Part shown: piece by piece, positions 1 through 28,949 of the stretch | Layout: every line of letters begins with the position of its first letter | Numbering within the stretch: the stretch's first letter is position 1 | DNA from: a virus | Strand: one strand, 5' to 3' | Virus record (IMG/VR): IMGVR_UViG_3300038566_000268 | Coordinates: 1 to 28,949 of that record | Length of the DNA stretch: 28,949 bases | The notes under the pieces: generated by a model | The model's database searches: none | What the model saw: the letters and a program-made list of their open reading frames with translations, nothing else | Told to the model about the DNA's origin: nothing | Made by a program: the position numbers and the translations under genes

Positions 1-17
1 GTTTCCCAGTCACGATC
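1..17 (+). other. Random-amplification primer tag (artefact)
   Basis: The first 17 bases are GTTTCCCAGTCACGATC, which from memory is the tag primer of random-primed (SISPA/round A-B) amplification. Its exact reverse complement is at 28923-28939. Phage sequence starts at 18. Confidence 0.9.
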
Positions 18-370
18 AGGAAGCCACCCAGCGGCATGGATGTGCCGGTTTCGGGCTTGATGCCGGTTACTGCATCACCAGTGAGGACACCGAAGTTACC
101 AAACGCATCAGGATCAGCCGTATCAACGCCGTTTCCAGCGAAGCCTACGTCAATATCCAGTGTTTCGATTCCGGTATCAATGTCATCAGCATAAAGCCAT
201 CCACCGATAACCGTTGCATTGGCAGGAAGCCAGAACATCTCAAGGATGTCTGCTGCCGTTACATTGGCTGATAGGGTGTAGGTTTCAAACTGAGCCTTCA
301 TGTTGCCAGCAGCGCCAACCGCAGGACGGACGGCGCGAGTCTTGGCTTTCGTAGCTGTTAAAGTAGCCAT
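2..370 (-). CDS. Virion protein downstream of capsid, 3' truncated
   Basis: The start ATG at 370 is preceded by AAGGAG with 8 bases of spacing. The frame stays open for 123 codons to the contig edge, so the C-terminus is missing. The last six residues are encoded by the primer tag and are not genuine. The N-terminus (MATLTATKAKTR) is basic, followed by a hydrophobic, glycine-rich beta-type sequence without membrane segments. It follows the major capsid gene in the late operon, separated by the opposed HNH gene, so a head-decoration or head-completion role is plausible. I do not recognise the family with certainty. Confidence 0.75.
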   Translation of the reverse strand, partial: MATLTATKAKTRAVRPAVGAAGNMKAQFETYTLSANVTAADILEMFWLPANATVIGGWLYADDIDTGIETLDIDVGFAGNGVDTADPDAFGNFGVLTGDAVTGIKPETGTSMPLGGFLIVTGK

Positions 371-423
371 TGAGCATACTCCTTTAGTATGTTAATGTCG
401 TCCAAGGATATTTGGAGATACAC

Positions 424-933
424 ATGATTTACAGGCCAATCCTTGAATATGAGGGTCTATACGAAATATCTGATTCTGGTGTTTGCAGATCACTCAGAAG
501 AAAAACCCCGAGAGAACTTAAGCCTATTCCTGTCTGGACTGGATATGTCAGAGTAGGTTTATATGATGAAAATGGCGAAAACATGAAACTTCGCTATCTC
601 CACCGACTTGTTTGGGAGGCTCATAGAGACAAAATCCCGAAAGGCTTTCAAATAAATCACAAAAACGGCATTAAAAATGATAACCGCCTTTGCAATCTTG
701 AAGTTCTGACCCCATCAGAAAATGGGAAACATGCCTACCGCATTGGGCTAGCCAAAACGCAAAAAGGAATAGATTGCCATTTTTGCAAACTCACAGAACA
801 GGAGGTCATTGAAATTATGGAACTACATCGAAGTGGTATAAAACAACTTGATATAGCCCATAAATTCAATGTATCCAGATCAAATATCTCCCATATTGTT
901 AATAGGAAAAGCTGGCCTGACCTAAAAAGGTAA
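424..933 (+). CDS. HNH homing endonuclease with NUMOD4-like and HTH domains
   Basis: A 169-residue free-standing homing endonuclease. The order is a NUMOD4-like N-terminus (EYEGLYEISDSG, about 8-20), an HNH nuclease (H60, INHKNG around 77-82, NDNR 85-88, NL 91-92) and a C-terminal helix-turn-helix (about 124-160). It would make a site-specific cut in related phages and spread by repair. ATG 424 is preferred because GGAG lies 6 bases upstream; a TTG at 412 is in frame but lacks a ribosome site. It lies on the plus strand inside the minus-strand head operon, between the capsid gene and the next virion gene, and looks more AT-rich than either, which fits later insertion. Confidence 0.88.
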   Translation: MIYRPILEYEGLYEISDSGVCRSLRRKTPRELKPIPVWTGYVRVGLYDENGENMKLRYLHRLVWEAHRDKIPKGFQINHKNGIKNDNRLCNLEVLTPSENGKHAYRIGLAKTQKGIDCHFCKLTEQEVIEIMELHRSGIKQLDIAHKFNVSRSNISHIVNRKSWPDLKR

Positions 934-946
934 TAAAATCAGGTAC

Positions 947-2059
947 TTAAATATCCTTTTGCGCGTTGACGAAGATCGTGACCATGCCATGCTGAACATG
1001 CTGACTCGATGTTCCAGACGGGTTATCGTCAAAGAACAGTTTGTCAATGTCATGTTTCAGCTCGACAGCCACACCCGGCTGGAACTCGTAGTCTGTCAGA
1101 CGATCAACGACGATACGAGGACGCTGCCCCATACCATAGCCAAGTGCCTGAGCGCCACACATAAAGCAGGGTGTGACACGACCACTGGACGCACCGGCAG
1201 TTGCCAGTGAAGACCAGTCAGACCCGAATGAATCATCAATGAAGTCTGCGATTTCAGGGACTTCACGGATTACTACGCCATCGTATTCCAGATCGCCGTC
1301 ACGCCAGATCGGGTTTGTACGACCACGAACCTGTGCGTTCTGATGATTGGTGACGAGGTCTTCTTTCAGATCACGGAAGGCGAAGGAATCACAGAAGATG
1401 ATGAAATTTTCTTCTTCCTCATTGCCTTTCAGTGGTCGGATACGAGGACGGGCGTTCTTTGCCATACGCTTCGCAAGTGCGACAGTTGTCGCCCTTAGCT
1501 GATCGTTGTTGGCATCGAGTTTCGCCAAGTCAGTCGCGTGAACGCCTGAGAAGTTGGAGACAGTCGCACCATACAGCACACGGTCATCATTGTTGCTTGC
1601 CCATGAGTTAAGCTGTGCAGCACTCGCGTCGCCATAATTGAAGTAGGACGTACCGTTATGCACGGCCCCCATTGCTTCAATCACGTCATCACGAATCTTC
1701 TCCATTGACCAGTCCATCAGGGAAGGGCGAGCGGCCTGCATCAGGTCGATGTTCGGCTTCTCCATTTCCTCACGGTCAAACTCAACCGCATTACGATAGT
1801 AGGTCGGTGAAAGTTCATAACCATAGTTCGGCAGGGCTTCGCCGTTGCCGCGCAAGGTCGCTGAACCGGAAACGCCAGTACCCGAAAGACGGTTGATCAA
1901 GGGAATCTCGATCTTCTTCCGACCTTCCTTAATGGTAATGACATTATTTGATCCCGTTCCGGTATAACGGGAAAAACGATTGCCTCGTACAAACTCCTTG
2001 AAGTAATCAGACAGATACTTCTTTACCTGGAGTTCTGAGGCGACTGTGGTATTCGCCAT
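947..2059 (-). CDS. Major capsid protein (Phage_capsid_3 / N4gp56-like)
   Basis: A 370-residue protein forming the icosahedral head shell. The N-terminal third has the family pattern: KYLSDYFKEFVRGNRFSRYTG, then ITIKEGRKKIEIPLINRLSGTG, then a run ending in RNAVEFDREEMEK, and a conserved helix with WSMEKIRDDVIEAM. This matches the capsid family formerly called DUF4043. It follows the scaffold gene directly, the usual scaffold-capsid order, and starts at ATG 2059 behind GGAG. Length is typical and there is no sign of truncation. Assignment is by remembered family pattern. Confidence 0.85.
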   Translation of the reverse strand: MANTTVASELQVKKYLSDYFKEFVRGNRFSRYTGTGSNNVITIKEGRKKIEIPLINRLSGTGVSGSATLRGNGEALPNYGYELSPTYYRNAVEFDREEMEKPNIDLMQAARPSLMDWSMEKIRDDVIEAMGAVHNGTSYFNYGDASAAQLNSWASNNDDRVLYGATVSNFSGVHATDLAKLDANNDQLRATTVALAKRMAKNARPRIRPLKGNEEEENFIIFCDSFAFRDLKEDLVTNHQNAQVRGRTNPIWRDGDLEYDGVVIREVPEIADFIDDSFGSDWSSLATAGASSGRVTPCFMCGAQALGYGMGQRPRIVVDRLTDYEFQPGVAVELKHDIDKLFFDDNPSGTSSQHVQHGMVTIFVNAQKDI

Positions 2060-2072
2060 GATTTATCTCCTT

Positions 2073-2762
2073 CTAACGATGCCTTGGGTCTACCCCAATC
2101 ACATCATCAAGACTTTCATCAATGACAAGAGAGTTATCTCCTGCCGCCTTTGCATCGGAGAGTGAATCAGGAAGTTCACGGCCCAGTAATTCTTCATACT
2201 TGGCCTTTGCCTTGGCTTCTGCTTCTTTCAAGGCTTCCTCTTTGATCTTTTTTTCAAGCTCATCAAGGTTGCCTACACGATCTAGCGTCATTTGACGATT
2301 GGCCGTTTCGTAAGCGAAAGAGGCCGGGTCTTGGGAAGAACGCATTTCAACGGCAAGTGCAGGATTTTTCTCGACCATCTGCATGAAAACATCAAGTTTC
2401 TGGTCGTAATCCTGATAGGTCTTTCGTGCGTACATCTCAGACATGCTTAATCGGGTTGTTTCCAACTTTGAATCAAACTTGTCTTCAATGTGTTTAAGTC
2501 GCCCGTCCGGGTCTTCCCAAATATTCGGGGGTTCCGGCTCAGGCTCCTTATCTTCCTTCAACTGACGGTTTTTCTCTCGAATACGCGCAAGCTCCGCTTT
2601 CAGCGCGTTCACTTCTTTCATAACAATGTCTTGATCTGACGACGACTCAGTTTCAGGTGCCTTTTCAGGCTCCTTTTCAGGTTCCGCTTTTACGTCCGTA
2701 GTTTCCGGTTCCTTCTCAGGTTCCGGCTCACCATTCAAAACATCATCAAGTGCTTCACTCAT
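2073..2762 (-). CDS. Scaffolding protein
   Basis: A 229-residue very acidic protein. Residues about 9-45 are a repetitive Glu/Pro/Lys tract (EPEKEPE-type repeats), followed by charged, probably coiled-coil helices rich in K, E and A to the C-terminus. Such composition immediately upstream of the capsid gene is typical of head assembly scaffolds, which line the procapsid interior and are then lost. ATG 2762 is chosen because GGAG lies 7 bases upstream; the frame extends further upstream without a good ribosome site. Sequence identity to a known scaffold is not visible, so the call rests on composition and position. Confidence 0.75.
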   Translation of the reverse strand: MSEALDDVLNGEPEPEKEPETTDVKAEPEKEPEKAPETESSSDQDIVMKEVNALKAELARIREKNRQLKEDKEPEPEPPNIWEDPDGRLKHIEDKFDSKLETTRLSMSEMYARKTYQDYDQKLDVFMQMVEKNPALAVEMRSSQDPASFAYETANRQMTLDRVGNLDELEKKIKEEALKEAEAKAKAKYEELLGRELPDSLSDAKAAGDNSLVIDESLDDVIGVDPRHR

Positions 2763-2883
2763 CTTTCTTCTCCACGCCCGTATGCTTAGTGCGGCGACCA
2801 CATTACGCCCAAAACCCTGGCGACGGGGGCTATAAATAGCCTGACATTATCGTCCGTTAAGCTCGACGACAGCTAAATAAAAT

Positions 2884-3381
2884 TTATTCGCAGAAGCCTG
2901 CTTTCTCAGCAGCAATCTTCCTAGCGTTTACAGCATCTATAAACGAATCGTAGCATCCAATATGCTTTCCTTTGCCATCTATAGTAATTCTTGCCACATA
3001 TTTACGCCTAGCAGTATTCCAACTAACCCCAATTACACCAGTTTTATTCCTTTTATTCATTTTAATTTTATCATTAACATACGGCCATCTATTCCGCATA
3101 TTTTCAGAATGTGTTGAAGCCTTAAGATTGCACCATCTATTGTCATTCCTAATTCTGTTTATATGATCTATTTCACTTGGAATTGAACCTGTCATGTATA
3201 AGAAAGCTAACTGATGAGCTTTATACCTTTTACCAAGCACATATATTCTTATATACCCTCTCCCATCATCAGATCCCACAATTTGTTTTCTTCCTATGGA
3301 TTTATTTTTCCAAGTGAAAATTCCTGTTTCTTTATCATAATGAATCTCATTTCTAAGCTGTGACCGAGTTAATTTTCTCAT
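2884..3381 (-). CDS. HNH endonuclease with AP2 DNA-binding domain
   Basis: A 165-residue mobile endonuclease of a type different from the one at 424-933. It has an HNH_3 core (H56, IDHINR 71-76, NDNRWCNL 79-86) and a C-terminal AP2-type DNA-binding domain (about 113-163: TGVIGVSW, KYVARI, GCYDSFIDAVNARK). It sits in the same direction as the operon, 3 bases after the preceding gene, but is clearly more AT-rich than the portal and scaffold genes around it. It leaves an 80-bp gap before the scaffold gene. Probably an inserted selfish element, not a virion gene. Confidence 0.88.
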   Translation of the reverse strand: MRKLTRSQLRNEIHYDKETGIFTWKNKSIGRKQIVGSDDGRGYIRIYVLGKRYKAHQLAFLYMTGSIPSEIDHINRIRNDNRWCNLKASTHSENMRNRWPYVNDKIKMNKRNKTGVIGVSWNTARRKYVARITIDGKGKHIGCYDSFIDAVNARKIAAEKAGFCE

Positions 3382-3383
3382 TA

Positions 3384-3662
3384 TTATGAATAATCCTCTT
3401 TAATAGGATTAGATAATCCGGCGACGATTGACTCCAAAGCACTGATTCGTGCTTCAAAATCCATGTAAGGCTCAACTTTTACAAAAGGCTCTAATTGACT
3501 GACCATCACTTCATACCGCTTCGGGTTTCGGATGGTAATGACATCATTCACCGAAAGTCGGCGTTTGAACTCATTGAAATACGCATCTTCCATCACCTTT
3601 TCAATGGAATCCTCAGTCTCAAAGACCTTTCTTGAATAATTCTCAACCGAGAGTTTTTTCAT
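3384..3662 (-). CDS. Hypothetical protein after portal
   Basis: A 92-residue protein starting by ATGA overlap with the portal stop codon, so probably translated with the portal. It is mixed-charge and helical, without membrane segments or recognisable motifs. Small genes of unknown role between portal and scaffold are common in P22-like head modules. The HNH-AP2 gene follows directly. Confidence 0.7.
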   Translation of the reverse strand: MKKLSVENYSRKVFETEDSIEKVMEDAYFNEFKRRLSVNDVITIRNPKRYEVMVSQLEPFVKVEPYMDFEARISALESIVAGLSNPIKEDYS

Positions 3663-5482
3663 CGAACACCCGATTCAATCTGTGTTTTTACCGCTTCACT
3701 CATTTTCTTGGTCGCATCGGCTCTGGTCTTGTCAATGTCAGCCATCTTCCCTTGTTTCTCCAGATCAAATGCCTCTTTCTGCTGCTGTGCCTGTTCTGGG
3801 TTTTGTGAACTGCTCTTTAAGAAGTCCAGAATCGCTTTCTTGTTCCTCAACTGTGAGGACATAATGATCAACTGCCACCTTGGATCACTCAGCGGAAGAT
3901 TAGAGCCGGTCTGTAAGACAGAGATCAGATTATCGAACTGTTCCTGTTGGGCAGTTGGGTAATCCGGTGCGTCTTCGATGATAATGTCCATATCTAACTC
4001 AGCGATAGGATTTTGAGTTTCGACCTGCTCCTTCATCCTGGGATCGTCTTTGATCTGAGCGAGGGCTTGCTGAAAAGCCGGATCATTTACTTGCTCAGGG
4101 GGAAGTTTGGACAAATCTTCGGTCAATTTTTCTTCAACCGTCACGGGGCGGTTAAGTCCGACCCATTTCAGATTATTCTCGTCATCTGTGACACGAATCC
4201 AGCGTTCTGCATCCCAAAACTGCTTAATCCGGTTCCAGACCTGTCGGTAGATACGCTTTTTGAAGTGCCTATGCCCGTCGAAGATAGGGCCAAGCTCCAT
4301 CGTCCCCGCCTGTTGACGAGCGAGTTCTGCACGGCCTGATCTAACTTTACCATCGTCGGTATTGGGGTTGGCGGCTACGTTGTCTATTTCCGCCTTGGCT
4401 TCCTGTAAGAGAGCAAGTTGCCCTTGGGCCAGATCATTTGTACCTAAAAGCTCGAATTCAAAGTTTGGATTGGTTTCTATCGCGCCATCGGGTTTAGCCA
4501 ATTCGTCTTTTGTCCGGTTTGGATCATCCACAGCACCCTTTTCATAGCGGAACTGACGGACAGAGAGCAAGTGAAGGCTTTTTGACCGACGCTTGTTAAT
4601 CTCATCCTGGGTGTCGATCATCGGACGTACCCAGCCGTACCGATTACCGTCACGATCTACGAAGGCAGACTGCATTTCCAGTCCACATTCCGGCATACCG
4701 TCTTCGTCTAAAAACGGAGATTTGAACGGTCCTTTGATAAAGCCGTTTTTGGTGAACTTGGCCCACATCCACACACCGTTCTTCATCCACCAGATGGTTG
4801 CGATTCTGACCCGTTTACGCTCTTTGTCATACCAAAGTGACCTTGGCGTGTCTTCAAAGGTATCGTCGTAGGACTCTTGTGTTGTAGACAGAACCGATTT
4901 TGCTTTATCCTCGGACATGCTTTGGGTTGCCATATCCAAAGCGTCTTCCATGTCCATCCATACGACAGAACCTTTGAACTTTGCATCCCGAAAGTCTCGA
5001 CGACGAGAACGCGGGTCCCAAAATAGTCTATCCCACGGGTAATATTTAATATCGACTTCAAAGCCTTCCTTGATCTTCTTGACAAGGACTTCTGCCCCGC
5101 CTGTTCCTTCGACCAGTTCGTTTTCAAAGACTTCTGAGCTGGTGTAGTCAAATTCCGTATTATCGACGACAAAACGAATGGCATCTGTTGCCGCAGTTGC
5201 CGCTTCTTCATGGACAGGAGTTCTTGGTAGGGCTTTTGGATCGGTTCTGTTCTGTCGTTCAAGCCCTAATAGAAAATCGACTTTCGGTTTTATCCGATTT
5301 ATCGTAATCGCTGGTTGTGATCGTCTTTCCAATGCGGCGAGTTCTTCGTCTGTCCACTGGATATTGTCGTAATAATCCCTGTCCCTTTCAGACATATAAC
5401 GGGAAGTAATGGAGGACTGTTCGTGTTCCTCAAAGTAACCGACGACACGTTTCAGATCGTCTTCATCGTTATGATCTGCCAT
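3659..5482 (-). CDS. Portal protein (P22-like)
   Basis: A 607-residue portal that forms the dodecameric ring at the DNA-entry vertex. Family features are an acidic N-terminus, RDYYDNIQWTDEELAALERR (about 30-50), PAITINRIKPKVDFLLGLERQNRTDPKALPRTP (about 58-88, central to the P22-like family), a segment KYYPWDRLFWDPRSR, a clip/stem region with RPMIDTQDEINKRRSKSLH, and a Gln/Lys/Glu-rich C-terminal helical barrel (about 550-607). Length is in the usual 550-730 range. The start at 5482 follows the previous stop by 2 bases. Unusually, adsorption-type genes separate it from the terminase. Confidence 0.9.
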   Translation of the reverse strand: MADHNDEDDLKRVVGYFEEHEQSSITSRYMSERDRDYYDNIQWTDEELAALERRSQPAITINRIKPKVDFLLGLERQNRTDPKALPRTPVHEEAATAATDAIRFVVDNTEFDYTSSEVFENELVEGTGGAEVLVKKIKEGFEVDIKYYPWDRLFWDPRSRRRDFRDAKFKGSVVWMDMEDALDMATQSMSEDKAKSVLSTTQESYDDTFEDTPRSLWYDKERKRVRIATIWWMKNGVWMWAKFTKNGFIKGPFKSPFLDEDGMPECGLEMQSAFVDRDGNRYGWVRPMIDTQDEINKRRSKSLHLLSVRQFRYEKGAVDDPNRTKDELAKPDGAIETNPNFEFELLGTNDLAQGQLALLQEAKAEIDNVAANPNTDDGKVRSGRAELARQQAGTMELGPIFDGHRHFKKRIYRQVWNRIKQFWDAERWIRVTDDENNLKWVGLNRPVTVEEKLTEDLSKLPPEQVNDPAFQQALAQIKDDPRMKEQVETQNPIAELDMDIIIEDAPDYPTAQQEQFDNLISVLQTGSNLPLSDPRWQLIIMSSQLRNKKAILDFLKSSSQNPEQAQQQKEAFDLEKQGKMADIDKTRADATKKMSEAVKTQIESGVR

Positions 5483-5484
5483 TT

Positions 5485-5814
5485 CTACATCCCGTAATCG
5501 TAGGTTTTTGAATTATCTTTCACAACGACCCTTATTGCTCGTTCATCTGTATTCCCGTCAGAATCGGTAATTTTATTCACCGCTTTATAAATACCGGGGG
5601 ATGTAGCGGCAAGCCTCGCACTTGCCGCCACGGTTGTATTCGCAGCACCGGCTATTGTTAAATTGGAGTCTTCCGTAGACCATGCAGAAGTAGACACCGT
5701 AACACCTGACGCAAGAACAGGACTCCACTTCACCGTATAGGTGATAGCGGCGTTCTCATGCTGTCTTACTGTGAGCTCGTAAGACTGTAAGGCGTTGAGT
5801 GTTTTGTTGTGCAT
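5485..5814 (-). CDS. Small Ig-like virion protein
   Basis: A 109-residue protein rich in Thr, Ser, Ala and Val with alternating hydrophobic residues and the pattern VTVSTSAWSTEDSNLTI, SPGIYKAVNKITDSDGNTDERAIRVVV. This looks like one immunoglobulin-like beta sandwich of the kind found on phage heads and fibres. No signal peptide. It lies between the LamG-like gene and the portal. The fold is inferred from pattern only. Confidence 0.65.
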   Translation of the reverse strand: MHNKTLNALQSYELTVRQHENAAITYTVKWSPVLASGVTVSTSAWSTEDSNLTIAGAANTTVAASARLAATSPGIYKAVNKITDSDGNTDERAIRVVVKDNSKTYDYGM

Positions 5815-5846
5815 AATATCTCTAAACCGAGCGGTCTGTCAGTTGT

Positions 5847-6581
5847 CTAGCCCGTAAATGTCCACTGCCCGACAGGTACTTCCCTGCCGGTTAGTTCGGG
5901 CTGTAGCGTTCCTATTGTCAGCGGGAAGTCACTTGTTGAGCCGTTATTACCGGCCCATGTCGCATAATCGTTTTCCAGAAGGATGATCGGCTGTGTACCG
6001 AGAGCTGCTGAAATCGACGTTGTTTTCCGGTACAAAGCTCCCGCTTGATCGGTGTCGTAAATCTTGCGGAAATATTCCCCTGTCAACTCACCTGTTGACG
6101 ACACATATGTGCTGGAAAATCCCGTCCAGATAGCGAACTGGTCAATCTGGCCTGTAAAGGGATTCGATCCGCCAGCCCTCGAACCGACAGCGTAATCATT
6201 GGCGGAATGATCGATATCGATGCCTGCCGGGGTATATGAATCATCGAGAACTCCATCGAGGTACATCCGTGCAAATCCCTGTGCCCTGTCAACAACAATA
6301 TCAACGGCGGTATATCCCGTTGAAGAGGTAAAGGCATTTGTGCTTTCCAGGAACGCAACGGTCGTGCCAACCGAGTCTTCGAGAAGGACCGCGAGCTTAT
6401 TGTTTGTTTGAAGCCTGACATAAGCCGTTGCCGCACTAGCCGTTGCCCAAATATACTGAAGTGCGGCGTTGGGGTTTGTTGGGTCGAACCAGAAATGACA
6501 CAGGAATTGATCTGAGTCTGCCACGACTCCGACAAGATCAAGATTGTAAACGGCTGTTGAGCCGTCAAGATACACACTCAT
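5847..6581 (-). CDS. LamG/concanavalin-like lectin virion protein
   Basis: A 244-residue protein with a LamG-type jelly roll over about residues 1-165. Typical pieces are FLCHFWFDPTN, YVRLQTNNKLAVLLEDS, GFARMYLDGVLDDSY, DYAVGSRAGGSNPFTGQIDQFAIWTGF and then a variable tail. Such domains bind glycans, so a fibre or appendage for host-surface attachment is likely. It starts by ATGA overlap with the esterase gene upstream, which suggests a joint appendage. No signal peptide or membrane segment. Confidence 0.75.
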   Translation of the reverse strand: MSVYLDGSTAVYNLDLVGVVADSDQFLCHFWFDPTNPNAALQYIWATASAATAYVRLQTNNKLAVLLEDSVGTTVAFLESTNAFTSSTGYTAVDIVVDRAQGFARMYLDGVLDDSYTPAGIDIDHSANDYAVGSRAGGSNPFTGQIDQFAIWTGFSSTYVSSTGELTGEYFRKIYDTDQAGALYRKTTSISAALGTQPIILLENDYATWAGNNGSTSDFPLTIGTLQPELTGREVPVGQWTFTG

Positions 6582-7516
6582 GTTGTCACCTGATAGTAAT
6601 TTTGTTTATTCAAGATAGATTGAATCTGTGCGGTTTTAACTTCCAGCGCCTCATTTTCAAAATGCACACCATCTGACACCTTTGTCATGCCAAGTGTTTC
6701 AGTCCAGTACGCCCAGTCTCTACGGTCGCAAGCTCGAATTTGCCGATCACGAACAACCTGCGAAGCGGGTTCGTAATATGTCGTTGGCGTAACAAGTGTT
6801 GGCGGAATAAGTGACGTAAGTGCTATGGAAAAAACAAAATCTTTGTCGACCGTGCAATTCCCCTGACTGGTTAAAGTTCCTCTAAGCCATTCGTAGGTTT
6901 TCGTCACAAACTCCTTGAAGTAAATGTATTCATTCACAACGCCAGCTGCATTCGTTGAATTACCCTCACCTTGATTAAATAAAAACCCGATAACATTCGC
7001 ATTGGTTAATGCTTGCATGTCAGCAATAAATTTTTCCTGAAACCCGGCGCGTCGAACCGTAATGGTTCCTGTTGCAGGTGATACCGCAGCAGAGTCAATA
7101 TCAAATGTGAAATCACTACCCACCTGACTGGTAACACGCTTCAACCCGTTGTATTCGCTCTGATCTGCGCCGGAGATAACAACCCATGCGGAAGTCGCAA
7201 TTTTATTGGTGAGCGTTGAAGTGCCTGTCGCCGTTCCACCAGATTGAGAAAGTGCCGTTACAGATTCGGGAGTTTCAGACCCATCGGATACCGGCCCCCA
7301 TCCAGTTGAGATATACCAGTCACGGAAAGGCCTGCCGGGGAACGGACATTCATAATAGGCAGGGTTTGAAATCCCGGCAGCCGTCATTAAAGCCTCTACA
7401 GAACTCGACGGGAATGTATCGGCGTTAGACTGACCAATGCTAAAAATGACGTTTTTCGGGTTTGCAGGAGGGGTTGAATCTCCCGCCGCACCACTTAGAC
7501 CACCGATCCCTATCAT
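6578..7516 (-). CDS. SGNH / sialate O-acetylesterase-like virion protein
   Basis: A 312-residue SGNH hydrolase of the carbohydrate O-acetylesterase type. Block I is VIFSIGQSN with nucleophile S30, block III is FNQGEGN (about 180-186), and the catalytic Asp/His pair is SDGVHFEN (D282, H285). A beta-rich insertion (about 80-155) separates the first two blocks. It would remove acetyl groups from surface polysaccharide or O-antigen during adsorption. It has no signal peptide and is coupled by ATGA overlaps to genes on both sides, one of them the LamG protein, which supports a virion appendage. The exact substrate cannot be read from sequence. Confidence 0.82.
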   Translation of the reverse strand: MIGIGGLSGAAGDSTPPANPKNVIFSIGQSNADTFPSSSVEALMTAAGISNPAYYECPFPGRPFRDWYISTGWGPVSDGSETPESVTALSQSGGTATGTSTLTNKIATSAWVVISGADQSEYNGLKRVTSQVGSDFTFDIDSAAVSPATGTITVRRAGFQEKFIADMQALTNANVIGFLFNQGEGNSTNAAGVVNEYIYFKEFVTKTYEWLRGTLTSQGNCTVDKDFVFSIALTSLIPPTLVTPTTYYEPASQVVRDRQIRACDRRDWAYWTETLGMTKVSDGVHFENEALEVKTAQIQSILNKQNYYQVTT

Positions 7517-7854
7517 GGGACGTAAACCAGTATTTCCATTCCCGTCCCTGCGGTCACGGAATCGAACGGGCCATAAAACGGGAGCGTAAAACCACGTGAT
7601 GTTAACTCTGCGTTAGTGACAACAACATCAGTATCACCGCTCTTTGGCGACAGCGTTAAACTGCCAGTTCCAAGCACAAGCACTTCGACATAGTTCACAT
7701 CGGTTGTGTTATACGTTGCTGCGCTTATGCGCTTTACTGATCCGGGTAAGGTAGTGACATGCTGACTCCCGCCCGTGTATTCCTGTAATACGACTTCGCC
7801 GTCAACATCAGGTATCTGATGCCCAGGTACTCTTACTTTTCCACTGTTCGCCAT
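7513..7854 (-). CDS. Small beta-rich virion protein
   Basis: A 113-residue Thr/Val/Gly-rich protein without membrane segments, coupled by ATGA overlap to the esterase gene. AGGTGA precedes its ATG. A possible base, adaptor or head-decoration protein for the esterase/LamG appendage; this rests on position only. Confidence 0.6.
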   Translation of the reverse strand: MANSGKVRVPGHQIPDVDGEVVLQEYTGGSQHVTTLPGSVKRISAATYNTTDVNYVEVLVLGTGSLTLSPKSGDTDVVVTNAELTSRGFTLPFYGPFDSVTAGTGMEILVYVP

Positions 7855-7858
7855 GATC

Positions 7859-8209
7859 TCACCTTATGCCTAATTCAAAATTACTGTAAACGGCCTCACC
7901 CTGGACGCCGATAGAAAGATACTGCCACCATTTTCTCACTTCAGGGGGAAGGGCAGACGATACGCCAAAGTGTGTAAACCCAAGCCCTAGAAAATATAAA
8001 ATCGTTTCACCTTTCTTCGGATTCTTCCCCAAAAGTCGTTGAGGGATGTAACCGGCTTCCTCGATATTTTCATAATCTCTTATACGTTGGGTCTGGTAAG
8101 CATCTGCGACCAGTAAAATGTCGTATGCTATTTCCCGTCTTGTGTCGTGAACCGTCCAGCTACTACATCCAGATAAGAGAAGACACAATAGAACTAGACG
8201 ACTTTCCAT
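7859..8209 (-). CDS. Small phage lipoprotein beside terminase
   Basis: A 116-residue lipoprotein. The first 14 residues form a short signal peptide ending in the lipobox LLSGC, with the acylated cysteine at C15. The rest (TRREIAYDILLVADAYQTQRIRDYEN, LLGKNPKKGETILYFLGLGFTHFG, LPPEVRKWWQYLSIGVQGEAVYSN) matches a recurring small phage family found next to the terminase gene. It overlaps the terminase end by 16 bases. Function unknown; a cell-envelope role late in infection is possible. Confidence 0.75.
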   Translation of the reverse strand: MESRLVLLCLLLSGCSSWTVHDTRREIAYDILLVADAYQTQRIRDYENIEEAGYIPQRLLGKNPKKGETILYFLGLGFTHFGVSSALPPEVRKWWQYLSIGVQGEAVYSNFELGIR

Positions 8210-10191
8210 GAAGTGTTCTCCGGTCGATGGAACCGTTGATAATCTCTAATGACTTCGGGGCTTTTCACTTCATTCGGAATCGCAACCGCCCATGTCTGAC
8301 CCAAGGCTCTACCGAACAAACTACACGCATCCGCCTTATGGTCTTTCTGACTCTTTGGGAATCTGACGAGTTCGTTAATCAGATCAAGATTCCACGGCGC
8401 ACTTAAAAGTCTCAATCCACGCTGTTTTACTAGCCCGTGAAAAGACTGCATCCGGGAAGGCTTATTCCCTATAGGGGGCAGCCATTCCATCGCAATGTAA
8501 CGTGAAGACCCGTTAGACGCTCTCTCAGCCATTCTCTGGTTCAAAAAAGGCTCTACCGATCTCCTTATTTGTCCCGACTCACCCACCCAGTAAAAAGCCG
8601 GATGATCCCTTGCTAAATCTAGTCCGGCATCAATCCACACATCCGATGCCGTTTGACCACTCCACCAATCAATCACCCAAGGATTACCAAAAGCATCCAC
8701 CCCAAACACACCATGCTCTGTCCAGTCCTTACCCCCATCCAGTGCGGTTTGAACCGCGAAGTCTGAACAGATATACAAATTGAGGTTCGGCGCCTCTTGC
8801 TCAATCAAAAAATCATCACGGGAGAAAAACGCATCCTCTTTCGGCACCGGATCGAGCAACATCTGTGTGGCAAAGGTAAATGGCCCCATGTCCCGAATCT
8901 TCTGCGCCAAAAATTCGTCACTCATAAAGACCGGCTTACCCATCGCCGTTCCATCATCAGTCGCCGGGTAAATTCGAGGATTCGCCGTCTTCCTCTCTCT
9001 CAACACCTGATAGGTGTCCTGATCATCATAAATCGTCCCCACAAATCTTCGTACACCCCCATCCGTACCAAGGTTGTAAGACATCTCCACCGCCTCGGTG
9101 GTCTTCCTTATCATATCTCCCGTCGTCACACTCTTGATCGTCACCACATCATCGTAGATCAGAATATTGAAATGCTTCCCCGTCGGTTGTCCATCAACCA
9201 ACCCCCATGCCTCAACACTAGACTCCCTCGGATTCCCCTCCCGCTTAAACACGATCCCGTCATCCTCAGACCACTTCGGACTCTCCTTCTTCGGATCAAG
9301 ATACAAAATATCGGGAAATAACTCCTTCAACAGATCATTGTTCTCAAACTCACGCATGATCTGTCTGAGAAAATCCTTCGCCAACGGCCTCGACTGACTA
9401 AAGATCGCAATCCTCGGCTCATCAAAGATTTTGGTATATTCCCGTGAATCCTGACACTCCTTAAGACAACTTTCGTTACTTTCCAATGACTTAGGTGAAT
9501 CTAGCTCCCTCTCAACCCCTGAATCACCACTTTCAGGGATATATCCCCGTGATTCTGGACACTCGGCCTCGTTAAGTGCCTGTTTACGCTTATATTCAGC
9601 ATTTGCTAATGTTCCCGCTTTCTTCCGATTAGCCCGCTCATACCTCAACTTGGCCTGCTCAAATCCATTTTTTTTATTTTTTTGAGACTGAAAATTGGTG
9701 TAGGGAGGTGTGGAGGCCATGCCATCGACATCATCAGCACCCCCCACGTCCACATACCCCCCCTGCACCCCGTCAAATCCATTCTGTGCGCCTTCCTGCG
9801 TACTCTGCTGGACTTTCTCCCCTTGGGTAGGGGGTAGGGTAGGGTCTAGGCTATTAGCGGCTGTAATGCGCTCTCTGCCGCTCTCGAAAGCCCTTAGTTC
9901 GTCCCTGCCTTCGCCATAGCCCCTTAGAATGTCCTGTATGGTCAGGGCATACGTGATGATCGTCGATTTGTAGTGCTCCCTGGCCCACAGGTCTAAGCGG
10001 TTATTCGGGTTCGCCTGGACTTCCCTTATCCTGCTGAATAACCACGGGTTCTCTACGTCCTTCCGGTTCAGCGCGTACCTCAGTAGAAAGTAAAGATCCG
10101 TCCTGCACAAGAACCGCATTTTCGCTTGTCTGTCCTGCGGATTGTTCTGTAAGTCCTGAATTACCCTCGGATAATCGCTCAATCTTAGCAT
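8194..10191 (-). CDS. Terminase large subunit with large insertion
   Basis: A 665-residue DNA-packaging motor. The ATPase domain has a deviant Walker A (WAREHYKST, 69-77) and Walker B (FNILIYDDVV, 341-350). The C-terminal RNase-H-like nuclease has acidic residues in YICSDFA (D477), WVGES (E538) and HKADACSLFG (D621). Residues about 91-257 (9421-9921) are a low-complexity, hydrophilic segment lying between TIQDIL and EPRIAIFSQSRP, which in remembered relatives are much closer together. The ATG at 10191 lies inside the upstream gene in another frame, and the N-terminal residues fit the family, so the long overlap appears real. Confidence 0.9.
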   Translation of the reverse strand: MLRLSDYPRVIQDLQNNPQDRQAKMRFLCRTDLYFLLRYALNRKDVENPWLFSRIREVQANPNNRLDLWAREHYKSTIITYALTIQDILRGYGEGRDELRAFESGRERITAANSLDPTLPPTQGEKVQQSTQEGAQNGFDGVQGGYVDVGGADDVDGMASTPPYTNFQSQKNKKNGFEQAKLRYERANRKKAGTLANAEYKRKQALNEAECPESRGYIPESGDSGVERELDSPKSLESNESCLKECQDSREYTKIFDEPRIAIFSQSRPLAKDFLRQIMREFENNDLLKELFPDILYLDPKKESPKWSEDDGIVFKREGNPRESSVEAWGLVDGQPTGKHFNILIYDDVVTIKSVTTGDMIRKTTEAVEMSYNLGTDGGVRRFVGTIYDDQDTYQVLRERKTANPRIYPATDDGTAMGKPVFMSDEFLAQKIRDMGPFTFATQMLLDPVPKEDAFFSRDDFLIEQEAPNLNLYICSDFAVQTALDGGKDWTEHGVFGVDAFGNPWVIDWWSGQTASDVWIDAGLDLARDHPAFYWVGESGQIRRSVEPFLNQRMAERASNGSSRYIAMEWLPPIGNKPSRMQSFHGLVKQRGLRLLSAPWNLDLINELVRFPKSQKDHKADACSLFGRALGQTWAVAIPNEVKSPEVIRDYQRFHRPENTSWKVV

Positions 10192-10456
10192 TTGCGCCTG
10201 CCTGAAAGCCGTTTAACCACTGGCTAAGGCTGTCTGTCTGTGCCTGACCTATCTTAACCGTGTGGTCGTGTTTTGTGTGCTTTTCCTTAACCGTGAACTT
10301 ACTGACCTTATCAAGTACGGCCAATATTCCATGCTCATCTATTGCCTCTGACAACAGTACCGGAAACGGTCTTCCTGACTTATCCTGAATCTCTAATGCA
10401 CGTAGAAATGCACCTCTAACCATTGGGGCTATATCATGCTTTGCTCGCTGTCCCAT
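10001..10456 (-). CDS. Terminase small subunit-like protein
   Basis: A 151-residue protein directly upstream of terL. The N-terminus (about residues 8-60: DIAPMVRGAFLRALEIQDKS, then a stretch to KVSKFTVKEKH) resembles a conserved small phage protein that commonly precedes this terminase type. DNA-recognition by a small terminase subunit is a reasonable but unproven role. The C-terminal third is low-complexity and is encoded across the first 191 bases of terL in another frame. It is the first gene of the late block and follows a 366-bp non-coding gap. Confidence 0.65.
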   Translation of the reverse strand: MGQRAKHDIAPMVRGAFLRALEIQDKSGRPFPVLLSEAIDEHGILAVLDKVSKFTVKEKHTKHDHTVKIGQAQTDSLSQWLNGFQAGANAKIERLSEGNSGLTEQSAGQTSENAVLVQDGSLLSTEVRAEPEGRREPVVIQQDKGSPGEPE

Positions 10457-10822
10457 AACTTAGCTTCCAATGAATTGAATTGAAACGTTGTTTTCTGGCC
10501 TATGCGCGGGGACAGCGTATCTGTTTATCGTATCAATCTGGTTTATGTAAGTCATAGAAAACCTTATAACTGTTTTGTAAAGTTGTCGGCTTGCCTTACA
10601 AAGAGCAAATCACTGTAAGTGACTGTATTGCAATTATAAGTCATTTCCTTGACGTCGCAATACCTTACACTTTTGTTTTAGACTGCATCTAATCTACGCA
10701 AATCATAAATATACATAATATTCTGTTGAGTTTAATCAACTAGTTACAGTCTTGTTTCAGATGTTGGCACGCGGGTTGCTTTGTATTGACTGAAATCAAC
10801 ACAACAGAAAGAGGGTGACGAT
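10457..10822. promoter_or_regulatory. Divergent intergenic control region
   Basis: A 366-bp AT-rich gap between the minus-strand late block and the plus-strand small-gene operon. It holds two related palindromes of the form TTGA-N6-TCAAC, at 10725-10740 and 10785-10800, exactly 60 bp apart and matching at 12 of 16 positions. A 7-bp inverted repeat TTTGTAA...TTACAAA lies at 10574-10602. CCTTACA recurs near 10594 and 10670. No promoter close to consensus was found on either strand, so an activator or a phage-specific factor may be needed. Confidence 0.5.
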
Positions 10823-11023
10823 ATGGACATTATAGCAACAACTCGGAAAATCAAGGTTCAAGGCACTACCTGCTACCTTCCAGCATTGTGGGTGAAGGAC
10901 TCAGACTTTAAGTATACCTATGTATCACGAAGCGATCCGCTGGTTTTCAATGCGGATGCCTTAAAATACGCGGTTATTTGGCGCGACGAATGCCTTGACC
11001 GCGGGTATATCACGCACTTCTAA
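10823..11023 (+). CDS. Hypothetical early protein
   Basis: A 66-residue protein, first gene of the plus-strand operon, behind AGAGGGTGA. It is a small mixed alpha/beta sequence (TCYLPALWVKDSDFKYTYVSR) without recognised motif. No membrane segment. Confidence 0.6.
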   Translation: MDIIATTRKIKVQGTTCYLPALWVKDSDFKYTYVSRSDPLVFNADALKYAVIWRDECLDRGYITHF

Positions 11024-11066
11024 CCACTACCGGCCACGGACGGCCACTAACCTAGAGGGTTAAACA

Positions 11067-11606
11067 ATGAATACACAAGCTAAGATAAGTGGCTACGATC
11101 AACAGGCGATTGATTTTCTGGACTCCACCGGAACGGAGTTTAAAATCGAATACCTGTATACGGGTAAATACTTCCCGGACGATACTGAAAAGCGGGATAT
11201 TTACCAGTTCACGCTAACTAATGCCCGTGGTTCCTATTCTGACAAGTTTGGCGATTCGATCCAGAATACCGAAGATCGAGCATTTATGATGCAAGGCCGG
11301 TGCAACTATAAAGAAGATTACAGCCGCGCAAAACGGGTAGGGATTCGGGTATCAGGTGCCGGTACTTTTGTACCCTACAGAGGGAAACGACTTCCTAAAC
11401 CTTCTGCCTATAGTATTCTGGCTTGTCTGGATACTTATGTGCCGGATACCTTCAAGGAGTTCTGCGAAGAGTACGGCTATAACGAAAAGCCGCTTTCCGA
11501 GCATGACACCGTTATGCGCACATTCCTTGCTGTCCGTGAACAGTTAGAAGGTCTGCGCCGTATTTTTACCGCTGATCAACTGGAACAGTTAGCGGAAATT
11601 CAGTGA
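11067..11606 (+). CDS. Conserved hypothetical phage protein
   Basis: A 179-residue soluble protein. The central stretch (AIDFLDSTGTEFKIEYLY, KRDIYQFTLTNARGSYSDKFGDS, about 14-65) recalls a conserved phage early-gene family of unknown function. The C-terminal half is helical. The ribosome site is GAGGGTTAA, a form repeated before several genes of this operon. The next gene starts within its stop codon. Confidence 0.75.
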   Translation: MNTQAKISGYDQQAIDFLDSTGTEFKIEYLYTGKYFPDDTEKRDIYQFTLTNARGSYSDKFGDSIQNTEDRAFMMQGRCNYKEDYSRAKRVGIRVSGAGTFVPYRGKRLPKPSAYSILACLDTYVPDTFKEFCEEYGYNEKPLSEHDTVMRTFLAVREQLEGLRRIFTADQLEQLAEIQ

Positions 11607-11734
11607 TGACTAAATACTACTCAGGCACCCGGCTAATAATGATCAGTTACTCGTTAGATCGTTCCGTTAAACCGCTGCAAACCCTGGTGGCCGCTGTTGT
11701 ACTGGCCGTCTCGTTGTTTGTGGCTTTCAATTAG
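11606..11734 (+). CDS. Small membrane protein (42 aa)
   Basis: This short gene starts at the TGATG junction with the preceding stop. One hydrophobic helix (TLVAAVVLAVSLFVAF) fills the C-terminal half after a polar N-terminus containing YSLDRSVKP. Its TAG stop forms part of the AGAGGG ribosome site of the next gene, so the two are tightly coupled. Single-pass inner-membrane peptide; role unknown. Confidence 0.6.
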   Translation: MTKYYSGTRLIMISYSLDRSVKPLQTLVAAVVLAVSLFVAFN

Positions 11735-11746
11735 AGGGTTAAGATT

Positions 11747-11935
11747 ATGAGAAAACAATACGACGAAATATACAATTCAATGGTCAATGGTCAGCGCAAG
11801 CAGGCAATTGACCAAGCTGAAGAAATGGGCCTAGACGAAGTCCCTGAATTTCTGGACTATCTTACTAATGATCTTGACCGACCTGAAATGGCAATAGATT
11901 TTGCCAAATCTTATTTCAGGATTAAAGCCCGATGA
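11747..11935 (+). CDS. Small acidic hypothetical protein
   Basis: A 62-residue acidic, helical protein behind AGAGGGTTAAG, overlapping the next gene by ATGA. The sequence QAIDQAEEMGLDEVPEFLDYL gives no recognised family. Confidence 0.65.
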   Translation: MRKQYDEIYNSMVNGQRKQAIDQAEEMGLDEVPEFLDYLTNDLDRPEMAIDFAKSYFRIKAR

Positions 11936-12117
11936 CTAAAACCGAAACACTCCGGGCTATCCGTGAAGAAACCGGGCTAACTACCAGTGAGATAGCGGAT
12001 ATGCTCGGTGTCTCATGCAATACCGTAAGGATTTGGGTATCGAACTGTAATAGACCTTACGGGGATATTCCAGACCATAAGTTACAACTTCTTAAATTAC
12101 TGATTAAAGAGGGTTGA
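11932..12117 (+). CDS. Small HTH DNA-binding protein
   Basis: A 61-residue protein that is almost entirely one helix-turn-helix (about 6-45: LRAIREETGLTTSEIADMLG, VSCNTVRIWVSN), of the Cro/CI or YdaS-like type. It probably acts as a transcription regulator of the phage. It is coupled by ATGA to the gene before it. Candidate targets are the palindromes upstream of the operon at 10725-10800. Confidence 0.75.
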   Translation: MTKTETLRAIREETGLTTSEIADMLGVSCNTVRIWVSNCNRPYGDIPDHKLQLLKLLIKEG

Positions 12118-12119
12118 TT

Positions 12120-12305
12120 ATGAAATACGAAACAGCATGTAATAAAGCACGTCAAATGGCCCGCAAATCTAAAGACTTTGCTTATGTGGTCTATGACTGC
12201 GACGAGACCGAATATCAGCTGGCGACAGAATATGATATGGATACATTCTTTTTTGCCTGCACTCCAATTATCGCTTTTGACCCGTATGGCGACGTGGCTG
12301 ATTAA
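12120..12305 (+). CDS. Small hypothetical protein
   Basis: A 61-residue protein. ATG 12120 is used because GAGGG lies 6 bases upstream; an upstream TTG is in frame. The sequence KSKDFAYVVYDCDETEYQLATEYDMD looks like a small alpha/beta fold. No family recognised. Confidence 0.6.
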   Translation: MKYETACNKARQMARKSKDFAYVVYDCDETEYQLATEYDMDTFFFACTPIIAFDPYGDVAD

Positions 12306-12306
12306 A

Positions 12307-12519
12307 ATGATTACATCAACTGAGTCTCTAATCGCTATGGAAAAGGCTATACTTGATAGATACGGCAAAGAGTACACCGGATCAGAATTAGCCGCTTTTG
12401 TGGCAGAAAGGACAAAAAAGTATTTTTTACAAGAAGTTGTACGCTTTATCAGGGATCGAGAGAACTTAACACGCGGCGAAATCGCCAACGCGATTGAATC
12501 GTACTTTTTTGAACAATAA
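12307..12519 (+). CDS. Small helical hypothetical protein
   Basis: A 70-residue helical protein starting 2 bases after the previous stop, in a different frame from that gene. ATG 12307 has no clear ribosome site, so coupling by re-initiation is likely. It is the last gene before the strong terminator. No family recognised. Confidence 0.6.
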   Translation: MITSTESLIAMEKAILDRYGKEYTGSELAAFVAERTKKYFLQEVVRFIRDRENLTRGEIANAIESYFFEQ

Positions 12520-12562
12520 GCATCCAATTATGCTAGATAAAATTGCACTCTAACGGACTTTA

Positions 12563-12608
12563 AACCCCTTACCCTATACCTACCCATAGGGTTAGGGGTT
12601 TTCTTTTG
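12563..12608 (+). terminator. Rho-independent terminator
   Basis: Arms 12563-12577 and 12586-12600 pair at 14 of 15 positions (AACCCC and ACCCTAT with their complements) around an 8-base loop, followed by TTTTCTTTTG. It ends the plus-strand operon. On the minus strand the downstream run is only three T, so it is weaker in that direction. Confidence 0.9.
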
Positions 12609-12617
12609 TTTACCGTC

Positions 12618-12776
12618 TTACTGCGCCCTAGGCTCGATCAGATACACTCCACCTTCCTCGTCTATCTCATACCTTCCGTAGTAAATCTCCCAGCCCTCAA
12701 GGTCATCCATGTAGTCTGATGCCTGATTCACTGCTTCCTGCTGCTTGGGGGATAGGTCGCTATAGGTGAGAAGCAT
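12618..12776 (-). CDS. Small hypothetical protein (52 aa)
   Basis: The protein reads MLLTYSDLSPKQQEAVNQ and continues with an acidic GWEIYYGRYEIDEEGGVYL segment. ATG 12776 is preferred because AAGGGGA precedes it; an upstream TTG is in frame. It stands alone on the minus strand behind the sigma70-like promoter at 12985-13013. No family recognised. Confidence 0.6.
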   Translation of the reverse strand: MLLTYSDLSPKQQEAVNQASDYMDDLEGWEIYYGRYEIDEEGGVYLIEPRAQ

Positions 12777-12915
12777 TAAAGTTTCCCCTTCTCTGGCCGA
12801 TAACAGGGCATGGACTATCAAAAAATACTTGAATTACATAGAGCCAGGTTTCTGGCGATTCGGGCTGATTACATACGATTCAGAATTGCGTGGTTGAATC
12901 GGGGATATGAATAGG

Positions 12916-12948
12916 GGCTAATCACAGTCGCTGCGACGTAAATTAGCC
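12916..12948. repeat. 33-bp imperfect dyad
   Basis: GGCTAAT...ATTAGCC outer arms (7 bp) surround an inner GTCGC-T-GCGAC palindrome; arms match at 12 of 16. It lies in the leader of the 12618-12776 transcript and could be an operator or an RNA structure. Confidence 0.5.
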
Positions 12949-12984
12949 TCACCCAGAGGACTAAACCTGTGACTAGCAAGGGAA

Positions 12985-13013
12985 AGTATAGCAAAGTTAG
13001 AGGCGACTCTAAA
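12985..13013 (-). promoter_or_regulatory. Sigma70-like promoter with embedded palindrome
   Basis: On the minus strand, TTTAGA, a 17-base spacer and TATACT. A perfect palindrome TTAGAG-GCGA-CTCTAA (12998-13013) covers the -35 box and part of the spacer, well placed for a repressor. The start would be near 12978, about 200 bases upstream of the small gene at 12776. Confidence 0.65.
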
Positions 13014-13306
13014 ATTATTGCTTACCCTAAAACTTTTTTCAGGGAATACCCGTCACCCGTATGCCGCCCCCATAGCTACTGGGTAGTGCTGGCATGATCG
13101 GGTCTGTATATCAGCTATCCGTAACGTGGATCAGACGCCGCCCCTCCGGATAACCGGAAACAATGGGTTTGGCAAAAGCTGTTTATCGCATCAGGCCGAT
13201 TCTATTTCCCTGACGCATCGACTGGGTGATGGTCGCAGACTTACGCATTTCATGTTCCCGACCGGCTGCGCGAGACCGTCATAGCATACGCTGGGAGTGC
13301 GTGGAA

Positions 13307-13343
13307 TAAAAAAGCCCAATTGACGCTTGGCGACTACTGGGCT
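13307..13343 (-). terminator. Terminator of the leader RNA
   Basis: On the minus strand, AGCCCA and TGGGCT (6 bp, 13313-13343) enclose a loop of 19 bases with a small inner CGC/GCG pairing, followed by TTTTTTATT. Confidence 0.7.
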
Positions 13344-13560
13344 AAGGGCCGGATTTTCACCGGCAGAGGGTTGCAGGCTAGGTGCCTGCGGGGGATTCAT
13401 GCGGCTTCCGTGATTAGCTCACAGTGCCGACAGCAGGGGCAAAGCAAAAACAGCCGCCCGTTCGAGCATACAACTCGCATGAGCGATGTACATTGGCTGC
13501 ATTGTATGTCCATGATTCTGAAAGCATTTCTTTCCCTTTGGGGGTCTGAATTACACACTA
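13307..13560 (-). ncRNA. Structured leader RNA (pR'-leader or C4/CI-like candidate)
   Basis: Transcription from the promoter at 13567-13595 would give a roughly 250-nt RNA. Its 3' part has three hairpins in a row: GCAGGC/GCCTGC (13373-13389, 5-nt loop), GCCGG/CCGGC (13348-13364, 7-nt loop) and the terminator hairpin. A 69-residue frame starting at 13400 crosses the hairpins and reads NPALSPVVAKRQLGFF and CYDGLAQPVGN. From memory such peptides recur near prophage C4-type antisense RNAs, so conservation may reflect RNA and not protein. The alternative is a lambda 6S/pR'-like leader, since a possible Q-like gene lies directly upstream. No longer open gene is convincing in 12822-13560. Confidence 0.5.
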
Positions 13561-13566
13561 GCTGAA

Positions 13567-13595
13567 AGGATAGAAAATAAACCCCCTATTGTCAA
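13567..13595 (-). promoter_or_regulatory. Strong sigma70 promoter
   Basis: On the minus strand, consensus TTGACA, a 17-base spacer and TATCCT. It begins immediately after the stop region of the gene at 13600-13941 and fires into the structured leader RNA. This is the best -35 box of the minus strand. Confidence 0.75.
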
Positions 13596-13599
13596 GCAA

Positions 13600-13941
13600 T
13601 TAAGGGAATAATCGCTTAGATACCATACGGATAAAGTGTTCGCGAGCTTTGGGTGTAACTTTCACAAATAAGGGATTGTCGGGCTTCCAAAGATAGTAGG
13701 ATTTTATATTTCTTTGAACTATGGGTGATTGTGCGTCTATCGCGTATTGGGTTCGGACAATATCCGGCGGGGTCATGGTTTCCGGTATTAATGGGCCTGC
13801 ATTGCCAGAGTGTGAAGCAAAGTAATTGACAATCTTTGCCCCTAACACACTAGACTCCGTGATGTAGTGCTCCCAGGATGCCCATGTATTCAAAAATTCA
13901 TGGGTTTTCCGGTGCTTTGGATTGGAAAATGGCCTACTCAC
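13600..13941 (-). CDS. Possible Q-like late antiterminator
   Basis: A 113-residue protein. GTG 13941 is preferred because it overlaps the previous stop as GTGA, the coupling style of this operon; a TTG at 13953 is in frame. The layout (EFLNTWASWEHYITES, a gap, VRTQYAIDAQSPIVQRNIKSYYLW, then basic REHFIRMVSKRLF) recalls the overall pattern of phage Q-type antiterminators, without convincing identity. The position supports this: a strong promoter, a short leader and a terminator follow directly, as in lambda Q-pR'-tR'. It could equally be an unrelated conserved protein. Confidence 0.5.
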   Translation of the reverse strand: MSRPFSNPKHRKTHEFLNTWASWEHYITESSVLGAKIVNYFASHSGNAGPLIPETMTPPDIVRTQYAIDAQSPIVQRNIKSYYLWKPDNPLFVKVTPKAREHFIRMVSKRLFP

Positions 13942-14195
13942 TTCGACCGCCAAGGTATGTATTCATCTGAACAGTGCCAGAACTTACACCAGCCACCAGA
14001 ATGATGGGTATGGCCTTCCATGCAAGTATAAACTCCGGCTATCCCTGTTCCACGTGAAACACAAGCACTACAGCCGCGTTTCTCCCGTATTTCCTTTAAG
14101 ACACCCTTCCGGCGCTGTCTTTCCTGCTCACGTTCCAGGTCAGTGACTGCCCCTTGATCGGGGGGACGGTAGAAACTTGATGGGTAGGCTGTCAT
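13938..14195 (-). CDS. Cys/His-rich small protein
   Basis: An 85-residue protein with a basic middle (DLEREQERQRRK, REKR) and a C-terminal Cys/His cluster (CSAC, TCMEGHTHH, WCKFWHC) that probably binds zinc. It overlaps both neighbours by ATGA/GTGA. A nucleic-acid-binding role near NinG is plausible; no family recognised. Confidence 0.6.
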   Translation of the reverse strand: MTAYPSSFYRPPDQGAVTDLEREQERQRRKGVLKEIREKRGCSACVSRGTGIAGVYTCMEGHTHHSGGWCKFWHCSDEYIPWRSK

Positions 14196-14386
14196 TCGCT
14201 TGGGAAATGGTCTTGTAAAAACTCAACCAAAGTATCGCCCGTCATCATAAGGATTCCATTCTCAACACCGAGATTATTGAATACCTTGGTATCAGATAGA
14301 CTTTCCATTAGTCCGTGTTCGCTCTTCTTTTTTACAATAAACCCGTTATTTACTTTTATGATTACGATTGCATCATTCTGATTCAT
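14192..14386 (-). CDS. Small hypothetical protein
   Basis: A 64-residue protein, ATGA-coupled to ninG. The N-terminus AIVIIKVNNGFIVKKKSE looks like a beta hairpin and the C-terminus is acidic. No motif recognised. Confidence 0.6.
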   Translation of the reverse strand: MNQNDAIVIIKVNNGFIVKKKSEHGLMESLSDTKVFNNLGVENGILMMTGDTLVEFLQDHFPSE

Positions 14387-14934
14387 TTCAACTCCTTGGT
14401 CAGTTGCTTGTAATAGGCTTTAATTTCCTTTATTTCTTCAATAGTTAGCTTCTGTGGCTGATGATCTTTACGCTCTAGAAATTCAACCGATTCAGTACCG
14501 AGTAATCTTACGAGGTTTATCCGATATTCCGAAATATTTCCGGATAAGTGCGTATTACAAGGCTGACATTGTTTATGGCAGTTCCAGGGATGGAATCTTA
14601 ACTCTGGTGCTGCTTTTGTTGTTCTGTAGTGACCTGCATGATATTGCCCGGTATGGTGTCTGCCGCATGAAATACACGGCCTGCCCTTGTCTCTCTCCCT
14701 GATGTACGCATTAAACGCTGTCTGCGCTTCTCTCAGATGATCTGAGCGCGTTTTTAGCTTCTCCCTCCCTTCCCTAAGCCTGTGTCGTTTCGCCTTCTCT
14801 ACGACCTGTGCGCGCTTCTCACGGGATAAAACTAATGCACACTTCCAGTCACAAACCTTCTGCATGGTCTGGAAAGGGGTGAATTCCTTTTCACATACCT
14901 TGCAGACTTTAACCTTCACCGGCTTATACTCCAC
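14383..14934 (-). CDS. ninG: NinG recombination protein
   Basis: A 183-residue homologue of lambda NinG (Rap), which acts on recombination intermediates and promotes Red-type recombination. An N-terminal zinc cluster (C11, C14, C28, C32 in CKVCEKEF and VCDWKCA) is followed by a basic coiled region and the conserved core FNAYIRERDKGRPCISCGRH, GQYHAGHYRTT, LRFHPWNCHKQCQPCN and SEYR. It starts with GTG. It fits with the annealing protein at 22573-23235, although the two genes are on opposite strands. Confidence 0.9.
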   Translation of the reverse strand: MEYKPVKVKVCKVCEKEFTPFQTMQKVCDWKCALVLSREKRAQVVEKAKRHRLREGREKLKTRSDHLREAQTAFNAYIRERDKGRPCISCGRHHTGQYHAGHYRTTKAAPELRFHPWNCHKQCQPCNTHLSGNISEYRINLVRLLGTESVEFLERKDHQPQKLTIEEIKEIKAYYKQLTKELK

Positions 14935-14949
14935 TTTTCATCGCGAGGA

Positions 14950-15288
14950 TTAAAGATATTCAAATTCTATCCTATTAACCATAGAAGAAGCGGAAACTCC
15001 ATAATGGTCTACCAGCATTTGTACAAACTGTTCTGGAGTCCATGTCGGGAATCCCTCTTTGATTACATCATCTTGAGTAATAGCATCGAGCGGCTCTGCT
15101 CTGGTAGATATTATACGAACCATTGCAAGAGGTTTTATTTTTTCACCCTTCTTTAGCCCCATAGCCTTTTCAACCCCGCGAACTTCATCCCCTGGTTTGA
15201 GAAACCACCAGCCAAATCGACGAGTGACCGTTTTGGTTCGCATTTTTATCTGGTCAGTGGTCATTGCAAAACTCATATTCCGCGCCAT
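14950..15288 (-). CDS. ASCH-domain phage protein
   Basis: A 112-residue protein with the phage ASCH-type pattern: MSFAMTTDQIKMRTKTVTRR, FGWWFLKPGDEV, MGLKKGEKI, VRIISTRAEPLDAIT and a terminal IEFEYL. ASCH domains are PUA-like and are thought to bind RNA or modified nucleotides; the role in phages is not known. ATG 15288 has GGAG 7 bases upstream, so the longer in-frame extension is rejected. Confidence 0.75.
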   Translation of the reverse strand: MARNMSFAMTTDQIKMRTKTVTRRFGWWFLKPGDEVRGVEKAMGLKKGEKIKPLAMVRIISTRAEPLDAITQDDVIKEGFPTWTPEQFVQMLVDHYGVSASSMVNRIEFEYL

Positions 15289-15316
15289 ATATATCTCCAA
15301 CCGCACTTTTTACAGT

Positions 15317-15445
15317 TCACCGCATCCACCAGAACGTTACAAAAACAGTCGTGTAAAAGGCGGCAGAAACAGGTGGCCTTCTATTTGCGTCTGTACGCGA
15401 AGCCTTAAGTGTATTCAATGGCTCAAGCCAGCCTGTTTCTGCCAT
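15317..15445 (-). CDS. Possible small protein (42 aa)
   Basis: The frame begins 5 bases after the stop of the small membrane protein and reads MAETGWLEPLNTLKASRTD, ending in a hydrophobic FYTTVFVTFWWMR. No ribosome site is visible and the family is unknown. It fills the gap before the ASCH gene and may be coupled. Confidence 0.4.
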   Translation of the reverse strand: MAETGWLEPLNTLKASRTDANRRPPVSAAFYTTVFVTFWWMR

Positions 15446-15450
15446 GATCG

Positions 15451-15546
15451 TCAAAACAGCAATGCGCCTAATAAAAAAGCCAAACAAAGAACAATGGCGA
15501 TGCCTATTGCTGGAGGAATCCACCAACCAGAAATAAATATGCTCAT
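15451..15546 (-). CDS. Small membrane protein (31 aa)
   Basis: A very short gene whose strong GGAGGAAG ribosome site is inside the end of the previous gene. The sequence MSIFISGWWIPPAIG is followed by a hydrophobic helix (IAIVLCLAFLLGALLF). Single-pass inner-membrane peptide of a type often found in phage accessory operons. Confidence 0.7.
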   Translation of the reverse strand: MSIFISGWWIPPAIGIAIVLCLAFLLGALLF

Positions 15547-15547
15547 C

Positions 15548-15805
15548 TCATAACTTCCTCCAGCCGTCAGGAGTAACTCGGTATCGAGTGCCGTCCGACA
15601 TGGTTTTTATGTCGCCCTCTCCATTCAGCTCAAGCGTGGCAGGCTGTTCTGCTGTGTTGGCGATTTCCTTCATCAGTTTCTGCTGGAATTCGTTCCGATT
15701 AACCAATGCGGTCTTTTCATCCATCGCAACCAGATCATCGCGGAATATTTCACGGATCATGCTGTCAGTAGCTTCATTCATTGGCTCGTTAAAATTTATA
15801 CTCAT
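15548..15805 (-). CDS. Small hypothetical protein
   Basis: An 85-residue protein, ATGA-coupled to the gene before it and with GGAG upstream. N-terminal part acidic and helical; C-terminus reads IKTMSDGTRYRVTPDGWRKL. No family recognised. Confidence 0.6.
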   Translation of the reverse strand: MSINFNEPMNEATDSMIREIFRDDLVAMDEKTALVNRNEFQQKLMKEIANTAEQPATLELNGEGDIKTMSDGTRYRVTPDGWRKL

Positions 15806-15972
15806 TTCACTTTCTCCGTATGGATGCGGTCGATTATCTCCCGCTGCTTAAACGTCAGCTTTTCTTGCCTGCTGACAGAATCAATAAACTGTTCCTCCCA
15901 TTCTGATAAATCTGATCCTCGTTCCTCAATATCCTCGATCATATCTCTACATTCAGACTGGCTTTTAATCAT
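15802..15972 (-). CDS. Small helical phage protein (56 aa)
   Basis: The sequence has the pattern SDLSEWEEQFIDSVSRQ, KLTFKQREIIDRI, which recalls small phage proteins of unknown function with a WE..FI.S...Q....L...Q...I.RI core. It overlaps the genes on both sides (8 bases before, ATGA after), so it belongs to the same translational chain. Confidence 0.65.
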   Translation of the reverse strand: MIKSQSECRDMIEDIEERGSDLSEWEEQFIDSVSRQEKLTFKQREIIDRIHTEKVK

Positions 15973-16153
15973 CCTCAGACTCCGTTGATCGCATCCACCA
16001 GCATTTCATCTCAGGATTCGGGACTGATTTGAACGGTATCACACCCCGATCAATTGGCTGCTCCTCGTACTTGATGTTGAATAACTCTACCATTTCACGC
16101 ATAAGTTCTTTCTCCTGAGTGGATAAGGAGGCCCAAAATTCTGTCTTTGTCAT
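15965..16153 (-). CDS. Small hypothetical protein
   Basis: A 62-residue acidic protein (MTKTEFWASLSTQEKELMRE). It is the first gene after the attC-like site at 16164-16217, whose R box lies 10 bases upstream of its ATG. No family recognised. Confidence 0.6.
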   Translation of the reverse strand: MTKTEFWASLSTQEKELMREMVELFNIKYEEQPIDRGVIPFKSVPNPEMKCWWMRSTESEDD

Positions 16154-16163
16154 CTGCTGTCAT

Positions 16164-16217
16164 CTCTAACCTGTTATTTCAACGGACGCTAAAGCGCCGC
16201 TGAATTTGGTGTTAGTG
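16164..16217. repeat. attC-like site B (integron cassette recombination site)
   Basis: On the plus strand: CTCTAAC box, unpaired CTGTTAT, arm TTCAACGG-A-CGC, loop TAAA, arm GCG-CCGCTGAA, unpaired TTTGGT, and GTTAGTG box. The outer boxes pair over 5 bp, the inner stem over 11 bp with one G-T pair, and one A is extrahelical. This reproduces attC architecture (R box, unpaired spacer, L box with extrahelical base, terminal loop). The methyltransferase stop codon lies inside the GTTAGTG box. Confidence 0.7.
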
Positions 16218-16778
16218 GTTCCCCCAAGTCTGCGCCATCGCTCGCGCAACACCTGCATAAGTCCTGCTCCTCTCTTTCCATCGGTTAGGCCCTGGCGATG
16301 CCTTATGTACAGTAGCGGCTCTCTCGCTAATTACATTTGTAGGTAGTATGGGCGGGAGTCCTTTTGTCCAGAAACAGGTGCGCTTTGTGTGTGGCTCACC
16401 GTGTTCGTATGGCTGCAAACTAAAGTCATGCTTACGTCCTATAATTTCCACAGCGTACTTGTGCATCACAGGGTTTTCAACAGCTACCCGCGCAGCGTTC
16501 GCGTTCAGGCATTTAAGGAAAAATTCCGCACCTTCTTTCATATCGTCCCATAGGTTGCGCTCATGCAACCAACGCACACCGCTATTACATAATCTGGTGC
16601 ATGGTGGATGAGCTATCACTAAATCCCAAGGCTCGCGCAACAAAGGCAGCACATCACCTTGTATATGCGGTCCAGGCGCTTCACTTTCCAGCAGGTCAGC
16701 GCTCACAGCGTCATGTCCTGCTGCTATAAATGCGTCACGAACCCGCCCACTATATTCACACGCTATCAATACTTTCAT
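16212..16778 (-). CDS. DNA cytosine methyltransferase-like protein in a cassette-like unit
   Basis: A 188-residue member of a phage family related to C5-cytosine methyltransferases. MKVLIACEYSGRVRDAF fits the SAM-binding motif I, VIAHPPCTRL (55-63) the catalytic PPC motif with C60, and VENP (100-103) the motif VI ENV equivalent; GPNRWKERSRTYAGVARAMA ends the family. It is shorter than host-type enzymes and has no clear target-recognition domain, so activity is uncertain. It would protect phage DNA from restriction. It is bracketed by attC-like sites at 16164-16217 and 16786-16860, unlike its overlapping neighbours. Confidence 0.75.
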   Translation of the reverse strand: MKVLIACEYSGRVRDAFIAAGHDAVSADLLESEAPGPHIQGDVLPLLREPWDLVIAHPPCTRLCNSGVRWLHERNLWDDMKEGAEFFLKCLNANAARVAVENPVMHKYAVEIIGRKHDFSLQPYEHGEPHTKRTCFWTKGLPPILPTNVISERAATVHKASPGPNRWKERSRTYAGVARAMAQTWGNH

Positions 16779-16785
16779 AAATCAC

Positions 16786-16860
16786 CACTAACAAATCGTT
16801 GCACTTGGATTGCTCCACTCGCTGCGCTCATTACGCAACCAGTGAACTCAATCGTTAGCC
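16786..16860. repeat. attC-like site A (integron cassette recombination site)
   Basis: On the plus strand it begins CACTAACAAATCGTTG and ends AACTCAATCGTTAGCC, close to the remembered left and right consensus of integron attC (59-be) sites. Left arm TT(G)CACT(T)GG(A)TTGC pairs with the complement of the right arm except for three extrahelical bases, all in the left arm as in canonical sites. Total length is 75 bp. By this fold the site is plus-oriented, opposite to the methyltransferase gene. Confidence 0.8.
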
Positions 16861-16981
16861 CGCCCGCCAATCATCTCAAATGCCGGTTGTCCGTAATATT
16901 CAATTCCTTTCGGGTAGGGTGCTTTATCCCATAATAGACGAATATTCGGATGGTGGGGGTGATGTAGAGTATTTTAGTCAT
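16848..16981 (-). pseudogene. Frameshifted small gene (about 44 codons)
   Basis: ATG 16981 overlaps the previous stop as ATGA. After MTK the frame reads a poor sequence, but one extra A in the AAAA run at about 16973-16976 gives a protein-like product, MTKNTLHHPHHPNIRLLW continuing as KAPYPKGIEYYGQPAFEMIGG and ending in RAND. The length 134 is one base short of 45 codons. Either a sequencing undercall or a real disruption. The frame ends inside attC-like site A. Confidence 0.5.
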
Positions 16982-17475
16982 TTCCTCGCCCCTATCAGCC
17001 TTGCCATAGCCGGGTTGAGTTTACACATAACCTCCATGCACTCGGATTGAGTGCGGGGGCTTCCGATGTTCTTCCATTCTTGTCTGAGAATAGCAGGTCG
17101 CCAGTCGTCAGAATGTTTCGTGTAGCAGTCGATACATTGCCAACCTCGTTGATTCTGATATCCTGCGGGTTCCCCGCACTCGCAGATTTTCTCTGAATCA
17201 CGCTTTTCATAAACCTTGGCAACTTCATCCAGCCATGACTTTTGGCGTATCCAGGGGCCGATAGCCTTAAAGAACTTCCATTTACCCGGCCCGTTCTGTG
17301 GGCCATGTTCGGCAATATAGGCTTTTCTTTGATTTTCTGCCGCTTCAATCATTTCATCGACCAGAAGTTGATTAGGATTCAGGGTTGCAAATGCCTTCTC
17401 CCCATCCCCGACTGATTTCTTTTTTGGGAACGAGCTATATAATTTATCGAATAGAGCTTGTTGGGTTTGGTTCAT
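16978..17475 (-). CDS. Putative replication-associated protein with zinc cluster
   Basis: A 165-residue protein. Residues about 8-80 (KLYSSFPKKKSVGDGEKAF, LLVDEMIEAAENQRK, GPWIRQKSWLDE) resemble the C-terminal domain of phage replication-initiation or helicase-loader proteins. The second half has a four-Cys cluster (CECGEPAGY...WQCIDC) that probably binds zinc. It lacks the N-terminal DNA-binding domain of full-length O-like proteins, so the role is uncertain. ATGA-coupled to both neighbours. Confidence 0.55.
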   Translation of the reverse strand: MNQTQQALFDKLYSSFPKKKSVGDGEKAFATLNPNQLLVDEMIEAAENQRKAYIAEHGPQNGPGKWKFFKAIGPWIRQKSWLDEVAKVYEKRDSEKICECGEPAGYQNQRGWQCIDCYTKHSDDWRPAILRQEWKNIGSPRTQSECMEVMCKLNPAMARLIGARK

Positions 17476-18281
17476 TTTGATGATTCTAAAAGAATTATTT
17501 CTTCTGTGAGTTTGGCAATTTCCACACGTTTCTTTTCTGCTGCAACCTTATTCGCTTCCTTTAGTTTAATCCTATACACAGACTCGATCTCATCATCAAA
17601 AACAATTCCGCTTTCTATACATTTGCTATAATATTCCTCTGAAATTCCTTTATCTAAAATCTTTTCGCTCCATATTTTTTTGAATTCTATAAACGCTTCT
17701 TCATAATTATGAAAAACACTAATATTATCGTAACTTGATCCTGACCCATCAGAATATTTATGCAACTGATAGGTATAGTCGCCATTAGATTTGCCAAACA
17801 AAGATATTAGTTTGATTCCGTCATAGCGTCTGACTGACCATGTATCCCATGAAATAATAGCATCCTCTAGCCTTTCTGGTTTACATGGAAAATATTGATT
17901 TGTTTTTAATACCCAGCAATTCCCAGTAACCAACGATACAAAATTACCATATTCAGCTTCATTCATGTTCTGGCTGAATACGTTGGCTGACCTATATATT
18001 TCCTCTAAAGATTTTAATTTTATTTTTAGACCATTGATCCTATTATTAACACTGTCGTATTCACGTTTTGCAGAGTCTATCCTTTCTTCTATCCGTTTCC
18101 TTTCTTTCTCCTGATAGGAAACGACCGGTTTGTCGTGTAGTGATTTTGTGGTGAATCTTTCCCCGCTCGGTATTTCATCACCTTTTTCTGTTAGAAAAAT
18201 CTCCTGAACAATATACTCATTGCTATTTATTGATCCAATAACAACAACTTTTCTTCCATCATTTAAAAATTTGGTCTCCAT
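17472..18281 (-). CDS. Coiled-coil hypothetical protein
   Basis: A 269-residue protein. The N-terminal part is beta-rich with KVVVIGSINSNEYIVQEIF, then a strong coiled coil (about 58-98, KERKRIEERIDSAKREYDSV), a globular middle with several aromatic residues (WDTWSVRRYDGIKLISLFG), and a second basic/acidic helix at the end. No signal peptide. The gene is noticeably AT-rich compared with its operon, which suggests separate acquisition. Family not recognised. Confidence 0.65.
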   Translation of the reverse strand: METKFLNDGRKVVVIGSINSNEYIVQEIFLTEKGDEIPSGERFTTKSLHDKPVVSYQEKERKRIEERIDSAKREYDSVNNRINGLKIKLKSLEEIYRSANVFSQNMNEAEYGNFVSLVTGNCWVLKTNQYFPCKPERLEDAIISWDTWSVRRYDGIKLISLFGKSNGDYTYQLHKYSDGSGSSYDNISVFHNYEEAFIEFKKIWSEKILDKGISEEYYSKCIESGIVFDDEIESVYRIKLKEANKVAAEKKRVEIAKLTEEIILLESSK

Positions 18282-18313
18282 ACATCACCTCTCTAGTTAA
18301 TTTCAGGCATGAT

Positions 18314-18499
18314 TTATTTTGTGTAACTTTTAGACAAGTTGCCCTGAGTTTCGGCCTTTATCCAGCCAGTGTCCCACCATGAAGATAGCCCTATATCTGC
18401 ACAATACTTCATTGGATTTTCGTCGATTTTTTGACCATTTCTGTAAGCAGATTTACCCGCTTCATAGGCTTTATGATATTTACCTTTAGGTTCTAGCAT
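18314..18499 (-). CDS. Rmf/CrpP-like ribosome modulation protein
   Basis: A 61-residue basic protein with the ribosome-modulation-factor pattern: KAYEAGKSAYRNGQKIDENP, then GLSSWWDTGWIKAE (A..G..A...G....NP.......W..GW..A). Rmf dimerises and inactivates ribosomes during stationary phase; CrpP-type relatives occur on plasmids and phages. A phage copy might adjust host translation. ATG 18499 has AGGA 7 bases upstream. The frame is open far upstream but only this part is protein-like. Confidence 0.7.
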   Translation of the reverse strand: MLEPKGKYHKAYEAGKSAYRNGQKIDENPMKYCADIGLSSWWDTGWIKAETQGNLSKSYTK

Positions 18500-18575
18500 A
18501 TTTATTCCTATGTACTTATATGTACTAAGTATTGTCCAGAGAGAGTGAGTGAGATTCAGGCACAATTCCACTATC

Positions 18576-18722
18576 CTAGAGCATTGCCCAAGGTGTGAAA
18601 TCATGCCCCGACAATTTGTATTGTCCGTCGGTCGTTCGCTCGACACTGGCACCCGGATCACGCTTCCAGACAGCCTGTAAAGACTTCTCACAAGGTTTCT
18701 TACTGCCCGCCTCTCGACCCAA
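18576..18722 (-). CDS. Possible small or frameshifted gene (48 aa)
   Basis: From a TTG at 18722 the frame reads GREAGSKKPCEKSLQAVW, KRDPGASVERTTDGQYKLSG and ends HDFTPWAML, which looks protein-like. The TTG has only a weak ribosome site. Adding one G in the GGG run at about 18717-18719 would join it to the frame upstream (ENELDTW), so it may be the end of a longer disrupted gene. Between 18723 and 19016 I see no other convincing coding frame on the minus strand. Confidence 0.4.
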   Translation of the reverse strand: MGREAGSKKPCEKSLQAVWKRDPGASVERTTDGQYKLSGHDFTPWAML

Positions 18723-18856
18723 GTATCCAGTTCATTCTCGGTCTGTGCGCTTTGAGAGGTATCCTCACGGTAACGCCTAGCCCTGTGGTGCCGCCCGTTA
18801 TCCAGACCACCAGACGAGTCAATCCATGACCAATCCGTTACAAGGCCGGATTTAGG

Positions 18857-18886
18857 TTGACGAGGAAATTTAGAGTGGACTATAAT
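18857..18886 (+). promoter_or_regulatory. Strong sigma70 promoter
   Basis: TTGACG, an 18-base spacer and a perfect TATAAT at 18881-18886. Transcription would start near 18893, antisense to the surrounding minus-strand genes, into a hairpin-rich stretch. Confidence 0.7.
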
Positions 18887-18892
18887 TATGTC

Positions 18893-18990
18893 AACTCGGA
18901 TGGTCGCCAAACCTGAATCCGATTCAGGAAGTCTTAGGACTTCCGGCAAGCGCCTCGTTCCGCAACGGTTCGGGGCGTCTTGCTTTAAGG
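18893..18990 (+). ncRNA. Candidate small antisense RNA
   Basis: Right after the promoter lie a palindrome CCTGAATC-C-GATTCAGG (18912-18928), a perfect hairpin GGAAGTC-TTAG-GACTTCC (18927-18944) and a 38-nt hairpin (18946-18983; GCAAGCGCC with GGCGTCTTGC, one bulged T) followed by TTTAAGG. The last could act as a weak terminator, giving an RNA of about 90-100 nt. No protein role is supported because the only ATG lies before the predicted start. Confidence 0.45.
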
Positions 18991-19016
18991 CAGTCTGCCA
19001 CATAGCTGGTGGGGTT

Positions 19017-19205
19017 TCAAGCACGACAGGCATCCTGTCTGATTGCCTGCTCAAACGCCATGAGAGCCTCTTCACGGGTGAAACGGTCTGGAGCACCGAT
19101 TACGGCTTGTCTGAGGGATTCCAGGTCTAGTGGCGCTCTGAAATCGTCAAATACCGGATCGCTGGGCATGGCTTGTCTCCAAGGTCTATCGTCTGTGGCA
19201 CTCAT
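19017..19205 (-). CDS. Small hypothetical protein
   Basis: A 62-residue acidic protein (MSATDDRPWRQAMPSDPVFD, then helices LESLRQAVIG and REEALMAFEQAIRQ). GGGAG precedes the ATG and the start overlaps the HTH gene stop by ATGA. Probably co-expressed with the HTH regulator. Family unknown. Confidence 0.6.
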   Translation of the reverse strand: MSATDDRPWRQAMPSDPVFDDFRAPLDLESLRQAVIGAPDRFTREEALMAFEQAIRQDACRA

Positions 19206-19369
19206 AGCTTCTCCCTCAGTTTGCCTTTCTGATATGACATAAATGCTGCCTGCTTGCTCATGCCGTACTTGTCGCCGATTCGCTGGAATGTCCAGCCTTT
19301 CTCGTCCTTTAATCTGACGATAGATTTTTGACGGGCTATCCAGCGCTTCATCTGTTTTTTGTGATCCAT
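19202..19369 (-). CDS. Small HTH regulator (55 aa)
   Basis: The protein is one DNA-binding domain: a basic N-terminus (DHKKQMKRWIARQKSIVR) and a helix-turn-helix in KDEKGWTFQRIGDKYGMSKQ. It has GGAG 6 bases upstream and follows a strong promoter with a leader of about 20 bases. Its position next to palindromes that overlap the divergent promoters suggests an autoregulated repressor or Cro-like switch protein. It is read in a different frame from a longer spurious frame over the same bases. Confidence 0.7.
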   Translation of the reverse strand: MDHKKQMKRWIARQKSIVRLKDEKGWTFQRIGDKYGMSKQAAFMSYQKGKLREKL

Positions 19370-19395
19370 AAGGTTCTCCGAAATTCACGATATTT

Positions 19396-19425
19396 ATTTT
19401 ACATTCCCCCTTGACTTTCTGTCAA
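19396..19425 (-). promoter_or_regulatory. Leftward promoter of the HTH operon
   Basis: On the minus strand, TTGACA, an 18-base spacer and TAAAAT. Its -35 box overlaps the palindrome TTGAC-TTTCT-GTCAA and faces the rightward promoter. Confidence 0.75.
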
Positions 19426-19442
19426 GTGGCTTGATACACTTG
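19411..19442 (+). promoter_or_regulatory. Rightward promoter with two operator palindromes
   Basis: TTGACT followed after 16 bases by GATACA. Two perfect palindromes cover it: TTGAC-N5-GTCAA (19411-19425) and CAAGTG-N8-CACTTG (19423-19442). Both promoters of the divergent pair are covered, as in a genetic switch. Confidence 0.65.
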
Positions 19443-19460
19443 TTTCCGAGCTATGAGTTT

Positions 19461-19614
19461 ATGGGTAAGCGGTGGTTGCGCAAAACGGAGTGAAGCAGAT
19501 GACCCAAGGCGTACTAGCTAGCGCGGGTGGAAGGATCAACACGAAATCTGTGTGACTGCCTGATACCGGAAAGCCTTTAGTAGCGAAAAGGCCAGCCACC
19601 GCAAGCCCACCCAT
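19461..19614 (+). ncRNA. Structured 5' UTR RNA of unknown class
   Basis: A 154-nt region is closed by a long helix: ATGGGT (19461-19466) with ACCCAT (19609-19614), then GCGGTGGTTG (19469-19478) with CAGCCACCGC (19593-19602). Inside are a GCCTTT/AAAGGC hairpin (19573-19592) and an ACAC/GTGT hairpin near 19538-19554. It lies between the rightward promoter and the first gene, ends before the AGGAG ribosome site, and has no U-run, so it is a leader element and not a terminator. Part of its sequence vaguely recalls group II intron RNA, but no such intron is supported. Confidence 0.5.
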
Positions 19615-19629
19615 TAACAGGAGATAGAG

Positions 19630-19761
19630 ATGACTTATGTAGATTATGCGGTATTAAACTTGGCAATAAGTTTAGCGTTCTTTATTGCCTCGTCGATGAT
19701 GGGGATGTCTCCGCTGTCATCAATACCTAATGGATTACTCGCTATTGTTTTTTTATCCTAG
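19630..19761 (+). CDS. Small membrane protein (43 aa)
   Basis: The first gene of the rightward operon, with AGGAG 6 bases upstream. Two hydrophobic stretches (AVLNLAISLAFFIASSMM and GLLAIVFLS) predict an inner-membrane peptide. Family unknown. Confidence 0.6.
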   Translation: MTYVDYAVLNLAISLAFFIASSMMGMSPLSSIPNGLLAIVFLS

Positions 19762-19780
19762 CTGTATCGCAGTAATCATT

Positions 19781-20029
19781 ATGTACACAGACCTGACAAT
19801 CCAAGACGACGAAGGCACTGAGTTCTCGGTGGGTGTGGAGTATGACTATTACAAGCCGATCCCTGGTACCGAGACAGAACCCTACCTCCCACCAGAAGGT
19901 GCGAAGGTAGAACTTCACTCAGTCGCTATTCAGGACAGTGATGGTGTAGACATTGACCTGTTAGGTTTACTGAACACAGCCACACTGGATGAAATCGAAC
20001 GAATGATTAAAAGGGAGCATGTGGGATGA
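19781..20029 (+). CDS. Conserved hypothetical protein
   Basis: An 82-residue acidic protein: YTDLTIQDDEGTEFSVGVEY, KPIPGTETEPYLPPEGAKVE, then a C-terminal helix. I take ATG 19781 because the conserved-looking part starts there; upstream in-frame residues overlap the membrane gene. It is coupled by ATGA to the GHKL-like gene, and such small proteins often pair with it in phages (from memory). Confidence 0.65.
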   Translation: MYTDLTIQDDEGTEFSVGVEYDYYKPIPGTETEPYLPPEGAKVELHSVAIQDSDGVDIDLLGLLNTATLDEIERMIKREHVG

Positions 20030-21177
20030 ATAATATTGTAAAGTTTGGAAATCCGGGCCTTATTGACACGCGGGTATGGTCTACCTTTGGCGTTTCTGCA
20101 AAGGTAGGAGATAACCCAATCGGGCAGTTCGGTACTGGCCTGAAATATGCTATTGCCGTGCTTGTGCGGGAAGGTCGTCATATCAGTATTAAGCGCGGAG
20201 ATGAAGACTTTGTTTTCGCATCAGAAAAGGCAGAGATTCGCGGGGAAGAATTTAACCAGATCATGTGTAATGGCGAACCGATGCCATATACGACCCACCT
20301 TGGGTATAAGTGGGAGCTTTGGCAAGCCTACCGGGAATTGTACTCCAATTGCATTGACGAAGGTGGTTGTATTGGAGATAGCGGCGATACTGTTATCAGC
20401 GCCGAAATTGGCGATGTTGACCATCACGAAGTTTTCCTTGAAACCAGTAATCGAAGGATTGTCGCCAGTTCCGCATATTGTGATATTTATGCCGGGGCTT
20501 CTCCGTGGATTTATAACAAAGGAATACGTGCGGGAGAGTGCCGGAAACCATCGCTGTTCACTTATAATATAAAAATTGCTGATCTGACGGAAGACAGGAC
20601 ATTTAAGTACACTTATGATGTGCATAAAGGCATAAGCCATACTGTCCTTGATTCTGATAGCGACGATCTGCTTTATCCGTTTATCATGCAAAGTAAAAAC
20701 AACTACGAGGCAGATATTGATTTTTCTTACGCCGGGAATGAGCCCAGTCAGAGAATCCTGGATATCGTGTCTCAGTATCGCAGGGATGACGTGTATTTAC
20801 AGGAAAGCATTTTTTCTGCCGCAGTAAAACGTCTTGGGGCAGAACCGATTAAATATTTTGAGCCTGATGATTACCAGTCATCCGTGATTACCAAGGCTAA
20901 AGATTTCTGCGAGAAAATTGGCTACCCGATCAAATATCCAATCTATGTGTCAGATACTCTCGGAGCCAATAAACTCGCTATTGCAGATCGTAAATCCAAT
21001 TCTATTTATCTGTCTGACACCGTTATCACGCAAGGCTCTAAGCAGGTTGCCGCCACGCTTATCGAGGAAAATCTGCATCTTGCAAAACTGCTTGATGATT
21101 GTACCTATGGTATGCAGACCTATCTTTTCGACCAGATAGTGACGATGGGAGAAAAGCTGACAGGAGAAGTCTTGTGA
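20026..21177 (+). CDS. GHKL ATPase-like phage protein
   Basis: A 383-residue protein with an ATP-binding N-terminal half of the GHKL (gyrase-Hsp90-histidine kinase) type: glycine motif IGQFGTGLKYAIAVL (32-46) and an N-box-like AYRELYSNCIDEGG (101-114; E104, N108, D111). The C-terminal part has TLIEENLHLAKLLDDCTYGMQ (about 344-364), an Exx-H arrangement that looks like a degenerate metalloprotease or metal-binding helix. No membrane segment. It is a recurring phage family of unknown role; control of DNA or of a host partner through ATP-dependent dimerisation is possible. Coupled by ATGA and GTGA to its neighbours. Confidence 0.75.
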   Translation: MNNIVKFGNPGLIDTRVWSTFGVSAKVGDNPIGQFGTGLKYAIAVLVREGRHISIKRGDEDFVFASEKAEIRGEEFNQIMCNGEPMPYTTHLGYKWELWQAYRELYSNCIDEGGCIGDSGDTVISAEIGDVDHHEVFLETSNRRIVASSAYCDIYAGASPWIYNKGIRAGECRKPSLFTYNIKIADLTEDRTFKYTYDVHKGISHTVLDSDSDDLLYPFIMQSKNNYEADIDFSYAGNEPSQRILDIVSQYRRDDVYLQESIFSAAVKRLGAEPIKYFEPDDYQSSVITKAKDFCEKIGYPIKYPIYVSDTLGANKLAIADRKSNSIYLSDTVITQGSKQVAATLIEENLHLAKLLDDCTYGMQTYLFDQIVTMGEKLTGEVL

Positions 21178-21317
21178 GCGAAGAAACCATACACAACACG
21201 GCATGGGTCGTTCTAGGCTGCCTAATCCTGTATTTCTGGTTCACCCCTGCACAAGCAAGGTGGATGCCTGATAACCCTGTAATTGTGGATGAGGTTGATT
21301 GTGATGATCTACCGTAA
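21174..21317 (+). CDS. Small membrane protein (47 aa)
   Basis: GTG start overlapping the previous stop as GTGA, with AGGAG 7 bases upstream. A single hydrophobic segment (TAWVVLGCLILYFWF) ends in TPAQA, possibly a signal-peptidase-like site, followed by an acidic tail (VIVDEVDCDDLP) on the far side. Probably a membrane-anchored or exported peptide. Confidence 0.65.
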   Translation: MSEETIHNTAWVVLGCLILYFWFTPAQARWMPDNPVIVDEVDCDDLP

Positions 21318-21519
21318 CGCAGAGATCGAAGTAAGGCATCGTAGGAAGAAGTGGGAGAGTTATGTCCGACTCCCTTCTACTACGGGACAAATCTTTATCG
21401 GCGCTTTCCAATCACAGGTTATTGCTGAAATGGCCGCTAAGGAATGGGTAGAAAAGAAGGGTGAAGACGAATTAATGATCCGTAATTTTTTTTCAATGAC
21501 ATTGAGGGCGATACGATGA
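21304..21519 (+). CDS. Small basic hypothetical protein
   Basis: A 71-residue protein: MIYRNAEIEVRHRRKKWESY, QIFIGAFQSQVIAEMAAKEW. ATG 21304 or the adjacent GTG 21301 could start it, with GAGG upstream. The pattern resembles a small alpha/beta DNA-binding fold of the kind in integrase arms, but this is weak. Coupled by overlap on both sides. Confidence 0.6.
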   Translation: MIYRNAEIEVRHRRKKWESYVRLPSTTGQIFIGAFQSQVIAEMAAKEWVEKKGEDELMIRNFFSMTLRAIR

Positions 21520-21926
21520 ATCGTGAACGAACAAAAGAAGCTATCAAGGTAATGCAGGCGTATGTGGACGGGGAGGATATTGAATATTGTTTGAGTCGCC
21601 ATAGTGGTTGGACTAGGGTTAGTTCACCCTCATGGAATTGGTACGAAAGACCATACCGTATCGCCCCCAAGAAGGAGAAAGATACCAAAAGATATTCTCT
21701 TTTGCTGAAAACCAAAGTGAAAACATTGGGTGATTGCTGCGATATGTGTGAGCAGATTGAAGTTACAGGCCGGATGATGGCTTTATTCAAGAAAAGTGAC
21801 GGGTTTTTCAGAACGCCGATGGTTGGCGATATAACAACTATCTGCGAGCCGGGGATCAAAGCCGTAGAACTCACTGATGAAGTCAAGGCAGCACTTGAAG
21901 CCGCTGGCATTGAATATGGAGAGTGA
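21516..21926 (+). CDS. Hypothetical protein sharing modules with 22150-22407
   Basis: A 136-residue protein. The N-terminal part with SPSWNWYERPYRIAPKK is a phage pattern of unknown function. Residues 56-66 (DTKRYSLLLKT) and 69-100 (KTLGDCC...GFFRT) recur in the protein at 22150-22407 in the opposite order. The C-terminus (VELTDEVKAALEAAGIEYGE) is helical. ATGA-coupled on the upstream side. Confidence 0.65.
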   Translation: MNRERTKEAIKVMQAYVDGEDIEYCLSRHSGWTRVSSPSWNWYERPYRIAPKKEKDTKRYSLLLKTKVKTLGDCCDMCEQIEVTGRMMALFKKSDGFFRTPMVGDITTICEPGIKAVELTDEVKAALEAAGIEYGE

Positions 21927-21928
21927 TT

Positions 21929-22153
21929 ATGATCTACGTCTTCCCAAACACCCCCTGGTCGCACACTCAAAGGCTGATGGATGAACACGACTTATCATTC
22001 CGGTACGAAGGCGACAAGCTCACGCTTATTCCAAGCCCGAAGGTTTGTTATGAGGCACCGCCACGGGTTACTTGCCCTTGTCGTAATCGTAGGATGGGTT
22101 GGTCTGATGGCGGTATTTACAGATTGATGGAGGCTATACGGAGAATGACATGA
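21929..22153 (+). CDS. Small hypothetical protein
   Basis: A 74-residue protein. ATG 21929 has GGAG 7 bases upstream and is preferred to the in-frame GTG at 21923. It has one CPC motif and a basic C-terminus (CRNRRMGW...EAIRRMT). It lies between the two module-sharing genes and overlaps the second by ATGA. Confidence 0.6.
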   Translation: MIYVFPNTPWSHTQRLMDEHDLSFRYEGDKLTLIPSPKVCYEAPPRVTCPCRNRRMGWSDGGIYRLMEAIRRMT

Positions 22154-22407
22154 GCGCACAACTACCAAGGCTATATGATACAGGCTCACCACCTGTGAGA
22201 ATGAAGACGTTAGGCGATTGCTGCGAAATGAGGGATCAGATTGAAATTACGGGCAGGAAGATCGCTTTATTCAGAAAAAGCGATGGATTTTTCAGAACAG
22301 GGGTCGATACAAAAAGATATTCGCTATGGCTGAAAACCAGTGAGCTGATCGGCATTTACAAGCGCGGTGTTGACCCAAAAGACATTTTCAACGACATGAG
22401 GGCATGA
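22150..22407 (+). CDS. Hypothetical protein, permuted duplicate of part of 21516-21926
   Basis: An 85-residue protein. Residues 19-50 (KTLGDCCEMRDQIEITGRK to GFFRT) and 53-63 (DTKRYSLWLKT) match two modules of the gene at 21516 but in reversed order. A helical tail SELIGIYKRGVDPKDIF follows. GGAG lies 6 bases before the ATG. Function unknown. Confidence 0.65.
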   Translation: MSAQLPRLYDTGSPPVRMKTLGDCCEMRDQIEITGRKIALFRKSDGFFRTGVDTKRYSLWLKTSELIGIYKRGVDPKDIFNDMRA

Positions 22408-22580
22408 TGATGGGGTATGTAAAAACCCAGTATTTTGACGATATGGGCCACCCCTATATCGAGACTACGCTGAACAATGACCCGGACTATCAAGATTGGT
22501 TGAATGACCGGCAAGCAGAACGTGAGGCACAAGAGAACCTGGAAGAAATGTTTAACGACTTGGAGAACCGTAATGGATAA
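22404..22580 (+). CDS. Small acidic protein (58 aa)
   Basis: Three consecutive ATG codons (22404, 22407, 22410) begin the frame, the first overlapping the previous stop as ATGA. The sequence GYVKTQYFDDMGHPYIETTL is followed by an acidic helix (EREAQENLEEMFNDLEN). It overlaps the annealing-protein start by 8 bases and carries that gene's ribosome site. Confidence 0.65.
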   Translation: MMMGYVKTQYFDDMGHPYIETTLNNDPDYQDWLNDRQAEREAQENLEEMFNDLENRNG

Positions 22581-23235
22581 TTATTTCAGTGAATTGAACG
22601 CGGTAGATGTTAGCAAGTCTGTTGAGAAGAAAGGCAGATTTACCTATCTATCATGGCCTCATGCGGTCGCTGAATTGGGCAAACGGCATCCTAAAGCCAC
22701 TTGGAATGTGAAACACTTTCCGATGGTGATGGAAGGTTCTGTGCATCCTGATATTCAGGTTCCCTATCTGCAAACCCCTTGTGGGTATTTTGTTGAGGTA
22801 GAGGTTACGGTTGATGATGTTACCAAAACGCAGGTTCATCCCATTCTGGACAACTACAATAAGCCAATTGCTTCGCCTAACAGTTTCCAAATCAATACGA
22901 GCATCCAGAGGGCCTTAGCCAAGGCTATCGCACTACATGGGCTGGGATTGTATGTCTTTGCTGGCGAAGACCTGCCAGAAGTCTCTCAAATCAATCCTGA
23001 CCCGATTGATAATGAGAAGGTGAAAAAAGCTGTACAACAAGCCCATGACGTGATCGACAATGAAGACCCTGAAATGATTACGACGCCGAAAGATGCGAGG
23101 GCTATTTATGAGCCTTTGTCTAATGACGAGCGCATCGCTTTTCAGGGCGAGATGAAAACCACGAAAATCGGAAAGAAAACAGCATGGTCTGTCTTCCATG
23201 AATATCTGAAACTGGCAGCAGATCAGGCTGCATAA
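22573..23235 (+). CDS. Single-strand annealing protein (DUF1071/Sak3-like)
   Basis: A 220-residue recombinase of the Rad52-like group. Family landmarks are KGRFTYLSWPHAVAELGKRH (about 19-38), GYFVEVEVTVDDVTKTQVHPILDNYNKP, SPNSFQINTSIQRALAKAIALHGLGLYVFAGEDLP. These proteins anneal complementary strands during phage recombination and replication. The C-terminal third is hydrophilic and probably binds a partner or SSB. ATG 22573 has GGAG 7 bases upstream; a longer in-frame extension runs through the previous gene and is rejected. NinG at 14383-14934 is a natural partner; no exonuclease is seen. Confidence 0.85.
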   Translation: MDNYFSELNAVDVSKSVEKKGRFTYLSWPHAVAELGKRHPKATWNVKHFPMVMEGSVHPDIQVPYLQTPCGYFVEVEVTVDDVTKTQVHPILDNYNKPIASPNSFQINTSIQRALAKAIALHGLGLYVFAGEDLPEVSQINPDPIDNEKVKKAVQQAHDVIDNEDPEMITTPKDARAIYEPLSNDERIAFQGEMKTTKIGKKTAWSVFHEYLKLAADQAA

Positions 23236-23534
23236 TGCAACGATCCGACAAGCAGAATGGGGCCGCGCATCTGTATTTTGAACGCCTTGCAGAAGCCCTG
23301 AATGATGCTGGGTATGAGATGAAAGCGGTATTAGCCGTGAAGTCTGTAGACGTACCCTGGAGCAAGGATACGGTCAAAGAAGTCCTTTGGAGGCCGATTC
23401 AGCAGGCTATGACGGGTAAGAAGTCTACAACCATGCTAAGTCGGGGAGAGGTCGGCAGGGTCTATGATGTACTGGATAGGCATTTGAGTGAGAACTTTGG
23501 GGTGAGTGTAGAATTCCCCCATGAGGATGAATGA
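23235..23534 (+). CDS. Conserved recombination-associated phage protein
   Basis: A 99-residue protein: KQNGAAHLYFERLAEALNDAG, VDVPWSKDTVKEVLWRPIQ, KKSTTMLSRGEVGRVYDVLDRHL, VSVEFPHEDE. From memory this is a widespread phage family encoded beside annealing proteins or NinB/NinG; its biochemical role is unknown. The start overlaps the previous stop (TAATG), so it is co-translated with the annealing protein. Confidence 0.7.
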   Translation: MQRSDKQNGAAHLYFERLAEALNDAGYEMKAVLAVKSVDVPWSKDTVKEVLWRPIQQAMTGKKSTTMLSRGEVGRVYDVLDRHLSENFGVSVEFPHEDE

Positions 23535-23623
23535 GTTTATGGCTGCTGAGTAGGCGGAACCGGAGGGAGGTCACTAACCAAGTGCTTACACCTACCCCGC
23601 GCCCAAAGGCGGCCACCTTTTAG
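23531..23623 (+). CDS. Very small protein (30 aa)
   Basis: ATGA overlap with the previous stop, sequence MSLWLLSRRNRREVTNQVLT ending TPRPKAATF. Basic, without a long membrane segment. It fills the gap before the AGGAG site of the next gene. The RREVTNQ...PRPKAATF tail vaguely recalls other phage micropeptides. Confidence 0.4.
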   Translation: MSLWLLSRRNRREVTNQVLTPTPRPKAATF

Positions 23624-23633
23624 GAGAGTGAGT

Positions 23634-23936
23634 ATGTCTGATTCTGTTGATGGCGAAGTAGATTACAAAGAGTCTTATTTCAAAGTATTAGAAGAGAATG
23701 AAGTTATTGGCAATGCAGCAAATAATCTTCTAGAAGAAAACAACGGCCTAAGAATGGCATTGGAAGCGGAAATAAAAAGCGGCGAAGAATTTGCGGCGCT
23801 TCTTGATTTATTGATGGTTGTTGACCCATGGCCAGAACAAGTTAATCGTGATGCTATAAAAGGCATGGCAGATTCCGAAGCGGCACGACTGGGATATAAA
23901 GATTGGTTAGACGCCTATCATAATTTTGAGAGATAA
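23634..23936 (+). CDS. Acidic coiled-coil hypothetical protein
   Basis: A 100-residue protein. ATG 23634 has AGGAG 7 bases upstream. Residues about 10-50 form an acidic coiled coil (YFKVLEENEVIGNAANNLLE) and the C-terminus reads AARLGYKDWLDAYHNFER. It begins a run of accessory genes to 25361 without recognisable functions. Confidence 0.65.
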   Translation: MSDSVDGEVDYKESYFKVLEENEVIGNAANNLLEENNGLRMALEAEIKSGEEFAALLDLLMVVDPWPEQVNRDAIKGMADSEAARLGYKDWLDAYHNFER

Positions 23937-23957
23937 GTATGACAGGAGATAAATGAA

Positions 23958-24374
23958 ATGGATAAAGCAGTACATATAGCAACAGAGATTCATGGCCTTA
24001 CATTTAGCATTGGCGAGGACGGTGTTTGGATGAATACAAGCAGTGCAGGAAAGCACACGTCTATCAACTTGGCTAATTACGCAAAAGAAGGGTTGCCGCT
24101 TACTCAGGGGCTATTGGATTGGTGTAAAGAATTAACCAATAAATATACAACGCAAGATCCCAAACCAGGGTGCATTAACGAGGCAGTCATGCTTGCACAT
24201 GACTGGGTAGGTGATGATAAATGCGCTTACTGCAAAATTGAGTCCCTGGAGATTCAAATATCAGAGGCCATAGAGAGTCTGAAATATGTTGAAGAAAGTA
24301 GTTGCAGTGAAGAAGTTTTTGAACACGTCTTGGATGCAATTCATGACCTAAAACACAAGCCGACGACCTCATAG
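23958..24374 (+). CDS. Hypothetical accessory protein
   Basis: A 138-residue protein: beta-type N-terminus (VHIATEIHGLTFSIGEDGVW), a CAYC pair near residues 93-96, and a C-terminal helix with a second Cys. AGGAG lies 11 bases upstream, a long spacing. Family unknown. Confidence 0.6.
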   Translation: MDKAVHIATEIHGLTFSIGEDGVWMNTSSAGKHTSINLANYAKEGLPLTQGLLDWCKELTNKYTTQDPKPGCINEAVMLAHDWVGDDKCAYCKIESLEIQISEAIESLKYVEESSCSEEVFEHVLDAIHDLKHKPTTS

Positions 24375-24395
24375 CCGAATACAGGAGGAATGAAG

Positions 24396-24443
24396 ATGAG
24401 TGAATGGAAACCAATAGGAGTCGATGATGCGAATAACCCCTGA
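24396..24443 (+). pseudogene. Truncated start of a DUF551-type gene (15 codons)
   Basis: A strong AGGAGGAAT site is followed by ATG and the peptide MSEWKPIGVDDANNP, then a stop. Many phage accessory proteins begin MSEW.PI, so this is probably a gene start cut short, or a leader peptide. It overlaps the next gene. Confidence 0.4.
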
Positions 24444-24759
24444 ATGGCTCAAACGAAAAATTGAAGGCGCAATCGATCCGGAGAGTTGTGAGGCTGGAAC
24501 GCCGCTTGAATCCCGCTCTGCGAGGACAAAGGAGTCGATGATGAGTGAACAATATGAAAATGCAGTAAAAGATTATCGCAAACTTGTACTGCAAAACCGT
24601 GCCCTCGAAGCAAAGCTGGCAGAGCAGGAGAAAGAGATAGCTCGGATTGAGGAAATAGCAAACCGGGCTATCGTGCTGGCAGCCAAATGGGTAGACGCTA
24701 ATCACCATGACTGGGATGAAGTTAAATCATTTATTCCCAACAGCGCGGAGAGTGAGTGA
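24427..24759 (+). CDS. Composite accessory protein with internal start
   Basis: A 110-residue frame with two starts. ATG 24427 and ATG 24541 are each preceded by the same 14-bp sequence AGGAGTCGATGATG (24416-24429 and 24530-24543), which contains a ribosome site. The first part (MRITPEWLKRKIEGAIDPES) looks like the beginning of a different phage protein; from MSEQYENAVKDY onward it is a coiled coil (RALEAKLAEQEKEIARIEEI) of about 72 residues. Fusion by recombination between the 14-bp repeats is likely; either product may be made. Confidence 0.6.
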   Translation: MRITPEWLKRKIEGAIDPESCEAGTPLESRSARTKESMMSEQYENAVKDYRKLVLQNRALEAKLAEQEKEIARIEEIANRAIVLAAKWVDANHHDWDEVKSFIPNSAESE

Positions 24760-25106
24760 TGGACTGGAATGAAGCTAAAGAGTGTGCAGAAAACGCTAAT
24801 TCCGAAAAGCAAATACAAGAAATAGAACCAAGATGGTCATGGGATTGCGGACTAAAACTGGATTACGACGGTGGACTGTTGCGGGTAAGCAGCCGGTTCT
24901 ATCAAGCTGATAATAATATTTACAACGGCTCTGTATCATTCCTTATCGGAGACGAAACTCTATTTGATCGTGAATTTAGTTGCCGACATATAGATGTGTT
25001 AAAAGCTGATGTTGAAACATACGTTGCAAAAATTACTGCGAACATAAAATTGTTATGCGAAAACAATATGGCAGTATTCTTCGCAAACCCCGAAGACAAA
25101 CGATAG
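24759..25106 (+). CDS. Hypothetical accessory protein
   Basis: A 115-residue protein of alpha/beta type (GLKLDYDGGLLRVSSRFYQ, NGSVSFLIGDETLFDREF). ATG 24759 follows the previous stop at once and has GGAG 8 bases upstream. Family unknown. Confidence 0.6.
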   Translation: MDWNEAKECAENANSEKQIQEIEPRWSWDCGLKLDYDGGLLRVSSRFYQADNNIYNGSVSFLIGDETLFDREFSCRHIDVLKADVETYVAKITANIKLLCENNMAVFFANPEDKR

Positions 25107-25115
25107 GAGAGGATG

Positions 25116-25361
25116 ATGGAATTACCAAAATATGAGGAAGAACATGACAATCATTCGGAAGAAGAAAAGTATTGTATAGTAATGATAAGAGACTTGCAGG
25201 AGCGTTATGAACGTGCGGCTAAGCCATATTTTGACAGGCTAATGCTTATTCAAGGGTTGAAGCCCCCTAGACCAATTTTTATGACAAAGGACGAAGCGAT
25301 TAATGCGGGGTTACTGCCACCATACACAGAGAGTGCAGCGAGGAATCGCTCGAATGGTTGA
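25116..25361 (+). CDS. Hypothetical accessory protein, C-terminus possibly frameshifted
   Basis: An 81-residue acidic protein with AGGAGAGG upstream (ATG 25113 or 25116). After LLPPYTES it reads an unusual tail. One base more near 25331-25335 would instead give CSEESLEWLKAGIDTLKMCL and a stop at 25400-25402, inside the first box of attC-like site C. That extension looks more protein-like, so the gene may be intact apart from a one-base sequence error. The stretch 25362-25396 is otherwise empty. Confidence 0.6.
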   Translation: MELPKYEEEHDNHSEEEKYCIVMIRDLQERYERAAKPYFDRLMLIQGLKPPRPIFMTKDEAINAGLLPPYTESAARNRSNG

Positions 25362-25396
25362 AGGCAGGTATTGACACGCTAAAGATGTGCTTGGAC

Positions 25397-25468
25397 ACAT
25401 AACGACCATGCTCACGGGATTGAACGAAGTGCAACGTAGTGAAATTCCGGTGGAGCTACTTGTTATAA
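25397..25468. repeat. attC-like site C (integron cassette recombination site)
   Basis: On the minus strand: TTATAAC box, spacer AAGTAG, arm CTCCACCGGAATT, a variable middle, arm AATCCCGTGAG, spacer CATGGTC and GTTATGT box. The arms pair except for a mismatch and two extra bases in the left arm, as in canonical attC. GTTATGT fits the GTTRRRY rule at 6 of 7. Length 72 bp. By this fold it is minus-oriented, opposite to the gene at 25487. Confidence 0.7.
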
Positions 25469-25486
25469 ATTTTTAAAGGTGACGAC

Positions 25487-25798
25487 ATGAGTTTATGTAG
25501 TTGTGATACAGATGATTTTGAATGGACATGGTGGAAGCAAGGAGAGCCGAAGCCATTTGATTTGAAACGTAGAAAACGGTGTATTAATTGTAACCAATTA
25601 ATCGAAATAGGCGCTGAATGCCAAGAGATTGGACGCGAAGGATATGACGATGATGGAAATGACAAAGGACTATCGTCAGCATGGTTATGTGAGGACTGTA
25701 ATGATTTAACGCTAGCTATTGAAGAACTTAACGGCTGCTATACGCTAGGGGGTTTTACTTTAAAAGAACAAATACGCGAAGCGAATGATAACTTATAA
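25487..25798 (+). CDS. Zinc-ribbon phage protein in a cassette-like unit
   Basis: A 103-residue protein with a four-to-five-Cys zinc ribbon: RCINC (C32, C35), GAEC (C45) and LCEDC (C68, C71), on a Trp-rich acidic N-terminus (DDFEWTWWKQGE). It matches a common small phage type of unknown function that shields a metal between two CxxC knuckles. AAAGGTGA precedes the ATG. Its TAA stop lies inside the TTATAAC box of attC-like site D, and GTTATAA, the exact complement, lies 19 bases before its start. It is therefore the cargo of a cassette-like unit (25463-25840). Confidence 0.75.
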   Translation: MSLCSCDTDDFEWTWWKQGEPKPFDLKRRKRCINCNQLIEIGAECQEIGREGYDDDGNDKGLSSAWLCEDCNDLTLAIEELNGCYTLGGFTLKEQIREANDNL

Positions 25799-25846
25799 CA
25801 GTGAATAGACGGCAAATCGCCGTATATCACGCCGCACTGGTTAGGC
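25793..25846. repeat. attC-like site D (weaker)
   Basis: Boxes TTATAAC and GTTAGGC enclose CAGTG/CACTG and ACGGC/GCCGT stems. On the minus strand GCCTAAC fits the RYYYAAC rule fully. The unpaired spacer of a typical attC is not clear, and the outer boxes pair over 4 bp only, so this is the least certain of the four sites. Confidence 0.5.
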
Positions 25847-26166
25847 GTAATTTTGGAGGATATAGGACACTCCAGCACCAGCCTATTTCCTACCACCATT
25901 TATAGGCTTGGCAGATGCCTACTAATTATCTGCTGGGACTTCGTGTAGATGCAGGACGATACTCCCCTAGAACTTGAAGCATTCAGTAGGGCTGCAAGGC
26001 CCTACACCATTTATGGCGCTGCAACTGCTACGGAAACCGGTAGCAAGGGCAGATGTTTATGTAGAGGTGGACCGGCAGGCCAAGGCCCAATGCCGTAAGG
26101 TTTATCGCATATTCTGTAGCCGGTTTGAATCCGGCCGGCGCCACCATTACAGAGAGGTGAGAAAAC
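25847..26166 (+). repeat. Non-coding tandem hairpin units ending in CCA, with a tRNA-like 3' half
   Basis: This 320-bp stretch has no convincing gene. CACCATTTAT occurs at 25894-25903 and 26005-26014, and CACCATTA at 26142-26149, marking units of about 111 and 137 bp. Each unit ends with ATTC-GTAG, a hairpin and an ACCA: GTAGGGC/GCCCTAC then ACCA near 25985-26009, and a T-arm-like GCCGG-TTTGAAT-CCGGC (26119-26135), CGGCGCC, A and CCA to 26146. GGCGCTG at 26015-26021 could pair with CGGCGCC, but the 132-nt span is too long and no proper D or anticodon arm was found. Confidence 0.45.
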
Positions 26167-26253
26167 ATGAAAACACCAAAAGAAAAGTATATGAGGACGA
26201 GAAAACTACTGCCAAAAATACATGACAGCCAGAACGATAGGAGAACGACATGA
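26167..26253 (+). CDS. Small or truncated protein (28 aa)
   Basis: GAGGTG precedes the ATG. The sequence MKTPKEKYMRTRKLLPKIHD is basic and its first nine residues resemble the start of a longer phage protein family known from memory (KTPKEKYMNDP...), so this may be a truncated relic. It overlaps the next gene by ATGA and carries its AGGAG site. Confidence 0.45.
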   Translation: MKTPKEKYMRTRKLLPKIHDSQNDRRTT

Positions 26254-26630
26254 AATGCTCTTACTGCGGCCAAGAAGCCGAATTACTAGCAGATCGATTA
26301 AGCATCCACGGCATGTATGACATGCACTTATTCCACAAAATTCACGGCAAATCAGTAGATGAGTTGATTGATAACTGGAGGAAGCATATCGCAGAACCTA
26401 TACCAGCAATGGTAGGAGACAGGAATATTGACGATATGGGCGTATCATGGTTCTGCCCTGTTATTGTATTAAGCGGGGAGACTGAGGTAAGGCGTGTTGG
26501 GAAAGGAATCTTCGCTGATTATAAAACCAGAGCACCGAGGTCTGAGGATGATGTGAATGAATTTCGACAGGCGCTACTTGACGATCCAGATATAACGCGG
26601 CTACTAGCTACTGCCAAAAATACAGAATAG
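26250..26630 (+). CDS. Hypothetical protein with CxxC
   Basis: A 126-residue protein starting MKCSYCGQEAELLADRLSIHG; the CxxC pair with H residues at about 20-35 (HGMYDMHLFHKIHG) may bind a metal. The rest is mixed alpha/beta. AGGAG lies 6 bases upstream. Its end overlaps the convergent lysis-region gene by 23 bases. Confidence 0.65.
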   Translation: MKCSYCGQEAELLADRLSIHGMYDMHLFHKIHGKSVDELIDNWRKHIAEPIPAMVGDRNIDDMGVSWFCPVIVLSGETEVRRVGKGIFADYKTRAPRSEDDVNEFRQALLDDPDITRLLATAKNTE

Positions 26631-26874
26631 CCCAGACGATAGGCCCGAAGACTAACACTTTCGCCACAAACTGCGCATTACGCCTAACGCCCTCTGTCGC
26701 TACGTTCATCAGCGCGTGCCCGAAGTCGCCGATCCTTGTGCGCTTCACATACCCCTTCGTCCAAGGGAACTGCCAGAGTATCGTCTGATTGAACCGCTGG
26801 GGGAACATATCACGGAAAGATTCTGTGACACGATTCCAGTCCTGTGAAAATGTCGTTCCGCGCTGGTCTGTCAT
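26608..26874 (-). CDS. Membrane protein at the end of the lysis block
   Basis: An 88-residue protein. ATG 26874 has GGAG 9 bases upstream, so a longer in-frame extension is rejected. A soluble, Trp-rich part (TILWQFPWTKGYVKRTRI) is followed by one C-terminal membrane segment (VAKVLVFGPIVWAILYFW). Position downstream of the spanins suggests a role in lysis or in the cell envelope; family unknown. Confidence 0.6.
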   Translation of the reverse strand: MTDQRGTTFSQDWNRVTESFRDMFPQRFNQTILWQFPWTKGYVKRTRIGDFGHALMNVATEGVRRNAQFVAKVLVFGPIVWAILYFWQ

Positions 26875-26935
26875 ACGATACAACTCCAGTAAAAGTAGGG
26901 AATGGAGGCGATGTATATCCAGGTGAGAGTACACA

Positions 26936-27178
26936 TCACTTATTCCACTCACGTAAGGCTCTTTTGTCCGAATTACATTGTTCCAATCCTACAAGGGCAT
27001 CATGGCACATTTCCACCAAATCCCCGTGAGTATTGATTGACCGATCAGGGATTAGGGTGGGTTCCATCAGGTTTGACGGAGGGCGCTTCACCACTTCCAC
27101 TGGGGCCGGGCAACTGGAACACCCGCTTAACACAAGCAGGCAGAGGGGTATTACTCCATTTCTGACAGTCTTCATCAT
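26936..27178 (-). CDS. Rz1: Outer-membrane spanin lipoprotein (Rz1-like)
   Basis: An 80-residue lipoprotein: signal peptide IPLCLLVLSGC with the acylated C20, then a proline-containing segment (PAPVEVVKRPP) as expected for an outer spanin. It starts inside the Rz gene in another frame and runs 109 bases past its end, the overlapping layout of many Rz/Rz1 pairs. It would bind Rz across the periplasm and fuse the two membranes at lysis. ATG 27178 (or 27175) follows GAGG. Confidence 0.82.
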   Translation of the reverse strand: MMKTVRNGVIPLCLLVLSGCSSCPAPVEVVKRPPSNLMEPTLIPDRSINTHGDLVEMCHDALVGLEQCNSDKRALREWNK

Positions 27179-27431
27179 TGCGCTGTGCCTCATTCCATTT
27201 CTTCCGCCAGCTTGCGGCTGCTCGCTGGGCCTTGGTACGTTCACGTTCTCGCGTCAATAATATGGCGTCTAATTGCTTCACATTTTCTGATTGCGTTTTA
27301 AGGGCTTTCTCGTAGCCGTCACGCTGGGCTATGGCTACCCCTTCCCGTTGTATTGCTTTCTTGAGAAAGAAGCCTGTAGCCGTCAGGAGAAGGCTTAAAA
27401 CGGCAATTGCGATCAGGAGGTAGCGTGTCAC
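27045..27431 (-). CDS. Rz: Inner-membrane spanin (Rz-like)
   Basis: A 128-residue protein with an N-terminal membrane anchor (LLIAIAVLSLLLTATGFFL, 5-23) and a periplasmic coiled coil (about 45-90, ENVKQLDAILLTRERERTKA), the inner-spanin plan. GTG start overlapping the holin-like stop as GTGA. The C-terminal part also encodes the Rz1 start in another frame. Together with holin and endolysin it completes Gram-negative lysis. Confidence 0.85.
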   Translation of the reverse strand: MTRYLLIAIAVLSLLLTATGFFLKKAIQREGVAIAQRDGYEKALKTQSENVKQLDAILLTRERERTKAQRAAASWRKKWNEAQRNDEDCQKWSNTPLPACVKRVFQLPGPSGSGEAPSVKPDGTHPNP

Positions 27432-27604
27432 TTGTTAAATACCTTTTCAGAGACATTTGCCGCACTGTATAAGCCGAGAATGATTGTGACTAACGTCACC
27501 CACTCACCCCCCGTCAATTTACCGACAGCTAGAAAGATCGTGCCAATAATCGAAAAGAAGACAGCAAAGCCGAATTTCCGTTGCCTGAATACAGGATCTA
27601 CCAT
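27428..27604 (-). CDS. Holin-like protein (58 aa)
   Basis: Two membrane segments (GFAVFFSIIGTIFLAVGKL and WVTLVTIILGLYSAANV) with a basic N-terminus (FRQRK) between endolysin and spanin genes. KLTGGEWVTL...LGLYSAANV is a recurring motif of small phage holin-like proteins. ATG 27604 has GGAG 6 bases upstream, so the longer in-frame extension is rejected. It would control the timing of inner-membrane opening. Confidence 0.75.
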   Translation of the reverse strand: MVDPVFRQRKFGFAVFFSIIGTIFLAVGKLTGGEWVTLVTIILGLYSAANVSEKVFNK

Positions 27605-27732
27605 GTCAGACTCCAGATAAACATGATCAGCAGATAAGCCCACAGGAAAAGACAGGGCTTTAACAGACTGGGTGGTTTGTTATTCAACTGTCGGTAGCGA
27701 TGACGACCATCCAGAGGTGAGCCGTCAGGCAT
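27598..27732 (-). CDS. Second small lysis membrane protein (44 aa)
   Basis: A short gene between endolysin and holin-like gene, overlapping the latter by 7 bases. A polar N-terminus (MPDGSPLDGRHRYRQLNNKP) is followed by one membrane segment (CLFLWAYLLIMFIWSLTW). Two adjacent small membrane proteins suggest a holin/antiholin or pinholin pair, but this is inferred from position. Confidence 0.6.
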   Translation of the reverse strand: MPDGSPLDGRHRYRQLNNKPPSLLKPCLFLWAYLLIMFIWSLTW

Positions 27733-27734
27733 CC

Positions 27735-28175
27735 TCACACCAGACCCGCCTTGTATTCCACCCCGCTTTCACCACGAACAGCCGTCAATATCTGGTGACG
27801 TGGATTCTCCGCCACGGCGACATGCACCCAGCGGCCAAACTCAAGAATCACCTGATCGAACTCAATATCCTCAATCGCGATACGTTCAGCAAGTTCTGCT
27901 GGCGTACCAAATGAGGGAGATACAATATCAGCCGCTCTGCCATCCATGTGGGCTGATGTTCTGGAACCACCGATAACGGCGTTCAATTCAGGCCCACGGT
28001 AGCCTGACGTGACAATAATAGGCTTACCGACAATTCGGCGGATTACTTCAAGAAAGTTCGCTAATCCACGAAGATTGGCTAATGCCTTGTCGCCGGGCGT
28101 ATTGTCAATTCCATGACGGGCAGCGGTTTGGCTAAAGGTCAATTCTTCCAGCGTGAAGTGTTCTGTCAGGTTCAT
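27735..28175 (-). CDS. Endolysin, M15 peptidase
   Basis: A 146-residue peptidase of the M15_3 (VanY/D-Ala-D-Ala carboxypeptidase-like) family that cuts peptidoglycan cross-links. IVTSGYRGPELNAVIGGS (54-71), SAHMDGRAADI (74-84; zinc ligands H76 and D83) and RWVHVA (115-120; H118) are all present. No signal peptide, so it depends on a holin for export. It is coupled to the gene upstream by ATGA. Confidence 0.88.
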   Translation of the reverse strand: MNLTEHFTLEELTFSQTAARHGIDNTPGDKALANLRGLANFLEVIRRIVGKPIIVTSGYRGPELNAVIGGSRTSAHMDGRAADIVSPSFGTPAELAERIAIEDIEFDQVILEFGRWVHVAVAENPRHQILTAVRGESGVEYKAGLV

Positions 28176-28558
28176 TTGCCGCCTCTGATCTGATCTTTAT
28201 ACCAGTCGTCTATCCGCGAATGGACTGAGCCAATATCGTTTTTAATATCTCTGAACGAACGATTGATCTCCGCTCTGAAATCGGCCCGCTCTTTTTCCTT
28301 GCGCTCAAAGAATTGATCCAGACCTTCAACAATCTTCGTTTCGAGCTTTTCCTGACAGGCGCTTAATTCTTTATTCGTTGTCAGTTTTTCCCCCGGCTTT
28401 AATTCCGGGACTGCGCGGTTAAGCCGATCAATCACCGCTGACTTTTTTCTTCCCCATCGAATTGTTCCACCCATTAAAAGGAATGTCCCTGATAGCACCT
28501 CCCAGTGTTGTTTGATGCCGTTCAAGAATCCTGCAAGCCAGTGGGTTTCTTCGGTCAT
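28172..28558 (-). CDS. Membrane-anchored coiled-coil protein
   Basis: A 128-residue protein: one hydrophobic segment (EVLSGTFLLMGGTI, about 20-33) and a long charged coiled coil (about 60-115). It sits between the tail-type gene and the endolysin, with TAATG coupling upstream and ATGA downstream. Possibly a further lysis or superinfection-related protein; family unknown. Confidence 0.6.
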   Translation of the reverse strand: MTEETHWLAGFLNGIKQHWEVLSGTFLLMGGTIRWGRKKSAVIDRLNRAVPELKPGEKLTTNKELSACQEKLETKIVEGLDQFFERKEKERADFRAEINRSFRDIKNDIGSVHSRIDDWYKDQIRGGK

Positions 28559-28920
28559 TACGTTAATCTCACATAGTCAAAATCTGTCTTTGACCCCGCA
28601 GTCGCGTCGTTCACAGCAATACCAACAGTAACCTGTGTGTCTGACGCCCCTGTTGTAAAGGTATAGGTGCTTTCTGTAGAACTAGAATCGTTCAATGTTT
28701 TGCTCAACAAACTTCCGGGCCACGCAAAGGAGCTTCCGGCATTAACACTCAAATATCCTGTCCGATACCCGGAGCTTGGAGCATCGAATGAACCTTGATG
28801 CTTAACAACAATGGTATACGTCGTACTCGACGTAACTGTTACCGTCTGGTTCATAATGCCAGCAGCACTACCAGAATTTGTAATTGTGATAACACCCCCT
28901 GAAACAGACCCCGTCGAAGC
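28558..28920 (-). CDS. Ser/Thr/Gly-rich tail-type protein, 5' truncated
   Basis: The frame runs in from the contig edge without a start; ATG 28854 is internal because ASTGSVSGGVITITNSGSAA precedes it in frame. The visible 120 residues are beta-rich and polar (TVTVTSSTTYTIVVKHQGSF, STYTFTTGASDTQVTVGIAV), like the C-terminal domain of a tail fibre or tail-spike. It precedes the lysis genes, the usual place for the end of the tail block. Confidence 0.65.
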   Translation of the reverse strand, partial: ASTGSVSGGVITITNSGSAAGIMNQTVTVTSSTTYTIVVKHQGSFDAPSSGYRTGYLSVNAGSSFAWPGSLLSKTLNDSSSTESTYTFTTGASDTQVTVGIAVNDATAGSKTDFDYVRLT

Positions 28921-28922
28921 GG

Positions 28923-28939
28923 GATCGTGACTGGGAAAC
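28923..28939 (-). other. Inverted primer tag, followed by 10 unexplained bases
   Basis: GATCGTGACTGGGAAAC is the exact reverse complement of positions 1-17. The last ten bases AGTTACGTCG lie outside the primer and are probably a barcode or linker. Confidence 0.9.
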
Positions 28940-28949
28940 AGTTACGTCG

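Follow-up and report, generated by a model that had tools for sequence, protein, structure and literature searches.

The window, meaning the whole 28,949-base stretch of DNA that was analysed, is an IMG/VR virus contig with genes for a portal, a major head protein, a Sak-like annealing protein and NinG. At 25487-25798 on the plus strand it carries an open reading frame of 103 aa whose predicted four-Cys protein is zinc-ribbon-like, with two CxxC knuckles (C32xxC35 and C68xxC71) that are invariant in both copies, that of the window and that of a second phage contig, G001. The protein matched no family at threshold in Pfam, PHROG or NCBIfam, and its AlphaFold model was too poor for use (pLDDT 41). 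The gene is preceded by a GTTATAA box (25462-25468, +; on the minus strand it reads as the R'' box of an attC) and by the leader ATTTTTAAAGGTGACGAC (25469-25486, +), which holds a ribosome-binding site and is identical in G001, and it ends in a TTATAAC box (25793-25799, +) that contains its stop codon TAA (25796-25798). Both the complementarity of the two boxes at 7 of 7 positions and the stop codon inside the last box had been pointed out in a sequence-only reading of the locus, and both were borne out, although the 7/7 match is weaker evidence than it looks because TTATAA is self-complementary.

Two hairpins at the ends of this unit, site C (25397-25468) and site D (25793-25846, strand unassigned), had been described as attC-like, with D the weaker. 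They were scored with a covariance model (R2) built from 25 chromosomal-integron attCs only; an RNAalifold consensus of the attC alignment gave no pairs, hence the R and L pairing known for attCs was entered manually, and this pairing covaries in the alignment, with 0 of 500 shuffles reaching its score. Site C was the top match in 68 kb searched on both strands, with exact ends on the minus strand, 41.9 bits and an E value of 2.2e-7, and was followed in the window by sites A (33.7 bits) and B (19.4 bits) of another unit. A weight matrix from 70 chromosomal attCs, which found the correct orientation in 69 of 70 leave-locus-out tests, gave site C a score of 28.0 on the minus strand versus 4.2 on the plus strand. 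Site D reached 6.7 bits on one strand and 6.1 on the other, a level expected about once in 2.5 kb: it has intact end boxes and a central hairpin, but its body is not recognisable as an attC. The model search that the sequence-only reading had proposed thus upheld site C and failed site D on either strand.

Fold energy alone gives no support at site C, where z was 0.19 and 1.13 relative to shuffles and the site was not separated from them (site D, DNA fold z -2.4 and -1.7); the boxes and the covariance model do support it. The earlier argument from folding therefore carries no weight by itself. The same reading had named equally good folds in shuffled controls, or the absence of any related cassette or attC, as grounds for abandoning it: at site C shuffled sequences did fold with comparable energy, while related cassettes and attCs were found.

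The other unit, hereafter unit 1 (the zinc-ribbon unit being unit 2), carries a gene of 188 aa at 16212-16778 on the minus strand that matches the DNA methyltransferase family phrog_757 and is enclosed by the boxes GTTAGTG...CACTAAC. Its attC, site A, lies at 16786-16860 (+; E 1.8e-5), antisense to the gene, and site B, the attC of the neighbouring position, at 16164-16217 (+; E 0.04, DNA fold z -3.6). A distance of 8.5 kb separates sites A and C, and the weak site B lies 0.6 kb from A. The claim that two independent units exceed chance held up, since 2 of the 114 ORFs of the window lay in matched-box units, compared with a rate of 2 in 3468 for the ORFs of control phage loci (P 0.002); in the related contig G001 such ORFs numbered 6 of 107 (P 7e-11 against the same control rate). 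Neither boxes nor an attC were found in any of 80 loci of close relatives of the unit 1 gene, and the chromosomal-integron covariance model gave 0 matches in the 197 kb of 40 phage loci with a relative of this gene outside any cassette. There is no complete integron, as neither the window nor G001 yielded an integron integrase (IntI). G001, whose close attCs number six or more, is a CALIN, that is, a group of two or more close attCs with no integrase.

Genes of integron cassettes usually lie in sense with their attC, although this is not obligatory. In unit 2, site C matches the attC model on the minus strand and site D on neither, and the cassette's own attC is therefore site C, ahead of the start codon; by attC convention, I take its recombinogenic (bottom) strand to be the plus strand of the window. 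The minus-strand R' boxes are GTTATGT (25403-25397) and GTTATAA (25799-25793), and under integron rules the two G^TT cut points of the minus-strand reading would delimit a mobile cassette of 396 bp (25403-25798, -), which would begin at the C that follows the TAA of the neighbour and close with the last base of the gene's own TAA. Across the window and G001, all eight junction sites tested had the higher weight-matrix score on the strand opposite the gene. Both units of the window are thus antisense with their own attC upstream (C in unit 2, A in unit 1), and the assignment of D as the own attC downstream had to be given up. The attCs of the two units are on different strands, and each runs against the gene of its unit; this disfavours replication direction as the sole cause of the reversal. 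The unit is almost certainly an integron-type gene cassette, one of two independent units of this kind and with a genuine attC at C, as the sequence-only reading had claimed, though not with this polarity; that the gene runs antisense to this attC is barely less secure.

The zinc-ribbon gene was found as a unit in a second context. G001 (= L003) is an otherwise different phage contig of 39 kb with Erf and terminase genes, and its homologue is 78% identical at the amino acid level. At the DNA level the similarity extends from a point 8 bases outside GTTATAA through TTATAAC and is lost beyond these limits on both sides, and the only other DNA matches of the two contigs are short stretches of the terminase region. 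In G001 the gene sits in an array of at least five units, bounded by GTTAGGC..GCCTAAC, GTTAGCC..GGCTAAC (with a MazG-like gene), GTTATAT..ATATAAC, GTTATAA..TTATAAC (the zinc-ribbon gene) and GTTATGC..GCATAAC; a Lar-like gene also lies within the array, a further GTTATAC unit lies elsewhere, and every covariance-model match in the array is opposite to the genes. Relatives of the zinc-ribbon gene were absent from GTDB genomes (pattern-based scan), INPHARED GenBank phages and PLSDB plasmids, and no empty insertion site was found via relatives of the flanking genes.

The attC body next to the zinc-ribbon gene of the window resembles that next to the G001 copy no more closely than unrelated attCs do, and 7 of 30 chromosomal attCs align equally well. 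Conversely, attCs that are 81-93% identical over ~47-76 nt occur in unrelated phages beside different genes (L115/L135, L128/L132, L116/L152, L130/L152, L217/L157 and L091/L352), the L128/L132 pair at 93% over 76 nt, and form shared phage attC families. From the dissimilar bodies and these near-identical sites together it follows that genes and attCs are partly interchangeable.

The generality of the reversal was assessed by applying one procedure (best-strand attC, matched box, and an ORF that occupies 80% or more of the unit) to chromosomal attCs, collected from integrons found via their integrase gene, and to an IMG/VR sample of 80 loci retrieved with a general attC pattern that takes no account of gene direction. 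Sense and antisense units numbered 98:3 in chromosomal integrons versus 7:33 in IMG/VR phage contigs (Fisher P 7e-22), or 30:2 versus 3:17 counted by contig (P 7e-9). Most of the IMG/VR units counted as sense resemble shadow ORFs (L093, L107 and L132) or a bacterial-type integron (L160). A looser second pattern scan of IMG/VR served as a specificity check and was excluded from the data; its 29 weight-matrix matches had no box-to-box unit and weak folds and were dismissed as false positives. Terminase was present in 9 of 18 contigs with antisense units (two PHROG models). The antisense ORFs are real genes: there are matches to known families among them (PF00145, the C5 methyltransferases, twice, and Dam methyltransferase, MazG-type and Lar-type families), and in 30 of 39 of their leaders a ribosome-binding-site-like motif separates the box from the start codon. 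Phage cassettes repeatedly carry small Cys-rich proteins that are zinc-ribbon-like (L108, L118, L128, L130, L135 and L152).

Deposited annotations, which are independent of my own ORF rule, likewise place the genes of Pseudoalteromonas phage H101 (PH101) and MW202573 opposite their attCs. Tetrasphaera phage TJE1 has three sense cassettes by its deposited annotation, and prophages with a captured bacterial integron including intI are mostly sense. Reversal is thus dominant in the sample and not universal, and it is very likely general among phage-borne cassettes.

The unit shares with chromosomal integron cassettes its GTTRRRY-type boxes, the inverted match at both gene ends, a single small gene, the match to the attC model (E 2e-7) and a stop codon that often lies in the box. 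It differs from them in its antisense gene (3 of 101 there), in the lack of attI and integrase in the contig, and in its setting in a phage operon. Phage-borne attC cassettes as such are already known: the CALINs of Qi et al. (2023; PMC9892861) are integrase-free attC arrays in virulent and temperate phages, with methyltransferase cargo, and are functional with IntI1. Of these, PH101 and MW202573 are reversed like the window and TJE1 is not; the available part of that paper describes the PH101 array as typical and does not mention the polarity of genes versus attCs. Prophage integrons such as those of Shewanella M16-3 and Vibrio p16 also place attC cassettes in a phage record, but unlike the window they have the bacterial layout of intI and sense cassettes and are captured host integrons. 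The open-access full texts searched contained no report of reversed polarity as the prevailing form of phage cassettes.

Among the alternatives, the one that fares best is a relic: the unit may have been captured once from a host integron, its attCs now inactive, and be spread solely as part of the phage genome, through homologous recombination. The missing integrase in window and G001, the degenerate site D and the lack of attC conservation alongside the zinc-ribbon gene would all suit such a history. However, host integrons are almost without reversed cassettes, so that the host pool is an unlikely source, the boxes and L arms of site C are intact, homology between window and G001 is limited to one unit and a few terminase-region stretches, and attCs of this phage kind do recombine with IntI1 (five of six tested, two of those tested being from PH101; PMC9892861). 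I consider a relic improbable. An ordinary sense cassette, with D downstream of the stop as its own attC and C belonging to the neighbour, is more doubtful still and very unlikely: the boxes and the stop codon position suit both polarities, and the homology with G001 also starts at GTTATAA, but site D stays at 6-7 bits and C attains its score on the minus strand only, on which grounds D was rejected as the own attC, and the reversal recurs in G001 and in the majority of other phages. The least probable alternative, to which I give next to no credence, is that the hairpins, which do fold and lie at operon gene junctions, are terminators or mRNA processing signals that imitate attCs with the boxes as by-products, since the fold energy of site C is ordinary (z 0.19) while its pattern of boxes and L arm fits an attC model trained on bacteria, a terminator does not need matched boxes at both gene ends, and 0 of 80 junctions of unit 1 relatives carry such hairpins or boxes.

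The favoured and likely account is a phage-borne cassette of integron type whose gene polarity is reversed, probably moved in the following way. IntI recombines the folded bottom strand of an attC and cuts at G^TT. Secondary IntI targets have short cores that fit GTTRRRY loosely (PMC10127599). An integron integrase, either the host's or one carried by a phage, would excise and insert the cassette, acting on the folded single strand of attC that is the coding strand at site C. Its target would be a GTTA core on the template strand, which on the coding strand lies right after a TAA^C stop codon; in a packed phage operon with few other safe places, insertion at TAA^C would add a gene without breaking the upstream one. 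An attC inserted at such a core would lie antisense to transcription, and the gene would therefore be expressed only if it is antisense to its attC. The incoming gene, with its own ribosome-binding site, would be transcribed from a phage promoter and, itself ending in TAA^C, would offer the next landing site. That IntI is the mover is likely; that insertion at TAA^C is the reason for the polarity is a tentative proposal, with slightly less than even prospects.

Antisense genes ended exactly on the box TAA at 44 of 86 phage attCs versus 7 of 143 chromosomal attCs, compared with 6% of all NNNTAAC occurrences in the same phage loci, and in 20 of the 44 cases the gene ending on the box TAA lay outside any matched unit. 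Unit 1 is a misfit with the insertion model, as its upstream (left) neighbour does not end on the box TAA, and at site C the upstream gene does so only if ORF 25113-25361 is frameshifted. This ORF stops early within 25113-25402, where the continuing frame, ending in SLEWLKAGIDTLKMCLDT, stops exactly on the TAA of the outer box of site C; the early stop suggests a frameshift or an indel introduced in assembly.

An integrase carried by a phage was found in G002 (L128 and L352; IMGVR_UViG_3300037247_001285), a contig with terminase, portal, head protease, major head protein, phage integrase and repressor genes. Beside its cassette array it encodes a full IntI (TIGR02249, 418.8 bits against a cutoff of 265; L128 3160-4134), which in L128 is present besides a lambda-type integrase. 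Its attCs (4483-5409, +) are directed away from intI, the usual bacterial arrangement, but its cassette genes are on the minus strand and run in the direction of intI; judging by this layout, their transcription must start at the distant end, on the phage side, rather than at a Pc promoter. A further integron integrase (TIGR02249, 383 bits), with one weak attC nearby, lies at 4680-5675 of L008 (KX853513, Virus Rctr41k; DAMO/AAA enrichment).

Phage attCs have so far been interpreted as fragments of integrons of the host. If phage cassettes are mostly reversed and host cassettes almost never, they are not simply host cassettes picked up and would form a separate pool with its own expression route and perhaps its own integrases. 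Chances seem about even that phages keep an integron economy of their own, in which reversed cassettes are shared by unrelated phages, inserted after operon stop codons and silent behind a host Pc promoter; in some of these phages an integron integrase of the phage itself would handle the cassettes, whose genes point towards it. The cargo of methyltransferases, Lar-like and MazG-like proteins and small zinc ribbons may or may not, with equal plausibility, be an exchangeable set of counter-defence genes; a counter-defence role for the zinc-ribbon protein is a guess by analogy with this company. If true, integron recombination would be a route by which phages swap small counter-defence genes, would partly explain why phage early regions are modular, and would make the direction of a gene against its attC a simple sequence test for cassette origin.

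Some features outside the units were also noted. A 97-nt direct repeat (81% identity; 21718-21814 and 22202-22298) lies within two neighbouring ORFs and is apparently a recent partial gene duplication. tRNA and Rfam scans of the window returned no match. A tRNA-like cloverleaf of ~135 nt at 26014-26151 (+), which ends in CGGCGCCACCA (z -2.15), likewise had no match in ARAGORN or Rfam and no relative in GenBank phages; it has an 8-bp acceptor, a D-like arm, a very long arm in the anticodon position and a T arm GCCGG-UUUGAAU-CCGGC. CACCATT(T/A) segments occur at 25893-25904, 26005-26012 and 26143-26152, each preceded by a hairpin whose end resembles CCA, as in GTAGGGC-TGCAAG-GCCCTAC-ACCA at 25987-26009, and this row just downstream of site D possibly represents decayed or unusual tRNA-like elements.
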